Positions 1 through 64,000 of a stretch of DNA of 64,000 bases are shown here, piece by piece. The stretch is taken from NCBI RefSeq assembly GCF_000948285.1, contig NZ_JYBP01000003.1:1426001-1490000 (forward strand). Reading direction: 5' to 3'. A model generated the notes under the pieces. The model had not been told where the DNA came from and did no database searches. It saw nothing but the letters and a program-made list of their open reading frames with translations. Both the position numbers and the translations under genes were made by a program. Origin of the DNA: Geobacillus kaustophilus (GTDB lineage: Bacteria > Bacillota > Bacilli > Bacillales > Anoxybacillaceae). Numbering within the stretch: the first letter of the stretch is position 1; every line of letters begins with the position of its first letter.

Positions 1-816
1 GGTGTCAATTAAGTCAAGCTCCCCTGTTTTATACATTTGATAGTATGTCGTCGCATCATTGACCATCTTCCATGTTACCTTTTGCATATTAATTTGATCT
101 TTGTTCCAATAATGTTCATTCTTTTCGATGACAACTTCACTATTATGCTTCCATTCTGTCAAACGATAAGCCCCGTTGCTTACATATCCTTTTGCGTCCG
201 CTGCCCATTTCGGGTTCGATTCAACGAGAGATTTTTTCACTGGATAAAATGTCCACATGGTCAGCAATTTATCAAAATATCCCAACGGTGCTTTTAATTC
301 CACTTGGAATGTTTTGTCATCCAACGCCTTAATCCCTACCTGATCCGCGCTTCCCTTTCCTTTGTTATATTCTTCGGCCCCCTTGATGTAATACATATAA
401 AAAGCGAACGGGCTCCCTGTCTTCGGATCAAGCACACGTTTCCAAGCGTATTCAAAGTCATAGGCCGTGACTGGATCACCGTCAGACCATTTTGCATCCT
501 CACGAATCGTAAACGTATACGTTTTTCCATCTTCTGATATTTTTACATCACTTGCGGCTCCTAATACAGGCTCTCCTTTTTGATTTTTCGTATACAATCC
601 TTCAAATAGGTGGTCGATCACCCATCCCGACGTCGTATCCGATGCGATAGCAGGGTCTAAGCTAGGCGGCTCGGTCTTTGCATTCAACGTAATTTCCTGC
701 TTAATATTCTTGGTCGCCTCGCCTCCTTCATTTGACGGCGTTTCATTGCCGCAACCGGCGAGCGCCGTTGAAACGAATAGCAACAACACCAATACAGTTA
801 GAAGACTTCTTTTCAT
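1..816 (-). CDS. dppE: Peptide ABC transporter substrate-binding lipoprotein, C-terminus outside window
   Basis: The frame runs from an ATG at 816 to base 1 without a stop, giving the first 272 residues of a DppE/OppA-type extracellular peptide-binding protein (SBP family 5, usually about 540 residues). Residues 1-22 form a lipoprotein signal with lipobox LAGC (Cys22), so the mature protein should be anchored outside the membrane. Family features seen are the TEPPSLDPA segment after the linker, a WSDGDPVTAYDF-type stretch near residue 115 and YYIKGAEEYNKG. It is the last visible gene of the operon, 27 bp after the second ATPase gene, with a GGGAGG ribosome site. The binding protein would deliver di- or oligopeptides to the permeases encoded upstream. 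The C-terminal half is not in the window. Confidence 0.93.
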   Translation of the reverse strand, partial: MKRSLLTVLVLLLFVSTALAGCGNETPSNEGGEATKNIKQEITLNAKTEPPSLDPAIASDTTSGWVIDHLFEGLYTKNQKGEPVLGAASDVKISEDGKTYTFTIREDAKWSDGDPVTAYDFEYAWKRVLDPKTGSPFAFYMYYIKGAEEYNKGKGSADQVGIKALDDKTFQVELKAPLGYFDKLLTMWTFYPVKKSLVESNPKWAADAKGYVSNGAYRLTEWKHNSEVVIEKNEHYWNKDQINMQKVTWKMVNDATTYYQMYKTGELDLIDT

Positions 817-843
817 CCTTGATTGATCCTCCCTTGAATATTT

Positions 844-1806
844 TTACTGATGATATAAATGACAAGCTGTCCAATGGTTTTTTCTGACTTCCTTCCAAGC
901 TGGCTCCTCTTCCTTGCAAATATCCATGGCATATGGGCATCGCGTCCGAAATCTGCAGCCACTTGGCGGGTTGACGGGACTCGGCGGATCCCCGGATAGA
1001 ACAATTCTTTCCCTTTTTCTCGCCAATCTTGGGCTAGGGATCGGTATAGCTGACAAAAGCGCCTGCGTGTAAGGATGCAACGGTTCTTCAAACAGCTCGG
1101 AACTCGTTGCAATTTCCATCATCTTGCCAAGGTACATCACCCCTATCCGATCGCTAATATGTTTGACCATCCCTAAATCATGGGCAATAAACAAATAGGT
1201 TAAATTTTCCTCTTGCTTTAAATCATCCAGCAAGTTCACGACTTGCGCTTGAATCGACACGTCCAAAGCCGAGATTGGCTCATCGGCAACAATAAATTTC
1301 GGTTTAACCGCCAACGCACGGGCAATGCCAATTCTTTGCCTCTGCCCCCCGCTAAACTCATGGGGGAACCGCTGTGCATGTTCCGGATGTAATCCTACTT
1401 TTTCAAGAAGAGCGTACACCATCTCCTGCCGTTCTTTTCCTTTCGCTAACTGATGGGCATCAATACCTTCCGCAATAATATCGCCAACCCTCATCCGCGG
1501 ATTCAACGACGCATGAGGATCTTGGAAAATCATCTGCATTTCCCGGTTCAACCTTTTCCTTGTCGATCGGTCCAAATCACCCGCCAACTCATGGCCGTCA
1601 AAACGAATCGTGCCAGAAGTCGGAGCATGGAGGCCTACAATCATCTTCCCTAACGTCGATTTTCCACTTCCACTTTCTCCCACTAATCCAAATGTTTCCC
1701 CTTTGCGAATCGAAAACGAAATGTCATCGACCGATTTTACCGTTTGATTCGGGCCAATCCGAAAATATTTTTTTACGTTCTCCACCTGCAAAATCTCTTC
1801 GGACAT
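844..1806 (-). CDS. dppF: Peptide ABC transporter ATP-binding protein, OppF/DppF type
   Basis: This 320-residue ATPase couples ATP hydrolysis to peptide import. It shows Walker A GESGSGKST near residue 42, signature SGGQRQR, Walker B FIVADEPISALDVS and the switch His in LFIAHDLGMV. The C-terminal oligopeptide-transporter extension has the cysteine pattern GCRFRTRCPYAMDIC, which in related proteins binds an iron-sulfur cluster. The start at 1806 has an AGGGAG site and sits directly after the stop of the preceding ATPase gene, suggesting translational coupling. B. subtilis dppABCDE has only one ATPase gene, so the paired ATPases here are more like an opp or E. coli dpp system. Confidence 0.93.
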   Translation of the reverse strand: MSEEILQVENVKKYFRIGPNQTVKSVDDISFSIRKGETFGLVGESGSGKSTLGKMIVGLHAPTSGTIRFDGHELAGDLDRSTRKRLNREMQMIFQDPHASLNPRMRVGDIIAEGIDAHQLAKGKERQEMVYALLEKVGLHPEHAQRFPHEFSGGQRQRIGIARALAVKPKFIVADEPISALDVSIQAQVVNLLDDLKQEENLTYLFIAHDLGMVKHISDRIGVMYLGKMMEIATSSELFEEPLHPYTQALLSAIPIPSPRLARKRERIVLSGDPPSPVNPPSGCRFRTRCPYAMDICKEEEPAWKEVRKNHWTACHLYHQ

Positions 1807-2817
1807 TCACTGCTCCCTCCCCGTTGCAACCAGTGGTTCCACCTTTGGAGCTCTCGGATCATTCAGCCAGCATCTCGCTGTATGTCCTTCGGAAATAACG
1901 AACTCCTGAGGGCTTTTTTTAACACAAATTTCCATTGCATATTGGCAACGCGGAGCAAACGGACAGCCTTTTGGCGGTGAAAAAAGGTCGGGAGGTGCCC
2001 CTTCGATCGGCACTAAACGTCTTTTTTCCTTTTCGTGCAAATTCGGAATCGATTGCAACAGCCCCCATGTATACGGATGTTTGGAGTTTTCAAATATATC
2101 GAAAACATCCCCCGTTTCCACGACCGTCCCGCCATACATAACGATCACCCGTTGCGCCATTTCGGCCACTACTCCTAAATCATGGGTAATTAAAATGATC
2201 GACGTGCCCATCTTTTGCTGCAGCTCTTTCATTAAATGGAGAATTTGCGCTTGGATCGTTACGTCCAATGCCGTCGTCGGTTCATCAGCAATAAGTAGTT
2301 TGGGATTGCAGGCTAAAGCGATCGCAATCACTACTCTCTGCCTCATTCCGCCGCTGAACTCATGGGGATATTGGTGATATCTTTCTTCCGCGTTCGGAAT
2401 CCCTACTAGCCTCAACAGATCGACTGCCTTTTGTTTCGCCTCGATCTTTGATAGTTTTTGATGCTTCCGCATCCCTTCTGCAATCTGTTTGCCGATCTTC
2501 ATCGTTGGGTTTAATGAAGTCATTGGATCTTGGAAAACCATCCCAATTTCTGAACCTTTTAATTTTCGCATGTCTTTTTTGGATAAATGAGTGAGATCTC
2601 TTCCGTTGAAGAGAATTTTTCCTTCTTTAATATTTTTTCTTGGAATTAACCCCATAATAGTTTGCACGGTCACGGTCTTGCCGCTCCCGCTCTCCCCGAC
2701 AATAGCAACCACTTCTCCTTGATCAATGTAAAACGAAACATCTCGAACCGCCTGCACTTCCCCACCGTAGATCGGGAATATCACTTTTAAATGTTCTACT
2801 TCCAATAGATGGCCCAT
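1807..2817 (-). CDS. dppD: Peptide ABC transporter ATP-binding protein, OppD/DppD type
   Basis: This is a peptide-importer ATPase of about 336 residues, partner of the OppF-type subunit downstream. Motifs are Walker A GESGSGKTVT, signature SGGMRQR, Walker B LLIADEPTTALDVT, and the C-terminal cysteine segment GCPFAPRCQYAMEIC. I place the start at the ATG at 2817 because AGGGGG lies 11 bases upstream; a GTG at 2829 would add four residues. It follows the dppC stop at 2833 closely. Both nucleotide-binding sites look intact, so the transporter should use a heterodimeric ATPase. Confidence 0.93.
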   Translation of the reverse strand: MGHLLEVEHLKVIFPIYGGEVQAVRDVSFYIDQGEVVAIVGESGSGKTVTVQTIMGLIPRKNIKEGKILFNGRDLTHLSKKDMRKLKGSEIGMVFQDPMTSLNPTMKIGKQIAEGMRKHQKLSKIEAKQKAVDLLRLVGIPNAEERYHQYPHEFSGGMRQRVVIAIALACNPKLLIADEPTTALDVTIQAQILHLMKELQQKMGTSIILITHDLGVVAEMAQRVIVMYGGTVVETGDVFDIFENSKHPYTWGLLQSIPNLHEKEKRRLVPIEGAPPDLFSPPKGCPFAPRCQYAMEICVKKSPQEFVISEGHTARCWLNDPRAPKVEPLVATGREQ

Positions 2818-2832
2818 TGAAATGATCACCCC

Positions 2833-3780
2833 CTACTTTCTTCTCGGATCTAATGCATCTTGCAAGCCATCTCCAAATACGTTAAAAGCGAACATGGTTA
2901 ACGAGATCATGAGACCCGGAAAAAACAGTCTCCACCATTGGCCGCTTAAGATGACCCCCAAAGCATCATTCGCCATCGTCCCCCAGCTGGCAAATGGGGC
3001 TTGTACGCCTAATCCTAAAAAACTTAAAAATGATTCAGCAAAAATGGCCTGAGGAATCGTAAACGTTAAATTTACAATAATGATTCCTAACGTGTTGGGC
3101 AGCAAGTGTCGGAAAATAATTTTTGCATGAGACGTTCCCAGTTTCTGGGCCGCCATAACGTATTCTTGTTGCTTTAACTGAAGAATTTGGCCGCGAATAA
3201 TTCGGGCCATCCCTACCCATCCAGTGATCGAGAGCGCGACAATGATCGTCCATAACCCCGGCTCCATCACAACCATGAGCAAGATCACAACTAATAGGTA
3301 AGGAATGCCATACAATACCTCGACAATTCTCATTAAAATGTTGTCGATTCGATCTCCTAGTTTTCCTCTTCCTGCCATATATCCTGAGACGCCGCCAATC
3401 AACACCCCGATAACCAAATCGATGAGAGCGGCCACAAAACCAACCGTCAACGATATGCGAGCGCCATACCATGTGCGCGACCACATATCTCGCCCTAAAT
3501 CATCTGTTCCAAACCAATGTTTGCTGGAAGGCGGTTGATTTCCGTTCGTTAAACTTTGATCATCGTAACTATATGGAACTAAGTGAGGTCCAATAATGGC
3601 CATAATAACGATGCATAATAAGAGCAACGCCCCGAACATCGCCATTTTATTTTTGATGATTTTCAAACCGGCTTCCTTCCAAAAACTGAGACTCGGTCTT
3701 TGAATGGCATCTGACTGAAGCTTGCTACGGTCGATAGGACGAAATAAGTCGGCCTCTTCTTTCGCTGAAATCACGCTCAT
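2833..3780 (-). CDS. dppC: Peptide ABC transporter permease, DppC type
   Basis: This 315-residue inner-membrane permease belongs to the OppC/DppC family, with six predicted membrane segments after an N-terminal soluble stretch of about 35 residues typical of OppC. The phrase HWFGTDDLGRDMWSR near residue 85 is the OppC hallmark, and the EAA loop that contacts the ATPases is visible around residue 215 (EYVMAAQKLGTSHAKIIFRH). The ATG at 3780 overlaps the 3' end of the preceding permease gene, the usual arrangement for coupled translation. It forms the translocation pore with DppB. Confidence 0.93.
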   Translation of the reverse strand: MSVISAKEEADLFRPIDRSKLQSDAIQRPSLSFWKEAGLKIIKNKMAMFGALLLLCIVIMAIIGPHLVPYSYDDQSLTNGNQPPSSKHWFGTDDLGRDMWSRTWYGARISLTVGFVAALIDLVIGVLIGGVSGYMAGRGKLGDRIDNILMRIVEVLYGIPYLLVVILLMVVMEPGLWTIIVALSITGWVGMARIIRGQILQLKQQEYVMAAQKLGTSHAKIIFRHLLPNTLGIIIVNLTFTIPQAIFAESFLSFLGLGVQAPFASWGTMANDALGVILSGQWWRLFFPGLMISLTMFAFNVFGDGLQDALDPRRK

Positions 3781-4709
3781 TCCCCCCTGCTCGTCAACTT
3801 AATTCTTGGGTCAATCAAGCGATATGACAGGTCGACAAGAAATAACGTAATGACAAGAATCGTGCTGAAGAAAACCGTCGTGCCTAAAATAACCGGATAG
3901 TCACGGTTAAAGATGCTGTCGACAAAATATTTTCCTAACCCTGGTATAGCGAAGATTTTCTCAATAACGAATGTTCCGGTAATTAAAACAGCAAATAACG
4001 GGCCGATAAATGTAATGACTGGTAAAATAGCATTTCGTATGCCATGCTTGATGACAATAGCGATCGGGGATAGCCCTTTTGCCTCTGCCATTTTGATATA
4101 GTTTTGTTGCATCACTTCCAACATGCTAGAACGCATAAAACGGGCGATCACTGCCATCGGGGTGGCAGCCAACGCGATCGACGGCAAGATGGAATGGGCC
4201 CATGTTCCCCAAGACGCTACAGGCAAAACTCCCCACTCAACAGCAAAATATTTGATTAACAATGGCGCTAAAATAAAACTTGGTACAGAAATGCCTACAA
4301 TGGCAATAAACATCGCTATATGATCAAGCAGCTTATTATGGTTTAGCGCAGCGATAATGCCAAGCAACAATCCAAACACAACGGCAATCACCAACGCTTG
4401 CAATCCAAGAAGCGCGGAAACAGGGAATCCGTCTGCGATAAGGGTATTTACGTCCCTTGTTTCAGACTGAATCGATGGTCCTAAATCAAACGTTATTAAA
4501 TTTTTCATATACAATGCATACTGGACTGGCAGTGGCTTGTCCAAGTTGTATTTCGCCCGAATGTTTTGCAATACTTCTTCAGGCAACACATTAGCGTCGG
4601 AAGCAAATGGATCACCGGGAATCGATTTCATGATGATAAAAGTTAATGTGGCGATGAGCCAAACGGTGACAACCATTGTCACCAGACGTTTCATGACGTA
4701 CACGGTCAT
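3777..4709 (-). CDS. dppB: Peptide ABC transporter permease, DppB type
   Basis: This 310-residue permease of the OppB/DppB family has a long first periplasmic loop and an EAA motif (NYIKMAEAKGLSPIAIVIKH). The frame is open farther upstream, but the start at 4709 is preferred: it has a strong GGGAGGGG site five bases upstream and begins with the family-typical MTVYVMKRLV, whereas upstream codons encode an Arg/Cys-rich non-family stretch that overlaps dppA. It pairs with DppC in the membrane. Confidence 0.93.
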   Translation of the reverse strand: MTVYVMKRLVTMVVTVWLIATLTFIIMKSIPGDPFASDANVLPEEVLQNIRAKYNLDKPLPVQYALYMKNLITFDLGPSIQSETRDVNTLIADGFPVSALLGLQALVIAVVFGLLLGIIAALNHNKLLDHIAMFIAIVGISVPSFILAPLLIKYFAVEWGVLPVASWGTWAHSILPSIALAATPMAVIARFMRSSMLEVMQQNYIKMAEAKGLSPIAIVIKHGIRNAILPVITFIGPLFAVLITGTFVIEKIFAIPGLGKYFVDSIFNRDYPVILGTTVFFSTILVITLFLVDLSYRLIDPRIKLTSRGE

Positions 4710-4723
4710 TCCCCTCCCTTGTT

Positions 4724-5572
4724 CTAAGCATTCACATGCCCTAGCACGCCGTTCGTCGCCGTCATGGCGATAATGACACATCCCCACATATGTTTATAGG
4801 CAGTGACGATATCATTGCATGTAAACGTGATCGTTTTCGGGCCGATTAATGTCACTGTCGGTAATGTCGTTGTCATCATCGCTTGGTTTGGTCCTTTAAA
4901 TTCAATTTCAAAGGTAACCGGCCCTTCTAGTTTCAACGGAGGGCATTGTTTCGCTTTCTGTACGGCCTGTTTCGCTTTTTCTCTAATTAACTCATGCGCT
5001 TTTGTCGGGTGAAGCAACTCCGCCGCAAAGCGGTCAATCCCGCGCTTGACTACAGCCGCTTCAACGTGAGGCAACGTTTCAAGCACTTCTTTCACATAAG
5101 CATCATCACCCGAGATAAAAATGGCCGGTACGTTGTAATAACCTGCAACAAACGCATTCATCTCTGTTTCCCCAACAACACGGCCATTAATCTTGATCTC
5201 ATTCACACAGATGCCGGCCAAACTATGACTGATTATGGTCCTTTCCGATCCACCTTCACGTCCATGATGGCCAACAAACATAATCCCGTCAAAGCTATCA
5301 TCAAGCCCCTCGAGCTGACACATCACGCGATTGTTCCCAGAGACAAGGCGCGCCCGCGGATCCAATTCCTCGATCAGGATGTTGGACATATTGCCATGGC
5401 CATCAGCAACCACTACTTCCGTCGCTCCTCCTAAAAAAGCACCCTCAATCGCTGCATTGACGTCCTGAGTCATGAGCTTACGGAACCGCTGGTATTCACT
5501 GTTCGTTTTTAATTGTTGGTTGGTTGCCACACCAGAGATCCCTTCCATATCGGCTGAAATAAAAATTTTCAT
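4724..5572 (-). CDS. dppA: D-aminopeptidase DppA (peptidase family M55)
   Basis: This 282-residue protein matches the M55 D-aminopeptidases, cytosolic zinc enzymes that in B. subtilis form a decameric ring and release N-terminal D-residues from short peptides such as D-Ala-D-Ala. The binuclear metal ligands can be picked out: Asp8 and Glu10 (SADMEG), His59 (ADGHG), His103 (GHHGRE) and Glu135 (VVGETE). It is the first gene of the transport operon, as in B. subtilis dppABCDE, 15 bp before the first permease. The context suggests uptake and processing of peptides, perhaps D-amino-acid-containing ones from wall turnover. Confidence 0.92.
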   Translation of the reverse strand: MKIFISADMEGISGVATNQQLKTNSEYQRFRKLMTQDVNAAIEGAFLGGATEVVVADGHGNMSNILIEELDPRARLVSGNNRVMCQLEGLDDSFDGIMFVGHHGREGGSERTIISHSLAGICVNEIKINGRVVGETEMNAFVAGYYNVPAIFISGDDAYVKEVLETLPHVEAAVVKRGIDRFAAELLHPTKAHELIREKAKQAVQKAKQCPPLKLEGPVTFEIEFKGPNQAMMTTTLPTVTLIGPKTITFTCNDIVTAYKHMWGCVIIAMTATNGVLGHVNA

Positions 5573-5617
5573 AGCAACAACACCCCTTCTTTTTCAATTT
5601 ATAAACAGCTAACGATT

Positions 5618-6064
5618 TTAAATATAATCAAACGTGTTTTTATATACTTCGAGCTGTACGATCGTATCCATTTCAAGAATCCCGTGTACACCATTTAGCA
5701 TTTTTACTACTTCAGTGATTTCATCTTGACTGGGCACTGCAATTTGGATTAAAAGTTGGTAGCTTCCAGAAGTTAACGTAATATAGCGAACTTCTTTTAT
5801 TTTCTTCAGCTGTTCAATCACATCCATTAACTTGTTCGCTTCCGTTTTTAAACGAATGATCGCCCCTGCGCGAATCCCAAGAGCTATTGGATTCACGACT
5901 CCCACCACTTCGAGAATCCCATGATCGATTAAATTTTTGTACCTCATCCGCACTGTTTTTTCCGTAACATTCAAATGATTAGAAATTTCTGTAAAAGACA
6001 TCCTACCATCCCGAGATAACAGTTTAATGATTTGTCGATCCAGATCATCGATTTCGTACTTCAT
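5618..6064 (-). CDS. Lrp/AsnC-family transcriptional regulator
   Basis: This 148-residue protein has the Lrp/AsnC layout: an N-terminal winged helix-turn-helix at about residues 10-50 (RMSFTEISNHLNVTEKTV) and a C-terminal RAM-type ligand domain. Such proteins form octamers or larger rings and respond to amino acids. It lies 45 bp upstream of dppA on the same strand and diverges from an amidohydrolase gene, so it may control both units. The 220-bp divergent gap at 6065-6284 is AT-rich and should hold the promoters; I could not fix an operator. The effector is unknown. Confidence 0.9.
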   Translation of the reverse strand: MKYEIDDLDRQIIKLLSRDGRMSFTEISNHLNVTEKTVRMRYKNLIDHGILEVVGVVNPIALGIRAGAIIRLKTEANKLMDVIEQLKKIKEVRYITLTSGSYQLLIQIAVPSQDEITEVVKMLNGVHGILEMDTIVQLEVYKNTFDYI

Positions 6065-6284
6065 AATTTCCCCTTTTCTATACCGTTATGGAATTTTAAT
6101 AACGAAAATAGATACAAATAAGAAATAAAATTGGTTATTTACAGCACAAAAAACTTGTTTTAGTATCTTAATTAGGACTATTTGATTTTTTATTATAATC
6201 ACAATTAACAAAATATTCAATAGCCCGTTTGTATTTTCCAAAATATTTTAAGAAGAAATATTTCCAGAGGGGGAGGAAATCCAT

Positions 6285-7439
6285 ATGGTGACTGTCATTT
6301 CCGGAGGAACAGTACTAGTAGGAAACGGACAAAGAATGGAATCGGCGCACATTGTCATTAAGAACGGAAAAATCAAAACTGTGGCAACCGAGCTGCCGGA
6401 TGTCTCCTCCGATCAAGTGAACATGATCGATGCCTCAGGCAAATTCATTACACCTGGGTTGATTGACGTTCATACTCACCTTGGTATACACGAGGAAGGG
6501 ATTGGTAAAGAGGGACACGATTTCAATGAAACGAGCAACCCAACGACCCCACACGTTCGGGCAATCGATGGAATTAACCCAAAAGATAAAGGATTTGAGG
6601 ATGCGAGAAAAGCAGGAGTAACAACGGTGCAAGTCATGCCCGGAAGCGCCAACGTAATTGGCGGAGAAATGGCAGTCATCAAAACCGCTGGGCAAACCGT
6701 TGATGAAATGGTGGTCCGACATCCTTCAGGAATGAAAGCCGCTTTTGGAGAAAACCCGAAACGGGTGTATGGGGAAAAAGGAAAACTACCGACAACAAGA
6801 ATGGGGATTGCCGCTTTATTCCGCGAGCAGTTCATTCAAGCGCAAACGTACTTGCAAAAAATCGAAAGCGGCAAAGAAGTCGAGCGGGATTTGAAACTGG
6901 AAAATTTAGCGAAAGTATTGAAAAGAGAAATTCCGCTGCGCGCTCATGCACATCGCGCCGATGACATCATGACAGTGATTCGCTTAGCGAAGGAGTTTGG
7001 TTTCCGCTATACGATCGAACATTGCACCGAGGGGCATCATATCGCCAATTATATTGCCGAGAATGGGGTCCGTGTCTCTGTCGGCCCAACCATGTCATCC
7101 CGATCAAAAGTGGAGCTCGCGGATAAAGGATGGCATACGCTCCTTGCTTTGCGGGACGCCGGCGTCTCTTTCTCGATTACGACCGACCACCCGGTTGTCG
7201 GCATTGAACATTTGATGACGAGCGCCATTCTCGCTGTGAAGCATGGGTTGGAGGAGTCTTTAGCTCTTCAAGCCATTACATTAAACGCGGCAAAACATTT
7301 AGGCATCGAAGACCGTGTAGGCTCGATCGAAGTTGGAAAAGACGCCGATATCGTCATTTGGAGCGGCGACCCCTTTGACTTGCGCGAAAGCGTGGAACTG
7401 ACCATGATCAACGGGGAAATCGTATTTCAACGTAACTGA
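6285..7439 (+). CDS. Amidohydrolase, imidazolonepropionase/prolidase-like
   Basis: This 384-residue metal-dependent hydrolase has the amidohydrolase TIM barrel. His63 and His65 in DVHTHLG are the first metal ligands, HAHR near residue 223 and the EHCTEGHH segment supply further histidines, and TTDHPV gives the catalytic Asp. A small beta-sandwich is made of both termini, ending VELTMINGEIVF. Start: ATG with GGGGGAGGA nine bases upstream. It is transcribed away from the Lrp-family regulator and dppA operon, so a role in dipeptide or modified amino acid breakdown is plausible; the substrate cannot be read from sequence. A terminator follows at 7468. Confidence 0.85.
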   Translation: MVTVISGGTVLVGNGQRMESAHIVIKNGKIKTVATELPDVSSDQVNMIDASGKFITPGLIDVHTHLGIHEEGIGKEGHDFNETSNPTTPHVRAIDGINPKDKGFEDARKAGVTTVQVMPGSANVIGGEMAVIKTAGQTVDEMVVRHPSGMKAAFGENPKRVYGEKGKLPTTRMGIAALFREQFIQAQTYLQKIESGKEVERDLKLENLAKVLKREIPLRAHAHRADDIMTVIRLAKEFGFRYTIEHCTEGHHIANYIAENGVRVSVGPTMSSRSKVELADKGWHTLLALRDAGVSFSITTDHPVVGIEHLMTSAILAVKHGLEESLALQAITLNAAKHLGIEDRVGSIEVGKDADIVIWSGDPFDLRESVELTMINGEIVFQRN

Positions 7440-7467
7440 CTCTTAAGTAACCATCAACCTTGCTTAA

Positions 7468-7500
7468 AACGGCTTCTACCCCCTATAGGCAGAAGCCGTT
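7468..7500. terminator. Bidirectional-type stem-loop between convergent genes
   Basis: A perfect 10-bp stem (AACGGCTTCT with AGAAGCCGTT) encloses a 13-base loop, with an A-rich left side and pyrimidine-rich right side. It lies between the convergent amidohydrolase and crotonase-family genes and probably ends both transcripts. Confidence 0.75.
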
Positions 7501-7507
7501 CTCTTCC

Positions 7508-8272
7508 CTACCTCCCCCGAAACACCGGCTTCCGCTTTTCTAAAAAGGCGCGGACGCCTTCGCGGTGGTCTTCGGTTTGCCGCATGCGCTGTTGGGCGTC
7601 GGTTTCGAGTTCGAGCACGCGAAGCAAATCTTCTTTTGTTTGTTCGACGTACAACATTTTCGTGGCGATCATGGCTTGAAGCGGTTTTTCTTGCAAGGAA
7701 GCGATTGCTTGTTCCGCCTGTTGTTCATCTTCGACGATGAAGTCAATCAGCCCGAGCTGCTGCGCTTCGTCCGCGCTCATCGGTTTTCCTTCCCAAATGA
7801 TCTGTTTGGCTTTCGCCGTGCCGACCCGCTGGGCCAAGAAGAAATGCCCGCCGCCGTCTGGGATGAGGCCGATGCCGATGAAATTCATCGCCAAGCGCGC
7901 TTCTTTCGTGGCGATGAGGTAATCGCTCGCCAAGGCAAAGCTGAACCCAAGGCCGGCCGCTGGGCCATGGATGAGCGAAACGGTGATTTTCGGCATCGTA
8001 TACAAGAGCATGATCATCTCCTGAATCGTTTTCATCACAGTTTGAAATTGGCTCGGATCATCAACCGCCAGCATTGTCTTAATGTCGCCACCCGCAGAAA
8101 ATCCTCTCCCTTTGCCGCGGATGACGACAACGGAAGCATCACTTTCCTTGATTTTCCGCAGCGCGTCGACGAGTTCCGTTAGCATTTGCACATCCATAGC
8201 ATTTAACGCCTGCGGGCGGTTCAGTTCCAATATCGCTTTGTTTTGGTCAAATGTCAGCACAACCGTTTCCAT
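7508..8272 (-). CDS. Enoyl-CoA hydratase/isomerase (crotonase) family protein
   Basis: This 254-residue crotonase-fold protein has the oxyanion-hole segments FSAGGDIKTM (near residue 60) and HGPAAGLGFSFALASDY (near 105). The two catalytic glutamates of classical enoyl-CoA hydratases do not appear in their usual places: the usual PE-ILLG region reads NFIGIGLIPDGGG. The Asp in this IPDGGG segment is typical of PaaG-like isomerase members, so a double-bond isomerase or ring-opening isomerase role is as likely as hydration. The gene stands alone, convergent with the amidohydrolase and divergent from the glycosyltransferase gene. Confidence 0.85.
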   Translation of the reverse strand: METVVLTFDQNKAILELNRPQALNAMDVQMLTELVDALRKIKESDASVVVIRGKGRGFSAGGDIKTMLAVDDPSQFQTVMKTIQEMIMLLYTMPKITVSLIHGPAAGLGFSFALASDYLIATKEARLAMNFIGIGLIPDGGGHFFLAQRVGTAKAKQIIWEGKPMSADEAQQLGLIDFIVEDEQQAEQAIASLQEKPLQAMIATKMLYVEQTKEDLLRVLELETDAQQRMRQTEDHREGVRAFLEKRKPVFRGR

Positions 8273-8460
8273 GGCTCTCCTCCTCTGAATGATGATTCAT
8301 TTCTTTTCATTCGCCATGAAGATTGTTTTTTCCTTGTTGGCGGCAAAAATATCATGTTCTCCAACACATCCATGCTTGACATCTTCATCTACTTGTAATA
8401 GCTTCTATGTCGGTGTTGCTTTTTTTCGAAGCACAGCGTGCCGATAAAGGAGTGGATCGC

Positions 8461-9918
8461 ATGAGAAATCCAAGTGTACGAAACATCTCGTTTTATGCAG
8501 CGGCGGCTTTGATCTTCTCGATGATGGTCTACAACGTCTTTTATCATCTAGGAACATTCCCGATTTCAAGCTGGGACGAAGCGCGTCATGGCGTCAATGC
8601 ATACGAAATGCTGAGGCATGGAAACTTGATCGTCAACACATACCTTGGGCATCCTGATTACTGGAATTTAAAGCCTCCTGTTAGCTACTGGGCGATCATG
8701 ATTGGCTATAAACTCGTTGGGATGAACGCGCTTGGTTTGCGGCTGATGTCTGGCATTTGCGCTACGCTCACGGCCGTTGCCATTGCGCTATTTGTGAAAA
8801 AACGGTTTGGAAGCATGGCCGCGATCGTCTCATTGCTTGCCTTGTCTACTAGCACCCAATATCTTCTCAACCATTGCGCTCGCACAGGAGATGCGGATTC
8901 GCTCTTTGTATTCTTCTTTACGTTATCCATCCTTTCTTTGCTGGCCGCCAGACGGCAGACGCGATGGTTGTATGCAGCGGGCCTTGCCTGTTCACTTGCT
9001 TTTTTAACGAAAAGTTGGCATGCGGGGAACATTCTGTTGATCATGGTCTTATATTTTCTCATCACTAGGCAGTGGGAGTCAGGACGCTGGCGCGCATGGT
9101 GGAGGGCAGCGCTCACCTTCGTTGTTCCTGTGCTCGCTTGGGCTTTTGCCCGCTATCACTATGATGGATTCAGTTTTTTTAAACAAATGATCGGATATGA
9201 CTTGTTGCTGCGCTCCACTCGGCCCATTGAAGGTCATATCGGCGATGAAACCTACTACGGCATCATTCTTGTTCATTTTTTCTTTTGGTGGCTGGCGCTC
9301 TTGGTCGGAATCATGGTCATCAGTTACATGCAAGGCGTTCGTCTTTTAGCGTTTGAAGGAACAGACCATCGATTGAAAGAAGATGTGATCGGGATTTTGC
9401 TTTGGATTTGCGTCCCGCTTCTCATGTTTACCATAGCTAAGACGAAAATCAGATGGTACATCCTCCCTGTCTATCCGCCGCTTTGCATGTTGATTGGCAT
9501 TTGCGCAAGTCAATTATGGAGAAAAGGAACGTGGGGAGCACGCGGGCTGCTGCTTGCCGGACTGTTGTTCGTCGCATCGTTTTACGAAACGAATATTCAA
9601 CATTATATCCATCATCCCAAGCCAAATTTCGAACTGGCATTGCTTCAGCAGACCGCCCAAATGCCTGTTCATGGATACGAACTGTTTATGTACCATCCGT
9701 TGCACGAGAAGGGTCGCTGGCCGCAAAATGCGGTCTTGACAGCAGAGCTTGCGAATGACCTCAAACCTCGGCACGGAGGGCTGAAAACGTTCTTGCATAC
9801 AAGCCGAAGCCTGCTTCTCGTGAAAAAAGCATGGTTCAGCAAACAGCTCGAGCATAAATACCACCTGTCTGTTCTCGCCTCGAACCGTTGGGGATATATT
9901 TTGGAAAAGCACGCTTAA
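8461..9918 (+). CDS. GT39-type (ArnT/PMT-like) membrane glycosyltransferase
   Basis: This 485-residue integral membrane protein has about 11-12 hydrophobic segments. The signature SWDEARHG just after the first helix (Asp39-Glu40) is the DE motif by which GT-C enzymes such as ArnT and protein O-mannosyltransferases bind polyprenyl-phosphate sugars. The PPVSYW-like motif follows in the loop (LKPPVSYWAIMIGYKLVG). I start at the ATG at 8461, with AAAGGAG nine bases upstream, rather than the earlier ATG at 8407, which lacks a ribosome site. It likely transfers a sugar from a lipid carrier to an extracellular glycan or protein. No neighbouring glycan genes help define the acceptor. Confidence 0.85.
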   Translation: MRNPSVRNISFYAAAALIFSMMVYNVFYHLGTFPISSWDEARHGVNAYEMLRHGNLIVNTYLGHPDYWNLKPPVSYWAIMIGYKLVGMNALGLRLMSGICATLTAVAIALFVKKRFGSMAAIVSLLALSTSTQYLLNHCARTGDADSLFVFFFTLSILSLLAARRQTRWLYAAGLACSLAFLTKSWHAGNILLIMVLYFLITRQWESGRWRAWWRAALTFVVPVLAWAFARYHYDGFSFFKQMIGYDLLLRSTRPIEGHIGDETYYGIILVHFFFWWLALLVGIMVISYMQGVRLLAFEGTDHRLKEDVIGILLWICVPLLMFTIAKTKIRWYILPVYPPLCMLIGICASQLWRKGTWGARGLLLAGLLFVASFYETNIQHYIHHPKPNFELALLQQTAQMPVHGYELFMYHPLHEKGRWPQNAVLTAELANDLKPRHGGLKTFLHTSRSLLLVKKAWFSKQLEHKYHLSVLASNRWGYILEKHA

Positions 9919-9922
9919 TGAG

Positions 9923-9955
9923 GCAGCCTTGGAGTGACGCTCGCTCCAAGGCTGC
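9923..9955 (+). terminator. Stem-loop after glycosyltransferase gene
   Basis: A perfect 12-bp stem (GCAGCCTTGGAG with CTCCAAGGCTGC) with a 9-base loop begins five bases after the stop codon. There is no U-run directly behind it, so it may be a weak terminator or a 3' stabilising hairpin. Confidence 0.6.
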
Positions 9956-10006
9956 ACAGCCATTCTTTCCTAACAGAAACTTTCCTCCTATCTCTTCTCA
10001 TCTCGC

Positions 10007-11434
10007 TTAACTTTCGTTAAAAATAATCAACTTCAACTCCGTCATTTCCTCGATCGCATAGCGAATGCCTTCACGCCCAAACCCGCTTTCTTTCACGCCG
10101 CCGTACGGCATATGGTCGACGCGGAACGTCGGGATGTCGTTGATCAGCACGCCACCGACGTGCAGTTGTTTCGCCGCTTTCCACGCGGTATGGACGTTGT
10201 CGGTGTAGATGCCTGCCTGCAAGCCGTAGCGCGAGTCGTTCACGAGCTCGATCGCCTCGTCGATTGAGCGGACGCGGTTGATCAACACAATCGGGGCGAA
10301 CACTTCCTGGCACGACACTTTCATCGTCGGTTCGGCGTCCAAAATTACCGTCGGAAACAAAATGTTGCCGTCCCGTTCACCGCCGAGGACGACGTTCGCG
10401 CCGCTTTGTTTTGCCTCTTCGATCCAGGAAAGCGCCCGGTCGACATCGTTTGGCGTGATCAGCGCCGAAACGTCCGTGTTCGGATCGAGTGGATCGCCCG
10501 TTTTTAATTGTTTCGCCGCAGCGACAAATTTTTCGACGAACTCGTCATACCGTTTTTCATGGACATAGACGCGCTGCAGCGAGATGCACACTTGTCCTTG
10601 GAACGTAAAGGCGCCGAATACGCAGCGCGGAATGATGCGGTCAATGTCCACGTGCTCGTCGACGATGACGGCCGAGTTCGACCCAAGTTCAAGCGTAACC
10701 CGCTTTAAGCCCGCTTTATTGCGGATGCCGATGCCGACTTCCGGGCTGCCGGTGAAAGTGATCATGCTGATGCGCGGGTCGGTGACGATTTTATCGCCGA
10801 CCGTGCGGCCGCTCCCAGTCACGACGTTAAGCGCCCCTTTCGGCAAACCCGCTCTCTCGAACAATTCAGCGATAAAGTAGGCCGACAGCGGCGTTTGGCT
10901 CGCTGGTTTCAACACAACCGTGTTGCCTGAGGCGATGGCCGGGCCGAGTTTATGGGCGACTAGGTTCATTGGAAAGTTAAACGGTGTGATCGCCCCGATG
11001 ACGCCGATCGGCTCGCGGACCGTCAGGGCGATGCGATTTTCCCCTCCCGGCGCCGCGTCAAGCGGCAGCGTTTCCCCATGGATGCGCTTTGCTTCTTCGG
11101 CGGCGAATTTGTACGTTTGGATCGTGCGCGCCACTTCCCCTCTCGCCGTTGTGATCGGCTTGGCCGCTTCAAGCGCGATCAATTTTGCCGCTTCTTCCTG
11201 CCGAGCTTTCAGCTGCTCGACGACCCGTTCTAAAATAGCCGCCCGCTCGTAGGCCGGCATAGCAGCCATCGTTTGCCGCGCCGCATACGCCGCGGCGATC
11301 GCTTCATCGACTTCTTGTTCCGTCGCCACCGGGATTTCAGCGATCGTCTCGCGCGAATACGGCGATTTCAGTTCGGTATAAGACTTGGCTTCCCGCCATT
11401 CGCCGTTGATGTATAGTTTTTTTCTTTCCGCCAT
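10007..11434 (-). CDS. NAD(P)-dependent aldehyde dehydrogenase
   Basis: This 475-residue enzyme has the complete aldehyde dehydrogenase fold: the TPFNFPMN coenzyme segment near residue 150, Glu249 in TLELGSNSAV as general base, and nucleophile Cys283 in FQGQVCIS. The ELGSNSA variant and the INDIPTFRVDHMPYGG end resemble the lactaldehyde/phosphonoacetaldehyde-type subgroup rather than the betaine-aldehyde type at 19.4 kb. Start at ATG 11434 with an AGGA site. It lies downstream of the sodium symporter on the same strand, next to GABA-type aminotransferases, so it could oxidise a semialdehyde made by them. Exact substrate not assignable. Confidence 0.88.
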   Translation of the reverse strand: MAERKKLYINGEWREAKSYTELKSPYSRETIAEIPVATEQEVDEAIAAAYAARQTMAAMPAYERAAILERVVEQLKARQEEAAKLIALEAAKPITTARGEVARTIQTYKFAAEEAKRIHGETLPLDAAPGGENRIALTVREPIGVIGAITPFNFPMNLVAHKLGPAIASGNTVVLKPASQTPLSAYFIAELFERAGLPKGALNVVTGSGRTVGDKIVTDPRISMITFTGSPEVGIGIRNKAGLKRVTLELGSNSAVIVDEHVDIDRIIPRCVFGAFTFQGQVCISLQRVYVHEKRYDEFVEKFVAAAKQLKTGDPLDPNTDVSALITPNDVDRALSWIEEAKQSGANVVLGGERDGNILFPTVILDAEPTMKVSCQEVFAPIVLINRVRSIDEAIELVNDSRYGLQAGIYTDNVHTAWKAAKQLHVGGVLINDIPTFRVDHMPYGGVKESGFGREGIRYAIEEMTELKLIIFNES

Positions 11435-11537
11435 GTTCTCATCCTTTCCTAACTAATATTCGCAACCCAAACATTGCCTGTGTCAATACATTTTTTATTT
11501 CGCCGCAAATTTGCCAGAATCCTCTTTTTTGATCCGT

Positions 11538-12962
11538 TTATAGGACATGTTGCTGATCCTCTATCATTTTATTCCCCTCTTTCAGATTCGAGGATGGAAA
11601 GATGTAAGAAAAAACCACAATAGAAACGATGCTCACCCCAATTCCATACATAATCGGATTGGTCGAACTTAATCCCTCCATCGCTAAACCAGCCAGCACA
11701 ACGACGGAACTAGTCATAATGGAATAAAAACCAGCTTTCGCCGTTGCCCGCTTCCAGAAGAAACCGAGAACCACTGGCACGAAAATGGCCCCTGACAGAA
11801 TCGCATAGGCGACATCGAGCGCCACCAGCACGTCCTGAATCCAAATAGCAAAGATAATGGCGACAATCCCAACCGCTAACGTCATCATTCTGGACAAAAG
11901 GACAAACTGCCGATCGCTCATATTTTTGAGCCAATATTGCTTCAAAATATCATACGATAACAGAGTGGACGAGGCAAGCAATGTTCCGGAAGCCGTTGAC
12001 ATCAGGGCGGAACATACGCTTGCCAAAATGAGCCCCAACAAGCCGTGCGGCAGAATCTCTAATGACATGCTGGCAAATACGTTTTGCGGATCGTTCATAT
12101 TCGGGAAAACAATCACCCCGCACATGCCAATGACGCTTAACGCCAATGCATAGGCAACACTGTACAAGCCGGCGTACACTGCGCCGCTTCGGGCAATTTT
12201 CGTTGTTCTGGCAGTAAACACCCGCTGCCAAATATCTTGTGATACAACCATTCCTAATGTATAGAGCAAGAAATATTGGAAAATATTCGCCCATCCCATG
12301 GACGTCAGATCAAAATGCGACGCTGGCAGTCGTTCCAAAAGCGACTCCCATCCACCGACATGGGACAAACTCATCGGCAACATCACGAAGAAAATGCCGA
12401 CTGTCATCACGATAAACTGAATAATGTCTGTCATCGTAACGCTCCACATTCCCCCGAGAATCGTGTAAAACAACACGATTCCCCCGCCGACTAACATCGA
12501 AACTGTCATGCTCCAACCTAAAACGGAATGAATAATCGTTCCCATCCCGATGACTTGTGTCACCGAAACCATCAGCGTATAAATCGCGGCAACCAACGCA
12601 CTGATCAAACGCGTTTCTTGATTGTAACGGCGTCCAAGCAGCTCACTGATCGTGGTCACGTTGGCGCCGTAAATTTGATTCGTAAAAAACAGGCCGAGCA
12701 CCGCGATGCCTAGACCAATCATAAAGACAAACCACATGCCCGAAATTCCAAATTGATATCCTAACTTCGCCGTTCCAATCGTTGAAGCACCGCCCAAAAT
12801 CACAGCGGACAGACATCCAAGATAGACAAATAGTCCGAGATTTCGGCCTGCCAACGCAAAATCTTCGGCGGTTTTCGCCCGCTTCGCCCCCAAAATCCCT
12901 GCGACGATCAATACGAGAAAATAACATAGGAGAACCCCAGTATCCAGTGCGTTCATAACCAT
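11538..12962 (-). CDS. Sodium:solute symporter family permease
   Basis: This 474-residue membrane protein of the SSS family (PutP/PanF/YodF type) has about 13 transmembrane helices. Family features seen are the early AEDFALAGRNLG segment, the GAEVI/TIGTA-like helix near residue 60 and the SALMSTASGTLLASSTLLSYDI stretch around residue 330 that lines the sodium site. Either of two ATGs (12962 or 12956) could be used behind GAGGATGGGGG. It lies 172 bp downstream of a class III aminotransferase gene on the same strand, suggesting import of the amino acid or amine it degrades. Confidence 0.88.
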   Translation of the reverse strand: MVMNALDTGVLLCYFLVLIVAGILGAKRAKTAEDFALAGRNLGLFVYLGCLSAVILGGASTIGTAKLGYQFGISGMWFVFMIGLGIAVLGLFFTNQIYGANVTTISELLGRRYNQETRLISALVAAIYTLMVSVTQVIGMGTIIHSVLGWSMTVSMLVGGGIVLFYTILGGMWSVTMTDIIQFIVMTVGIFFVMLPMSLSHVGGWESLLERLPASHFDLTSMGWANIFQYFLLYTLGMVVSQDIWQRVFTARTTKIARSGAVYAGLYSVAYALALSVIGMCGVIVFPNMNDPQNVFASMSLEILPHGLLGLILASVCSALMSTASGTLLASSTLLSYDILKQYWLKNMSDRQFVLLSRMMTLAVGIVAIIFAIWIQDVLVALDVAYAILSGAIFVPVVLGFFWKRATAKAGFYSIMTSSVVVLAGLAMEGLSSTNPIMYGIGVSIVSIVVFSYIFPSSNLKEGNKMIEDQQHVL

Positions 12963-13134
12963 TCCCCCATCCTCTTATTATCAGAAATCGCTGCCATTTT
13001 TCGAAAAACATTTTGCTTTCAAGACGCTTTCATCAGGAAGACAGCAGAAAGCCCTTCATTCTTTCAGTGAGGCACAACGTTGATCCCCGAACATGTCAAA
13101 TCTCCAAGCCGCAATCGACATGCGCCCCCCTTTT

Positions 13135-14472
13135 TCATTTTCCAGAAACGAATGAATGCACACCGATTTCCGCTTCATATTCGGTCAACGCTTCGTCCAG
13201 CATGCTTAATCCTTCGTCAATCTGTTCTTTTGTCACGATCAGCGGCGGGATCATGCGAATCACTTCTCCTTGATTGCCGCATAGATAGAAAAGAACACCT
13301 TTTTGCAGACAACGATTCAAAATATTCATCACTCCCTTCCCATTCGGTTCGCCAGTATGCGGATGGACGATCTCAATGCCGATCATGAGTCCGATCGAAC
13401 GCACGTCTCCAATGACGGAATGCTTCCTTTTTAAAACCTCCAGTTTTTTTCGCGCGTATTCCCCAACTTCCCTGCAATTTTCCAACAATTTTTCTTCCCT
13501 AAATACTTCTAAAGTCGCCAGCGCCGCCTCACATGCGATGGGGTTGCCGCCAAAGGTTGTCCCATGGCTGCCGAGCGGCCACTGTTTCATTAATTCTTTC
13601 GAAGCCACTGTTGCACTTAATGGAAGACCGGAAGCGATGCCCTTGGCAATTGCCATAATATCCGGCGTGACGCCAAACGTTTGAGCGGCAAACCATTCAC
13701 CTGTGCGGCCAAAGCCTGTCTGCACCTCATCGAAAATGAGCAATATTCCATGGTGGTCGCAAATTTCCCTCATTTTGCGAAGCCACCCTTTCGGAGGAAC
13801 GATATATCCTCCTTCTCCCAACACCGGCTCTACAATCATGCATGCCACTTCTTCGGGAGTCACTTGATGGGCAAACAAAGACGCTACATCACGTTCGAGC
13901 TTATCGGCGAAATACGCATCGGGATCCTCTCCTACCGAACAATCCTTTGGATTGGCATATGGAAGTTGATACGTCAACCCGTTTGGCTGCAAGTATTTCC
14001 GATATTTGCTTTTCGATGTGCTGACACTAAGCGCCCCTAACGAACGCCCATGAAAACATCCGGTAAATGAAATGACGTATGGCCGTCGCGTCACGTGTTT
14101 CGCTAATTTGATCGCACCTTCGATCGCTTCTGTTCCACTGTTGGCAAAAAAGAAGCAGTCAAGCCCTCCCGGCAAAATTTTCGTCAGCTCTTCGGCCAAG
14201 CGCAGAATTGATTCATACATGATGACGCCGCTCGGCCCATGTATCAGGCGGTCTGCAGCCTCTTTGATGGCATGCACGACTTTTGGATGACGATGACCCG
14301 TATTCGCCACGGCGATACCAGAAGTAAAATCAAGATATTTTCTTCCATCCAATCCGTAATAGTAGCATCCCTCTTCCTTGACAACCGGCAGATTCGGATG
14401 GTCTTTCGCCATCGTTGGCGCAAGCAAATCGGGCATTTTGTGAAAGAGAGGCATCCAGTTGTTCTCTGTCAC
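13135..14472 (-). CDS. Class III (omega) aminotransferase, GABA/ornithine type
   Basis: This PLP enzyme of about 445 residues carries the class III motifs: [14 protein letters not shown], the PLP-nitrogen Asp in [12 protein letters not shown], the Schiff-base Lys in [14 protein letters not shown], and [16 protein letters not shown]. It resembles 4-aminobutyrate and acetylornithine/putrescine aminotransferases; length and motifs do not fix the donor. I choose the GTG at 14472, six bases after GGGGGAG; a TTG two codons earlier is less well placed. Upstream at 14521-14538 is a sigma-54 type promoter, so the activator encoded at 16485 probably controls it. A MITE sits behind that promoter. Confidence 0.88.
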
Positions 14473-14520
14473 GCACAACTCCCCCTTTGGTCAAGGCATT
14501 TTTGTTCATCGAAAACGAAG

Positions 14521-14538
14521 ATGCAAATTTTATTCCAA
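14521..14538 (-). promoter_or_regulatory. Sigma-54 (-24/-12) promoter of class III aminotransferase gene
   Basis: On the minus strand the sequence TTGGAATAAAATTTGCAT has the invariant GG and GC separated by exactly ten bases and the T-rich stretch before the GC, matching the SigL consensus. It lies about 50 bp before the start codon. Confidence 0.85.
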
Positions 14539-14563
14539 TTTTTAACCTATTCTATATTTTTTG

Positions 14564-14699
14564 GGCTCTTCACCACAACATGTACTTGACAAGCAATACG
14601 GTTTCCTGCACAAAGATATGCAAAACGTGCTGATTTTCCCTCACAAGCGTAAATAGGGTATGTTCAGAAAAAATCAAGTACAACTTTTGGTGAAGAGCC
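14564..14699. mobile_element. 136-bp MITE with ISL3-type ends
   Basis: The element begins GGCTCTTCACCACAACATGT and its other end, read inward, begins GGCTCTTCACCAAAAGTTGT, so about 26 bp form terminal inverted repeats like those of the complete ISL3-family element at 42640. It is flanked by perfect 8-bp direct repeats ATTTTTTG (14556-14563 and 14700-14707), the ISL3 target duplication length. It has no transposase gene. It lies just upstream of the sigma-54 promoter at 14521. Confidence 0.9.
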
Positions 14700-14767
14700 A
14701 TTTTTTGTGAATTACTTTTATTAAGTTCCTGTTTTATAGCTTTACTTCCCATCCAGCAGCCGATCTC

Positions 14768-14804
14768 ATTCATTTTTGAATCAAAAAATTCATTTTTGAA
14801 TCAA
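14768..14804. promoter_or_regulatory. Tandem dyad repeat, candidate upstream activator site
   Basis: Two copies of the dyad ATTCATTTTTGAAT (ATTCA-N4-TGAAT) occur at 14768 and 14788, exactly 20 bp apart, the spacing expected for two activator dimers on one DNA face. They lie about 230-265 bp upstream of the sigma-54 promoter at 14521 and would be about 90-120 bp away without the MITE. Assignment to the sigma-54 activator is inference. Confidence 0.5.
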
Positions 14805-14863
14805 CACAGATTGTTCTTCTTTCAGGAAACATTTCCTCGTAGTGAAGAGATGAGTTTCAAATT

Positions 14864-14894
14864 AAAAAACCGCACCACGAAAAGGTGGCACGGT
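14864..14894 (-). terminator. Rho-independent terminator after gabT
   Basis: Read on the minus strand, ACCGTGCCAC pairs with GTGGTGCGGT (two G-U pairs) around a short U-rich loop and is followed by TTTTTT. It lies 80 bp after the gabT stop codon. Confidence 0.75.
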
Positions 14895-14973
14895 CCAAAA
14901 ACACGATGTCACCATCACCTTTTTTCGACCACATCACGAAGTTTCCATCAGTCGTTTGACGAGGAATCACTCA

Positions 14974-16320
14974 TCATGCCAATTCAGCAATGACCTCTTC
15001 GATGACATCCAATGCTTCCTCCAACTGTTCATCGGTGATGACAAGCGGCGTTAAGAGGCGAATGACATTGCTGTATAGACCCGCACTCATGACGATGACG
15101 CCCCGTTGATGGCATTCTCGCAAAATGGCGGCCGTTAACTCCTTATTCGGCGTTTTCGTCTTTGCATCGGTGACAAATTCAATGGCCACCATGGCTCCAA
15201 GCCCCCGTACATCCCCAATCGTCTCATATTTCTCCTGCAACTGTCTGAACCGCTTAATGACAGTTTCCCCAATGGCATTGGCGCGCTCAATGAGCCGCTC
15301 CTGCTGCAGCATATGAATCACTTCCAAAGCGGCCACGCAGCCAAGCGGGCTGCCCCCGTATGTCCCGCCGATTTCTCCTGGATTTGGCGCGTCCATAACT
15401 TCAGCTCTTCCTGTCACTGCGCTGATCGGCACCCCTGCTCCGATTGACTTCGACATGGTAATCAAATCGGGCACCACATCAAAATGTTCGATGGCGAACA
15501 TCTTCCCCGTTCGCCCAAATCCGGTCTGAATTTCATCAACAATAAACAAAATTCCGTATTTTTCACAAATGTGTTTGACCCCTTGGACAAACGTTTTTGA
15601 CGGAACAATAAACCCACCCTCTCCTTGCACAGGCTCCATCATAATCGCGGCTACGTCTTCTGCCGGAACTTCCGAGAGAAAAAAGTCCTCAAGCCGCTGC
15701 AAAAGCTCAGCATCCAATTCTTCGTTTGTCATGCCCGCCGGCTTTCGGTAATAATACGGATACGGCAGTTTGTACGTGTCGGGCGCAAAGGGGCCGAATC
15801 CAAATTTATACGGTTTAACTTTGCTCGTCAGCGACATCGCAAGCAACGTCCGCCCGTGAAACCCTCTTTCAAAAGAGAGAATGGCTCTTCTCCCAGTATA
15901 CTTTCGAGCGATTTTGACGGCATTCTCGACGGCCTCTGCCCCGCTGTTCAAGAAAAAGGTCTTTTTTGGATGTTTACCTGGCGTGATGCGGTTCAATGTC
16001 TCGGCCAACTCAATATATGGCTCATACATCATGACATGGAAACACGGATGAATGTACTGCTCCACTTGTTTTCCGATCGCTTGCACCACTTTCGGCGGGC
16101 AATGGCCGACATTGAGGCTGCCGATCGCCCCGGCCAAGTCAATAAACGTATTTCCATCCACATCGGTTAAGAGCGCTCCCTCCCCTTTTACCGCAAACGT
16201 CGGTACGGTGTTAAACGGCCCCCGCGGGACGTGCTCCTCTTTTCTCCGCAAAAGTTCAGTTGCTTTCGGACCAGGGATCGCTGTTTTAACGTGGATCCAT
16301 TTTTTTGTTTCTGCTTTCAC
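14974..16320 (-). CDS. gabT: 4-aminobutyrate aminotransferase
   Basis: This 448-residue class III aminotransferase should move the amino group of GABA to 2-oxoglutarate, yielding succinate semialdehyde. It shows the N-terminal IPGPKA segment typical of bacterial GabT, SGAEAVENAVKIAR, Asp262 in [12 protein letters not shown], the PLP Lys291 in TMSKSIGAGVPIS, and GGTYGGSPLGCVAAL. The gene is divergent from the sigma-54 activator at 16485 and has its own -24/-12 promoter at 16365-16382, the arrangement known for SigL/GabR-controlled gab genes in the B. cereus group. No GabD is adjacent; one of the two aldehyde dehydrogenases here could serve. Confidence 0.92.
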   Translation of the reverse strand: MKAETKKWIHVKTAIPGPKATELLRRKEEHVPRGPFNTVPTFAVKGEGALLTDVDGNTFIDLAGAIGSLNVGHCPPKVVQAIGKQVEQYIHPCFHVMMYEPYIELAETLNRITPGKHPKKTFFLNSGAEAVENAVKIARKYTGRRAILSFERGFHGRTLLAMSLTSKVKPYKFGFGPFAPDTYKLPYPYYYRKPAGMTNEELDAELLQRLEDFFLSEVPAEDVAAIMMEPVQGEGGFIVPSKTFVQGVKHICEKYGILFIVDEIQTGFGRTGKMFAIEHFDVVPDLITMSKSIGAGVPISAVTGRAEVMDAPNPGEIGGTYGGSPLGCVAALEVIHMLQQERLIERANAIGETVIKRFRQLQEKYETIGDVRGLGAMVAIEFVTDAKTKTPNKELTAAILRECHQRGVIVMSAGLYSNVIRLLTPLVITDEQLEEALDVIEEVIAELA

Positions 16321-16364
16321 CTTTATTTCCCTCCATCCTCATCCTATTGACTCACCTTGTATAG

Positions 16365-16382
16365 AAGCAAAAAACATGCCAA
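16365..16382 (-). promoter_or_regulatory. Sigma-54 promoter of gabT
   Basis: Minus-strand TTGGCATGTTTTTTGCTT has GG-N10-GC and is a near-perfect -24/-12 element, about 45 bp before the gabT start. Confidence 0.9.
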
Positions 16383-16484
16383 AAACTTTGCGGCAAATCA
16401 TATAACAAGGAAAGAGGATTTTTTCGCTTCTTTAGATAAAGTTAGTAAATAGAATCGCAGACAAATCACCGGGAGGGAACATAC

Positions 16485-17879
16485 ATGCAACGGATCGCCG
16501 ACATTTTAGAATTAGAATTGGATGCGATATTGAGATCATCCAACGATAATATTGTGATTACAGACGAAAACGGAATCGTTCTCCGCGCCAGCCCGAATTG
16601 CTTGTCCATTTACGGAAAGGACGCTTCTTATTTAGTCGGAAAGTCTGTCTATCAATTAGAAAAAGAAAACATCTTTTGCCCTTCGGTGACAGCCAGAGTA
16701 TTACGGGAGAAAAAAGAGGTTCAACTCATGCAGCAAACCGCAACCGGACGGGTTGTCATGGCGACAGGCGTACCGGTATTTGATCAACAAAACCGCATTG
16801 TTCGGGTAATCAGTTTTTCGCATGATTTAACAGAGTTGGAGCGTTTGAAAGAAGACTATGAAAAACTAAGAAAACAGATGGAACATTATCAAATGGAAAT
16901 AGGGGAATTGAAACCAGAAAATATTGTCATTCAAAGCAAGGCGATGGAACGGGTTTGGAAGCTCGTACACCGCGTTGCCCAGTCAGATGCGACTGTCCTT
17001 TTCCTTGGCGAATCCGGAGTCGGAAAAAATGTATTCGCCCGTTCCCTCCACCTCAATAGTCCAAGGCGAAATGAACCGTTTATTGAAGTAAACTGCAGCG
17101 CCATTCCTGAATCATTGTTTGAATCGGAAATGTTCGGCTATGAAAAAGGATCGTTTACCGGAGCGCAAAAAACAGGAAAACCAGGGCTGATCGAATTGGC
17201 CGACAAAGGAACTCTTTTCCTTGATGAAATTGGCGAACTTCCACTTTCGATGCAAGCGAAACTGCTGAAAGTGCTGCAGGAGAAAAAGGTCATACGCGTT
17301 GGAGGGGTGAAAGAACGATCGGTCGACTTTCGGTTGATTGCCTCGACCAATCGGGACTTAGAGGAGATGATAAAGCAGGGGAAGTTTCGCCAAGACTTAT
17401 TTTATCGTTTACATGTGATCCCGATTTATGTTCCTTCTTTGCGCGAGAGAAAAGAAGATATTTTCATGTTAGCGCAATACTTTTTGGAAAAGTTTAATAA
17501 AAAATACCATATGGATAAATACTTCCATCCATCCATTGTTGATCACCTGATTCACTACAATTGGCCAGGCAACGTGCGAGAGTTGGAAAATATGATCGAG
17601 CGATTGGTCATTACCTCTGAAACGAGAGCCATTTATCCAGAATATCTCCCTTTTTTCATCCATCAACATCCAGAGGCGATTGCAATCCATCCGCCGTTAG
17701 CAAAAGGGAACGAACCATCGACATTAAAAGAAGCCATTGAACAAGTGGAACGGCAATGGCTTCTGCGCGCCGTCAAACAATGCAAAACAACGTATGAGAT
17801 GGCTGATTATCTTGGCATCAGCCAGCCAACGGTCGTACGAAAGTTAAAAAAGTACCGTATTGATTCAAAAATGGATTAA
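16485..17879 (+). CDS. Sigma-54-dependent activator, PAS + AAA + HTH (GabR/RocR type)
   Basis: This 464-residue enhancer-binding protein drives SigL promoters. The domains in order are a PAS sensor at about residues 12-120, a short coiled linker, the AAA+ domain at about 145-375 and a Fis-type helix-turn-helix at the end (MADYLGISQPTVVRKL). The AAA+ domain has Walker A GESGVGKN, a sigma-54 contact loop reading GSFTGA instead of GAFTGA, and Walker B TLFLDEIGELP. It lacks a receiver domain, so the PAS domain probably senses a metabolite such as GABA or an amine. Start: ATG with GGAGGG seven bases upstream. Divergent from gabT; three -24/-12 promoters nearby are its likely targets. Confidence 0.92.
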   Translation: MQRIADILELELDAILRSSNDNIVITDENGIVLRASPNCLSIYGKDASYLVGKSVYQLEKENIFCPSVTARVLREKKEVQLMQQTATGRVVMATGVPVFDQQNRIVRVISFSHDLTELERLKEDYEKLRKQMEHYQMEIGELKPENIVIQSKAMERVWKLVHRVAQSDATVLFLGESGVGKNVFARSLHLNSPRRNEPFIEVNCSAIPESLFESEMFGYEKGSFTGAQKTGKPGLIELADKGTLFLDEIGELPLSMQAKLLKVLQEKKVIRVGGVKERSVDFRLIASTNRDLEEMIKQGKFRQDLFYRLHVIPIYVPSLRERKEDIFMLAQYFLEKFNKKYHMDKYFHPSIVDHLIHYNWPGNVRELENMIERLVITSETRAIYPEYLPFFIHQHPEAIAIHPPLAKGNEPSTLKEAIEQVERQWLLRAVKQCKTTYEMADYLGISQPTVVRKLKKYRIDSKMD

Positions 17880-17934
17880 AATTCACATTTTTGCATGACA
17901 TGTTTTCATCCATCCTTTTTTATCATTCCAAACC

Positions 17935-18176
17935 GGTGGGGGCGCTTGCTTCGGATGCTCGAGTATAAAGCGAAATGGTACGGGCGGACGGTGGTCCGTG
18001 TCGGCCGCACGTTTCCATCGAGCCAATTGTGCTCGTGCTGCGGGCGCCGGCATGTTGAGGTGAAATCGCACGACATCCGCGAGTGGGTGTGCCCAAACTG
18101 CGGAGCTGAACACGATCGAGACGAGAACGCCGCCCGAAATATTTTGCAGGAAGGGCTTCGTTTGCTGTCTTCGTAA
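17935..18176 (+). pseudogene. tnpB: TnpB (IS200/IS605 OrfB) C-terminal remnant
   Basis: Only the last ~80 residues of a TnpB RNA-guided nuclease remain: the [10 protein letters not shown] helix, the zinc ribbon with CSCC and CPNC cysteine pairs, and [12 protein letters not shown] carrying the final RuvC aspartate. The normal ~370-residue protein and the other RuvC residues are missing, and no start codon with a ribosome site belongs to it. It sits between the sigma-54 activator gene and that gene's apparent terminator at 18309. Confidence 0.88.
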
Positions 18177-18288
18177 GACAGCTGAACCGTGGGACGCACG
18201 GGGATGGCTTGGTGAACAGCCTGCCGCAGGGCGGGGGTTCCCGAGAATCTCCCACCTCGAAGCGCAAGCGTAGGTGGGAGAGCGTTCA
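18177..18288 (+). ncRNA. IS605-type right end with probable omega-RNA scaffold
   Basis: The stretch after the tnpB stop is GC-rich and structured. It ends in a hairpin (TCTCCCACCTcgaagcgcaagcgtAGGTGGGAGA, 18247-18281) and GTTCAA, the layout of an IS605-family right end. In intact elements the guide RNA that TnpB binds is made from exactly this region, overlapping the 3' end of tnpB. Whether it is still transcribed here is unknown. Confidence 0.6.
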
Positions 18289-18308
18289 ATCCGATGAGAA
18301 AAAGAAGA

Positions 18309-18358
18309 CCCGTAAGCGCCGCTACTTATATGAAAAACAAACCCGCTTACGGGCCTTT
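18309..18358 (+). terminator. Terminator, probably of the sigma-54 activator gene
   Basis: CCCGTAAGCG pairs perfectly with CGCTTACGGG across a 25-base A/T-rich loop and is followed by CCTTTTT. It lies 430 bp after the activator's stop, separated from it by the TnpB remnant. Confidence 0.75.
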
Positions 18359-18372
18359 TTGTTTCTGCATTC

Positions 18373-18390
18373 TTGGCACATTTTTTGCTT
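18373..18390 (+). promoter_or_regulatory. Sigma-54 promoter of ureohydrolase operon
   Basis: TTGGCACATTTTTTGCTT is an essentially perfect -24/-12 promoter (GG-N10-GC), 44 bp before the ATG at 18434. Confidence 0.92.
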
Positions 18391-18433
18391 TAAAGACTAT
18401 GAGAGCATTTTGAATGCCCAAGGAGGTCTTGAC

Positions 18434-19408
18434 ATGTACAAACCGAAAGATTCTTCCCTGTCCCCCCGCTTTTGCGGAGTTCGCACCTTTATGCGGTTGG
18501 AACAAATCAAAACAACAGACGATGTCGATTTTGTCATAGTTGGCGTTCCTTTTGACACCGCGGCATCGAACCGAACTGGACAACGATATGGCCCACAGCA
18601 CATTCGCAGTGTTTCTGTCTTGCTTCGCCCTTACAATCCAGATATGGATATTGATATTTTTGCCTATTGTTCCGGCGTCGATTTCGGGGATATTGATGTC
18701 ATTCCCGGCAATGCGCTCCGCACGTATGATCGCATCGTCGAAGAGCTGCGGCCGTTGTTGAAGAATGATGTCGTTCCCATTATCATGGGGGGCGATCACT
18801 CCATTACGTTGGGGAATTTACGAGCTTTTTATGAGCGCTTTGGCCCCATCGCACTCGTTCATTTTGATTCTCACAGTGACACTTGGGACCATTACTATGG
18901 AGAAAAATATATGCATGGCACGCCGTTCCGCCGCGCCGTCGAAGAAGGGTTGCTTGATGTGGACCATTCGATCCAAATCGGCATGCGCGGACCGCTTTAC
19001 AGCGCTGATGATATCGAGGATGCCCAGCGGCTTGGCTTCGAAGTCATTCCGATGAAAGAAGTCCGGCAGATCGGCTTTTCCGAAGTGATGCGCCGCGTTC
19101 ATCAACGCGTCGGGGACAAACCCGTTTTCGTTTCCTACGATATAGACTTTGTCGATCCTGCTTTTGCCCCGGGTACTGGCACACCGGAAGTGGGCGGGCC
19201 GACCAGTTATGAGGCGCTCGAATACGTAAGGGGGCTTGACGGGCTGAATATTGTCGGATTTGACCTCGTCGAAGTATTGCCTGCTTATGACTGCGGAGAA
19301 ATTACAGCGGTATTGGCTTCTGCCATTATGTATGAGATGATTACACTTGTGGCGTTAAAGAAAAAGCGGGCGCAGTCAAACACCCTGTCGGCAGCGAAAA
19401 CGACATAA
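18434..19408 (+). CDS. Agmatinase-family ureohydrolase (agmatinase or guanidinobutyrase)
   Basis: This 324-residue arginase-fold enzyme hydrolyses a guanidino compound to urea. All manganese ligands are present: His122 (GGDHS), Asp145, His147 and Asp149 (FDSHSD), Asp236 and Asp238 (SYDIDFVDPAFAPG). The APGTGTPEVGG segment is of agmatinase type. The ATG at 18434 has AAGGAGG eight bases upstream; an open frame continues upstream but is not gene-like. It leads a sigma-54-driven operon with an aldehyde dehydrogenase, NCS1 permease, amidase and cyclase, close to gabT. 4-Guanidinobutyrate to GABA plus urea fits this setting well; agmatine or guanidine as substrate is also possible. Confidence 0.88.
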   Translation: MYKPKDSSLSPRFCGVRTFMRLEQIKTTDDVDFVIVGVPFDTAASNRTGQRYGPQHIRSVSVLLRPYNPDMDIDIFAYCSGVDFGDIDVIPGNALRTYDRIVEELRPLLKNDVVPIIMGGDHSITLGNLRAFYERFGPIALVHFDSHSDTWDHYYGEKYMHGTPFRRAVEEGLLDVDHSIQIGMRGPLYSADDIEDAQRLGFEVIPMKEVRQIGFSEVMRRVHQRVGDKPVFVSYDIDFVDPAFAPGTGTPEVGGPTSYEALEYVRGLDGLNIVGFDLVEVLPAYDCGEITAVLASAIMYEMITLVALKKKRAQSNTLSAAKTT

Positions 19409-19438
19409 AACCATTTTAACGAAAAGGGGCAGCCTTCC

Positions 19439-20887
19439 ATGGTGTATATCAATGGAAAATGGAGCAAAGGACAAGGGAAAACAAGAGCCATCATCAATCC
19501 CGCGAATGAGGAAATCATAATAGAAATCAATGAAGCATCCCAGTCACAAACCGTAGAGGCGATCCAAGCGGCCCATCACGCCTTTCAATACACCGATTGG
19601 CCATCCAATCCGAGCATGCGGATTGCTGCGCTTCGCCAATTGGCGGATCTGTTGGAAAAAAACGCCGAAACATTCGCTTCGATCGAGACGTTGAATACAG
19701 GAAAACCGATTCGCGAGTCGCGCCTCGATGTCAGTGATTCGATCCAATGCCTCCGTTACTACGCCGATTTTGTTGAGCAACGGACCATCGAGGAAAAGAA
19801 AAGAACCGATGGCACGACAAGCAAAATCATTGAGGAACCGATCGGGGTATGCGCCCTCATCGTTCCTTGGAATTTCCCGCTCTTATTGGGGATATGGAAA
19901 TTGGCTCCGGCGCTTGCGGCGGGAAATACAGTGGTGTTTAAGCCATCAGAACTGACTCCGCTATCGTTCATGGAACTGACGAAGCTGATCGATTCCATCG
20001 GCCTCCCGCCCGGCGTGTTTAATCTCGTGCTTGGCGGCGGTTCGCCGGTTGGAGAAACATTGGTGACACATCCTGATGTGGAAAAAATATCGTTTACTGG
20101 CGGAACGAAAACCGGACGATGGATTTACGAACAATGCGCTCGTCGTTTGAAGCGAGTGTCTTTGGAACTCGGCGGAAAATCCCCGCTGATCATTTTTGAC
20201 GATGCGGATCTTATGAGCACCGTCGAGTGGGCGCTGTTTGCTTCCTTCTTCAATCAAGGGGAAGTGTGTGTGGCTGCTTCGCGCATTCTCGTTCATCGAC
20301 ACGTTTATGATTCGTTTATCGATCAGTTGGTCAAAAGACTGACGTCCCTCCGCATCGGAGATCCTTTCGCGGAAAACACTGAGATGGGGCCGTTAATCAG
20401 CTCCTCACATTTAGAAAAAGTGGAAACGTATATCCAGATCGGCTTGCAGGAGGGAGCAGTGCTGCTACAGGGAGGGGAACGAATCAAAGAACGGGGGTAT
20501 TATCTCACCCCTGCCGTTTTCACCCACGTCCGTCAAGACATGCGCATCGTCCAAGAAGAAATTTTTGGTCCTGTTATTACCGTACAACCGTTTGAACATG
20601 ACGAAGAAGCCATCGGCTTGGCGAACGATACGATATACGGACTAGCAGCTGGCCTATTCAGCCGAAATCTCGAACGGGCGGAACAAATCGCCGGCAAATT
20701 GAGAGCAGGAACGATTTGGATAAACAGCTATCACACTCCTTATGTCGATGCCCCTTGGGGCGGCATGAAACAAAGCGGAATCGGCCGGGAGCTTGGGCCG
20801 CAAGGATTTGCCGCTTTTACGGAAACAAAGCATGTGAACATCAGCCAACATGGCCAACCACTCGGATGGTATCCATCGCACTCCTGA
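19439..20887 (+). CDS. Aldehyde dehydrogenase, betaine/aminobutyraldehyde type
   Basis: This 482-residue enzyme has VPWNFP near residue 142, general base Glu243 in LELGGKSP and nucleophile Cys277 in NQGEVCVAASR. The overall pattern, ending APWGGMKQSGIGRELG, is that of betaine-aldehyde, aminobutyraldehyde or guanidinobutyraldehyde dehydrogenases. The start ATG at 19439 follows AAAGGGG. It is second in the operon, 30 bp after the ureohydrolase, so it probably makes the acid that the ureohydrolase or gabT then uses. A perfect hairpin overlaps its stop codon. Confidence 0.88.
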   Translation: MVYINGKWSKGQGKTRAIINPANEEIIIEINEASQSQTVEAIQAAHHAFQYTDWPSNPSMRIAALRQLADLLEKNAETFASIETLNTGKPIRESRLDVSDSIQCLRYYADFVEQRTIEEKKRTDGTTSKIIEEPIGVCALIVPWNFPLLLGIWKLAPALAAGNTVVFKPSELTPLSFMELTKLIDSIGLPPGVFNLVLGGGSPVGETLVTHPDVEKISFTGGTKTGRWIYEQCARRLKRVSLELGGKSPLIIFDDADLMSTVEWALFASFFNQGEVCVAASRILVHRHVYDSFIDQLVKRLTSLRIGDPFAENTEMGPLISSSHLEKVETYIQIGLQEGAVLLQGGERIKERGYYLTPAVFTHVRQDMRIVQEEIFGPVITVQPFEHDEEAIGLANDTIYGLAAGLFSRNLERAEQIAGKLRAGTIWINSYHTPYVDAPWGGMKQSGIGRELGPQGFAAFTETKHVNISQHGQPLGWYPSHS

Positions 20888-20910
20888 TTTCGTCCTTAGG
20901 ACGAAATCAG
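20884..20910 (+). promoter_or_regulatory. Perfect intercistronic hairpin
   Basis: CTGATTTCGTCC and GGACGAAATCAG form a perfect 12-bp stem around TTA, overlapping the aldehyde dehydrogenase stop codon. No U-run follows, so it is more likely an mRNA-stability or partial attenuation element than a full terminator. Confidence 0.55.
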
Positions 20911-20966
20911 TGCAGGTTTATTATTCTGAATATTTAAAATAAAAAAATCAAGGAGGAATGATCCTC

Positions 20967-22340
20967 ATGAAATGGACAGAACGGTTGGGTCATGATGATA
21001 TTCGGCCGACCCCGATGAACGAACGGAGCATGAACTTTTTTAGCACGTTTACCCTCTGGATTGCGGCGAATGTTGTGATTACCACTGTCATGACAGGAAT
21101 GATGTTTGTTCCTGACATTTCCTTCGCCAACGCCATGCTGGCGATTGTTGTCGGTTCGGCGATCGGCGCCATTCCGCTCGCCCTTACTGGAAACATCGGC
21201 ATCCGCACCGGACTCCCTACAATGGTGATGACAAGAGCAGCTTTTGGACAAAAAGGAGCCATCCTTCCCGCCTTTGTCAACACGATCATTTTAATCGGCT
21301 GGAGCTGGATTCAAGCCTATATGGCTGGCCTTAGCCTGAATTATGCCGTCCATTACACGACTGGATACAGCAATATCAACCTATTTGTGATCTTAACGGA
21401 GCTCCTTGTTGTGATCATTACGATTTTTGGCCACCGAGGGGTGGAACGAATTGAAAAATATATATCGATTGCCATGTTGATTTTATCTTTCCTTGTTTTC
21501 TACAAAATTTTTACGACTTACGACATTTCGACACTCGTCGAAATGAAATTGAGCGAGCATCCATCCGTGACCACGATCATAGCCTTTGACATCGTCGTCG
21601 CCACCGCTTTTTCTTGGATGTCGACAGTTTGCGATTTCAACCGCAACTGCCGCTCCGAAACAGGCGGGTTTTGGGGAACGTATTTTGGTTATCTTGTCGC
21701 GTCCATTGTCGCGATGGGGCTTGGGGCCGTTGTCAGCGGCTTCAGCATTGCCTCGAACATGGAACGGACTTATGATCCCACCATTCTCCTTGCGGCTTAC
21801 GGATTTGGATTGATCGCGTCTATCGTCGTTTTCTTTTCTGTACTCTCGACCAATGTCATGGCATTATATAGCGCCACAATGTCGTTTATGAACGTCTTCC
21901 CGCGCGCGGGCTTTTGGAAACCGACGTTGATCATGGGAGTGATTTGCACGCTTGGCGCCTTGCTGAAAGAAGTGCTGATGTCCCATTTCTTTAACTTCAT
22001 TATGCTGATTGCCACGTTGTTCATTCCTGTGTTTGCGATTGTGCTCGTTGATTACTTTTTTATCAAAAAAGGGGTATACGACGCGGAAGATATTTTGTAC
22101 GATACAAAAGGTCAATATCGTTATCAAAAAGGAGTCAACATCGCCGCCTACATCACCTATATCGTTGGAGCTGTCTTCGCCTATTATTTTACGTACATTC
22201 ATCCACTTGCCGTCGGCTCCACCATGCTGACGTTTCTTTTATCGGGGGCTGTTTATTTTGGGTTGATGAAATGGACAAAACAAATATTGGCAAGCACGAA
22301 TACGATGGAGCTTGAATCTCCCACTAACTTGGAGGGATGA
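20967..22340 (+). CDS. NCS1-family (cytosine/purine/allantoin type) permease
   Basis: This permease of about 457 residues has roughly 12 membrane helices. The N-terminal DIRPTPMNERSMNFFSTFTLW segment carries the NCS1 signature in which a helix-1 motif precedes the transport core, and GLPTMVMTRAAFGQKGA near residue 80 is the conserved first half of the substrate site. The ATG at 20967 lies ten bases after GGAGG; an ATG at 20958 is too close to that site. It overlaps the amidase gene by context and likely imports the compound broken down by this operon. NCS1 members usually carry nucleobases or related amides. Confidence 0.87.
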   Translation: MKWTERLGHDDIRPTPMNERSMNFFSTFTLWIAANVVITTVMTGMMFVPDISFANAMLAIVVGSAIGAIPLALTGNIGIRTGLPTMVMTRAAFGQKGAILPAFVNTIILIGWSWIQAYMAGLSLNYAVHYTTGYSNINLFVILTELLVVIITIFGHRGVERIEKYISIAMLILSFLVFYKIFTTYDISTLVEMKLSEHPSVTTIIAFDIVVATAFSWMSTVCDFNRNCRSETGGFWGTYFGYLVASIVAMGLGAVVSGFSIASNMERTYDPTILLAAYGFGLIASIVVFFSVLSTNVMALYSATMSFMNVFPRAGFWKPTLIMGVICTLGALLKEVLMSHFFNFIMLIATLFIPVFAIVLVDYFFIKKGVYDAEDILYDTKGQYRYQKGVNIAAYITYIVGAVFAYYFTYIHPLAVGSTMLTFLLSGAVYFGLMKWTKQILASTNTMELESPTNLEG

Positions 22341-22341
22341 T

Positions 22342-23166
22342 ATGAATCGATCGTTTGACATCGCGTTGGCGCAGATGGCGCCGGCGAACGGCGACATTGG
22401 CGCCAACTTGGCCAAAATGGAGGCTATCATCAATGAGTGCAAGCGAAAGTTCCCTAATGTCCATCTTCTTCTGTTCCCGGAACTTTGCACCACTGGCTAC
22501 GTATTATCGGAAACGCTGAAAGAGGCGGCCCAAACATGGGACGGCCCTACGTTTCAGCACATGAGCCAGCTTGCTCAAAAATTTCAATTGTATATTGCCT
22601 ACGGATACGCTGAAAAAGATCGTGCAGAAAATATATACAACTCTCTTATGTTGATTCATCCCAGTGGACAATGTATAGGCAATTATCGAAAAATCCACTT
22701 GACTCCTTTCGAAAAAAACTGGTTTTCTTCGGGAGCCGAGCCGGTGCTGGTGGATACAGAACTCGGCCGCATTGGTCTAATGATTTGTTGGGACTTAGCT
22801 TTTCCAGAATTAGCAAGATACCTAGCCGTCCATGGAGCCGAGCTTCTTCTCGTTCCATGCGCTTGGGAATCTCCCTTTCATGCACCGTTTCAAAAATTCG
22901 CCATGGCACGTGCGATCGATAATACGGTTTATGTGGCTGCATGCAATCAAATCGGACGGTCTTCTTCTTTCCATTTCTTTGGTTTATCCTCTATTTATGG
23001 GCCGGATGGAAGTGAAATAGCCGCAGCCAACATGGATGGACGGGAAGAACTCGTACACGCAATGATCGATCAAAACGAGCGCCAAAGGTTAAAGAAAAAC
23101 TTTTACACCATGATGGACGAACGACGGACAGATGTTTATCAAGCATGGGTGGTGAAGGAGAAATGA
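22342..23166 (+). CDS. Nitrilase-superfamily carbon-nitrogen hydrolase
   Basis: This 274-residue protein has the Glu-Lys-Cys triad of the superfamily: Glu47 (FPELCTTGY), Lys117 (NYRKIHL) and Cys149 (LMICWDLAFPE). Members hydrolyse amides or N-carbamoyl compounds, for example N-carbamoylputrescine, omega-amides or beta-ureido acids. The ATG at 22342 has GGAGGG and nearly abuts the permease stop at 22340, and the last codon overlaps the next gene as ATGA, so the three genes are translationally coupled. Substrate is not certain; the context points to amine or ureido compounds. Confidence 0.87.
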   Translation: MNRSFDIALAQMAPANGDIGANLAKMEAIINECKRKFPNVHLLLFPELCTTGYVLSETLKEAAQTWDGPTFQHMSQLAQKFQLYIAYGYAEKDRAENIYNSLMLIHPSGQCIGNYRKIHLTPFEKNWFSSGAEPVLVDTELGRIGLMICWDLAFPELARYLAVHGAELLLVPCAWESPFHAPFQKFAMARAIDNTVYVAACNQIGRSSSFHFFGLSSIYGPDGSEIAAANMDGREELVHAMIDQNERQRLKKNFYTMMDERRTDVYQAWVVKEK

Positions 23167-23816
23167 ACATCAAAAAAATCATTGATTTGTCCATGCCGCT
23201 CACGCCCCACACCCCGATTTACCCCGGCGACCCGAAGCCCGAGATCGAACCGGCGGCGACGTTCGCTCGGGACGGCTATCACGTCAGCCGCTTGGTGCTC
23301 GGTTCGCACAGCGGCACCCACGTCGATGCGCCGTTCCATTTTTGCGAGCACGGCTGGCGGTTGAATGAAGTGCCGCTTGCCTATTTTCTCGGCCGCGGGC
23401 TCGTGATCGACGCAACGGGAAAAGCGGAAGGCGAGGCGGTGACGATGGCCGATGCCGCCCCGTATATCCCGAAGCTGTCGCCAGGGACGATCGTTCTTTT
23501 TCACACCGGTTGGTCGCGCTATACCGGAACGGAGCGGTATTTCCGCCATCCGTACGTTGCGCCGGATGTGATTGAAGCGATGCTTGAACGCGGCGTCCGC
23601 ACGTTTTTCATCGACGCGCTCAACATCGATCCGCCCGACGGCTCTTCGTTCCGCGCCCATGAACTCATTCTTGGCGCCAACGGGGTGATCGGGGAAAATT
23701 TTGCGAACTTCGAGCAAATCGATTTTGATGACCCGTACATCATCGCCCTGCCGCTTTCCTTGCCCGGAGGCGACGGTTCGCCCGTTCGGGCGGTGGCGGT
23801 GCAATGGGGAGAATGA
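23163..23816 (+). CDS. Cyclase-family metal hydrolase (kynurenine formamidase fold)
   Basis: This 217-residue protein has the family signature HSGTHVDAPFHF near residue 50, whose His and Asp residues bind the metal, and opens with the typical IIDLSMPLTPHTPIYPGDP. Relatives hydrolyse N-formylkynurenine, isatin or cyclic amides. The start ATG overlaps the TGA of the upstream amidase gene, giving operon membership; an in-frame ATG 18 bases earlier is less likely. Its codon usage is GC-richer than its neighbours. It is the last gene of the unit; a terminator follows. Confidence 0.85.
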   Translation: MNIKKIIDLSMPLTPHTPIYPGDPKPEIEPAATFARDGYHVSRLVLGSHSGTHVDAPFHFCEHGWRLNEVPLAYFLGRGLVIDATGKAEGEAVTMADAAPYIPKLSPGTIVLFHTGWSRYTGTERYFRHPYVAPDVIEAMLERGVRTFFIDALNIDPPDGSSFRAHELILGANGVIGENFANFEQIDFDDPYIIALPLSLPGGDGSPVRAVAVQWGE

Positions 23817-23835
23817 AGAAGAGCGGCAACAACCA

Positions 23836-23869
23836 AACGCCCCGTCCTTTTCTTTAGGTGCGGGGCGTT
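23836..23869 (+). terminator. Rho-independent terminator
   Basis: AACGCCCCG and CGGGGCGTT form a perfect stem with a 16-base loop followed by TTTGG, 20 bp after the cyclase stop. Confidence 0.8.
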
Positions 23870-23904
23870 TTTGGTCTGATCAAGCTGCGTTTTCACCACC
23901 CGGT

Positions 23905-24015
23905 TCATTTGATGATTTTCGCCGGGCTTCCGCTAACTACCGCATTGGCCGGAACATCTTTCATCACAACCGTGCCTGAGGCGATGACCCCATTGTCGCC
24001 GATTGCCATGACGGT
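23905..24015 (-). pseudogene. C-terminal fragment of a left-handed beta-helix acetyltransferase
   Basis: About 35 residues, beginning near [19 protein letters not shown] and ending [10 protein letters not shown] before a stop, match the last coil and tail of hexapeptide-repeat acetyltransferases (maltose/galactoside O-acetyltransferase or CysE-like). The frame upstream belongs to no acetyltransferase and runs into dsdA in another frame, so only the 3' end of a lost gene remains. Confidence 0.6.
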
Positions 24016-24067
24016 CCCGCCATCAAAACGTTCTGGCGAGTTCCTCATTTCCTCTGCCGCCTGCTCA

Positions 24068-25441
24068 TCATCCTTGAGGAAAACAGTCTCCCAACTCTTT
24101 TTCAATCCGTTCCCCTTCCCTATAATAACCGTCCATCACATCCTTTGGCACCATGCTTCCGCCCGTCGCCCAGCCAATATGGGTGGCGTTTTTCATTTTT
24201 TCTTTCAAATCGTTTTCCTCTAAATACGTTTGTCCCGCCGAATAACGAAACAGCCAAACAGGCCCCGCCGCCCCTGCCAATGCAGATGGCTCTAAACGGA
24301 TATTCTCTGTATCGACCATGGCCGCGAGCAAGCGGTAAAGCGTTTGATCATCCACCGTGTATACGCCGCTGATGACGTGTTCTAACATTTTCCCGACAAA
24401 TCCCGAAGGCCGCCCCACTGCCAATCCGTCCGCTTCGGTCTTGTTGTCGAGGCCAAACTCTTGCACCGACACGCGGTCGTGCTGTCCTGTCATCAACCCA
24501 AGCAGCATGCAAGGCGAATGCGTCGGTTCAGCGAAAAAGCAATGCACATGATCCCCATACACGAGTTTCAGGCCAAAGGTTACTCCGCCCGGACCGCCGC
24601 CAACGCCGCAAGGAAGATACACAAACAGTGGATGGTCCTCATCGACGACGATGTTCATATCCTCTAATTGCTGTTTCAGCCTCGACGCCGCCACCGCATA
24701 GCCTAAAAACAGATGGATCGAATTTTCGTCATCAATAAAATACGAGGTCGGATCCTGTGCCGACTGTCTTCGCGCCTCTTCCACCACTTTGTTGTAATCA
24801 GTGAGATGTTCGATGACGGTGACCCCTTTGCTTCGCAACAGGTCTTTTTTCCATTGTTTGGCATCGACTGACATATGAACGGTGACGTTGAACCCAAGCT
24901 GCGCCCCGATGATGCCGATGCTCAAGCCTAAATTTCCTGTCGAACCGACGACAAGCGAATAGCGGGAAAAGAACTGCCGGAATTCTTCGCTGGCCATGAC
25001 CGCATAGTCGTCTCCCATGGCGATCATACCGTTTGCGAGCGCAAGATCTTCCGCGTGTTTCAAGACTTCGTAAATGCCCCCTCTCGCTTTGATCGACCCG
25101 GAGATGGGAAGATGGCTGTCGCATTTTAGCAGCAGCTCCCCCTCGATGTTTGTCTGAAACATCTTTTCCAAACGCCGTTGCATGTTCGGAATCCGCACCA
25201 AAGAAGATTCAATGATTCCATTTGTATTTCGCGTCTCTGGAAACACGTTTGCGATATAAGGGGCAAAGCGGCGCAATCGCTCTTCCGACTCCTTGACATC
25301 GCGTTCGCCTAAAGAAATCGTTCGCACCGCTTGCTCAAACGCGCGATATTTTGGATTGCGCCAAAATACCGCTTCCGTTGCCATGATGTTTTTCAATAAT
25401 GGAAACTCTCTTCCCCACTCTTGTATGGTTTTTCCGGACAC
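24068..25441 (-). CDS. dsdA: D-serine ammonia-lyase
   Basis: This 457-residue PLP enzyme converts D-serine to pyruvate and ammonia. It has the Schiff-base Lys118 in SGSIKARGG, the asparagine-glycine phosphate contact in [11 protein letters not shown], and the GVGGGPGG phosphate loop near residue 280, all as in E. coli DsdA, with normal length. No dsdC/dsdX neighbours are present. It could use D-serine released by DppA-like peptidases; that link is inference. An ATG at 25441 opens the gene after AGGAAG. Confidence 0.93.
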
Positions 25442-25713
25442 GATATGGCTTCCTCCTTAATTCTTTGTTTGTCCCCGTCTCCCTTGACAACTCTTTCGCC
25501 TCTTTTTTGCGGTTGCTGGTCAGGGGCGAATTCGATCCTATGAATGCCTCACGATACTCATTTGGAATGTTTATAGAACTTTTGACGTTGCCATCATTCA
25601 TCCCTTTTCAGTTTCACGAAAACTTTTTCCATTGTCAATGCGTTTACATCTTTGAAAAATGAGCTTGTTTCCATTACGATAAAGATGCAAACTACATAGC
25701 GGAGATGGTGATC

Positions 25714-26883
25714 ATGAGCGATCGGCGTTATTTGCCGCTTTTATTTCTTGTGATGTTTTTCGTCATGGTTGGGTTCGGCATTATTATCCCCGTCCTTCCG
25801 TTTTACGCTGAAAAAATCGGCGCTACCCCAACACAGCTCGGCTGGTTGATGGCCGTATATTCTTTCATGCAATTTTTATTTGCGCCGATGTGGGGGAAAC
25901 TATCGGACCGATATGGACGAAAACCGATGCTGCTTGTCGGCATTTTCGGTTTGGCCCTTTCGTTTTTCTTGCTCGCCGCCGCGACAAAACTTTGGATGTT
26001 GTTTGCCGCCCGCATCATCGGCGGATGTCTATCTGCCGCCACGATGCCGACCGCCATGGCGTACGTCGCAGACGTGACGACCGGAGAAAACCGCGGCAAG
26101 GGGATGGGCATGATCGGGGCGGCCGTCGGGCTTGGATTTATTTTCGGACCGGGGATCGGCGGCGTGTTTTCGAAAGCGAGCTTAACTGCTCCGTTTTGGG
26201 TGGCAGGCAGCTTGGCACTCTTGACCGCTATATTCGTTTTCGTTTTCTTGCATGAGTCGCTTCCAAAAGAAAAACGATCGAACGTAAAAACAAAGCGGCC
26301 ATCGCTTGCGGCCGCCCTCCAAAGTCCTCTAGCCCGTCTATACGTGTTGCAGTTCATGGTGACGTTTTCCCTTGCCGGACTTGAAGCGACGTTTGCTTAT
26401 TTTGCCGCTGAACGGGCAGGGCTTTCATCGACGGAACTTGGCTGCATTTTTATGATTATGGGGCTTGCAGGGGCCATCGTCCAAGGAGGAATGCTTGGAA
26501 AACTGATTCAATTATTCGGTGAAGGAACCGTCATTCGCGGCGGACTGTTTTTATCAGCGCTCGGCTTTACCCTTATTTTATTCATCCATGACTTTTGGAC
26601 AGCCGCGCTCTATTTAACAATTTTCGGCATCGGCAACGGCGTCATTCGCCCGTGCGTATCCGCCTTGTTAACAAAACATACGACCGATGGACAAGGAAGC
26701 ACAACAGGCGTCTTATCATCGTTCGACTCGCTCGGCCGCATTGGCGGTCCGGCGATGGCCGGCTGGTTGTTTACATTAAAGCCCAGTTTGCCATATGCGG
26801 CAGGAATTGCGCTTACATTCATTTCCTTTTCCGTTTTTCAATCGTTCCAACGCGCGATGATGCAAAAAGACACATCCCTTTGA
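25714..26883 (+). CDS. MFS drug efflux transporter (DHA1, TetA/NorA-like)
   Basis: This 389-residue permease has 12 membrane helices. Motif A is seen as GKLSDRYGRKP between helices 2 and 3, and the family-typical motif C is seen as GLGFIFGPGIGG in helix 5, marking a proton-driven antiporter of the DHA1 group (Bmr, NorA, TetA). The ATG at 25714 has GGAG nine bases upstream; an in-frame ATG nine bases earlier is within the ribosome site. It is followed at 82 bp by a GNAT gene on the same strand. Substrates cannot be read from sequence. Confidence 0.87.
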   Translation: MSDRRYLPLLFLVMFFVMVGFGIIIPVLPFYAEKIGATPTQLGWLMAVYSFMQFLFAPMWGKLSDRYGRKPMLLVGIFGLALSFFLLAAATKLWMLFAARIIGGCLSAATMPTAMAYVADVTTGENRGKGMGMIGAAVGLGFIFGPGIGGVFSKASLTAPFWVAGSLALLTAIFVFVFLHESLPKEKRSNVKTKRPSLAAALQSPLARLYVLQFMVTFSLAGLEATFAYFAAERAGLSSTELGCIFMIMGLAGAIVQGGMLGKLIQLFGEGTVIRGGLFLSALGFTLILFIHDFWTAALYLTIFGIGNGVIRPCVSALLTKHTTDGQGSTTGVLSSFDSLGRIGGPAMAGWLFTLKPSLPYAAGIALTFISFSVFQSFQRAMMQKDTSL

Positions 26884-26964
26884 TTCAAGAGGGGAAAGAG
26901 GGAATGGGGGTGACCCGCTACACACGCAAGTGCAAGTCTTATGGATAAAAGGAGGAGGAATGCT

Positions 26965-27444
26965 TTGAACATCGTTTCAACCAAACAGTTGGACCGCGCC
27001 ATCGTCCACCAGTTTTTCACCAACCATTGGGGAAGTCCGCAAATGGTTGTCTCGACCGGCATCTATAACTGCAGCGAACTGGATGGATTTGCGGCTGTCG
27101 AGAATGGACAGCGGATCATCGGGCTCATTACGTTTGTGATTCGCGGAAACGAATGCGAGATCATCTCGCTAGACAGCATAATGGAAAACCGCGGCGTCGG
27201 CAGCGCCCTTTTGCATGAGGCGGAGACATGGGCGAGACAACAAGGGTGCACCACTGTTCAGCTCATTACAACGAACGACAACTTGCATGCCCTTCGTTTC
27301 TATCAAAAGCGCGGCTACCAAATCATTGGCGTCTTTCCGAACGCGGTGGACAAGGCTAGGCAAGTCAAACCAAGCATTCCACTTATGAGCCCTGACGGCA
27401 TTCCGATCCGGGATGAACTGTTGCTTGTGAAATCGCTTGTCTAA
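26965..27444 (+). CDS. GNAT-family N-acetyltransferase
   Basis: This protein of about 159 residues has the GNAT core. The acetyl-CoA loop is ENRGVGSALLHEAETWARQQG (Q/R-x-x-G-x-G/A type) near residue 85, followed by the FYQKRGYQIIGVFP strand-helix. The TTG at 26965 is chosen because AGGAGGAGG lies six bases upstream; an ATG 24 bases earlier would put that ribosome site inside the coding region. It may modify an antibiotic, small amine or protein N-terminus. Confidence 0.8.
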   Translation: MNIVSTKQLDRAIVHQFFTNHWGSPQMVVSTGIYNCSELDGFAAVENGQRIIGLITFVIRGNECEIISLDSIMENRGVGSALLHEAETWARQQGCTTVQLITTNDNLHALRFYQKRGYQIIGVFPNAVDKARQVKPSIPLMSPDGIPIRDELLLVKSLV

Positions 27445-27569
27445 CAAAACGGATGAAAAATGTTAGACTTGCGGGAAGGGTGAGGGTTCCCCCTCCGTCG
27501 TCCGCTTTCATAAGGCTTGAATCAAAAAAACACAATACATTGCTTCTTAGCGATTTCTTCATGCCTTTA

Positions 27570-27616
27570 TTCGGGAAGGGTGGCCCGATCCTTTTGGGAC
27601 ACCCTCTTTTCCCGAA
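27570..27616 (+). repeat. Imperfect hairpin in 550-bp non-coding gap
   Basis: TTCGGGAAGGGTG and CACCCTCTTTTCCCGAA pair imperfectly. The gap at 27445-27994 also holds a MITE at 27781; no convincing gene is seen in the rest. Confidence 0.4.
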
Positions 27617-27780
27617 AAACCTTGCAGCAGCATTATTTCCCATACTTCGCAATCTTTTCATTATACAAAAAACAACTCGAATATTCGCACAAAAATATTT
27701 TTTATTGTAAAAATGTTTATTCACTAAAATCTGGATTATTTTGAATCTTTATTCAGGATGCGAAATGTGAGTTGCTTATC

Positions 27781-27933
27781 GGCTATTCACCACAAAGTGT
27801 ACTTGACAAATAAAGACGATCATGATTGAGAAAATCAAAACATCTTTTTTCCTTTTAATACCATACGTCTCTTTGAGCAACATTGTTATCATGTTTGTCT
27901 TTAAAATTCAAGTACATCTTTTGGTGATGAACC
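27781..27933. mobile_element. 153-bp ISL3-type MITE
   Basis: Ends are GGCTATTCACCACAAAGTGT and, read inward from the right, GGTTCATCACCAAAAGATGT, the latter matching the right end of the ISL3-family element at 42640-43961. Perfect 8-bp target duplications TGCTTATC flank it (27773-27780, 27934-27941). Near-identical copies lie at 44134 and, inverted, at 60771. Confidence 0.92.
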
Positions 27934-27994
27934 TGCTTATCTTATTATATCCATTTCCTTACAATAAAGTAAGTAGGTTGTTTTCCCAAGCCTC

Positions 27995-29344
27995 CTAAAG
28001 AACTATATTCAATAACAAGATCAAAACGAATGCGACCACCGAAATAATCGTCTCCATCGCCGTCCATGTCATGAGCGTTTCTTTCACCGTCATCCCAAAA
28101 TACTCCTTAATCATCCAGAAGCCGGAGTCGTTGACGTGCGACAAGATCAACGAACCGGCGCCGGTCGCCAAGACGAGCAGTTCCACATTCGTTCCTGGCA
28201 TCGTGGCGGCGATCGGCGCGACGATGCCGGCTGCGGTCATCATCGAGACGGTCGCTGAACCGGTCGCTACACGGATGAGAGCAGCGATGCCCCAGCCTAA
28301 TAAGAGCGGCGACAGGTGCGAGTGTTTCGCTGCTTCCGCGATTTGCTCGCCGATGCCGGAGTCGAGAAGCACTTTGTTGAACGCGCCGCCCGCCCCGATG
28401 ACAAGCAGGATGTTCGCGACCGGGCCAAGGCATTCATTGGCGAATTTGAGCACGTTGTCGCGGTTGAAGCCGCGCGCATAACCGAGGCTAAAGAACGAAT
28501 AAACCGTAGCGATGAGCAATGCGATGATCGGATCGCCGATAAAGCGCAGCACTTTCGCTGCTTCCGACTTTTGATGAAGCGTCACGTTGGCGACAGACGC
28601 AATCAACATCAAAATGACCGGAAGCAAAACCGTAAACAGCGTATTTCCGAAGCCCGGGAGTTCCCGCGCTTCTTTATGCTGCACAAGCTGTTCGGCGATT
28701 TCCGACGGCACTTTTTTGTACAGGCGCGAACCGATCCATTTGCCATAGAGCGGCCCGGCAATCATCGCGGTCGGCAGACCGACGATAATCGAATACAGAA
28801 TCGTTTTTCCGACATCCGCCTTAAAGATGCCGACTGCCGCCATCGCAGCCGGATGCGGCGGAACGAGACCGTGCACGACAGACAAACCAGCGACAAGCGG
28901 AATGCCGATCGTCACAAGCGAAATGCCTGTTTCCATGGCGATCGTAAAGACGAGTGGAATGAGCAGCACAAATCCGACTTGGAAAAAGACTGGAATCCCC
29001 ACTAAGAAGGCGACGACCATCATGGCCCAATGGACGCGCTTTTGCCCAAAGCGGTCAATTAACGTTTTCGCAATGCGCTCAGCGCCGCCCGATTCAGCCA
29101 TCATTTTGCCAAGCATCGTCCCAAGCGCCAAGACGATCGCTAAAAAGCCTAGCGTATTGCCCAGGCCAGCTTTAATGGAATCGATGATCCCTGGTGTTTC
29201 TGGCGACGAAGCGACAAGCGGCATCCCCATCATCAAGCCAACGCCGACGGACACTAAAATGAGCGCAACAAACGGATGCATTTTCGCTGCGGTAATGAGC
29301 AATAACAAAACAATGATAGCCGCAATGACAATGGCGATTCCCAT
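27995..29344 (-). CDS. gntP: Gluconate:H+ symporter
   Basis: This 449-residue GntP-family permease is hydrophobic throughout, with about 12-14 helices. Family stretches include LVPPHPAAMAAVGIFKAD near residue 145, GAGGAFNKVLLDSGIG near 315 and LSHVNDSGFWMIKEYFGMT near 405. The ATG at 29344 has AAGGAGGAG seven bases upstream; an earlier in-frame ATG at 29404 overlaps the operator region and is rejected. It is the last gene of the gnt unit. Two LacI-type operators precede it, so it probably has its own regulated promoter. Confidence 0.93.
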   Translation of the reverse strand: MGIAIVIAAIIVLLLLITAAKMHPFVALILVSVGVGLMMGMPLVASSPETPGIIDSIKAGLGNTLGFLAIVLALGTMLGKMMAESGGAERIAKTLIDRFGQKRVHWAMMVVAFLVGIPVFFQVGFVLLIPLVFTIAMETGISLVTIGIPLVAGLSVVHGLVPPHPAAMAAVGIFKADVGKTILYSIIVGLPTAMIAGPLYGKWIGSRLYKKVPSEIAEQLVQHKEARELPGFGNTLFTVLLPVILMLIASVANVTLHQKSEAAKVLRFIGDPIIALLIATVYSFFSLGYARGFNRDNVLKFANECLGPVANILLVIGAGGAFNKVLLDSGIGEQIAEAAKHSHLSPLLLGWGIAALIRVATGSATVSMMTAAGIVAPIAATMPGTNVELLVLATGAGSLILSHVNDSGFWMIKEYFGMTVKETLMTWTAMETIISVVAFVLILLLNIVL

Positions 29345-29369
29345 CACGCACTCCTCCTTAGCTTTGAGA

Positions 29370-29381
29370 TAAATCGATTTA
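29370..29381. promoter_or_regulatory. GntR (LacI-type) operator upstream of gntP
   Basis: Perfect palindrome TAAATCGATTTA; the same word recurs at 29429 and 32085, all next to gnt genes. Confidence 0.75.
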
Positions 29382-29428
29382 GTATACAAAGCAAGCGGTT
29401 TCAAGCTTTCGGAGAAAAAGAGGCGGAA

Positions 29429-29440
29429 TAAATCGATTTA
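29429..29440. promoter_or_regulatory. Second GntR-type operator upstream of gntP
   Basis: Perfect palindrome TAAATCGATTTA, 59 bp from the first copy. Between them, TGAAACCGCTTGC on the minus strand (29391-29403) resembles a CcpA cre site with two mismatches. Confidence 0.7.
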
Positions 29441-29464
29441 GTCGCCCCTGTTATAAGGCTAAAC

Positions 29465-31030
29465 CTATTTCGTTTCCGGCCCCTTTTCCCCACTCTGCCG
29501 CTGAAACGCAGCGATGATGTCAAACTCTTCTTTCAGCCGCTCATACAAGCGGGCATACAAGTCAAACAGTTCAGCATAAATGAGCGTATGTTCTTCCTTC
29601 GGTTCATGACGGGCTGTCGTGTCGATCCACGTTTTCACCGTTTCCAGCGACGGTAGCTCGCCTAACGCGTAAAGCGCCACCGCGGCCGCCCCTAACGCCG
29701 ACGCTTCATGCGTCTGCGGCACGATGAGCGGTTTGCCCAACATATCAGAAAGCATTTGCCGCCAAAACGGCGATTTGGCAAATCCGCCTGAGACGCGGAT
29801 TTCCGTCATCGGCCCCGTGACATCGCGAATGGCTAAAGCGACGGACAAAATGCTGAAGCAGACGCCTTCCATGACAGCGCGGATGAAATGCTCGCGCTTA
29901 TGATGCAGCCCGAGGCCGAAAAACGTCCCACGCGCATTCGCGTTCCAATGCGGCGCACGCTCACCCGATAAAAACGGCAAAAACACAAGCCCTTCCGCCC
30001 CCAGCGGGACGCGTTCCGCGTATTTCGTCAACAAGTCATACGGATCCATGCCGAGCTTTTTCGCCACTTCCCGCTCTTGGGCGCCGAACTCGTCGCGCAA
30101 CCAGCGAAGCAAAATTCCGCCGTTGTTTGTCGGACCGCCGACGACCCAATAGCCGGGCGTCAACGCGTAACAAAACGTCCGCCCTTTTTCATCCGTTGTC
30201 GGTTTTGCGGCAATCGTTCGCACTGCGCCGCTCGTCCCGATCGTAATGGCCGCTTCTCCCGGCAGCACCGCCCCGACGCCGATATTGGCGAGCACACCGT
30301 CGCTTGCCCCAATGACCAACGGCACGTCCGGAGCGACTCCCATTTTTTCCGCCCATTCTTTTTTCATTCCGGTCATGATATGAGTGGCCGGAACGAGCCG
30401 CGGCAGCTGGTCCCGGCGAATGCCGACAAGGGCGAGCCCCTCCTCGTCCCAATCGAGCGTATCGAGGCGGAACAACCCCGTCGCCGATGCCAGCGAATGG
30501 TCAGCGACATAATCGCCGTACAGGCGATGCAGCACGTAGTCTTTCACCGACACAAACCGGCGCGCTTGCCAAAATATGTCCGGCTGCTCCTCTTTCAGCC
30601 AAAGCAGTTTCGCTAGCGGCGACATCGGATGAATCGGCGTTCCCGTCCGTCGATAAATGGCAAGCCCGTTCTGCTCTTTTAATAGCCGCTCCGCTTGGGC
30701 GACGCTTCGGTTGTCGGCCCAGATGAGGAGCCGAGTCAGCGGCCGCCCCGATTCATCAAGCGCCATGATCGAGTGCATCGCCGCACTCAAACCGATCGCT
30801 TTTACCTGCTCCGGGCGGATGCCATGGCGGACTGACAATGCCCCGACAGCTTGAACGACCGCAGCGAACAGCTCCTCGGGGTCTTGTTCCGCAAACCCAG
30901 GATGCGGCTGAATGATTGGATAATCGACCGCATGAGAAGCCAGCACTTGCCCCCGCCCGCCGAACACGACCGCTTTCGTACTCGTCGTTCCGATATCAAT
31001 GCCAATGACGACGTCCTCATGAATGGTCAT
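29465..31030 (-). CDS. gntK: Gluconate kinase, FGGY family
   Basis: This 521-residue sugar kinase phosphorylates D-gluconate to 6-phosphogluconate. It has the ATPase-fold phosphate-1 loop GIDIGTTSTKAVVFG at the N-terminus, the FGGY segment with GTSGAVRT near residue 265, and the C-terminal signature GGFAKSPFWRQMLSDML. The start ATG at 31030 has GGGAGGAG; seven codons of upstream frame overlap gntR's end and are not needed. It lies between gntR and gntP on the same strand. Confidence 0.92.
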   Translation of the reverse strand: MTIHEDVVIGIDIGTTSTKAVVFGGRGQVLASHAVDYPIIQPHPGFAEQDPEELFAAVVQAVGALSVRHGIRPEQVKAIGLSAAMHSIMALDESGRPLTRLLIWADNRSVAQAERLLKEQNGLAIYRRTGTPIHPMSPLAKLLWLKEEQPDIFWQARRFVSVKDYVLHRLYGDYVADHSLASATGLFRLDTLDWDEEGLALVGIRRDQLPRLVPATHIMTGMKKEWAEKMGVAPDVPLVIGASDGVLANIGVGAVLPGEAAITIGTSGAVRTIAAKPTTDEKGRTFCYALTPGYWVVGGPTNNGGILLRWLRDEFGAQEREVAKKLGMDPYDLLTKYAERVPLGAEGLVFLPFLSGERAPHWNANARGTFFGLGLHHKREHFIRAVMEGVCFSILSVALAIRDVTGPMTEIRVSGGFAKSPFWRQMLSDMLGKPLIVPQTHEASALGAAAVALYALGELPSLETVKTWIDTTARHEPKEEHTLIYAELFDLYARLYERLKEEFDIIAAFQRQSGEKGPETK

Positions 31031-31047
31031 CGTTTCTCCTCCCTTCC

Positions 31048-32064
31048 TCATTTCTTCTCCCGTCTGATCGATGTCCGTTCCATCAATGTCGGGGAGAAAC
31101 GAAACACTTTCGGTTGATCCACCCCCTTCCGATCTATTTGCTCGAACACGCGCTCTGCCGCTTTTTTCCCCATCGCAAACGTCGGCTGGGCGATTGTGGT
31201 CAGCGCCGGCGTGTAAATATCAGCAAACGGCACATCGTCGATGTTGATGATCGCCACCTCGTCCTGCACACGAACCCCTGCGTCTTTCACAAACCGCAAA
31301 ACTCCCATCAACGTCAAGTCGTTGATCGCAAACAAGGCATTGGGCCGCTTCGGTTCGGCAAATCGTTGTTTCAACACTTCCGGCAACGCATCCGGATCAG
31401 CGGCGATGATGTTCCGATCTTCAACGTCCAGCCCTCTTTTGCGCATAGCCGCCCGAAATCCTTCCAACCGCTCCATCCGCGGCACGTTGTATGGGACAAG
31501 CGGCGGGGTGACAATGGCAATCTGCTCGCGGCCATAGGAAGTGAAATAGTGAACCGCCATTTCCGCTGCACCTGCATTATCAAGCAGCACACTGTCCGCC
31601 TCCACTCCCGGCACCATCCGGTCGACAAACACAAGCGGAAACTGTTCGGCAACAAGACGGTGATAGACGTCGTCGTTTTTCCCGGTCGGAAACACGATCA
31701 GCCCGTCCACTTGTTTCGCCAGCAACATGTCAACATATTTTTTCTCCTTCTCCGGATCATCGCCGGAGTTGCAGACGATGACTTGAAACCCACGCTTTTG
31801 GCACTCTTCTTCAATGGCGTGCAGCACTTGCGTTGTCAACATATGAAGCATGTTGAACACGATCACGCCAATGGTCGCTGTCGTCTTTTGCTTCAAACTG
31901 CGGGCGATCACGTTTGGCTGATAGCCGAGCTCTTCAATCGCTTGAGCGATGCGCTTTCTTGTTTCCTCGCTCATATATTCATAGCGCTTATTCAAGTATT
32001 GTGACACTGTACTTTTTGAAACGTTGGCCAATTTCGCGACATCGGCCATCGTCACTTTTTTCAA
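31048..32064 (-). CDS. gntR: LacI-family repressor of the gluconate operon
   Basis: This regulator of about 338 residues has a LacI helix-turn-helix (TMADVAKLANVSKSTVSQYLN) followed by the periplasmic-binding-protein-like sensor core (TIGVIVFNMLHML, then LFAINDLTLMGVLRF and the FADIYTPALTTI hinge). The TTG at 32064 is taken as start because AGAGGG lies upstream and the DNA-binding domain begins right there; the frame extends farther upstream through its own operators. Palindromes at 32083 and 32114 suggest autoregulation. Gluconate or 6-phosphogluconate is the likely effector. Confidence 0.9.
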   Translation of the reverse strand: MKKVTMADVAKLANVSKSTVSQYLNKRYEYMSEETRKRIAQAIEELGYQPNVIARSLKQKTTATIGVIVFNMLHMLTTQVLHAIEEECQKRGFQVIVCNSGDDPEKEKKYVDMLLAKQVDGLIVFPTGKNDDVYHRLVAEQFPLVFVDRMVPGVEADSVLLDNAGAAEMAVHYFTSYGREQIAIVTPPLVPYNVPRMERLEGFRAAMRKRGLDVEDRNIIAADPDALPEVLKQRFAEPKRPNALFAINDLTLMGVLRFVKDAGVRVQDEVAIINIDDVPFADIYTPALTTIAQPTFAMGKKAAERVFEQIDRKGVDQPKVFRFSPTLMERTSIRREKK

Positions 32065-32082
32065 AAGGGATCCCTCTCTCGC

Positions 32083-32098
32083 ACTAAATCGATTTAGT
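32083..32098. promoter_or_regulatory. GntR-type operator upstream of gntR
   Basis: Perfect 16-bp palindrome ACTAAATCGATTTAGT. It lies just before the gntR start, so bound repressor would block the operon promoter. Confidence 0.75.
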
Positions 32099-32113
32099 TC
32101 AAAAGCGTTTTCA

Positions 32114-32125
32114 TAAACCGGTTTA
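32114..32125. promoter_or_regulatory. Second operator-like palindrome upstream of gntR
   Basis: TAAACCGGTTTA is a perfect palindrome of the same size with a CCGG core. A cre-like CAAAAGCGTTTTCA lies between the two at 32099-32112. Confidence 0.55.
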
Positions 32126-32339
32126 GCTTTATTATAAACCAAGTGAAAGCGGTTTACAATAGTTTTTGTTTGAAATCTAAAAATCAATGAACGGTATACG
32201 GCGGTGACAGCTTGCCGATCGAGTGATGTCATTCCGCCCGGATGTATCGCGCCAAACGGCTTCGTAGAATCACCGATATAACCTTAAACAGTAGAGGATT
32301 TTTTAAGAGCTGGCAAGCCTTTTTTATGCCATGAAGCTC

Positions 32340-32603
32340 TGTACTTTTTTGTTGCAGAACTCTGTACTTTCATTTTGCACTAAACATTGTTTTCTGCAAA
32401 GAAAAAATACAGAGTTTTGCAAGGAAAAGTGCAGAGAATGACAACTTGACATGGAGCCTCTGGGGGCGTGATTAAAAAGCCAGGAAGCCAGCAATATCAA
32501 GGGCTGGCTATGCCTAAAAAGGCTATCACGCCCCCCACTCCATGTCAAGTTGGCCTAAGCCAAATTCTCTGCAGATCTCTGCATTTTTATTTTGCAATAA
32601 ACA
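32340..32603. mobile_element. IS21-type non-autonomous element or end remnant with long inverted repeat
   Basis: The left edge has TGTACTTTTTTGTTGC and the repeat CTCTGTACTTTCATTTTGCA; the right edge has CTCTGCATTTTTATTTTGCA followed by ATAAACA. Repeated terminal motifs and TG...CA ends are typical of IS21-family elements. Between them, 32445-32552 forms a ~108-bp imperfect inverted repeat whose outer 12 bp (CTTGACATGGAG with CTCCATGTCAAG) pair perfectly. There is no gene inside. It cuts into istB, and no target duplication is evident. Confidence 0.5.
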
Positions 32604-33157
32604 GACGACCTGAAATAAGTAATGAGCGCTGTTCGGGTCCAGTTTTAAGCACCCCATTTCATCCATAATGAGAACAGTTGGCTTCACAAACATACGAAGC
32701 TTTTTTCCAGCTTTCCTTCCTGGTCGGCTCTTCTTAACTGAGTGACCAAATCATGGGCGGTAATAAAATACGTTTTATATCCTCTTACGATCGCCTCCAT
32801 TCCAATCGAAATCCCCAGGTGCGTCTTTCCAATCCCCGGTGGACCGAGAAAACGGATATTCTCTTTTTGGTCAATAAAAGACAACGTAAGCAGCTCTCGA
32901 ATCCGACGCTCATCCACTGAAGGCTGTGCGGCAAAATCAAACGTATCGATCGTCTTGCGATATGGCAGTTTGGACAGCTTGATGAGCGTTTGGATCGATC
33001 GTGCCTGTTTTTCGACGATTTCTGCCTCTAATAAGCGGAATAAAAACTCCGAATATGGTATATTATGAGTAGCTGCGTATTCTGCCATGGCGGACCATCG
33101 TTCCGCCATGACAGGCAAATGGAGCCGGTGGCAATACTCGTGTATTCGTTCTTTCAT
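32604..33157 (-). pseudogene. istB: IstB-like helper ATPase, frameshifted and truncated
   Basis: The first ~150 residues match IstB: MKERIHEYCHRLHLPVMAER, Walker A GPPGIGKTHL, and the VTQLRRADQEGKLEK region. A run of six A residues where seven are needed shifts the frame near 32706. The second frame continues LRMFVKPTVLIMDEMG, which is Walker B, then stops resembling IstB at about FQVV (32604), where the neighbouring element begins. IstB normally has about 250 residues. Its ATG overlaps the istA stop. Confidence 0.85.
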
Positions 33158-34353
33158 GAGCTTTCCCCTCGCAGGAATGCGTCATAAACGGACAATGGAC
33201 GAGTATCCACTTCCACCGAAACAGGCGAAATGGTGGCCGCCATTTCCGTCTGTTTCTTTTTTATTTTTTCGGCGAATGCCATTACTTTTTTCTGTTGGTT
33301 CAAGTAAGAAATCTCCTCCCCTCGATAGTACAACCGAATATCCCCATTCAATCGCTCCTTTACCAGAATTTCTTTGCCCGCATACTCCGCCGATAAGAGC
33401 CATTGTTCCCCTTTGTAGGAGAAACTGCCATCCCAATGCACTTTCCGATAGGAAAGATAGCTCGTATCGTAATCTTTCTGCGGGAGAGGTTTCAACTGTT
33501 CCTCTGCCCACTCTTGCGGAGGAATGCCGGTAGTGGCGTTTGGCTTCCGATTCGCCACTTGATCGAGCCAGCGATGCAAAAGAAAATTCAATTCTTCGAT
33601 GCTTTCAAACGATGTTCCTACATAGAAGTGATCCATAATATACTGAATGGCTCGTTCGACTTTCCCCTTTGTCTGGGCCCGGTAAGGCCGGCATACTTTT
33701 GGAATAAATCCATAGTAACTCGCAAATTCAGAAAATCGCTGATTCCATTTCACCACTCCTTGTTCCCGGCCGTCGGCAACGGTCTTCATATTGTCAAATA
33801 ACACTCTCTTTGGAATCCCTCCAAAGTACTTGAAACTTTGAATCAGGCATTCCATTAAGTGCTCCTGGTCCTGGCTGGTCGTAAATACCGCGTATTTCAT
33901 CCGCGAATAGCCTAACACAGCCACAAATAGCGATAACTTGACTTTTCTCCCTTCGATCACGACCTCCCCAACTTCTTTCCAATCGACTTGCATTTGTTCG
34001 CCAGGAAGCGTTTCATAACGAACGGTGTATTTCTTTTTCGCCGTCTCTCGGAAAGGCTGCATATAGTCCTTTAAAATCGTCTTTCCTCCCGTGTAGCCCT
34101 GTTGTCGAATTTCGAAAAACAATTTTTCGCTATTAAACACCCCATTCTCTAACATCCGTTTTTGAAGATATGGTTTAAATGGATCCAACTTGCTTTTTCT
34201 TGGTTTTCGCTTGAATTTGGAAGGGGGATTGGGGGAGTGAATATATTTTCGGACGGTTTTCCGATCGATCCCCAATTCCCTCGCAATATCGGAAATACTC
34301 CTTCCCCTTTCATACATCTCTTTGATCATGAAAAATTCCCCTCTCGTCATCAT
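33154..34353 (-). CDS. istA: IS21-family transposase IstA
   Basis: This 399-residue IstA has the N-terminal helix-turn-helix (ISDIARELGIDRKTVRKYI), then the DDE integrase core: VDWKE near residue 124, FDNMK near 189 and TKGKVERAIQY near 229. The C-terminal beta-barrel follows. The length is normal and no lesion is visible, but without IstB and one terminus the element is probably immobile. RBS GAGGAG precedes ATG 34353. Confidence 0.9.
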   Translation of the reverse strand: MMTRGEFFMIKEMYERGRSISDIARELGIDRKTVRKYIHSPNPPSKFKRKPRKSKLDPFKPYLQKRMLENGVFNSEKLFFEIRQQGYTGGKTILKDYMQPFRETAKKKYTVRYETLPGEQMQVDWKEVGEVVIEGRKVKLSLFVAVLGYSRMKYAVFTTSQDQEHLMECLIQSFKYFGGIPKRVLFDNMKTVADGREQGVVKWNQRFSEFASYYGFIPKVCRPYRAQTKGKVERAIQYIMDHFYVGTSFESIEELNFLLHRWLDQVANRKPNATTGIPPQEWAEEQLKPLPQKDYDTSYLSYRKVHWDGSFSYKGEQWLLSAEYAGKEILVKERLNGDIRLYYRGEEISYLNQQKKVMAFAEKIKKKQTEMAATISPVSVEVDTRPLSVYDAFLRGESS

Positions 34354-34451
34354 GAACCATAGCTCCTCTCGTTGACACTATGGTTCTATTATAAGTGGGG
34401 AATTTTATTCCGGCTATATTGGGGATTTTATCATCGGCTTTAACAGTATAG

Positions 34452-34973
34452 TTATCGTAAAGTAATTCTGCCGAAATAAAAACGACAATCTTTTGCAAGC
34501 ATATATGAATTATACGCTTCTGCAATTGCTGCTACTGTAGCACCTGCCGCTGTCAAAGTTGCTACGATAGGTCCCCACCCAGTCGGTGATGTAATTACCG
34601 CAACCATAGTTGACGAAACACCCGTAACCCATGCTGCTTGAAATCTTATTTCAGAACCTCTAAGATTATTTACCGAATTTCTAAAGCTTTGAAGGTCTGA
34701 GCTATTATTCGAAGTTTCTATTGGATTCTTCGATTCTCCTTCACTCTGTACAACCCATATTTTTTGTGTGTAAGCATAGTATTTAAATTTACCGCTTAAG
34801 TTAGAGCCACTATCAATTAATGAGAAAGACGATGAGACCATCTGAGCAGATTGTAATTGCATAGCGCTGCTTTGAAGCTCGAGAGCTTTTGAATTTAAAA
34901 CGTTGTTTTCTACTTTGCTTTTCAAATCTATCTCAACAGTTTGAAAGGAATTGTCTTTTTTGTTAAAAGTAGA
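34452..34973 (-). pseudogene. 3' part of a secreted hydrophobic-tail protein split by an ISL3 element
   Basis: These ~172 codons continue, in frame, the gene fragment at 38112-38337 once the ISL3 element and one 8-bp target copy (AAAGTAGA) are removed. Seen here are a polar, helix-prone stretch (NSKALELQSSAMQLQSAQ), then a strongly hydrophobic Gly/Ala/Thr-rich segment (GWGPIVATLTAAGATVAAIA) near the end, and the tail YFGRITLR. The rebuilt protein is about 245 residues with a signal peptide. It is not a known enzyme to me; the size and design recall large Geobacillus bacteriocins such as geobacillin 26, which I cannot align here. Confidence 0.75.
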
Positions 34974-35077
34974 GGTTCATCACCAAATTTTGTGATTTAG
35001 TGACAAAAAAGAGAAAGCACTGACGAGATCCTGGCAATAATGTTAGCGGTGAAATAAACATTAAGGAGGTCTCGTAA

Positions 35078-35450
35078 GTGCTTTCTATACCACTAGGATT
35101 GCCAGAATTTAAAGTGATTAAACAAGAACTTCTTTCCTATGGTTATGCGATTCATGTAGAGAAAACAGAGACACAGGAACGTTGCCCTCATTGTGGGTTT
35201 GCCACTTCCTCTGTCCACGACAGACGGACAAGAAAAGTACGGGATTTGGCGATTTTCCATCAACCGGTGTACTTGTTCATAAAGGTAAAGCGCTATCGGT
35301 GCTGGAATTGTTCTCAAGTGTTTTCCGCCTCTTTGGAATCGATTCCACCCAATCAACACTACACCAATCGATTTTGTGAGTACTTGTATGAACTTTGCGA
35401 AGGCTCCACCATTCAAGAGGTTAGCCGAAAGCACCGCATCCCATATACAA
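35078..35450 (+). pseudogene. ISL3 transposase, N-terminal part
   Basis: GTG start with AAGGAGGT. About 124 residues carry the ISL3 zinc finger (CPHCGF ... CWNC) and the helix-turn-helix region (IQEVSRKHRIPYTT), and end exactly where the IS1634-family inverted repeat begins. Confidence 0.88.
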
Positions 35451-37378
35451 CCCGAGTTCGACAGTCACTAGGCAAACAAAATGCCTCTCGCCCCTTGATG
35501 CAAAAGGGACGAGAGGCATTTGGGCATACTTCGGGCGTGTATCTAGGTGCGAGGATGGATGCCTAGGATCTTCGGAGGAGGCTCCAGCCCTAGAGCCGCA
35601 AAGAGTTGCGCTTGTTTGGTCGTCAGTTCTGTTCGTTGATAAAGGTCGCCGTTTTTTGAAGAAAAATGTCCAAGCACGAGACGTTCACATTCGTCTCTTA
35701 CTTTCGGCCACGATTCATGGGTTCGGATCTCCACGATCCGAACTAACAAGAGAGCGAGCCAACTGAGTAGCACGTGCGCCCGAATGCGGTCTTCCAAGCG
35801 ATGATACATAGGCCGCAATTCCAATGTGGGCTTTAATGTTCGAAAGGCCTGCTCGATATCTACGAGCTGCTTATACCCGAGCGCGACATCCTCGGCAGAC
35901 AAGGTGTTATCGGATGTCCGGATGAGATATTTTCCGTCATACTTTTCGGCATCACGAACCGCCTGCTTGTCGATGCGAAGGGTTCCGTCCTTCAACTGGC
36001 GCAAGTATTTTCCATAGGAAGGATGGGAACGCAATCGGCAAGTAGCCTTATGATGAGCTTCGTTTGGGAGTTGGCGAAGCCCTTCTAACTCCTCTTTCAG
36101 CGATTCGAGCAGCTTTTCTCGCTCCTTGCGTTGGCGCTCGGCTTCGCTGGGATTGTACACGAGAACATAGCGCTGGCGCGCTTCTCCGTCGCCCACGATG
36201 ATTTCTTTGATATGCAAGTTCTCGCAAACTTGTTGGTAGCGCCCGCGACGGTTCAGGGCCTCTTTGACGGCGGCTTTGCCGGACCGCATTTTTTCGCCGA
36301 CAATGTAGTGTCCCCCGGCCTGTTGCAAGATTCGCAAATTCTCTTCAGACGAAAATCCGCGGTCCATCACGCTGATCACACGCCCAAGCTTCCAGCCAAT
36401 CAAGTCTTGTTTCACCTGTTTGATGACCGTCATATCCATCGTATTGCCAGGCCATACCCAAGCGCGAATGGGGACTCCTTCCCGGGTAACGGCCAGTCCA
36501 ATGACGATTTGGACCAAATCGGGACGCTTATCTTTGGAAAACCCCTGCTTTCGAAGCGATTCTCCTTCTGGTGTTTCGGATGGATCCACTTCGAAGTACG
36601 ACGAAGTCGTATCAAAGTAAATCAAATCGACGTCCAGGTTCAATAAATCGGCCACGGCATGGAACACTTGGCGTTCCAATTCCGGCTGCACAGCCAGCAG
36701 CTCATCCATCGCCCGGTACAACTGGTGGCTGGCGACTTGGGGAAGATGAGGGATATGCACGTCTTTCTCCACCCACTCCTCCATCGCCAACTTGCTTGAC
36801 GGATGAAGGGCACGATTCGCCACCATGGCAAAAATCAGCCGTTCCAACGGAATCTGATGATGTCGGGAGGCAAACAAGGAGTGGAGAATCTCTCCCAATC
36901 CCAGTTGTCTCCAGAGCTGATCCAAAAGCCAAGCGCCACCAAGGCGTTTGCTTGATTGAAACTGAAAGTCATCCGACACTTCTCCTGTCAACGTCTCGAT
37001 TTCCCAAGCCTGCTCAGGAGAAAGGAATCGCGAAATGCTTTTGGCCAGACGCTCCAAGACAGCGCGATCCACCTCGTCTTCGCGCCCAAACGAATAAATC
37101 ACCTTCGCTTTCGCATATTTGGCCTTCGGATCCCATTCGTTGTGAGCAAGCTGGAGATACGCCACGGTCGTTCCATCTTTGTTTTTGCGTGTTACTCGCC
37201 GTATGTACATGCCTATATTATAACCGATATTCAGCTGTTTTAAAAGTTAAAATAAACAAGTCGTGTGCCTATGAAATTCAGTGTTTTTTTCTAGGATCCG
37301 CATCGCGAAATCTTTGATATAACAGCATTTTGGCCATTTTCATTTGCCTAAAATGGCCTCAAAACTGTCGAACTCGGG
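35451..37378. mobile_element. IS1634-family insertion sequence
   Basis: The 1928-bp element has perfect 15-bp inverted ends CCCGAGTTCGACAGT and one transposase gene. No target duplication is found, and ISL3 coding sequence is missing at the junction, so an adjacent deletion accompanied or followed insertion. Confidence 0.85.
35543..37210 (-). CDS. IS1634-family transposase
   Basis: This 555-residue DDE transposase starts MYIRRVTRKNKDGTTVAYLQL, as IS1634-group proteins do. Visible catalytic-core segments are DLIYFDTTSSYFEVD (first Asp), VISVMDRGFSSEENL (second Asp) and YKQLVDIEQAFRTLK (Glu), with the IRAHVLLSWLALLL C-terminal signature. No frameshift or premature stop is seen, so the gene may be functional, and with both ends present the element may be mobile. 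Confidence 0.9.
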   Translation of the reverse strand: MYIRRVTRKNKDGTTVAYLQLAHNEWDPKAKYAKAKVIYSFGREDEVDRAVLERLAKSISRFLSPEQAWEIETLTGEVSDDFQFQSSKRLGGAWLLDQLWRQLGLGEILHSLFASRHHQIPLERLIFAMVANRALHPSSKLAMEEWVEKDVHIPHLPQVASHQLYRAMDELLAVQPELERQVFHAVADLLNLDVDLIYFDTTSSYFEVDPSETPEGESLRKQGFSKDKRPDLVQIVIGLAVTREGVPIRAWVWPGNTMDMTVIKQVKQDLIGWKLGRVISVMDRGFSSEENLRILQQAGGHYIVGEKMRSGKAAVKEALNRRGRYQQVCENLHIKEIIVGDGEARQRYVLVYNPSEAERQRKEREKLLESLKEELEGLRQLPNEAHHKATCRLRSHPSYGKYLRQLKDGTLRIDKQAVRDAEKYDGKYLIRTSDNTLSAEDVALGYKQLVDIEQAFRTLKPTLELRPMYHRLEDRIRAHVLLSWLALLLVRIVEIRTHESWPKVRDECERLVLGHFSSKNGDLYQRTELTTKQAQLFAALGLEPPPKILGIHPRT

Positions 37379-37923
37379 CTTATCATAAGGCGGTTCGCGC
37401 CCTGTTTCCATCTGCTTCGATTGTCATCGATAAGTACCATGTGGTTCAAAAAGTGACACAAGCCTTGGATCAAGCAAGAAAGGAATTTTCTCCATTGAAA
37501 AAGGCTCGATATCTTCTCTTGAAAGGCTGTGAAAAGCTTCGTAAGGACCAACGGCTTCGATTAGACGATATCTTGGAGGAGTATCCGGCACTTTCCATTG
37601 CTTATTATCTGAAAGAGTTGTTTCGGGATTTTTACCGAACCGATGGATATCATGAAGCAAAGGAACGCTTGGAAGAATGGATTAAGTTAGCCAAACAGAG
37701 CCCTTTTGCTTCTTTTCAGAAAGCAGCCAACACGCTTGAAAGGTGGAAGGAGCCTATTCTTTCCTACTTTTTGTGCCCATATACGAATGCCCGAATTGAG
37801 GGGACGAATCACAAGATCAAAAACATCAAACGCCGGGCATATGGCTATCGAAATCTAGAACGGTTTCGTTTGCGTGTATTTCTGGAGTGTACAGGGAACA
37901 CTACAGGCAGTCAGGCTGCTTAA
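37379..37923 (+). pseudogene. ISL3 transposase, C-terminal part
   Basis: About 180 codons resume at AYHKAVRALFP, part of the DDE core (IVIDKYHVVQKV), and end with the conserved NARIEGTNHKIKNIKRRAYG. The first catalytic Asp region is deleted, so the transposase is dead. Confidence 0.88.
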
Positions 37924-37930
37924 GCGCTCC

Positions 37931-38032
37931 CTTCTTCCGCTATCGGTATGATAGTTGGTAGAATGGAACCCGTCAAGGAAAGCACTTGACTGTTTCCATT
38001 CTACCAACTTCGTGGTCTGTATGCGGAAGAAG
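37931..38032. repeat. Long inverted repeat inside ISL3 copy B
   Basis: CTTCTTCCGC pairs with GCGGAAGAAG at the outside and GTTGGTAGAATGGAA with TTCCATTCTACCAAC inside (37954-37968 and 37994-38008). It lies between the transposase stop and the element's end and could stop read-in transcription. Confidence 0.7.
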
Positions 38033-38111
38033 GATCCTGACTGATGAACCTATTTCATCCAGCTAACATGTCTCTAGGATTGAGTAGAAATCACAGAAAA
38101 TGGTGAAGACC

Positions 38112-38337
38112 CAAAGTAGATTTATAAATCTTCCCTGTTTGCTTATCAACAACTTGTACTACACGTTGTTGTTTATTATCTTTTATGATTTCAATATTGA
38201 TGTCCTTGTTAGCATCCAAATTCTCAATTTTTTGCATCTCTAGGCTAGAATCAGTAGTCTCTGCATTAGCAAATAACGATACATTAGTTCCAAAGAAAAT
38301 AAGTGCAGCAAAAAAAAATTAGAAGAAATCTTTTCAT
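38112..38337 (-). pseudogene. 5' part of the secreted hydrophobic-tail protein, with poly-T frameshift
   Basis: ATG 38337 follows AAGGAGATG. Nine T residues in the signal-peptide codons put a stop 17 codons in; with eight T the frame reads MKRFLLIFFAALIFFGTN and continues to a cleavage site like LFANA-ETT, then a charged segment (DINIEIIKDNKQQRVVQV). It stays open into the ISL3 target duplication and joins the 3' part at 34973. The gene is therefore doubly broken, by an IS and by a homopolymer shift (or a sequencing error there). Confidence 0.72.
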
Positions 38338-38474
38338 GATTATTCATCTCCTTTTGTATGAAAAACGATTTTGTTATGGGACCACATTTATCTAAAAATA
38401 ATGAATCCACGTGAGACTACTTTCATGCTTAGATGGGGAACGAAATCTTCTCATGAGTGTTTTTACAAAAATCT

Positions 38475-38753
38475 TCATCTCATATACTCAACAGATATAA
38501 CTGCTAAATACATGATAAGACCAACAACTAGTATGACAGCTAACAATTTTCTATCAGATATGTCGTTTGTAAAATTTATCTTTATAATAATTCCCAATAA
38601 AAAAGCAAGTACCGCAGTAAGGATAATAGGAAAAATTGAAATGATATTAAACGTTTTTAGAGATTCATAGTGATTAATACCCCACAATGTTACGAAATAT
38701 AAACAAAAATAAAAACATGCGCTTATTATCGTAAACAATATAGCTTTTTGCAT
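38475..38753 (-). CDS. Small membrane protein, 92 residues, unknown function
   Basis: The protein has three hydrophobic segments (about residues 4-26, 38-60 and 70-88) with charged connectors (NHYESLK, NFTNDISDRK). GGGGGGA precedes ATG 38753. It belongs to no family I recognise. It lies between the split secreted-protein gene and IS4 copy 1 on the same strand and is AT-rich like them. A membrane immunity or accessory protein is possible but unproven. Confidence 0.6.
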   Translation of the reverse strand: MQKAILFTIISACFYFCLYFVTLWGINHYESLKTFNIISIFPIILTAVLAFLLGIIIKINFTNDISDRKLLAVILVVGLIMYLAVISVEYMR

Positions 38754-38867
38754 TATCCCCCCCCTCTCTGTTATCTCTATACAAGTCGACTATAAATACA
38801 ACATGGCAAGTGATCGACAGGATGTAAAGCAAAATGGCAAGTTGTATAGTTCGTAAAATAATCATAA

Positions 38868-40229
38868 CTGTAGTTGAGCAATTTTTATAACAATAATTAC
38901 CATGTAAAAAGAGACAAACAGGGTACCCCTTATGCCACGTGGAGCTGTGTTTTCACGGCGTCAATAGGAATATTTTGTTTTGCTGCGCTGTAAATGAACT
39001 CCACGAGGCTATGTCCTTTTCTCTTGCGCAGGAGATCGAGCCCATCAGAAAAATCGCTGTTCGACTCGAACATACTGTACACGTAAGTCAGCTGCACCAA
39101 GATCCAGTAGCGTTTCACCGCCCGAACTTGACGAACACGGTATCCATCGAGTTTCAGCTGATCTTTCGCTTGTCGAAAAAAGCATTCGATCGACCAACGC
39201 TCGGCGTAGTAGCGCAAGATGTCTTCGTCGCTTAACTCCCGATCAGTGCTCAAGACGCAATGAAGATGTTCGGGTGTCATCGGTTGATCGGCTTTCCAAA
39301 CCAGCAGCACCACCGCATCATCGAGACCGTTGAGCGCTCCTTCGCAGCGATAGACGCGATAACGCTCTTCTCCCACCGTGACGAGGCGAGTGTCGTCTGG
39401 TTCGATGGAGCGGCTCAACTGCTTCGCTTGAACGGCGATGCCGTTCGGATAGAGAATGCGGTTCGTTTTGAGCATCGCGATGACATGGAATCCTTTTTTC
39501 AGACAAGCTTCCACGAGCGCTTTCGATGGATACCAAGAATCCATCAGCACATAAACGGGACGGCGTACATCCAACGAAGAAAGCATCTCGATCGCGAGTT
39601 CTCCTTTGCTTTTTCCCGCCGTCTTATCATAAAGGCGGAAGGCAAAGGGAAACGCCTGGGTTGCAGTATGAACCATAAGCCAAACAAGAGAATGTCCCCC
39701 GATCGACTTTTTCTCTGTATGAGAATAGTGCCAATCATACCCTTGAATGGCGTTTGTTGCCGTGGCGAGGGCTTCGTTTTTTGGCAAATCGTATCGTCGA
39801 TCGAAACAAAAATGGGTTGATTCTCTCGTTTCGCGCTTCGTTCGACGCGACGAAGGATCCACTGCTGGAGTTTGCGAAGCAATGTTTCTTCATCCCACGG
39901 ACTTTTCGTGAAAAAATGGCTCAGTGTCGTGCGATGATTCGGGTGAAAACTCCCATGATGGAGATCGGTCAATGTTCCCGAAAAGCCCTTTGTCATCATT
40001 GCATCCACGATATGAACGAGATGCTTCATGACTGGTTTCGAGAAATAAAGTGACAACCCTAACATCGTGAAAAACTTGTGAATTCCTTGGTGATGTGCTA
40101 ATCTATTCATGAGACATGAACCTCCTTGTGAATGGTTTGATGACACATCTATTCTAACCAAGGAATCGGGTTCATGTCTCCTTTTTTGTTTTGATGTAAA
40201 TTTATGTTAGTGATTTTGCTCATCTACAG
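38868..40229. mobile_element. IS4-family element, copy 1
   Basis: The 1362-bp element has ends CTGTAGTTGAGCAA and CTGTAGATGAGCAA in inverted orientation. It is the same length as copy 2 at 58066 and lies in the opposite orientation. No target duplication is visible. Confidence 0.85.
38930..40110 (-). pseudogene. IS4-family transposase, frameshifted (copy 1)
   Basis: This DDE transposase of about 394 residues starts at ATG 40110 behind AAGGAGG. First-Asp region: VSIDDTICQKTKPS; later YVLMDSWYPSKALVEA and the YAERWSIECFFRQAKDQLK glutamate segment. One G is missing in the CCACGG run near 39767 compared with CCACGGG in copy 2, shifting the frame after KPSPR. The two halves together are otherwise complete. 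Confidence 0.88.
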
Positions 40230-40242
40230 TTATTTAATTTTT

Positions 40243-40338
40243 TTACCGTTTTCTCACGAATTTAAAAACCATAAAAACAGCTAAAATAACGACACCTATA
40301 AAAAGGTAACCTAAAATAGACGTAATGGTAGTCAGCAT
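40243..40338 (-). CDS. 31-residue single-span membrane peptide
   Basis: ATG 40338 has AAAGGAG eight bases upstream and encodes MLTTITSILGYLFIGVVILA and a basic tail ending RKR. It would be a one-helix, positive-inside peptide. It starts 19 bases after the stop of the broken secreted-protein gene, so the pair looks like an operon. Too short for homology; type I toxin, small regulatory or immunity peptide are all possible. Confidence 0.5.
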   Translation of the reverse strand: MLTTITSILGYLFIGVVILAVFMVFKFVRKR

Positions 40339-40356
40339 GTCCCATTCTCCTTTTCG

Positions 40357-40596
40357 CTAATTGGTACCGGTATACAATGTTTGATTCTTCACACGAGCAT
40401 ATAAATAAATAGTCCATTCTCCACCCCAAATGCTATTGAGGGTTAGATGATATCTAGCTTCGGCTGGTAAAGTATATGTTTCTGTTTTTCTAAGAATAGA
40501 GACCAAATCTTTTTTAACAGTGTAAGGCGGAGTTATAAAATACCACCCATTATAAGCTCGCGTTATTGTGGCTAACCCAGTACTACTATATAGATG
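40357..40596 (-). pseudogene. 3' part of a multiply interrupted secreted protein gene (DUF5626-like?)
   Basis: About 79 codons end with the stop at 40357. The segment is rich in aromatic and Thr residues (ATITRAYNGWYFITPPYT; LNSIWGGEWTIYLYARVKNQ), looking like a small secreted beta-sandwich. It continues the pieces at 40833-40917, 42531-42639 and 43962-44125. The alternating W/Y/T pattern brings DUF5626 to mind; weak evidence. The junction with the upstream piece across the structured insertion is not restored cleanly. Confidence 0.6.
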
Positions 40597-40832
40597 CAAT
40601 TTGAAGCTTTAACATTTGCAGCATTTACCAAGCATTTGCTCGACTGTCGGGCGACCGAACAACGCCGCTTCCAGCCCCATGTATGGGTCTGTTGAAGCGG
40701 GTGGTTGTTCGGTCTTCCGTCACGCCAGGGCGTGACGGAGGCAAGCCACAGGCTTGCCTTCGACAGTCGAAAAATGGACAAACAACTTTTCCGTCAAGGA
40801 TGTGTTAAACTTTTTCGTTGCCTCTATATAAT
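40597..40832. mobile_element. Structured ~236-bp insertion with cloverleaf fold
   Basis: Nothing here codes for protein. Four helices fold as a junction: outer CGACTGTCG (40641-40649) with CGACAGTCG (40761-40769), and a long arm 40653-40674 with 40689-40714. Two short arms follow, CCGTCACGCC/GGCGTGACGG and GGCAAGCC/GGCTTGCC. It interrupts the secreted-protein gene. The lack of a clear target duplication and the hairpins suggest an IS200/IS605-type passenger (PATE or HEARO-like), which is inference. Confidence 0.55.
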
Positions 40833-40917
40833 ATTAATATCCACATAAAAATGATAATTGACAGTTCCAGAATACCAATAAATCTTCCAAGTACTATTCC
40901 CTGTACCGATTTTATAT

Positions 40918-42530
40918 GTAACTATTCAGCCACCTCATAAAGTGAGCTGAATATTTTTTGGTTTTCCTGTCTATGATGTGAATATTGATAGACAAGGAGG
41001 TGAATCGCATGTTGACGGTACAACAAGCTGTATTTACGGTTGAGAGTTTAATGGGCAAAGTCCAACAACAAAAACAGCTCATTCATCAACTCATTCAAGA
41101 AAATGAACATTTGCGTCAAGAAAACAAACAGCTACGCAAAGAAAATGAACAACTGAAGTATCGTGTTCAAGAGCTGGAAGCACGCACGAAAAAAAACAGC
41201 TCTAATAGCCATCTGCCCCCATCTTCCGACCGTTTTGAGAAAAAGCGTTCCTCCCGCGAGCCGTCTGGCAAAAAGCCTGGCGGACAGGAGGGACATGAGG
41301 GAACGACGCTCCGTCAAGTGGAACATCCACATCATCGTGTCGTCCATCGCGTACATACGTGTCAAGGATGCGGGTCTTCTTTGCGTGACGTAAAACCGTT
41401 CAAAGTCGATGTCCGTCAAGTGTTTGATCTGCCTCTCGTGACGATGGAAGTGACACAACATGAACGCGAAGTGAAATCATGTCCACATTGCCGATGCGTG
41501 CAACAAGCCGAGTTCCCATCACACGTCACCAATCATGTGCAATATGGTCCACGGATCACGGCGCTTGTCGTGTATTTATACAACATACAAATGATTCCAT
41601 ATCAACGTTTACGTGACATGATGGAAGAGCTATATCAACATCCGATCAGCACAGGAACACTTGTCAATATGGTCAAACGAGGTCGCGAAGCACTCGAACC
41701 AAACATGGACATCATCGAGGAAGCATTGCTTCAATCGGACATCTTGCATGTCGATGAAACGAGCTTGCGGATCGATGGCAAACAGGCCTGGGTTCATGTC
41801 GCCTGTACATCCGCATATACGTACTTAGCTCCTCACGCTTCTCGTGGAAAGAAAGCAACCGATGAAATCGGGATTCTTCCACGATATAAAGGAACGATGA
41901 TGCATGATGCATTCGGTACATACCCGAGATACACCGAAGCCACACATGCCCTTTGTCATGCCCATCATGTACGTGGCTTGAAAGGATTCATCGAACAAGG
42001 GCATACATGGGCAAAACGGATGACCACGTTTCTATTAAATGCCAAACAAGTGGTCGAACAACATGGCGGCTTTCTTCCTGAAGAAGAAGCGAAACGTTGG
42101 GAGCGCGTGTATGATCGCATACTCGAGAAAGCCAACCATCAGTTGGAAGGGATGACACCGTTGCCGAAAAAAGCGCTCTCCTTCGTTCGGCGACTTCAAA
42201 AACGAAAGGAAGAAGCGCTGCGCTTTTTGCGTGAAGCCCACGTTCCCTTTGACAACAACCAAGCCGAACGGGATCTTCGCATGGTCAAAGTCAAAGAGAA
42301 CATCTCGGGTACATTTCGTCAGGAAACGTTCGCGCAGTCGTTTTGCATCGCAAGGAGCATCGTTTCCACACTCACCAAGCACGAAAAAAACGTGTGGGAC
42401 TCGTTGTGTCTTCTGTTGACAGGCGAAACGATAGATCGTGTTCTTTCCGCTACGTAGGGCATTTTCTATGACAGAAATGCCCTATTTGTGCTGGGCTACT
42501 TTACACACTAGCATCGAGGTGAATAGTTAC
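40918..42530. mobile_element. IS66-family element, ISBst12-like
   Basis: The 1613-bp element has ends GTAACTATTCAGCC and GTAACTATTCACCTCG (inverted) and perfect 8-bp duplications TTTTATAT (40910-40917, 42531-42538). It has a single tnpC-like gene without tnpA/tnpB, as in the ISBst12 subgroup. Confidence 0.93.
41009..42457 (+). CDS. IS66-family transposase (TnpC-like)
   Basis: This 482-residue protein has an N-terminal coiled coil (QENEHLRQENKQLRKENEQL), the SSNSHLPPSSD linker, a zinc finger (CQGCG ... CPHC) and the IS66 DDE core: LHVDETSLRIDGKQAW, the MMHDAFGTYPRY segment, and VPFDNNQAERDLRMVKVK with the catalytic Glu. ATG 41009 follows AAGGAGGTG; an ATG 24 bases earlier is too near the end. 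No lesion is visible, so this element may still be active. Confidence 0.93.
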   Translation: MLTVQQAVFTVESLMGKVQQQKQLIHQLIQENEHLRQENKQLRKENEQLKYRVQELEARTKKNSSNSHLPPSSDRFEKKRSSREPSGKKPGGQEGHEGTTLRQVEHPHHRVVHRVHTCQGCGSSLRDVKPFKVDVRQVFDLPLVTMEVTQHEREVKSCPHCRCVQQAEFPSHVTNHVQYGPRITALVVYLYNIQMIPYQRLRDMMEELYQHPISTGTLVNMVKRGREALEPNMDIIEEALLQSDILHVDETSLRIDGKQAWVHVACTSAYTYLAPHASRGKKATDEIGILPRYKGTMMHDAFGTYPRYTEATHALCHAHHVRGLKGFIEQGHTWAKRMTTFLLNAKQVVEQHGGFLPEEEAKRWERVYDRILEKANHQLEGMTPLPKKALSFVRRLQKRKEEALRFLREAHVPFDNNQAERDLRMVKVKENISGTFRQETFAQSFCIARSIVSTLTKHEKNVWDSLCLLLTGETIDRVLSAT

Positions 42531-42639
42531 TTTTATATGAAGCTAAAGCTGACATAATTTTGTCATTTGACCCTACCGAGAGCACAGGTTCAATACCAAG
42601 AGTCCCTAGGTACTCACCATTTTCATTATAAATTTTTTG
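42531..42639 (-). pseudogene. Middle part of the interrupted secreted protein gene
   Basis: These bases lie between the IS66 and ISL3 elements. Joining them across the ISL3 target copy (ATTTTTTG) and the IS66 target copy (TTTTATAT) keeps one open frame: KIYNENGEYLGTLGIEPV, then SALASYKIGTGNSTWKIYW, running into 40917-40833. Confidence 0.75.
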
Positions 42640-43961
42640 GGCTCTTCACCACAAGTTGTACTTGATGATTTAAGATCGGTGTGCATAGCGAAAATAGAGG
42701 GTACAAAAAATGCGAATTTTCCTGTATGGTAAAGGTGACCAAACCAAACCATTGGAGGAAAATTCGCATGTACGCTCAGTTTATCAAAGAACTTATCGAT
42801 TTACCAGATGTTTTGATTCAAAAGGTGCGAAAAGAAGGAGATCGTTGGATTTTCGAACTTTCTCTACCTGAACAATGCTCGGCTTGAAACGCACGATCAA
42901 AATGACAGGAAAAAAGAAGCAATGGATGCATGGCTATGCTCAACGAATCGGGATTTTTTGGATTGAACTCCCTGTCGAGCGCAGACGTTGTAGTACGTGT
43001 GGCATGACGTTCAGCACGTCTTATCCAGGAATCTCCCCTCCAAGTGTGGCAACAGACGCTTTTCAGCAATGGGTGGCGCAATCTTGCATCGGGACATCCA
43101 TTCAGGCAGTAGCTCGGATGCTCAAACTCCCTTACACGACCGTGGAACGTTGGTTTTATACCCATGCCCCTTCCTTCCTATCGAATGATATCCAACCAAA
43201 GGCGGTTTGTGTCGATGAATTTGCCTTTCGAAAAGGGCATGACTACGCAGTGGCGATCATGGATGCCGAGACGGGAGAAGGGTATGCCATCGAAGCTGGA
43301 AAGAACGAGGAAGCCATCAGACGTGCGTTGGCGCATGTGTCTCGTTCTGTTCAGTATGTCGTAAGCGATTTAGCCCCAGCGATGAAAAAAGCCATTCAAG
43401 GGGGTTGCCCAGAGGCGACACACGTGGTCGATTATTTCCATGTCATTCAGCTGTTTACGGATGCTTTAGATCGTTGCCGCAAATATGTAGACAAAGGAAG
43501 CAAGAAACACGGAAATGTTCGTTACGTTTGCCGTTTATTGAGCACATGCCCAGAGAAATTGACGGAGGAAGAACGTCAAATCGTACGAGAATGGTGTAAT
43601 GAAAGCGATGACTTAAAGTCGGTCTACCAATCGCTCCAACATTTTCGTTATGTGTCCAAAAGCAAAGACGAGCAACAGGCGAAACGACGTTTGGAGTCTT
43701 GGATTCATCGGTATTCGTTTTGTCCTTGTTCGGTTGTGCGCGCGATTGCAAAAGCGCTCGTCAAGCGAACAGAAGAAATCGTTTCTTGCATTTTATCCCC
43801 TTACTCGAATGGGAAAATGGAAGGAACGAACAACAAGATCAAGCTGATCAAACGTCGAGGATATGGATACAGAAATATCCAGCGTTTTGCATTACGGGTT
43901 CGGTTAGAAACGACTAACATACTTTAATGGCAGGTGCAAGTACATCTTTTGGTGATGAACC
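42640..43961. mobile_element. ISL3-family element, copy A
   Basis: The 1322-bp element has ends GGCTCTTCACCACAAGTTGT and (inverted) GGTTCATCACCAAAAGATGT, with perfect 8-bp duplications ATTTTTTG. Its right end matches those of the 153-bp MITEs, making this type of element their likely source of transposase. Confidence 0.93.
42768..43927 (+). pseudogene. ISL3 transposase with one frameshift
   Basis: The first frame runs MYAQFIKELIDLPDVLIQKV to LPEQCSA, then hits TGA exactly where the second zinc-finger cysteine codon should be; one base is missing. The second frame carries the rest: CSTCGMTF finger, helix-turn-helix (IQAVARMLKLPYTTVERW), CVDEFAFRKGHDYAV, YVVSDLAPAMKKAI, VDYFHVIQ and NGKMEGTNNKIKLIKRRGYG. 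Total about 385 codons. Confidence 0.88.
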
Positions 43962-44125
43962 ATTTTTTGTTCTTGTCGTTTTAATAAAGATAAGTCAAAT
44001 TGTGTTTGTGAAGCTCTAATAAACTCATTATGTTCTTCTGCGGCTTTCACAGGTGTTTGGGAAACGACAAAAGATAATGTAGAAAATACTAAAACAAACG
44101 ACAGGATCATAAAAATTTTCCTCAA
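43962..44125 (-). pseudogene. 5' part of the interrupted secreted protein gene (signal peptide)
   Basis: From a TTG at 44125 the frame gives a signal peptide (IFMILSFVLVFSTLSFVVSQ, then TPVKA-AEEH) and about 25 mature residues up to the ISL3 copy A duplication. The original ribosome site GAGGGGAG now lies beyond the 153-bp MITE inserted at the run of eight A (44126-44133, repeated at 44287-44294). Removing MITE, ISL3 and IS66 restores one frame of ~114 codons. Confidence 0.72.
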
Positions 44126-44133
44126 AAAAAAAA

Positions 44134-44286
44134 GGCTATTCACCACAAAGTGTACTTGACAAATAAAGACGATCATGATTGAGAAAATCAAAACATCTTT
44201 TTTCCTTTTAATACCATACATCTCTTTGAGCAACATTGTTATCATGTTTGTCTTTAAAATTCAAGTACATCTTTTGGTGATGAACC
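44134..44286. mobile_element. 153-bp ISL3-type MITE
   Basis: Nearly identical to the copy at 27781. Flanked by eight A residues on each side, which serve as target duplication. It separates the start of a secreted-protein gene from its ribosome site. Confidence 0.9.
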
Positions 44287-44485
44287 AAAAAAAATCACTC
44301 CCCTCTAGAAATGTCCCTTTTTCGACATAAGCCCCCTAAATCCCTGCCTTAGAGTGTACTTTTTCACCGGTCTTCAAGAAGGTTAGTTATAAAGAACCCA
44401 AACCCAACACTTTAATTCAAAAAGAATCCAGTTTACCATCTTTTTCATCTCCCTTCATTCTCAATCGTTCAGCAAGAACATGTTA

Positions 44486-44650
44486 TGGTAAATCAACTAT
44501 ATATTGGTTCATCACCTATGAGGGATTGAAACAGGTATTCATCGTATGTGGAGAATGGTAAACCAACTATATATTGGTCCATCACGGACGCCGCAGGTCT
44601 ACATGTGGGAAAAAGAAAAGTGGTAAACCAACTATATATTGGTCCATCAC
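44486..44650. repeat. Three 30-bp direct repeats with unique spacers, CRISPR-like
   Basis: Repeats at 44486-44515, 44556-44585 and 44621-44650 begin TGGTAAACCAACTATATATT and end GGTCCATCAC; copies 2 and 3 are identical and copy 1 has two changes. Spacers are 40 and 35 bp and unrelated. Each repeat has an internal dyad CCAA-N7-TTGG. Spacer 1 opens with CTATGAGGGATTGAAAC, which is like the 3' half of type I-B/III repeats of Bacillaceae. No cas gene is in the window. Confidence 0.55.
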
Positions 44651-44772
44651 CCAGACAATGCGCATAAAATCAAGCTTTTTCTCTCTGGGCTGTTTTCAGA
44701 ATAGCACGTTTCAAAAATTCTGTCAATATGGTCTAGCCGTATTGGCTGTAGGAGTTTGACGCGAAAAGGCAT

Positions 44773-44818
44773 TGTCGTCGATCCCCCGGGATTTTTGCAC
44801 GATTGGGGGTCGACGACA
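44773..44818 (-). terminator. Strong terminator of the tricarboxylate operon
   Basis: Minus-strand TGTCGTCGACCCCC pairs with GGGGGATCGACGACA and is followed by a T-rich tract. It begins 15 bp after the AEC permease stop. Confidence 0.8.
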
Positions 44819-44832
44819 GCCTGCCCCCGTTT

Positions 44833-45768
44833 TCATCCGCCAATCGGAAACAACAGCCGGGCCGCATACACAACGCCGGTCACGGTAATGGCACTTAACA
44901 ATGTCGACACTAACACCGCCTGGGCGGCATAATCTGGGTGGCAGTCATACTCAAGCGCATACAGCGCCGTATTGCGTGAACACGGATAGGAACTGGCAAT
45001 CAGCAATGCTTGGGCAGTCACTCCGTCAATTCCTAAAAGAAAGATCAAAGACGTAGCCAACAGCGGCGACAGAAACAGGCGCCCAAACACGCTTGCATAC
45101 ACCAGCGGTGGCAAAGAGCGGAAGCGGGCGTAGGCAATTTGCGCCCCCAACGTAAAGAGGGCGATGGCTAAAAACGCATCGGCGATGCGATGAATCGGCT
45201 GCCATAAAAACGATGGGATCGAAAGATGAAGCCATCGGCAGACCACCCCAAGCAATAAGGCGTAAAGAACCGGGTTTTTCCATAGCTCGGCGACCCATTT
45301 TCCTTTTTTCCCATTTCCTGAAATAAACTGATACACTCCATATGTATTGGTCAGGAAATTTTGAAATATGGTTACAATGATTTGAATCGCCGCCCCGAGC
45401 GGCTGCTGATGAAACACGAGCTGGCTTACAGGGATGCCGAAGTTGCCCGAGTTGTTGAGCACAATCGTGTTTTGAAACACCGCGGACAAACTTCTCTCCA
45501 GTTTAAATAGTTTCGCCATGATCATACTGAAAACCATCAGTCCGCTGCTTTGTAAGAGAAGAAACCCAAATATGGCCGCCAACACCTTCCCGTTCAACTC
45601 GCTGTCATACACGTTGATGAACGCGACCGCCGGCAACAGGACATACATATTCAGCTTGGACAACGTATTCATATCAAAATGAAATAAGCGGTGAAGCCAT
45701 GCCCCCAAGCCGACAATCAACAACATGGGAACCATCACTTGTAACAAAATGCTACTAAAAATGGCCAA
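44833..45768 (-). CDS. AEC-family (auxin efflux carrier-like) permease
   Basis: This permease of about 311 residues has ten predicted helices. It has the family's broken-helix motifs NNSGNFGIPVSQLVF near residue 90 and SSYPCSRNTALYALEYD near 270. Members in Bacillus and lactic acid bacteria move malate or other carboxylates. The TTG at 45768 is preferred because GGAGG lies seven bases upstream; the frame extends farther but overlaps the regulator gene. It is the last gene after the two-component system and tct genes, supporting a carboxylate substrate. Confidence 0.85.
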   Translation of the reverse strand: MAIFSSILLQVMVPMLLIVGLGAWLHRLFHFDMNTLSKLNMYVLLPAVAFINVYDSELNGKVLAAIFGFLLLQSSGLMVFSMIMAKLFKLERSLSAVFQNTIVLNNSGNFGIPVSQLVFHQQPLGAAIQIIVTIFQNFLTNTYGVYQFISGNGKKGKWVAELWKNPVLYALLLGVVCRWLHLSIPSFLWQPIHRIADAFLAIALFTLGAQIAYARFRSLPPLVYASVFGRLFLSPLLATSLIFLLGIDGVTAQALLIASSYPCSRNTALYALEYDCHPDYAAQAVLVSTLLSAITVTGVVYAARLLFPIGG

Positions 45769-45844
45769 GGCGTTTCCTCCGCTTTCTTTGTACATATGGC
45801 GGCTCGATGTGCCTTGTATAACGTTGTTCAGACTTCTTGCCCTT

Positions 45845-46531
45845 TTACCCTTTTCTCCGATAAATCCGTTCCGGACGGCCAACGGATCCATAAGCAATAT
45901 CGGCCGTCACTTGGCCGATCGAGACGAGATACTCCAAGTAGCGGCGGGCCGTTGTCCGGCTCGTACCGATTTGCCGCCCGACTTCTTCGGCGGTGATGCC
46001 TTCTGGGCACTGTTTGACAACGGCCAACACTTTTTCAAGCGTCAACGGATGGATTCCCTTTGGCAACACCGGCTGGTCCCTAACCGTTAATTCTCTTCCT
46101 ATCAATTCATCAACGTCCTCTTGGTCAATCCACTCTTTCTCTTTTACCCATTGCTGCATTTTGTCATAATACTCTTTGTATCGGTTTAACGTTTCCACAA
46201 AACGGTCAAACATAATCGGTTTGATAATATAATCAAACACCCCTCTGTGCAACGCTTGCCTCAGCGCATCCACTTCCCGTGCCGCTGTGATCATAATGAT
46301 ATCGATGTTGGAAAAGTGTTCCCGAACCCATTTTAAAAAAGAAAGGCCGTTCATATCTGGAAAATAGACATCAAGCAGCAACACGTCGGGTTGCAACACT
46401 TCCGTCAATTCCCTTGCCTCTTCGGCGTTCGTAGCAATGCCGACCATTTCATAACCGTTCACTTTCTCAACAAAGCGCCTGTTGATTTCCGCAATGCGGC
46501 GGTCGTCTTCAATAATAAGTACACGAATCAC
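45845..46531 (-). CDS. Response regulator, CitB/DcuR/MalR family
   Basis: This 228-residue regulator has a receiver domain with acidic pocket EDD (residues 8-10), phospho-acceptor Asp54 in LLLDVYFPDMNG and Lys in the IIKPI loop. A linker and a C-terminal helix-turn-helix follow (TAEEVGRQIGTSRTTARRYL), as in citrate/malate regulators. Its GTG start overlaps the kinase stop (GTGA). It should be activated by the adjacent kinase and control the tct operon. Confidence 0.92.
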   Translation of the reverse strand: MIRVLIIEDDRRIAEINRRFVEKVNGYEMVGIATNAEEARELTEVLQPDVLLLDVYFPDMNGLSFLKWVREHFSNIDIIMITAAREVDALRQALHRGVFDYIIKPIMFDRFVETLNRYKEYYDKMQQWVKEKEWIDQEDVDELIGRELTVRDQPVLPKGIHPLTLEKVLAVVKQCPEGITAEEVGRQIGTSRTTARRYLEYLVSIGQVTADIAYGSVGRPERIYRRKG

Positions 46532-48204
46532 CCCTTCTGCTCCCCTCCCTCCCAAAAATATTGATGCATGAAGGTGTAGCGGTCTTTTGTAGAAAATTCT
46601 TCCTTTCGGAACAGGTTGGCACGATCCAGCCGCTTCGGAACAATGACGGTAAACGCCGTGCCCTTTCCTTGTTCCGACTGGTATGTGATTTGCCCGTCAA
46701 GCATCGCCAGCGCCTTCTTGACAAGATCAAGCCCATACCCACGGACGCCGTTGGTTTTGGTGGAAAAGCCGCGGTCGTATATCCGTTCCGCCACAGCTGG
46801 ATCGACGCCTAATCCGTTATCTTCAACCTCAATAATCAAATCATTGCCGAGGTCGGTCAAAAAAACGGCCACTCGCTTCTCTTCCTTTCCGTTATGGAGG
46901 ACTGCTTCCATGGCGTTATCTAATAAATTTCCGATAATTGTTACCAAATGGTCGCGGTCGATCCATGGCGGCACATCGCGAAAACTGCTTTCCCGGTCGA
47001 TTTCAAACGCAATTTTTAGCTCGTTCGCGCGATTGAATTTGCCGATCAACAGCCCGCCAATCACGGGATCGGGAATTTCTTTCATGACAAACCGGACGAT
47101 GTTTTGCTGCAGGTCGGTCTCTTTGGTGATGACTTCAAGCGCCTCCTCGTACGCTTCAAGCTGAATTAACCCGGAAATCAAATACAGCTTATTCGAAAAT
47201 TCGTGCGTTTGCGCGCGCAGCGCGTCGGCATAGCTTCGAAGCTGAGACAGCTCTTTCGTGAGGCGATACAGATCCGACTTATTGCGAAACGTCGATACCG
47301 CTCCGATCACGCGCCCTTGCTTGTCTTTGATCGGAATCCGGTTCGCAATGACGGTCTCTCCTCCCAACACCATCTCATCATCGTATTCTGCCCGCCCGGT
47401 TCGGATCACTTCAGGCAAGCGGGAATGAGGAATCAGTTGCAAAATCGGTGCCCCTAATACGTCGCGCTCATGCTCATAGCCAAGCAGCTTGAGCGCCGCC
47501 TGGTTGACCATCGTAATCGTCCCTTCGTGACTGATCGCCACAATTCCTTCACGAATGGCTTCTAAAATGGCTTGCTTTTCTTGATACAACACACCAATTT
47601 CTTCTGGTTCAAGACCGTGAATCGTTTGTTTTACCTTTTTGGCAATCACGACCGCTCCTACCGCTCCAAACAGAAGAGCGAGAACAGAAAAAAAGAAAAT
47701 TTTCAGACGGTACGTCCAAACGATATGCTCGATATCTTCCAACAAAAACCCAACGGAAACGATGCCAATAACGTTTCCGTTCTCGTCAAAAATCGGCGCT
47801 TTTCCCCGGATCGCCGGGCCAAGCGAACCGACCGCCTCCGAAATGATCGCCTTGCCTTTTATCACCTCGCCGTTGTCGCCCCCGACCATCGGTTTGCCGA
47901 TCCGGTCAGGAAGCGGGTGGGCATAGCGGATTCCTTGGCGGTTGCCAATGACGACGTATTCCGCCCCTGTCTTTTGGCGAATGTGCTCGGCAAACGGCTG
48001 CAGCCGCCCTGACGGATTCGGGTCGCGGAACGCTTCGCGCACAAGCGGGGTGGACGCAACGGTTTCCGCCACATTCAATGCCCGCATGCCGATTTGTTGT
48101 TTGAGCGTCTCAGCGAACATATGTTGAAATAAGAAGGTAAGAAAAACGATCACAAATAACAGCAATGAACAAATAATGACCATTAACCGTGTCTGAAGCT
48201 TCAT
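46528..48204 (-). CDS. Sensor histidine kinase, CitA/DcuS/MalK family
   Basis: This 558-residue membrane kinase has, in order: helix 1 (about 7-29), an extracytoplasmic sCACHE/PDC domain with RYAHPLPDRIGKP and GFLLEDIEHI, helix 2 (about 168-190), a PAS domain near 210-320, the phospho-acceptor helix with His in RAQTHEFSNKLYL, and an ATPase domain with NLLDNAMEAV, DNGLGVD and GYGLDLV. CitA-type sensors bind citrate or dicarboxylates outside the cell. It is coupled to the response regulator gene and lies 72 bp after tctA. Confidence 0.93.
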   Translation of the reverse strand: MKLQTRLMVIICSLLLFVIVFLTFLFQHMFAETLKQQIGMRALNVAETVASTPLVREAFRDPNPSGRLQPFAEHIRQKTGAEYVVIGNRQGIRYAHPLPDRIGKPMVGGDNGEVIKGKAIISEAVGSLGPAIRGKAPIFDENGNVIGIVSVGFLLEDIEHIVWTYRLKIFFFSVLALLFGAVGAVVIAKKVKQTIHGLEPEEIGVLYQEKQAILEAIREGIVAISHEGTITMVNQAALKLLGYEHERDVLGAPILQLIPHSRLPEVIRTGRAEYDDEMVLGGETVIANRIPIKDKQGRVIGAVSTFRNKSDLYRLTKELSQLRSYADALRAQTHEFSNKLYLISGLIQLEAYEEALEVITKETDLQQNIVRFVMKEIPDPVIGGLLIGKFNRANELKIAFEIDRESSFRDVPPWIDRDHLVTIIGNLLDNAMEAVLHNGKEEKRVAVFLTDLGNDLIIEVEDNGLGVDPAVAERIYDRGFSTKTNGVRGYGLDLVKKALAMLDGQITYQSEQGKGTAFTVIVPKRLDRANLFRKEEFSTKDRYTFMHQYFWEGGEQKG

Positions 48205-48275
48205 AGGGCTCGCTCCCCAAGCAGAAAATAAAGAAAGACAATCCGCCTGTTAGGCAGAACGCCTTTCTTCTATTA

Positions 48276-49802
48276 TTACATATCTTCATTAATGATGACC
48301 GTTTTTCCTCTTAATTTCATGACAAACGGCACGGCAATCCATAACAAGGCGATCATCAATAGAACGAGCGAAATCGGTTTTTCAAAAAAGACGAGATAAT
48401 CCCCGTTTGATGCCGTCAACGCCCGGCGCATATTGTTTTCAATCATCGGTCCCAACACAAGCCCCAACACAAGCGGCGCGAGCGGATAGTCGTGTTCCGC
48501 CAGCCAATAGCCGAGCAACCCGAACGCCAACAACAGGAACACATCAAACGTCGTCACTTGCACCGCATACACACCAAACACAGAAATGGCAATAATGAGC
48601 GGCAGCAAATATTTCGTCGGCGTTTGGATGATTTTCGCAAATAGTTTCACGAGCGGCATGTTAAGAATCAACAACATCACATTGCCGATAAACATGCTCG
48701 CAATCAATCCCCAGGCGACAGCCGGATGCTCATCGAACAACAGTGGACCCGGCTGGACGTTGTACATAATGAGCGCGCCCATCAAAATAGCCGTTGTTCC
48801 CGACCCCGGAATGCCTAGCGTCAAAAGCGGAATCATCGCTCCCCCGGACGCTCCGTTGTTCGCTGACTCCGGCGCCGCGACGCCGGCGATCGTCCCTTGC
48901 CCAAACTTTTCCGGATGTTTGCTCACTTTCTTTTCAAGAATATAGGAGAAAAACGATGCCAACGTCGCCCCGGCTCCCGGCAGCACCCCGATGAAAAATC
49001 CGAGCAGCGACCCACGGGCAATCGGTCCCACACTTTCTTTCAAATCTTCCTTCGTCGGCAAAACGCGACCGATTTTGGCAATTTCTCCTTCGTTCATCTC
49101 ATTATGGAGAATGGACTTGAATACTTCCCCCAACGCAAACAATCCGACCGCTACTGTTAAAAACTCAAGCCCTCCATACAAATAGGAAATATTGTACGTG
49201 AAGCGTGCGACACCAGAGACGTTGTCGAGCCCGATCGTTGAAAGAAGCAGTCCAAAGACGGTCATAATCCACGCTTTGGTCATCGATTTGCCAGCGAGGC
49301 CGCTCACCGCGGCAAGCCCAAGCAGCATGAGCGAAAAATACTCCGCCGGGCCGAACTTCAACGCGACATTGGATAGCGGCTCAGCCAATAATACGAGACC
49401 GATGAGCGAAACAATCCCAGCGACAAACGAACCGATCGCCGCAATGGCGAGCGCCGCTCCGGCCCTTCCTTGCCGAGCCATTTGATAGCCGTCCAGCGTC
49501 GTAACGACTGACGATGACTCGCCAGGCGTATTTAACAAAATCGAGGTCGTCGACCCGCCGTACATCGCCCCGTAATACACGCCCGCCAGCAAGATGATCG
49601 AGCTCGCCGCCGCCTGCTCGGGACTCAAGCCTGATGTCATCGACGCCGTCACTGGAATGAGCAGCGCCACCCCGCTCATCGGCCCAATCCCAGGAAGCAC
49701 GCCGACCGCCGTGCCGATCAACACCCCGATAAACGCAAACAGCAAGTTATGCGGCTGAAGCGCCGTCTGAAACCCATCCAACAAAAACGATAGTGTTTCC
49801 AT
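48276..49802 (-). CDS. tctA: Tripartite tricarboxylate transporter, large membrane subunit
   Basis: This 508-residue TctA-family permease has about 11-12 helices. Conserved blocks are GTAVGVLPGIGPMSGVALL at the N-terminus, GGSTTSILLNTPGES near residue 85 and GFFIGVLPGAGATLASF near 265. ATG 49802 is preceded by AAGGAGGGG; the longer upstream frame runs into tctB. It works with the small subunit and the TctC binding protein in sodium- or proton-driven uptake. Confidence 0.92.
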   Translation of the reverse strand: METLSFLLDGFQTALQPHNLLFAFIGVLIGTAVGVLPGIGPMSGVALLIPVTASMTSGLSPEQAAASSIILLAGVYYGAMYGGSTTSILLNTPGESSSVVTTLDGYQMARQGRAGAALAIAAIGSFVAGIVSLIGLVLLAEPLSNVALKFGPAEYFSLMLLGLAAVSGLAGKSMTKAWIMTVFGLLLSTIGLDNVSGVARFTYNISYLYGGLEFLTVAVGLFALGEVFKSILHNEMNEGEIAKIGRVLPTKEDLKESVGPIARGSLLGFFIGVLPGAGATLASFFSYILEKKVSKHPEKFGQGTIAGVAAPESANNGASGGAMIPLLTLGIPGSGTTAILMGALIMYNVQPGPLLFDEHPAVAWGLIASMFIGNVMLLILNMPLVKLFAKIIQTPTKYLLPLIIAISVFGVYAVQVTTFDVFLLLAFGLLGYWLAEHDYPLAPLVLGLVLGPMIENNMRRALTASNGDYLVFFEKPISLVLLMIALLWIAVPFVMKLRGKTVIINEDM

Positions 49803-49815
49803 GATGCCCCTCCTT

Positions 49816-50271
49816 TCACTGGAACCAAATCGGCCAGCTCGGCAATGTTCCTTGCAGCAGCTTGACATAAAGACCATATACGCCTAACGAAAAACCAGCC
49901 GCAATGGCGATTGACTTCCATAACGCCCCTTTTTCCATCGTTTGAAAACCGATAACAAGAAACAGAAACGTCGTGATCACATATCCAACCGTTTCGAGCA
50001 ACGCCGCATAGAAAACAGCGGCGATGAAAATGACAAGAAACTTTTTATATTGCCGCGCCGGTTTCTCGCTTGTTGCCTCTGAATAACGTCTCGTCTCCAA
50101 CAACAGTTTGATGCTTAAGAAAACCAACACAAATCCAAGCAAAAACGGAAACACGTTCGGCCCGACAGCACTGCCGTAAGCGCTTTTCGATATGCACAAA
50201 CTTTCAACCATAAACAGCGCCCCGACGGCCAGAAATGCCGCCGCCGCGATCCGGTCAGCCGTTTTGTTCAT
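49816..50271 (-). CDS. tctB: Tripartite tricarboxylate transporter, small membrane subunit
   Basis: This 151-residue protein has four hydrophobic segments and the TctB pattern (GSAVGPNVFPFLLGFVLVFLS). It lies between tctC and tctA, 13 bp before tctA, as expected. A start at ATG 50271 has GGGAGGG upstream. Confidence 0.88.
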   Translation of the reverse strand: MNKTADRIAAAAFLAVGALFMVESLCISKSAYGSAVGPNVFPFLLGFVLVFLSIKLLLETRRYSEATSEKPARQYKKFLVIFIAAVFYAALLETVGYVITTFLFLVIGFQTMEKGALWKSIAIAAGFSLGVYGLYVKLLQGTLPSWPIWFQ

Positions 50272-50292
50272 CGCTTTCCCTCCCGCTTTTGG

Positions 50293-50321
50293 AAAAAGGG
50301 GAAGAATGCTCTTCCCCCTTT
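50293..50321 (-). terminator. Intercistronic stem-loop between tctC and tctB
   Basis: Minus-strand AAAGGGGGAAGA pairs with TCTTCCCCTTT around GCAT and is followed by TTCC. Such hairpins after a binding-protein gene commonly reduce expression of the downstream membrane subunits. Confidence 0.65.
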
Positions 50322-50324
50322 GGT

Positions 50325-51365
50325 TTATTTATGCATGCCGAGCGATTCCAGCAGGTCGCCGATTTGCTGCTCTTGCTCTTGCAAAAATTTCATAAACTCT
50401 TCCGAATTGCGGTACTCTGCTTCCCAACCTTGTTTTTGCAGCTCTTCTTTCCATTTTTCATGCTCAGACAATTTTTTCAATGTCTCTTCCCAAAACGTTT
50501 TCGCTTCCGGGGACATTTGCTTCGGTCCAAAGACCCCGCGCCAAATCGTAAACTCGGCATCAATGCCAAGCTCTTTCATCGTCGGCACGTCTTTCAGCAC
50601 CCCGCCGAGGCGTTCTGGAGCTGAAACCGCCAGCACCCGCACTTTGCCGGCTTTCAAATACTCCCCAACCGACGATGCGTCCGTCGCGATCACATCCGCG
50701 TTGCCGCCAAGCAGCGCAGCCATCGCTTCCCCGCCGCCGTCATACGAAACGTATTTCACCGATTTCGGATCGATGCCTGATTTGTAAATTGGCAAAATGG
50801 CCACTAAGTGGTCCATCGAACCTGGCGCCGACCCCCCTGCTACCGTGACTGATTTCGGATCTTGTTTAATGGCGTTCAGCAGGTCAGTCAACGTTTGAAA
50901 CTTCGAATCCGCTTTGACGACAATCGCGCCAAAATCTTTCGTCAGCTGGGCGAGCGGTGTCGTATCTTTGTAGCCAAACGGGCTGTTTCCTTCCTTTTTC
51001 AGGTTGTTGATGATAATCGGCGGCGAATTGACAAACAGTTTGTAATCGTTTTTGACATCTTGGGTGGCGTATTCAGCCATAAAGACCGCCCCGCCGCCGC
51101 CTGGTTTGTTTTCGACCGTTATCGTTTGTTTGACGAGCCCTGTCTCATCCAACACTTTCGTGATCGCGCGGGCCGTTAAATCCCATCCTCCTCCCGCCCC
51201 GGATGGAGCGACAATGGTGATCGGCTTCGTCGGATAGTTTAAGGCCGATGAGCCAGAGTTCGAACCGGACGATTTCGATCCTGCCGATTCATTGCCACCA
51301 CAGGCCGCCAATGCCAGTGTCATCATCCCTACGACGAGCAATCCCCACCATTTTGTTTTCTTCAT
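50325..51365 (-). CDS. tctC: Tripartite tricarboxylate transporter, substrate-binding lipoprotein
   Basis: This 346-residue TctC/BugT-type solute receptor has lipobox LAAC (Cys22) after a typical signal, a Ser/Gly-rich tether, then NYPTKPITIVAPSGAGGGWD, the family's ligand-loop signature. The conserved KNKPGGGG-like ENKPGGGGAVFMAEYA follows near residue 85. The first gene of the six-gene unit, it has a candidate cre site 23 bp upstream of its start. Citrate, other tricarboxylates or aromatic acids are possible ligands. Confidence 0.92.
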   Translation of the reverse strand: MKKTKWWGLLVVGMMTLALAACGGNESAGSKSSGSNSGSSALNYPTKPITIVAPSGAGGGWDLTARAITKVLDETGLVKQTITVENKPGGGGAVFMAEYATQDVKNDYKLFVNSPPIIINNLKKEGNSPFGYKDTTPLAQLTKDFGAIVVKADSKFQTLTDLLNAIKQDPKSVTVAGGSAPGSMDHLVAILPIYKSGIDPKSVKYVSYDGGGEAMAALLGGNADVIATDASSVGEYLKAGKVRVLAVSAPERLGGVLKDVPTMKELGIDAEFTIWRGVFGPKQMSPEAKTFWEETLKKLSEHEKWKEELQKQGWEAEYRNSEEFMKFLQEQEQQIGDLLESLGMHK

Positions 51366-51387
51366 TCTCCCTTGCCCCCTTGTTTTT

Positions 51388-51401
51388 TGATAACGTTTTC
51401 A
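51388..51401. promoter_or_regulatory. Candidate CcpA cre site before tctC
   Basis: TGATAACGTTTTCA has one mismatch to the cre consensus TGWAARCGYTTWCW. Carbon catabolite repression of citrate-type uptake is well known in Bacillus. Confidence 0.6.
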
Positions 51402-51544
51402 AAAACAACCTTATCACGATCCAGAATCAACATGAAGTTTTCGAAAATAAAATGAATTTTGTGCATTTTGTTCACGAACGCGTTCTCTGCAAAAAAGTCT
51501 TGGCATGGTCAGGGCGCCGAGCAAGAAACTGAAAGCTCACAGCT

Positions 51545-51578
51545 CAAAAAAAAGCCGCCAGTCTTCAAGACTAGCGGT
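51545..51578 (-). terminator. Rho-independent terminator of mtl operon
   Basis: Minus strand: ACCGCTAGTCTT pairs with AAGACTGGCGG (one mismatch) and is followed by eight T, 21 bp after the mtlD stop. Confidence 0.88.
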
Positions 51579-51598
51579 AAACAAAGAAGCGTCGATTT

Positions 51599-52750
51599 CT
51601 ACTTTTCCATCCTCTCATATTCCTCTCTCACCACCGCCACGAGCGGATGGTCACGCTCAAGCCCCGCGTATTGCCGAAGCGCGCCTTCGATTCCGTGTTG
51701 TTCGATCGTTTGTTGGAGAGCGACGGCTTCGCTGTCTTCGGGATGGTCGAACCGGAGCAGCGCCGCAATTCCTTTGGCGAGACCTGCAGGGACGCTGCTA
51801 AACAGCGTGCAATATTGCACAGCTGGGGCAACGAGGCGGTCGTTCGGCCCGAGCTTGCGGATCGGCGAGCGGGCGACACGGATGATGTCGTCGGACAGCG
51901 CCGGATTCATGAATCGCCCGATCGTCGTCTCGATGTACGCACGGTGCTCATCCGCCTCCCAACCGTGCTTTTTCACCAACACTGCTCCAGATTCGCTGAG
52001 CGCCTGTTCGACATCCGCCCGAATCCCGGCATCTTTCATCGCTTCTTGAACGGTGCTGTATTGTTTCTGATACCCTAAGTAAGCAGCCAGGGCATGGCCG
52101 GTGTTGACGGTAAATAATTTGCGCTCGATATACGGGCCTAAATCGGCAACGAATTGGGCTCCTTGAATCGGCGGAACAGCGCCGATGACGTTTCGCGTTT
52201 CAATCGCCCACTCGAAAAACGGCTCGACGGTCACCGCCAGCGGATCATCGTTCGTTTGGTTCGGCACAATGCGGTCGACTGCGCAGTTAAGGAAGCCGAC
52301 AGATTGATCCGCCAGCTGCTGTTCAGCGGCGGAAAAATGAGCCAAAACGTGCTGTTTTAACGCCTCTGTGCCGCCAATCATATTTTCGCACGCGATGACG
52401 TGAAGCGGCTTTTCTTGAACGACAAACCGTTGCTCAAGCCCGGCGGCAATGACTGGGGCGATGGCCGGCAAAATGTGCGGGCCGACCGCGGTCGTCACCA
52501 AATCGGCATCCGCAATCGCCGCGACAACCTGTTCCCGCTCCGTTTGGCTGTTTAACGCCGAAACGCCGCGCACCCATTGTTCTTCCCGATGTTCACCAGC
52601 GACAATCACGCGGTATTCTCCCCGCTCTTTCAGCAGGCGGACGATTTGTTCATTGACATCGACAAACACGACGTCATAGCCGGATGCCGCGAGCAAGCTG
52701 CCGATAAACCCGCGGCCGATGTTGCCGGCGCCAAAATGGACGGCCCGCAT
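51599..52750 (-). CDS. mtlD: Mannitol-1-phosphate 5-dehydrogenase
   Basis: This 383-residue NAD-dependent enzyme oxidises mannitol-1-phosphate to fructose-6-phosphate. The N-terminus [17 protein letters not shown] is the Rossmann nucleotide loop, and the active-site region [15 protein letters not shown] near residue 205 contains the catalytic Lys/His pattern of long-chain mannitol dehydrogenases. The ATG overlaps the mtlF stop. Last gene of the locus. Confidence 0.95.
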
Positions 52751-53193
52751 TAGCCGTTCACCTCGTCAAGCAGCGCGAGAATGTCCTCTTCCGTTTTCGC
52801 GTTCGCCATCGCTTCCACATTGTCCGCTTCCGCGCAAACGAGCGCCAGTTTCGAAAGAATGTCCAAATGTTCGCCATCTTTGCCGGCAATGCCAATCACG
52901 ATCGCGGCGATGTTGCCGTTGCCAAAATCGACCCCATCCGGGATTTGTACAATCGAAATGCCCGATTGTTTCACTAGGGACTTGGCTGCTTCCGTCCCGT
53001 GCGGAATGGCGACGTGGTTGCCGATGTAAGTCGTGGTCAATTCTTCCCGCTCAAGCATTGCATCAATATACGACGGGGCGACATATCCTTGCTTCACAAG
53101 CACTTCGCCGGCAAGACGGATCGCTTCTTCTTTCGTTTTTGCTTGTGCATTCAGCACAATGTTCGCTTTATTTAAAATCGAATCGGTCAACAT
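52750..53193 (-). CDS. mtlF: PTS mannitol-specific EIIA component
   Basis: This 147-residue protein carries phosphoryl groups from HPr to MtlA. The phospho-acceptor His65 is in [14 protein letters not shown]. Start ATG 53193 has GAAGGAGTG, overlapping the 3' end of mtlR by seven bases. The membrane protein MtlA lacks an IIA domain, so this subunit is required. Confidence 0.93.
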
Positions 53194-53198
53194 TCGTT

Positions 53199-55289
53199 TC
53201 ACTCCTTCGCCAATGTCCAATAATCATCGAAAAATTGTTCCAAATGAGCGCTGATAAGCAAATGCACTTGTTCTTCATCACCGTGCGTCAAGATGGCGAG
53301 CGTTTGCTCGTCTTTGACGAACAGCGAGCTGATGTGGCTTAAGACAGCCAACATCTCCTCGTCCACATCCGCCGGTCCAAGAAGCAGCACAACCGTGTTG
53401 ATGTCCATCGGCTTCCCATCCATGCCCGCTGCCGTCTGCGGCGCATCCAGCCGGTACATTGTCAGCGATGGGCGAAGGACAGCGAAGCTTCGGGCGTGGT
53501 AAAGCGCCAACCTCGTGCCAGGGACGCCAAGCCCGCCAAGCGACTCGCGGCGCCGCAGCTCCTCAAGCACGACATCGGCATCGACAATGACGCCATTTCG
53601 CTCAAGGCGGCGGCACGCATCAGCCAACAACTCATGAATCGAACGGACCTTGACCACCTCGAGGGAAAAACCGTCCAAAATGTGAATGATTGTCTCGCTG
53701 ATGCGCCGAACCGCCTTCATTGTGTCGAGCGCCGGCCGGTTTCGCCGTGCCATCGGCTCTTTCTCCATCCGTTTTTCAGCGGCCGATTTCCGCTCCAAAC
53801 ACTCGCGAATCTTCCGCGCTTCCTCCTCTGTCAGCATCGGGCTGACGACGATATGCGGCCCATACTCCTCCGGAAGCGGCACGGTCGAGATGACGAGATC
53901 GTACCCGCTTACATCTTTTCCTTTCCATTCAAACACGGAAGCTTGTTCCAGCGAAACAATGTCCGGAATCTCTTTTTTCAGCCTCGTCGCTAACATTTTC
54001 GCCGTCCCAAGCCCGCTCGAACAAATGACGAGCACCTTCCAACCTTTTTTCTCCCGCATAAGCGCAGCCGCAAAATGAAGCACTAAATAGCCGATCTCCT
54101 CGTCCGGCACCGGAATGTCGCCAAACAGCTGCCGCGCCCCGTCTGCGACAATGACAAACAGCTCTGCATAGTCTTGTTTGATTTGATCGAGCAGCGGATT
54201 GGCGATCCCCATTCCATGTTCAAGACGGTACAGTGCCGGTTTTAAGTGAACGACCAGGTCTTCATATAGCGTGCAGTCAACCGACAAATCGACGCCAAGT
54301 TCGCGGCTGACAAAGCGAATGAGCTGTTGCGCTTTCATGCCGACGACCAAGCTCGGCTCTTCCATCACTGCTCCTTGGCGGCTGCGCCATTTCGCTCCCA
54401 TCAAGTGCATCGTCATATAACCGATCTCTTCTTTTGGGATGTCAACGCCAAAAGCGCGTTCTAACGATTCAGCGAGCACTCCGGCAATTTCGTACTCTTT
54501 TGTTGCCTGAATCGCCTGCAAATCTTGCTGGTCAAAATGGATCGCTTCTCCCCGTTTGATGCGCTCGATGGCAAGAGCCAAGTGAACGACAAAGGCGATG
54601 TACGAGCTGTCGGCCATCGTAAATGGGAGCTTTTCTTTCACTTGCTCGATTTGTTTTTCAATGACGGTGAGCTTTTTCCGATCAACGAGCCCGAGCAGCT
54701 TCTCCGCCATCGTATCAAACGGATCGTCCGCCCGCTTTTGGATCGTCTCTTTCATCAGCGCCAAAAATTCATGTTCATCGACATGACGGAACAACAAATC
54801 GCTGATGAGGCGCCGTTTTGCTGATTCCGAACCGGCAAGCTCGACACCGTATCCGCGCTTGCGGATGAGCGAAAGCCCGTACGCTTCTACCGTTTGTTCC
54901 AATTTGTCCAAATCCAAGCTGACAGTGGCGACCGTGACGTTCAAGTCATGGGCCAATGAGACGAGCTTCACCGGCTCGGTGGCTTCCAACAGCGCAATTA
55001 AAATCATGAGCTGCCGCTCTTCGGGGGTGTATTCATGATGAGAAAGGCGAAGCAACTCTGCGGCCAGCGCCTGCTTGTTTTCTTCCGCCCCGACGAGGCG
55101 AATGCCGACCCCCGCTTTTTTCGCCAGCCCGAGCCCGTAGCGGCGCAAGACGGATTCAAGTCCTTGCAAATCACGGTGAACCGTGCGGGCGCTGACATTC
55201 AGCTCTTCGGCCAACTCACCAACTGTCACGTCTCGGTCATCCGCCAACAACCGCTCAAGCAGCTTTCTCTCCCTTGCCGATACGTACAT
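53199..55289 (-). CDS. mtlR: Mannitol operon transcriptional activator, PRD/BglG-type
   Basis: This 696-residue regulator has two N-terminal helix-turn-helix modules (VGELAEELNVSARTVHRDL), two PRD domains at about 190-400 with histidines such as FVVHLALAIERIK and MTMHLMGAK, an EIIB-like domain with CSSGLGTAKML near residue 415, and a C-terminal EIIA-like domain with GVPGTRLALYHAR. G. stearothermophilus MtlR has this size and layout; PTS phosphorylation tunes its activity. It has its own 5' region with repeats at 55319 and 55421. Confidence 0.94.
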   Translation of the reverse strand: MYVSARERKLLERLLADDRDVTVGELAEELNVSARTVHRDLQGLESVLRRYGLGLAKKAGVGIRLVGAEENKQALAAELLRLSHHEYTPEERQLMILIALLEATEPVKLVSLAHDLNVTVATVSLDLDKLEQTVEAYGLSLIRKRGYGVELAGSESAKRRLISDLLFRHVDEHEFLALMKETIQKRADDPFDTMAEKLLGLVDRKKLTVIEKQIEQVKEKLPFTMADSSYIAFVVHLALAIERIKRGEAIHFDQQDLQAIQATKEYEIAGVLAESLERAFGVDIPKEEIGYMTMHLMGAKWRSRQGAVMEEPSLVVGMKAQQLIRFVSRELGVDLSVDCTLYEDLVVHLKPALYRLEHGMGIANPLLDQIKQDYAELFVIVADGARQLFGDIPVPDEEIGYLVLHFAAALMREKKGWKVLVICSSGLGTAKMLATRLKKEIPDIVSLEQASVFEWKGKDVSGYDLVISTVPLPEEYGPHIVVSPMLTEEEARKIRECLERKSAAEKRMEKEPMARRNRPALDTMKAVRRISETIIHILDGFSLEVVKVRSIHELLADACRRLERNGVIVDADVVLEELRRRESLGGLGVPGTRLALYHARSFAVLRPSLTMYRLDAPQTAAGMDGKPMDINTVVLLLGPADVDEEMLAVLSHISSLFVKDEQTLAILTHGDEEQVHLLISAHLEQFFDDYWTLAKE

Positions 55290-55318
55290 CGCCGTTCACC
55301 TCCCATCCTAGAGGCGGT

Positions 55319-55435
55319 ATTGTTGACATTTTTGAAATAAGCTATGACCTTTTCTATTTTTATTGTAAGGGCTTTTTTCTTGATTTGACAACGAATAAAT
55401 GTTTCGTTTTCGTCATTGTTATTGTTGACATTTTT
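55319..55435. repeat. Direct repeat of ATTGTTGACATTTTT upstream of mtlR
   Basis: The 15-bp word occurs at 55319-55333 and 55421-55435. It contains the near-palindrome TGTTGACA. It lies in the 310-bp mtlA-mtlR gap and may be a regulator site. Confidence 0.45.
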
Positions 55436-55560
55436 TAATTTTGCATACATGTTTCTCTTTCGCCGTTTGACGAAGTTCACAGCGGTTGGGCCCATCCATA
55501 CAGATGGAAGCGGATGAAAGTGTCCCAAGCAGTCGAGGTAAACACGAAATCGCAAAGCAA

Positions 55561-55587
55561 AACGCAGGGGAACGCCATTCCCCCGCG
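55561..55587 (-). terminator. Stem-loop after mtlA
   Basis: ACGCGGGGGAA pairs with TTCCCCTGCGT (one mismatch) around a short loop, followed on the minus strand by TTTGC. It would limit read-through from mtlA to mtlR. Confidence 0.65.
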
Positions 55588-55599
55588 TCTCATGTCCAT

Positions 55600-57051
55600 T
55601 TACTCATTCTTTTTCAATCGCTCGATCAACTCATCATATTTCGGGCTGTTTAAGAAGTTTTCCACCGACACATGGTACGCGTTCGGCAACTTTGCTTTTG
55701 CCCGGTCGGTTAGGTTTTGATGAGTGACGACGATGTCGGCATCCGGCGGCAGCTGGTTGATCGCCGTGTTCGTCACTTCGATATCGAGCCCGGCCTTTTG
55801 CACTTTGTTGCGCAAAATCGACGCCCCCATCGCGCTTGAGCCCATTCCGGCATCGCACGCGAACACAATTTTTTTCACGCGGCCAGGAACCACTTGCTGA
55901 ACCGCAGCTGCCGAAGCGGCTTCTTTCTGTTTCAACGCCGCGGCTGCTTGGCTTTTTTTCCCTTTCAGCTGTTCCATTTTTTCCGTTGCTTTCGTCAAAT
56001 CTTCTTCCTCTTCGTTTTGTTTCGCCGATTTTAAGAACACGGACGCGACGAGGAATGACACGGCCGCCGCAACGAACACACCCGCCAACACGCCGAAGTA
56101 ATTCCCTTTTGGCGTCATCGCCAGCAAGGCGAAAATGCTTCCCGGCGACGGCACCGCCACCAGACCGGCATGGAACACGGTAAATGTAAACACCCCGCTC
56201 ACCCCGCCGGCCATCGCCGCCAAAATCAAAATCGGGCGCATGAGAATGTACGGGAAGTAAATTTCATGAATCCCACCTAAGAAATGGATAATAACCGCCC
56301 CCGGCGCCGACTGTTTCGCCATTCCTTTGCCAAACAGCCAGTACGCCAGCAAAATGCCAAGTCCTGGGCCAGGGTTCGTTTCCAGCAAGAACAAAATCGA
56401 TTTCCCGGTTTTCGCCGCTTGCTCGACGCCGAGCGGGCTTAAAATCCCATGGTTGATCGCATTGTTCAAAAACAGCACTTTCCCCGGTTCAATGAACAAG
56501 TTCGCCAGCGGCAACAAGTGCCAGTCGATAATTTTTTCGACTCCGGCTGCCAACGTTTTACTGATCCCAGAAATGACCGGGCCGACTCCTTTAAAAGCGA
56601 GCAACGTCAACACGCCGCCGACGATCCCGGCCGAGAAGTTGTTGACGAGCATCTCAAATCCTTGCTTCACTTTCCCTTGGAACAACCCATCCACTTTTTT
56701 GATCACATAACCGCCAAGCGGCCCCATGATCATCGCGCCTAAAAACATCGGGATTTCCGAACCGACGATGACCCCCATCGTCGCTGTCGCCCCCACGACG
56801 CCGCCGCGGACGTCGTACACCATTTTCCCGCCCGTATAGCCAATCAACAACGGCAACAAATACGTAATCATCGGCCCGACGAGCTTCGCAAACGTCTCAT
56901 TCGGCAGCCACCCGGTCGGGATAAACAGGGCGGTAATCAGCCCCCAGGCGATAAACGCCCCAATATTCGGCATAATCATGCCGCTCAAATAACTGCCAAA
57001 CCGTTGAATCTTTACACGGAAGCCTGTTTCGTTTCCGGTTGTATGCGTCAT
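55600..57051 (-). CDS. mtlA: PTS mannitol-specific EIICB component
   Basis: This 483-residue membrane transporter imports and phosphorylates mannitol. The IIC domain (about residues 15-340) includes SYLSGMIMPNIGAFIAWG, NNAINHGILSPLG and GGIHEIYFPYILMRP. After a charged linker rich in Lys/Glu/Ala, the IIB domain carries phospho-Cys399 in VFACDAGMGSSAMG. There is no fused IIA domain. First gene of the mtlA-R-F-D series; a cre-like site overlaps its promoter region. Confidence 0.95.
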   Translation of the reverse strand: MTHTTGNETGFRVKIQRFGSYLSGMIMPNIGAFIAWGLITALFIPTGWLPNETFAKLVGPMITYLLPLLIGYTGGKMVYDVRGGVVGATATMGVIVGSEIPMFLGAMIMGPLGGYVIKKVDGLFQGKVKQGFEMLVNNFSAGIVGGVLTLLAFKGVGPVISGISKTLAAGVEKIIDWHLLPLANLFIEPGKVLFLNNAINHGILSPLGVEQAAKTGKSILFLLETNPGPGLGILLAYWLFGKGMAKQSAPGAVIIHFLGGIHEIYFPYILMRPILILAAMAGGVSGVFTFTVFHAGLVAVPSPGSIFALLAMTPKGNYFGVLAGVFVAAAVSFLVASVFLKSAKQNEEEEDLTKATEKMEQLKGKKSQAAAALKQKEAASAAAVQQVVPGRVKKIVFACDAGMGSSAMGASILRNKVQKAGLDIEVTNTAINQLPPDADIVVTHQNLTDRAKAKLPNAYHVSVENFLNSPKYDELIERLKKNE

Positions 57052-57090
57052 AAAGCTGTTCCTCCTTTTCTGCTTGACTGTACCTTTATC

Positions 57091-57104
57091 TTAAAACGCT
57101 TACA
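57091..57104. promoter_or_regulatory. cre-like site upstream of mtlA
   Basis: Minus-strand TGTAAGCGTTTTAA has one mismatch to the CcpA consensus. Just upstream, TTGTCA occurs twice (57135 and 57150, 15 bp apart), a candidate MtlR site. Confidence 0.6.
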
Positions 57105-57193
57105 ACCGGCCTTCAATGAGAAGTAAACGCGATTTTGTCAATGGGGTTATTGTCAGGTTTAAAAAAGAAAAAGGCCCAGCGCGGTGGGCGGGG

Positions 57194-57358
57194 CTACAGC
57201 GTTTCTTCCGCTAGCAACAAAGCCTCTCGATAAAGACGTTCGGAGAGATAAAATCCATTTTCAAGCAAAGTGTCTAACAGCGGCTTTACTTCCGTTATTT
57301 TCCCATTCTTCTTTCCAAGAATCAAAATTCCAATTGTGCCGATAGGTCGTAAAAGGAA
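57194..57358 (-). pseudogene. C-terminal fragment of a DUF3368/PIN-like toxin protein
   Basis: About 54 codons end at the TAG at 57194. The segment GTIGILILGKKNGKITEVKP, LLDTLLENGF and SERLYREALLLA closely follows the DUF3368 C-terminal pattern of VapC-like (PIN) proteins. There is no start codon and no antitoxin gene next to it, so this is a remnant. Confidence 0.7.
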
Positions 57359-57369
57359 TTGTTTAGACA

Positions 57370-57415
57370 ACCCGTGGTGCTAGTTGAGCGCTAGCGCTCA
57401 ACTAGCACCACGGGT
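57370..57415. repeat. 46-bp perfect palindrome
   Basis: Bases 57370-57392 (ACCCGTGGTGCTAGTTGAGC then GCT) are followed without any spacer by their exact reverse complement. No flanking U-run marks it as a simple terminator. Confidence 0.9.
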
Positions 57416-57464
57416 ATTTCCTATTACCAATTTCATCTTCAATGTTTTTTTATGGAAAACTTCT

Positions 57465-58065
57465 TTAGTTTAAATTGATGTACTTTGGTGGTGATGTTTT
57501 CGCACAAACGACAAGCCCGTCATAACAAGCGCTAGGTTTGATAAGATTTAATTGCTTCCCTTCATGCATTGTGTAAGTGTGCTTAAAAAGCCAACGGTTT
57601 TGAGGCACTTTTCTTTGCCGCGAGATATCGAAAAATCCGATTTCATGCCCGGCTTGCTTGATTCGAAACTCGATGCTATCTTGATCAGGCTGCCGCACTT
57701 CATATACACTGCGATTATTTTCCGCTGCTTGCTCACTATACATAAAGAAGCCAATGGTATAGGAGAACTCCTTGATTTCGGGAGGTAAATAAGAAAATGT
57801 CGATGGAAATCCTAGAAATCTCCTAGATTGCTTCATTATATGCCCATTGTGCGCCCATACTATTATCTTCTCGTTTGGAAACATCTCCTGTGCCAGCCAC
57901 AAAATATTGTCAGCCATTGCCTTATTCCGGATTTTTATCGCTTTCACGAAGTGGGAAGAGATCATCTGCATGAGGGACATTCGGTTCTGCAAAATTCTCT
58001 GCCACAAGCAAAAAAGCGTCTTTTCCAAACTTATCTTGTAATGCAAGGCGGTTTTTATCTAATAA
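57465..58065 (-). pseudogene. Erythromycin-esterase-family fragment, N-terminus lost to IS4 copy 2
   Basis: The C-terminal ~165 residues match the EreA/EreB-like family: IRNKAMADNILWLAQEMFP, then IIVWAHNGHIMKQS with the catalytic-region His, then YSEQAAENNRSVYEVR and the end. Upstream, a second frame reads ALQDKFGKDAFLLVAEN, also family-like, implying a frameshift near 57.96 kb. The fragment abuts IS4 copy 2 at 58065. The normal length is about 400 residues. Confidence 0.72.
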
Positions 58066-59427
58066 CTGTAGATGAGCAAAATCACTAACATAAATTTACA
58101 TCAAAACAAAAAAGGAGACATGAACCCGATTCCTTGGTTAGAATAGATGTGTCATCAAACCATTCACAAGGAGGTTCATGTCTCATGAATAGATTCGCAC
58201 ATCATCAAGGAATTCACAAGTTTTTCACGGTGTTAGGATTGGCGCTTTATTTCTCAAAACCTGTCCTAAAGCATCTTGTTCATATCGTGGATGCGATGAT
58301 CACGAAAGGCTTTTCGGGAACGTTGACCGATCTTCATCACGGGAGCTTTCACCCCAATCATCGAACGACACTCAGCCATTTTTTCACGAAAAGCCCTTGG
58401 GAGGAAGAAACATTGCTTCGCAAACTCCAGCAGTGGATCCTTCGTCGCGTCGAACGAAGCGCGAAACGAGAGAATCAACCCATTTTTGTTTCGATCGATG
58501 ACACGATTTGCCAAAAAACGAAGCCCTCGCCACGGGCAACAAACGCCATTCAAGGGTGTGATTGGCACGACTCTCATACAGAGAAAAAGTCGATCTAGGG
58601 ACATTCTCTCGTTTGGCTTATGGTTCATACTGCAACCCAGGCGTTTCCCTTTGCCTTCCGCCTTTATGATAAGACGGCGGGAAAAAGCAAAGGAGAACTC
58701 GCGATCGAGATGCTTTCTTCGTTGGATGTACGCCGTCCCGCTTATGTGCTGATGGATTCTTGGCATCCATCGAAAGCGCTCGTGGAAGCTTGTCTGAAAA
58801 AAGGATTCCATGTCATCGCGATGCTCAAAACGAACTGCATTCTCTATCCGAACGGCGTCGCCGTTCAAACGAAGCAGTTGAGCCGCTCCATCGAACCAGA
58901 CGACACTCGCCTCGTCACGGTGGGAGAAGAGCGCTATCGCGTCTATCGCTGCGAAGGAGCGCTCAACGGTCTCGATGATGCGGTGGTGCTGCTTGTTTGG
59001 AAAGCCGACCAACCGATGACATCTGAACATCTTCATTGCGTCTTGAGCACGGATCGAGAGCTAAGCGACGAAGACATCTTGCGCTGCTATGCCGAGCGTT
59101 GGTCAATCGAATGTTTCTTTCGTCAAGCGAAAGATCAACTGAAACTCGATGGGTACCGCGTTCGCGGGCGTCGGACGGTGAAACGGTATTGGATCTTGGT
59201 GCAGCTGACTTACGTGTACAGTATGTTCGAGTCCAACTGTGATTTTTCGGATGGGCTCGATCTTCTGCGCAAGAGAAAAGGACATAGCCTCGTGGAGTTC
59301 ATTTACAGCGCAGCAAAACAAAATATTCCTATTGACGCCGTGAAAACACAGCTCCATGTGGCATAAGGGGTACCCTGTTTGTCTCTTTTTGTATGGTAAT
59401 TATTGTTATGAAAAATGCTCAACTACA
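58066..59427. mobile_element. IS4-family element, copy 2
   Basis: 1362 bp, same ends as copy 1 (CTGTAGATGAGCAA and CTGTAGTTGAGCAT, inverted), opposite orientation. No target duplication is seen; a host gene is missing sequence at this point. Confidence 0.85.
58185..59366 (+). pseudogene. IS4-family transposase with internal stop (copy 2)
   Basis: The frame is intact through the site where copy 1 is shifted, but codon GGG of copy 1 (in KSIGGHSL) is TAG here, stopping after about 138 residues. The rest, including YVLMDSWHPSKALVEA and YAERWSIECFFRQAKDQLK, is open. Start ATG 58185 has AAGGAGG. Confidence 0.88.
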
Positions 59428-59454
59428 GTAATATATTCAAGCTTAACACCTCCT

Positions 59455-60657
59455 TTACATTACAGTTTCTCTTGGCGTACCTTTTCTCTCATTAATTAAT
59501 AACGAAGATAAACTAGTAACTATACCCAAAGCACCTGCAATGAAGAAAAGATATTTTATATTGAAATAATCAACACTGACCCCAAAAATAAACTGGGCTA
59601 CTGGCGTTGAAAGCATTGAAATCGCCATCATAATACTATTAACTCTTCCTAATAAATGAATAGGCACAGAACGTTGAACAAAAGTAGGTATAAGGACTCC
59701 TATAAAACCAGTAATTAAGCCAATTACAAAAACGAAAATTAGAATAATCAAAAAATTTTGGGTGAAACATAGTGCGGCAATACCAGTAGCTTGTAAAAGA
59801 AAAGATAAATAAATAATCTTCAATTCAACCTTGTGAATGCTTTTAACTGAAAAGATTAAACCAGTTAACAAACTTCCCATTGACATCGATGAATATATAT
59901 ATCCTAAATACTTAGCATCACCACTAACATTTTTAGCTAAAAAAGGGAACAATACATTAACCCCGTTTGCTCCAATATTTACAAAAAACATAGTTATAAC
60001 CAAATAAAAAATCATTTTTTGTCTATTCAAAAAACTAAAACCAAGTCTTAAATCCGAAAAGTAAGAAGTTTCGTCATTATTATCGTTCATATTTTCAAGA
60101 TGACTATTTTTAGAGTCAATAAACAAAATTAAAAAAGTTGAAAATACATATAAGATAGAAATGGCTATCAAGGAATGTTCTATTGAGATTGATTCAACCA
60201 TCCAAGCGGCGATTAAAGGGCCCAAAATGATCGTTGTTCTTACAACAGTGAAGTATTGACTATTGAGACGACTCAAATATTCAGTAGCGACTAATCTTGG
60301 CTTTATTGATTCTGAGGCTGACCAATAAAAAGCATCAATCGCTCCAAACAAAACGGAGACCATTATGAGAATTACAAAAGAGATAGTATGATCCCATAAC
60401 AGAATAGCCAAAACTAACACAATGATTGCCCTTATCATGTCTGACAACCACAGAAACAACTTTGCCCCTATTCGATCAATAACCGGTCCGCAAAGAAGCC
60501 CAGCAATAAATCTCGACAAACCTAGGGAAAATAAAACTGCTCCCATCAAAAAACCTGATTGTAAAACATCAGCAATATACCAAGCTATAACAACACTGTA
60601 TATGACATCCCCCAAGTTTGAAAGAAACGTTGCTATACAAAATTTTGTAGCGTTCAA
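59455..60657 (-). CDS. MFS efflux transporter, DHA3 (macrolide-efflux-like)
   Basis: This protein of about 400 residues has 12 helices. It has the DHA3-type opening (ATFLSNLGDVIYSVVIAWYI), motif-A-like LCGPVIDRIGAKLFLWLSD, and a mid-loop of charged residues (DSKNSHLENMNDNNDE). The TTG at 60657 lies seven bases after AAGGGTG and removes about 75 upstream codons that derive from a MITE and spacer. The gene is AT-rich. After its stop, AAAGGAGGTG and a TTG start introduce a next gene that is cut after four codons by IS4 copy 2. Confidence 0.82.
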   Translation of the reverse strand: MNATKFCIATFLSNLGDVIYSVVIAWYIADVLQSGFLMGAVLFSLGLSRFIAGLLCGPVIDRIGAKLFLWLSDMIRAIIVLVLAILLWDHTISFVILIMVSVLFGAIDAFYWSASESIKPRLVATEYLSRLNSQYFTVVRTTIILGPLIAAWMVESISIEHSLIAISILYVFSTFLILFIDSKNSHLENMNDNNDETSYFSDLRLGFSFLNRQKMIFYLVITMFFVNIGANGVNVLFPFLAKNVSGDAKYLGYIYSSMSMGSLLTGLIFSVKSIHKVELKIIYLSFLLQATGIAALCFTQNFLIILIFVFVIGLITGFIGVLIPTFVQRSVPIHLLGRVNSIMMAISMLSTPVAQFIFGVSVDYFNIKYLFFIAGALGIVTSLSSLLINERKGTPRETVM

Positions 60658-60770
60658 AATGATCACCCTTAGAAAGATTGAGACTAGGCATGTAATGCAC
60701 TTGTGAAACAGAACAAAATCAAAACATAGGATAAGGGGCGGTTTTAATATAACTAAAGATTCATTATATT

Positions 60771-60923
60771 GGTTCATCACCAAAAGATGTACTTGAATTT
60801 TAAAGACAAACATGATAACAATGTTGCTCAAAGAGACGTATGGTATTAAAAGGAAAAAAGATGTTTTGATTTTCTCAATCATGATCGTCTTTATTTGTCA
60901 AGTACACTTTGTGGTGAAGATCC
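60771..60923. mobile_element. 153-bp ISL3-type MITE, inverted copy
   Basis: Same length and nearly the same sequence as copies at 27781 and 44134, in the opposite orientation. Flanking octamers ATTATATT and ATAAAAAA do not match, so the copy was rearranged after insertion. The 405-bp gap at 60667-61071 otherwise shows only an IS4 remnant. Confidence 0.88.
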
Positions 60924-60935
60924 ATAAAAAAATGT

Positions 60936-61012
60936 CTCCACGTGGCATAAGGGGTACCCTGTTTGTCTCTTTTTGTATGGTAATTATTGTTATGAAAAAT
61001 GCTCAACTACAG
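60936..61012. mobile_element. IS4-family 3' end remnant
   Basis: These 77 bp match the last part of the IS4 copies, from the CTCCACGTGGCATAAGGGG region to the CTCAACTACAG terminus. The rest of the element is absent. Confidence 0.85.
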
Positions 61013-61071
61013 TTTTTTAGTAAAATAATGGATAATCAACACTCGTGATGCAAAACAAATAATTTGCAAAT

Positions 61072-61716
61072 TTACAACAGTTCAACATGTTCTAGTTTAT
61101 GCTTATTGATGCGAAACACGTGGTCACAAAGAATATTAATATCTTCCTGATTGTGACTTGTAAGTAAAATTGTACGCCCTTCATTCTTGAAAGATAGTAA
61201 TAGATTTCGAATCCTATCTACGCTTTCTGCATCCAAAGCATTGAATGGTTCATCTAGTATAAGTATTTGTTGATCTTCCATAATTGCTTGAGCAATAGCT
61301 AATTTCTGCTTCATACCTAAAGAGTAATGCTTAACCTTTTGTTTGGCTTTCGGTTGCAATCCAACGATCTCCATTGTTTCGAAAATCTTATCATCGCTGA
61401 TTTTCCCTCTGATCATTGCTAGTTCCTTTAAATTTTGAAACCCGGTTTTATTCGCAATATAACCTGGACGATCTATAATAATACCGATATTTTCTGGGAA
61501 TCTCTTACTTTTTCCTATCTCTACCCCATCAACAATAATTGTTCCTTCATCTGGGAACACAAATCCACATACCATCTTAAATAGAACGGATTTACCAGAA
61601 CCATTCGGTCCTACAATGCCATATATTTTTCCTTTTTCTACATTCAAGTTAACACCTTCAAAAAGAGTTAATCCCTTATAAGATTTACTTACGTTTTTTA
61701 ACGAAATAATAGACAT
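61072..61716 (-). CDS. ABC transporter ATP-binding protein (BcrA/YxlF type)
   Basis: This 214-residue ATPase has Walker A GPNGSGKSVLFK, signature YSLGMKQKLAIAQ, Walker B ILILDEPFNALDAES and the switch His in LLTSHNQED. The short length and YSLGMKQK signature place it with ABC-2/BcrA-type exporters, including bacteriocin immunity transporters. It lies 17 bp downstream of a large membrane protein gene on the same strand. AT-rich. Confidence 0.88.
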   Translation of the reverse strand: MSIISLKNVSKSYKGLTLFEGVNLNVEKGKIYGIVGPNGSGKSVLFKMVCGFVFPDEGTIIVDGVEIGKSKRFPENIGIIIDRPGYIANKTGFQNLKELAMIRGKISDDKIFETMEIVGLQPKAKQKVKHYSLGMKQKLAIAQAIMEDQQILILDEPFNALDAESVDRIRNLLLSFKNEGRTILLTSHNQEDINILCDHVFRINKHKLEHVELL

Positions 61717-61733
61717 GCTTTCATCCCACCCAT

Positions 61734-63248
61734 TTATATTTTTAAACTTTGTTTAAACAGGTAATTCACTACAAGAAATGCAATAGTGTTCATTATAATT
61801 AGAATAAATGTTAAGTGGTACGGTGAATAATCTGCTAAGTAAACGATGCCATTCAGTCCTACTGGTATTATACCTACCACATTAACACCTGGAAGCATTA
61901 GAATGGTGAATAGGCTTACTAAAAGCACACCATATATCGATTCCTTGCTTATCCAAGAAACAATAAAAATCAAGATTATATAAAAAACAATCTGTAAGAA
62001 ACCATTGATAAAGAAGTGATAGATAACTTCATATAGCGGATTCGAAAGTATTGTCATATAAAAGTCGGTATTCGCTCCAAAACAAACAGCTAACGCTAGA
62101 GAAAGCCCCATCAATACGAATAGAAAGAAAATGGTTATCGTTAATAATTCCCGCATCCAACTCCAAAACCATTTGTTTAAACTCCTAAAGCGAATAATTT
62201 TATAGTAACCTAGTTGCTCAATCTCATTGCTTAGAAAAAGCAATTGAACCAAATAAATGAATCCAAAGAATACTATTAAATAAAAGAAAAAAGGAATATA
62301 CGCGAAACGTTGAGCACTAACCCCGATAAAAGACATCGCCCAAACATCCCAAATGGTTACATCAGCAGATTTGGTCAATGATCGAGCTGTTGCACTTATA
62401 CCTACTATGCACAGAAAAAAATAAATCACAATCGGTATATATGACTTTATTGATTGAATATATGCTGTTTTGTTTACATCTAACACTTGCAAAAATAGGA
62501 TTAAAAAGATGAGAACTACAATTATAACAACATAGCTTAAGATTGGGGAACCGAAAGTATTAACTCCTTTGGCAATTGAAAAAAAAGTTGTTGGCGACAG
62601 AAAAGCAACTTCCCTAGGTAATAACTTGAATCCCATAATGTTTCCAAGAAAAAAAATTACACTAATGAAAAGCATGAAATACTTGCTTTTCGTTAATACA
62701 TATACAGTTGCGAAAACTATATGTAGCAACGAAAATATTAACATTAATAAAATCAACTGAGCTGCGAATGCAGATATTGGTGTCCCAAAGAATTTTACTA
62801 ACTCATAAATAGTATTAGTAAAATGTTTTGTCTTGCTAAGCTGGCTCCAATCCCATGAATAAGGAAAGCCAATTGTCATAAACAGTGATACAAACACCCA
62901 TAAGATCAATAAAGGGGAAATTCTCATCCAAAAGTGCTTAAGAGAATTGTACACCCATTTTTTGAATGATCCTAAACGAATTAAAATTTGGTAATCAAAA
63001 TTCATAAAAATAGACCTTATTGAAAAAAATAACACAATTGGGATAATGAAATAGACAATAAGGTACATATCATTAAGTAAACGTAAAGTAATATCCCAAT
63101 TATTAAAATATACTTTTTTTTCGTAAGCAACCTTAACAATTTCGTTTTTCAGCATAACACTATAAAAGTAAAAAATAACTCCTACCACTAGCCATTTAAC
63201 GCTAATTACATCTTCAAGATATTTCATACGAAAAATTCCTTGTTTCAT
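61734..63248 (-). CDS. Large membrane subunit of ABC transporter, unknown family
   Basis: This 504-residue protein has about 12 hydrophobic segments, perhaps two six-helix ABC-2-like units: helices near 20-40, 55-75, 115-135, 165-190, 200-215, 235-255, 275-290, 320-340, 370-395, 420-440, 455-470 and 475-495. No enzymatic motif is seen. An ATG at 63248 opens it three bases after the preceding gene's stop. It probably forms the channel with the next subunit, powered by the ATPase at 61072. No family name can be given from sequence alone. Confidence 0.7.
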   Translation of the reverse strand: MKQGIFRMKYLEDVISVKWLVVGVIFYFYSVMLKNEIVKVAYEKKVYFNNWDITLRLLNDMYLIVYFIIPIVLFFSIRSIFMNFDYQILIRLGSFKKWVYNSLKHFWMRISPLLILWVFVSLFMTIGFPYSWDWSQLSKTKHFTNTIYELVKFFGTPISAFAAQLILLMLIFSLLHIVFATVYVLTKSKYFMLFISVIFFLGNIMGFKLLPREVAFLSPTTFFSIAKGVNTFGSPILSYVVIIVVLIFLILFLQVLDVNKTAYIQSIKSYIPIVIYFFLCIVGISATARSLTKSADVTIWDVWAMSFIGVSAQRFAYIPFFFYLIVFFGFIYLVQLLFLSNEIEQLGYYKIIRFRSLNKWFWSWMRELLTITIFFLFVLMGLSLALAVCFGANTDFYMTILSNPLYEVIYHFFINGFLQIVFYIILIFIVSWISKESIYGVLLVSLFTILMLPGVNVVGIIPVGLNGIVYLADYSPYHLTFILIIMNTIAFLVVNYLFKQSLKI

Positions 63249-63251
63249 ACT

Positions 63252-64000
63252 TTATATCATCCATTCTTTTTGGTTTCGCGCCGAGAATACAAAGAGCACT
63301 ATCAAAACGATTAGTAGAAATAAAAACGGCACCAGTACTGTCCATAAAGGCTGTTCTTCAATATTGAATGGAAAAATAGTACTAAGTGGCGAAAACATTG
63401 GTATGTTGAGCACACCAGTTACGAAGTTGAAAACATGATAAAAAAGAAACGGAATCGATAGAGCAACAAACGGATTGTTTAAGTTGAGCAATAACATGAA
63501 GGCAATAGTAGAATAAACTACCCCATTTATAGAAACCCACAACGAATAAATCAATCCATATGTTAAATCTCCATACAATAAGAGATGTGAAAAAGTTACG
63601 TTAGGTATATGTACATTCTTATCTATAGGAGTATAAAGAATTATTCCTAAATTTGGTTCCAAATACATTATGAAAACAAACGGGAGGAAAATTAACAAGA
63701 ATATAACTAATCCCGTCAACAAAGCGTTTGTTAGTCCTTTGCTAAGTATATAAATATTTAATGAAACTCTAGTACGAGTATACGTAATAAATTTATTCCT
63801 TTGCTCTTGTAAAAAGGAAGGAAGGTAAATGATAATAACTAGAGCAGGAAAAAGCAACGGAATAATCGCTGATACTATCTCTTGAAATACTTCAACTGGT
63901 TTATAAAACTGATACCCTTCACTTATCATACAAAATCTTATAGTTGGTAAAAGAAGAATAATAGCTGACCACATTAATAAATTTTTTATTGTACACGCTC
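63252..64000 (-). CDS. ABC-2-type membrane subunit, N-terminus outside window
   Basis: The frame stays open to the window edge: upstream of the first ATG at 63974 there are eight more codons (TIKNLL before MWSA) and that ATG lacks a ribosome site, so the protein probably starts beyond base 64000. About 248 residues are visible, with six or so helices and an external loop between the first two (EGYQFYKPVEVFQE). The C-terminus is basic, RNQKEWMI. It is the first visible gene of the three-gene ABC unit. Confidence 0.7.
   Translation of the reverse strand, partial: ACTIKNLLMWSAIILLLPTIRFCMISEGYQFYKPVEVFQEIVSAIIPLLFPALVIIIYLPSFLQEQRNKFITYTRTRVSLNIYILSKGLTNALLTGLVIFLLIFLPFVFIMYLEPNLGIILYTPIDKNVHIPNVTFSHLLLYGDLTYGLIYSLWVSINGVVYSTIAFMLLLNLNNPFVALSIPFLFYHVFNFVTGVLNIPMFSPLSTIFPFNIEEQPLWTVLVPFLFLLIVLIVLFVFSARNQKEWMI

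Follow-up and report, generated by a model that had tools for sequence, protein, structure and literature searches.

The window analyzed here, i.e., the whole 64,000-nucleotide stretch of Geobacillus kaustophilus DNA, harbors a gene cluster which has aldehyde dehydrogenases among its members and to which the following genes and terminator-like site belong.

10007 to 11434, minus strand: aldehyde dehydrogenase, the next gene downstream of the symporter gene, on the same strand
11538 to 12962, minus strand: sodium:solute symporter, the next gene 3′ of at2, on the same strand
13135 to 14478, minus strand: at2, a PRK08117-family class-III aminotransferase, the gene targeted by the sigma-54 promoter at 14522 to 14538
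14867 to 14896, minus strand: terminator-like site behind gabT
14974 to 16320, minus strand: gabT, 4-aminobutyrate--2-oxoglutarate transaminase
16485 to 17879, plus strand: sigma-54 activator with a PAS domain, an AAA+ sigma-54 interaction domain, and a Fis-type helix-turn-helix (HTH)
18434 to 19408, plus strand: agmatinase-family gene

The terminator-like site behind gabT suggests that at2 requires a promoter of its own. The probable start codon of at2 is a GTG (14472 to 14470), where relatives possess ATG, and the source genome carries two additional bases 3′ of the ribosome-binding site compared with these relatives. The genes of the cluster are under purifying selection, with dN/dS values of 0.04 to 0.08 in pairs including the source genome, values which say nothing on the short time elapsed after a recent insertion. 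A sigma-54 gene was found in the source genome, as were five strong sigma-54 activator domains in addition to that of the activator encoded at 16485 to 17879. An Rfam scan of positions 9000 to 22000 returned no match. In Geobacillus thermodenitrificans (locus L082), gabT is absent upstream of at2, only a short fragment resembling it being present, and the activator gene is divergent from at2.

Three sigma-54 promoters are predicted within the cluster.

14522 to 14538, minus strand: sigma-54 promoter of at2, TTGGAATAAAATTTGCA, identified by consensus match and matrix score
16366 to 16382, minus strand: sigma-54 promoter of gabT, TTGGCATGTTTTTTGCT, conserved in relatives
18373 to 18389, plus strand: sigma-54 promoter of the agmatinase gene, TTGGCACATTTTTTGCT

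The at2 promoter carries two mismatches to TTGGCAC-N5-TTGCW and retains the −24 GG and the −12 GC in the arrangement GG-N10-GC. By a weight matrix built from the promoters of relatives, the three highest-scoring sigma-54 sites of the 64 kb all precede genes of the at2/gabT/agmatinase cluster; the at2 promoter is the third best of these, the gabT and agmatinase promoters scoring higher, and in a ranking among 35 reference promoters its score is the fourth from the bottom. Four relatives carry GGCAC in the −24 element, which has changed to GGAAT in the source lineage only; other relatives also vary at this position (TTGGTAT and TTGGAAC). As promoter matches with up to three mismatches occur in the window at chance level (112 versus 111 expected), and single dyads of the type described below are likewise not enriched there (6 with up to one mismatch, versus 4.7 in shuffled sequence), the consensus alone proves nothing.

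Two dyads are located behind the at2 promoter.

14768 to 14781: candidate enhancer dyad 1, ATTCATTTTTGAAT, the nearer dyad to the at2 promoter
14788 to 14801: candidate enhancer dyad 2, ATTCATTTTTGAAT, starting 20 bp from the start of dyad 1

Both are perfect ATTCA-N4-TGAAT matches, better than the dyads of close relatives, and the dyad pairs found at at2 in relatives keep a step of 19 to 21 bp. The dyads, the at2 promoter, and their relative order are conserved in these relatives. When two mismatches are allowed, the source genome holds a single tandem dyad pair; with one mismatch allowed, such a pair is present in 11 of the 397 genomes from the order, and the reversed control of the tandem pattern gave no match. 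Several of the other places at which a tandem pair was detected have, as a neighbor, a strong sigma-54 promoter or an activator homologous to that encoded at 16485 to 17879. Weaker dyad matches (C3:61247 and C3:65970) were set aside as chance occurrences, being without a good adjoining sigma-54 promoter.

The relationship between dyad and activator was evident across a wider set of loci. Of the 80 loci fetched with at2, 66 contain a co-directional activator homologue (37 to 50% identity), and in all of these, one or more dyads with no more than one mismatch are present in the 350 bp 5′ of the activator gene, compared with 4.4% in shuffled sequence and 2.8% in composition-matched windows of the same loci; the 66 loci span many genera and include close relatives, and so do not represent 66 independent events. 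In six relatives, dyads are also found before the agmatinase promoter, where they overlap the 3′ end of the activator gene. The dyads, which the first-pass annotation had put forward as candidate activator sites, are on these sequence comparisons very probably binding sites for the nearby-encoded family of PAS-AAA+-HTH activators, and hence an enhancer, with the product of 16485 to 17879 as their probable binder. It appears very doubtful that they belong to another regulator and are unrelated to the at2 promoter: although the source genome encodes five more sigma-54 activator domains, and the tie between dyad and activator is one of sequence association, the 66/66 association with this activator family and the presence of dyads, in relatives, at each of the two spacers of the cluster argue against such an assignment. 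In a literature search, judged by titles and abstracts, no listed paper containing the dyad letters describes the sequence as a regulatory element in bacilli. In a further genus of the order (L173 to L176), an acyl-CoA dehydrogenase-like gene is preceded by three dyads together with a perfect sigma-54 promoter, the same dyad motif apparently being used there in a different pathway.

Between the dyads and the at2 promoter lies a MITE, and a related full-length element is present elsewhere in the window.

14556 to 14563: target site duplication, copy 1, ATTTTTTG, perfect, 8 bp
14564 to 14699: MITE of ISL3 type, 136 bp, terminal repeats GGCTCTTCACC..., with near-identical copies elsewhere in the genome
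14700 to 14707: target site duplication, copy 2, ATTTTTTG, perfect, 8 bp
42640 to 43961, plus strand: full ISL3-family insertion sequence, with a transposase open reading frame (42875 to 43927) containing ISL3 domains

The positions of the MITE, its target duplication, the dyads, and the promoter are as the first-pass annotation had given them. The arms of the MITE are 26 nucleotides long and 88% complementary, and its ends are common to many element ends in the source genome. Three other copies with 98 to 100% identity, each with an 8-bp duplication, are present in the genome, two of them identical to the copy at 14564 to 14699, and further copies share 71 to 79% identity with it. A perfect 8-bp duplication is also present at L001, L003, L004, L005, L006, and L009, most of the inspected copies showing one, and the family was found in 10 of 14 genomes of the genus. 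Because the full insertion sequence in the window has ends similar to those of the MITE and the identical duplicated target ATTTTTTG, the element is identified by sequence as an ISL3-type MITE, with an ISL3 transposase as the putative mobilizing enzyme. It shares the terminal GGCTCTTCACC motif and the 8-bp target duplications with ISL3-family insertion sequences and MITEs, and differs from the insertion sequences in being only 136 bp long and devoid of a transposase. Two more MITE-like elements, each approximately 153 bp in length and with ends of variant sequence (GGTTCATCACC and similar), are located at positions 44134 to 44286 and 60771 to 60923 of the window.

The locus aligns across terminator, dyads, and promoter in four MITE-free relatives, namely, Geobacillus zalihae, Geobacillus icigianus, G. 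thermodenitrificans, and the genome G012, in all of which the promoter is canonical, and a single uninterrupted CAAAAAAT occupies the insertion site in G. zalihae. The comparison with MITE-free Geobacillus, on which the first-pass annotation had made its reading depend, thus finds the dyads in each of the four. That these relatives possess both promoter and dyads without the MITE, and that the MITE is 100% identical to two other copies, argues for its recent insertion at the at2 locus. Insertion sequences in Geobacillus are able to switch on neighboring genes (PMC8024623), and a MITE which carries its own promoter, or builds a hybrid sigma-70 promoter, would render at2 independent of the activator; this appears extremely unlikely, as a consensus scan of 14470 to 14960, MITE included, detected no sigma-70-type promoter.

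With the MITE in place, the −24 GG is 231 bp away from the nearer dyad and 251 bp away from the farther one, and joining of the flanks without the 144-bp insert returns 87 and 107 bp, in agreement with the shift from about 100 to about 240 bp suggested by the first-pass annotation. The nearer dyad is 84 bp from the −24 GG in G. zalihae, 110 to 111 bp in G. icigianus, G. thermodenitrificans, and G012, 113 bp in Aneurinibacillus danicus, and 201 to 234 bp in Parageobacillus and Anoxybacillus relatives. In 39 other bacilli (L039 to L104), the dyads are found 1361 to 1489 bp from the at2 promoter (median, 1414), with the activator gene in between, and, with the exception of L088, the 600 bp upstream of at2 harbor no dyad with up to one mismatch; the dyads of these relatives could serve a promoter other than that of at2. 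Helical phasing at 10.4 to 10.6 bp was not apparent among 13 natural spacings, a small sample which makes for a weak test. In Parageobacillus caldoxylosilyticus and Aneurinibacillus thermoaerophilus (L033 and L036), the at2 spacer still holds decayed pieces of such an activator (HTH and linker). A likely history is that the activator gene originally lay between enhancer and promoter and was later lost in thermophiles, with shortening of the spacer; the MITE would then, in the presumed order of events, have re-lengthened the spacer in the source strain.

As natural spacings at at2 range from 84 bp to approximately 1.4 kb, the new 231-bp spacing falls within the tolerated range, and it is well supported by these sequence comparisons that the MITE has not broken the at2 promoter. 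We consider it likely that the locus represents a looping enhancer whose spacer has been stretched within the range tolerated by the family, with its function kept and its output changed modestly at most. According to this model, the dyads at 14768 to 14801 would constitute the upstream activating sequence bound by the activator encoded at 16485 to 17879, which would loop the intervening DNA so as to contact the sigma-54 RNA polymerase at 14522 to 14538. This contact would start transcription of at2 and probably also of the symporter and dehydrogenase genes behind it. The ISL3-type MITE, having recently entered the AT-rich spacer, would have extended it from 87 to 231 bp and left a working switch, because the activator family operates, in relatives, at widely differing spacings. 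It is known from the laboratory that looping enhancers of sigma-54 promoters tolerate relocated sites. NtrC sites have been moved over 1000 bp, and the RocR enhancer is active 1.5 kb away and, in part, at 15 kb (PMC4941409).

The first-pass annotation had proposed a promoter retuned rather than broken by the mobile element; its second half is well supported by the natural spacings, the retuning itself is hypothetical, and the wide natural distances and lack of visible phasing are most simply read as tolerance of the insertion with little effect. Retuning in the upward direction would presuppose that stiff DNA of 87 bp resists looping and that a 231-bp loop eases contact between activator and polymerase, such that induced expression rises. 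In a worm-like-chain simulation, end contacts were approximately 3- to 50-fold more frequent for 241 bp than for 97 bp, a factor which depends on stiffness and capture radius and which, at its largest, rests on very few contacts. The simulation omits protein size, HU-type bending proteins, curvature, and twist, and is too naive to carry such a claim; moreover, the 144-bp insert corresponds to 13.71 helical turns and hence changes the phase, while spacers of 84 to 113 bp are kept by close relatives, so that short spacing is not a handicap removed by selection. We, therefore, regard upward retuning as unlikely.

Tolerance of the insertion must also be weighed against a general decay of sigma-54 control of the cluster in this lineage, of which the MITE would be one symptom. 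Loss of CAC from the −24 element and the replacement of the ATG start codon with GTG, both changes of the lineage itself which may matter as much as the MITE, make wider erosion a fair rival, and the agmatinase enhancer provides a further argument.

17863 to 17876: remaining candidate agmatinase enhancer dyad, ATTCAAAAATGGAT, within the last codons of the activator gene
17895 to 18176, plus strand: C-terminal remnant of a TnpB-type protein, inside approximately 440 bp of extra DNA (roughly 17897 to 18334)

The partner of this dyad is degraded in the source genome, and the extra DNA with the TnpB remnant, of which a 97% copy is present elsewhere in the genome, separates the dyad from the agmatinase promoter. 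On the other hand, both dyads at 14768 to 14801 are perfect and superior to those of close relatives, the genes, with their low dN/dS, encode intact products, the at2 promoter still ranks among the three highest-scoring sigma-54 sites in the window, and the −24 element varies in other relatives as well. Erosion is, on balance, deemed rather improbable, and a stretched but functional looping enhancer remains our preferred reading. The nearest agmatinase dyad is 498 bp from the −24 GG in the source genome, compared with 41 to 110 bp in relatives; by sequence comparison, mobile DNA has, therefore, lengthened both dyad-promoter spacers of one cluster in one genome.

The conserved gabT promoter is without a matching dyad nearby, the nearest being approximately 1.5 to 1.6 kb away on either side, and must consequently use such a remote site or another activator; it may be switched on by an enhancer that is remote or lies downstream. 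A tentative extension, which we consider possible but improbable, is that the dyad pair at 14768 to 14801 serves all three promoters (at approximately 0.23, 1.6, and 3.6 kb), with both spacers stretched by mobile DNA and one of the agmatinase dyads lost. The RocR-controlled roc genes of Bacillus subtilis (rocG and rocABC) offer a precedent for an enhancer shared between upstream and downstream genes: one sigma-54 activator governs several sigma-54 promoters of one catabolic locus, and an enhancer located between two genes (downstream of rocG and serving as the upstream activating sequence of rocABC) can act on both, over kilobases (PMC4941409). The likeness is one of locus arrangement; the genes differ, and the at2 spacer is interrupted by mobile DNA. 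In Bacillus thuringiensis, GabR, a PAS-domain sigma-54 activator whose gene likewise adjoins the GABA transaminase gene, binds repeats upstream of the promoter, with a footprint close to it and gabT as the direct target (PMC4279683), whereas gabT of the source genome is without a nearby dyad and the dyads lie behind it. At the SoxR-sox locus of B. thuringiensis, a sigma-54 promoter is reportedly controlled from an activator site located 1.7 kb away or farther (PMC4941409), a distance which resembles the 1.4-kb arrangement of the 39 relatives, although the pathway differs and the likeness is confined to distance.

The sigma-54 promoter, the enhancer, and the ISL3 MITE are all of known kinds; while the mechanism is not new, the natural experiment is unusual, and the ranked results of a literature search contained nothing on a MITE between an enhancer and a sigma-54 promoter. 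Its value lies in the combination of a natural spacing series across species (approximately 0.1, 0.2, and 1.4 kb), a recent insertion, and the assignment of a motif, by which it becomes directly testable how enhancer distance affects a native promoter. A probable binding motif is thereby gained for an activator family of many bacilli, for which the literature search gave none. If the shared-enhancer reading were true, enhancer-promoter distance would, within this activator family, be a freely evolving trait, altered repeatedly through gene loss and mobile elements.
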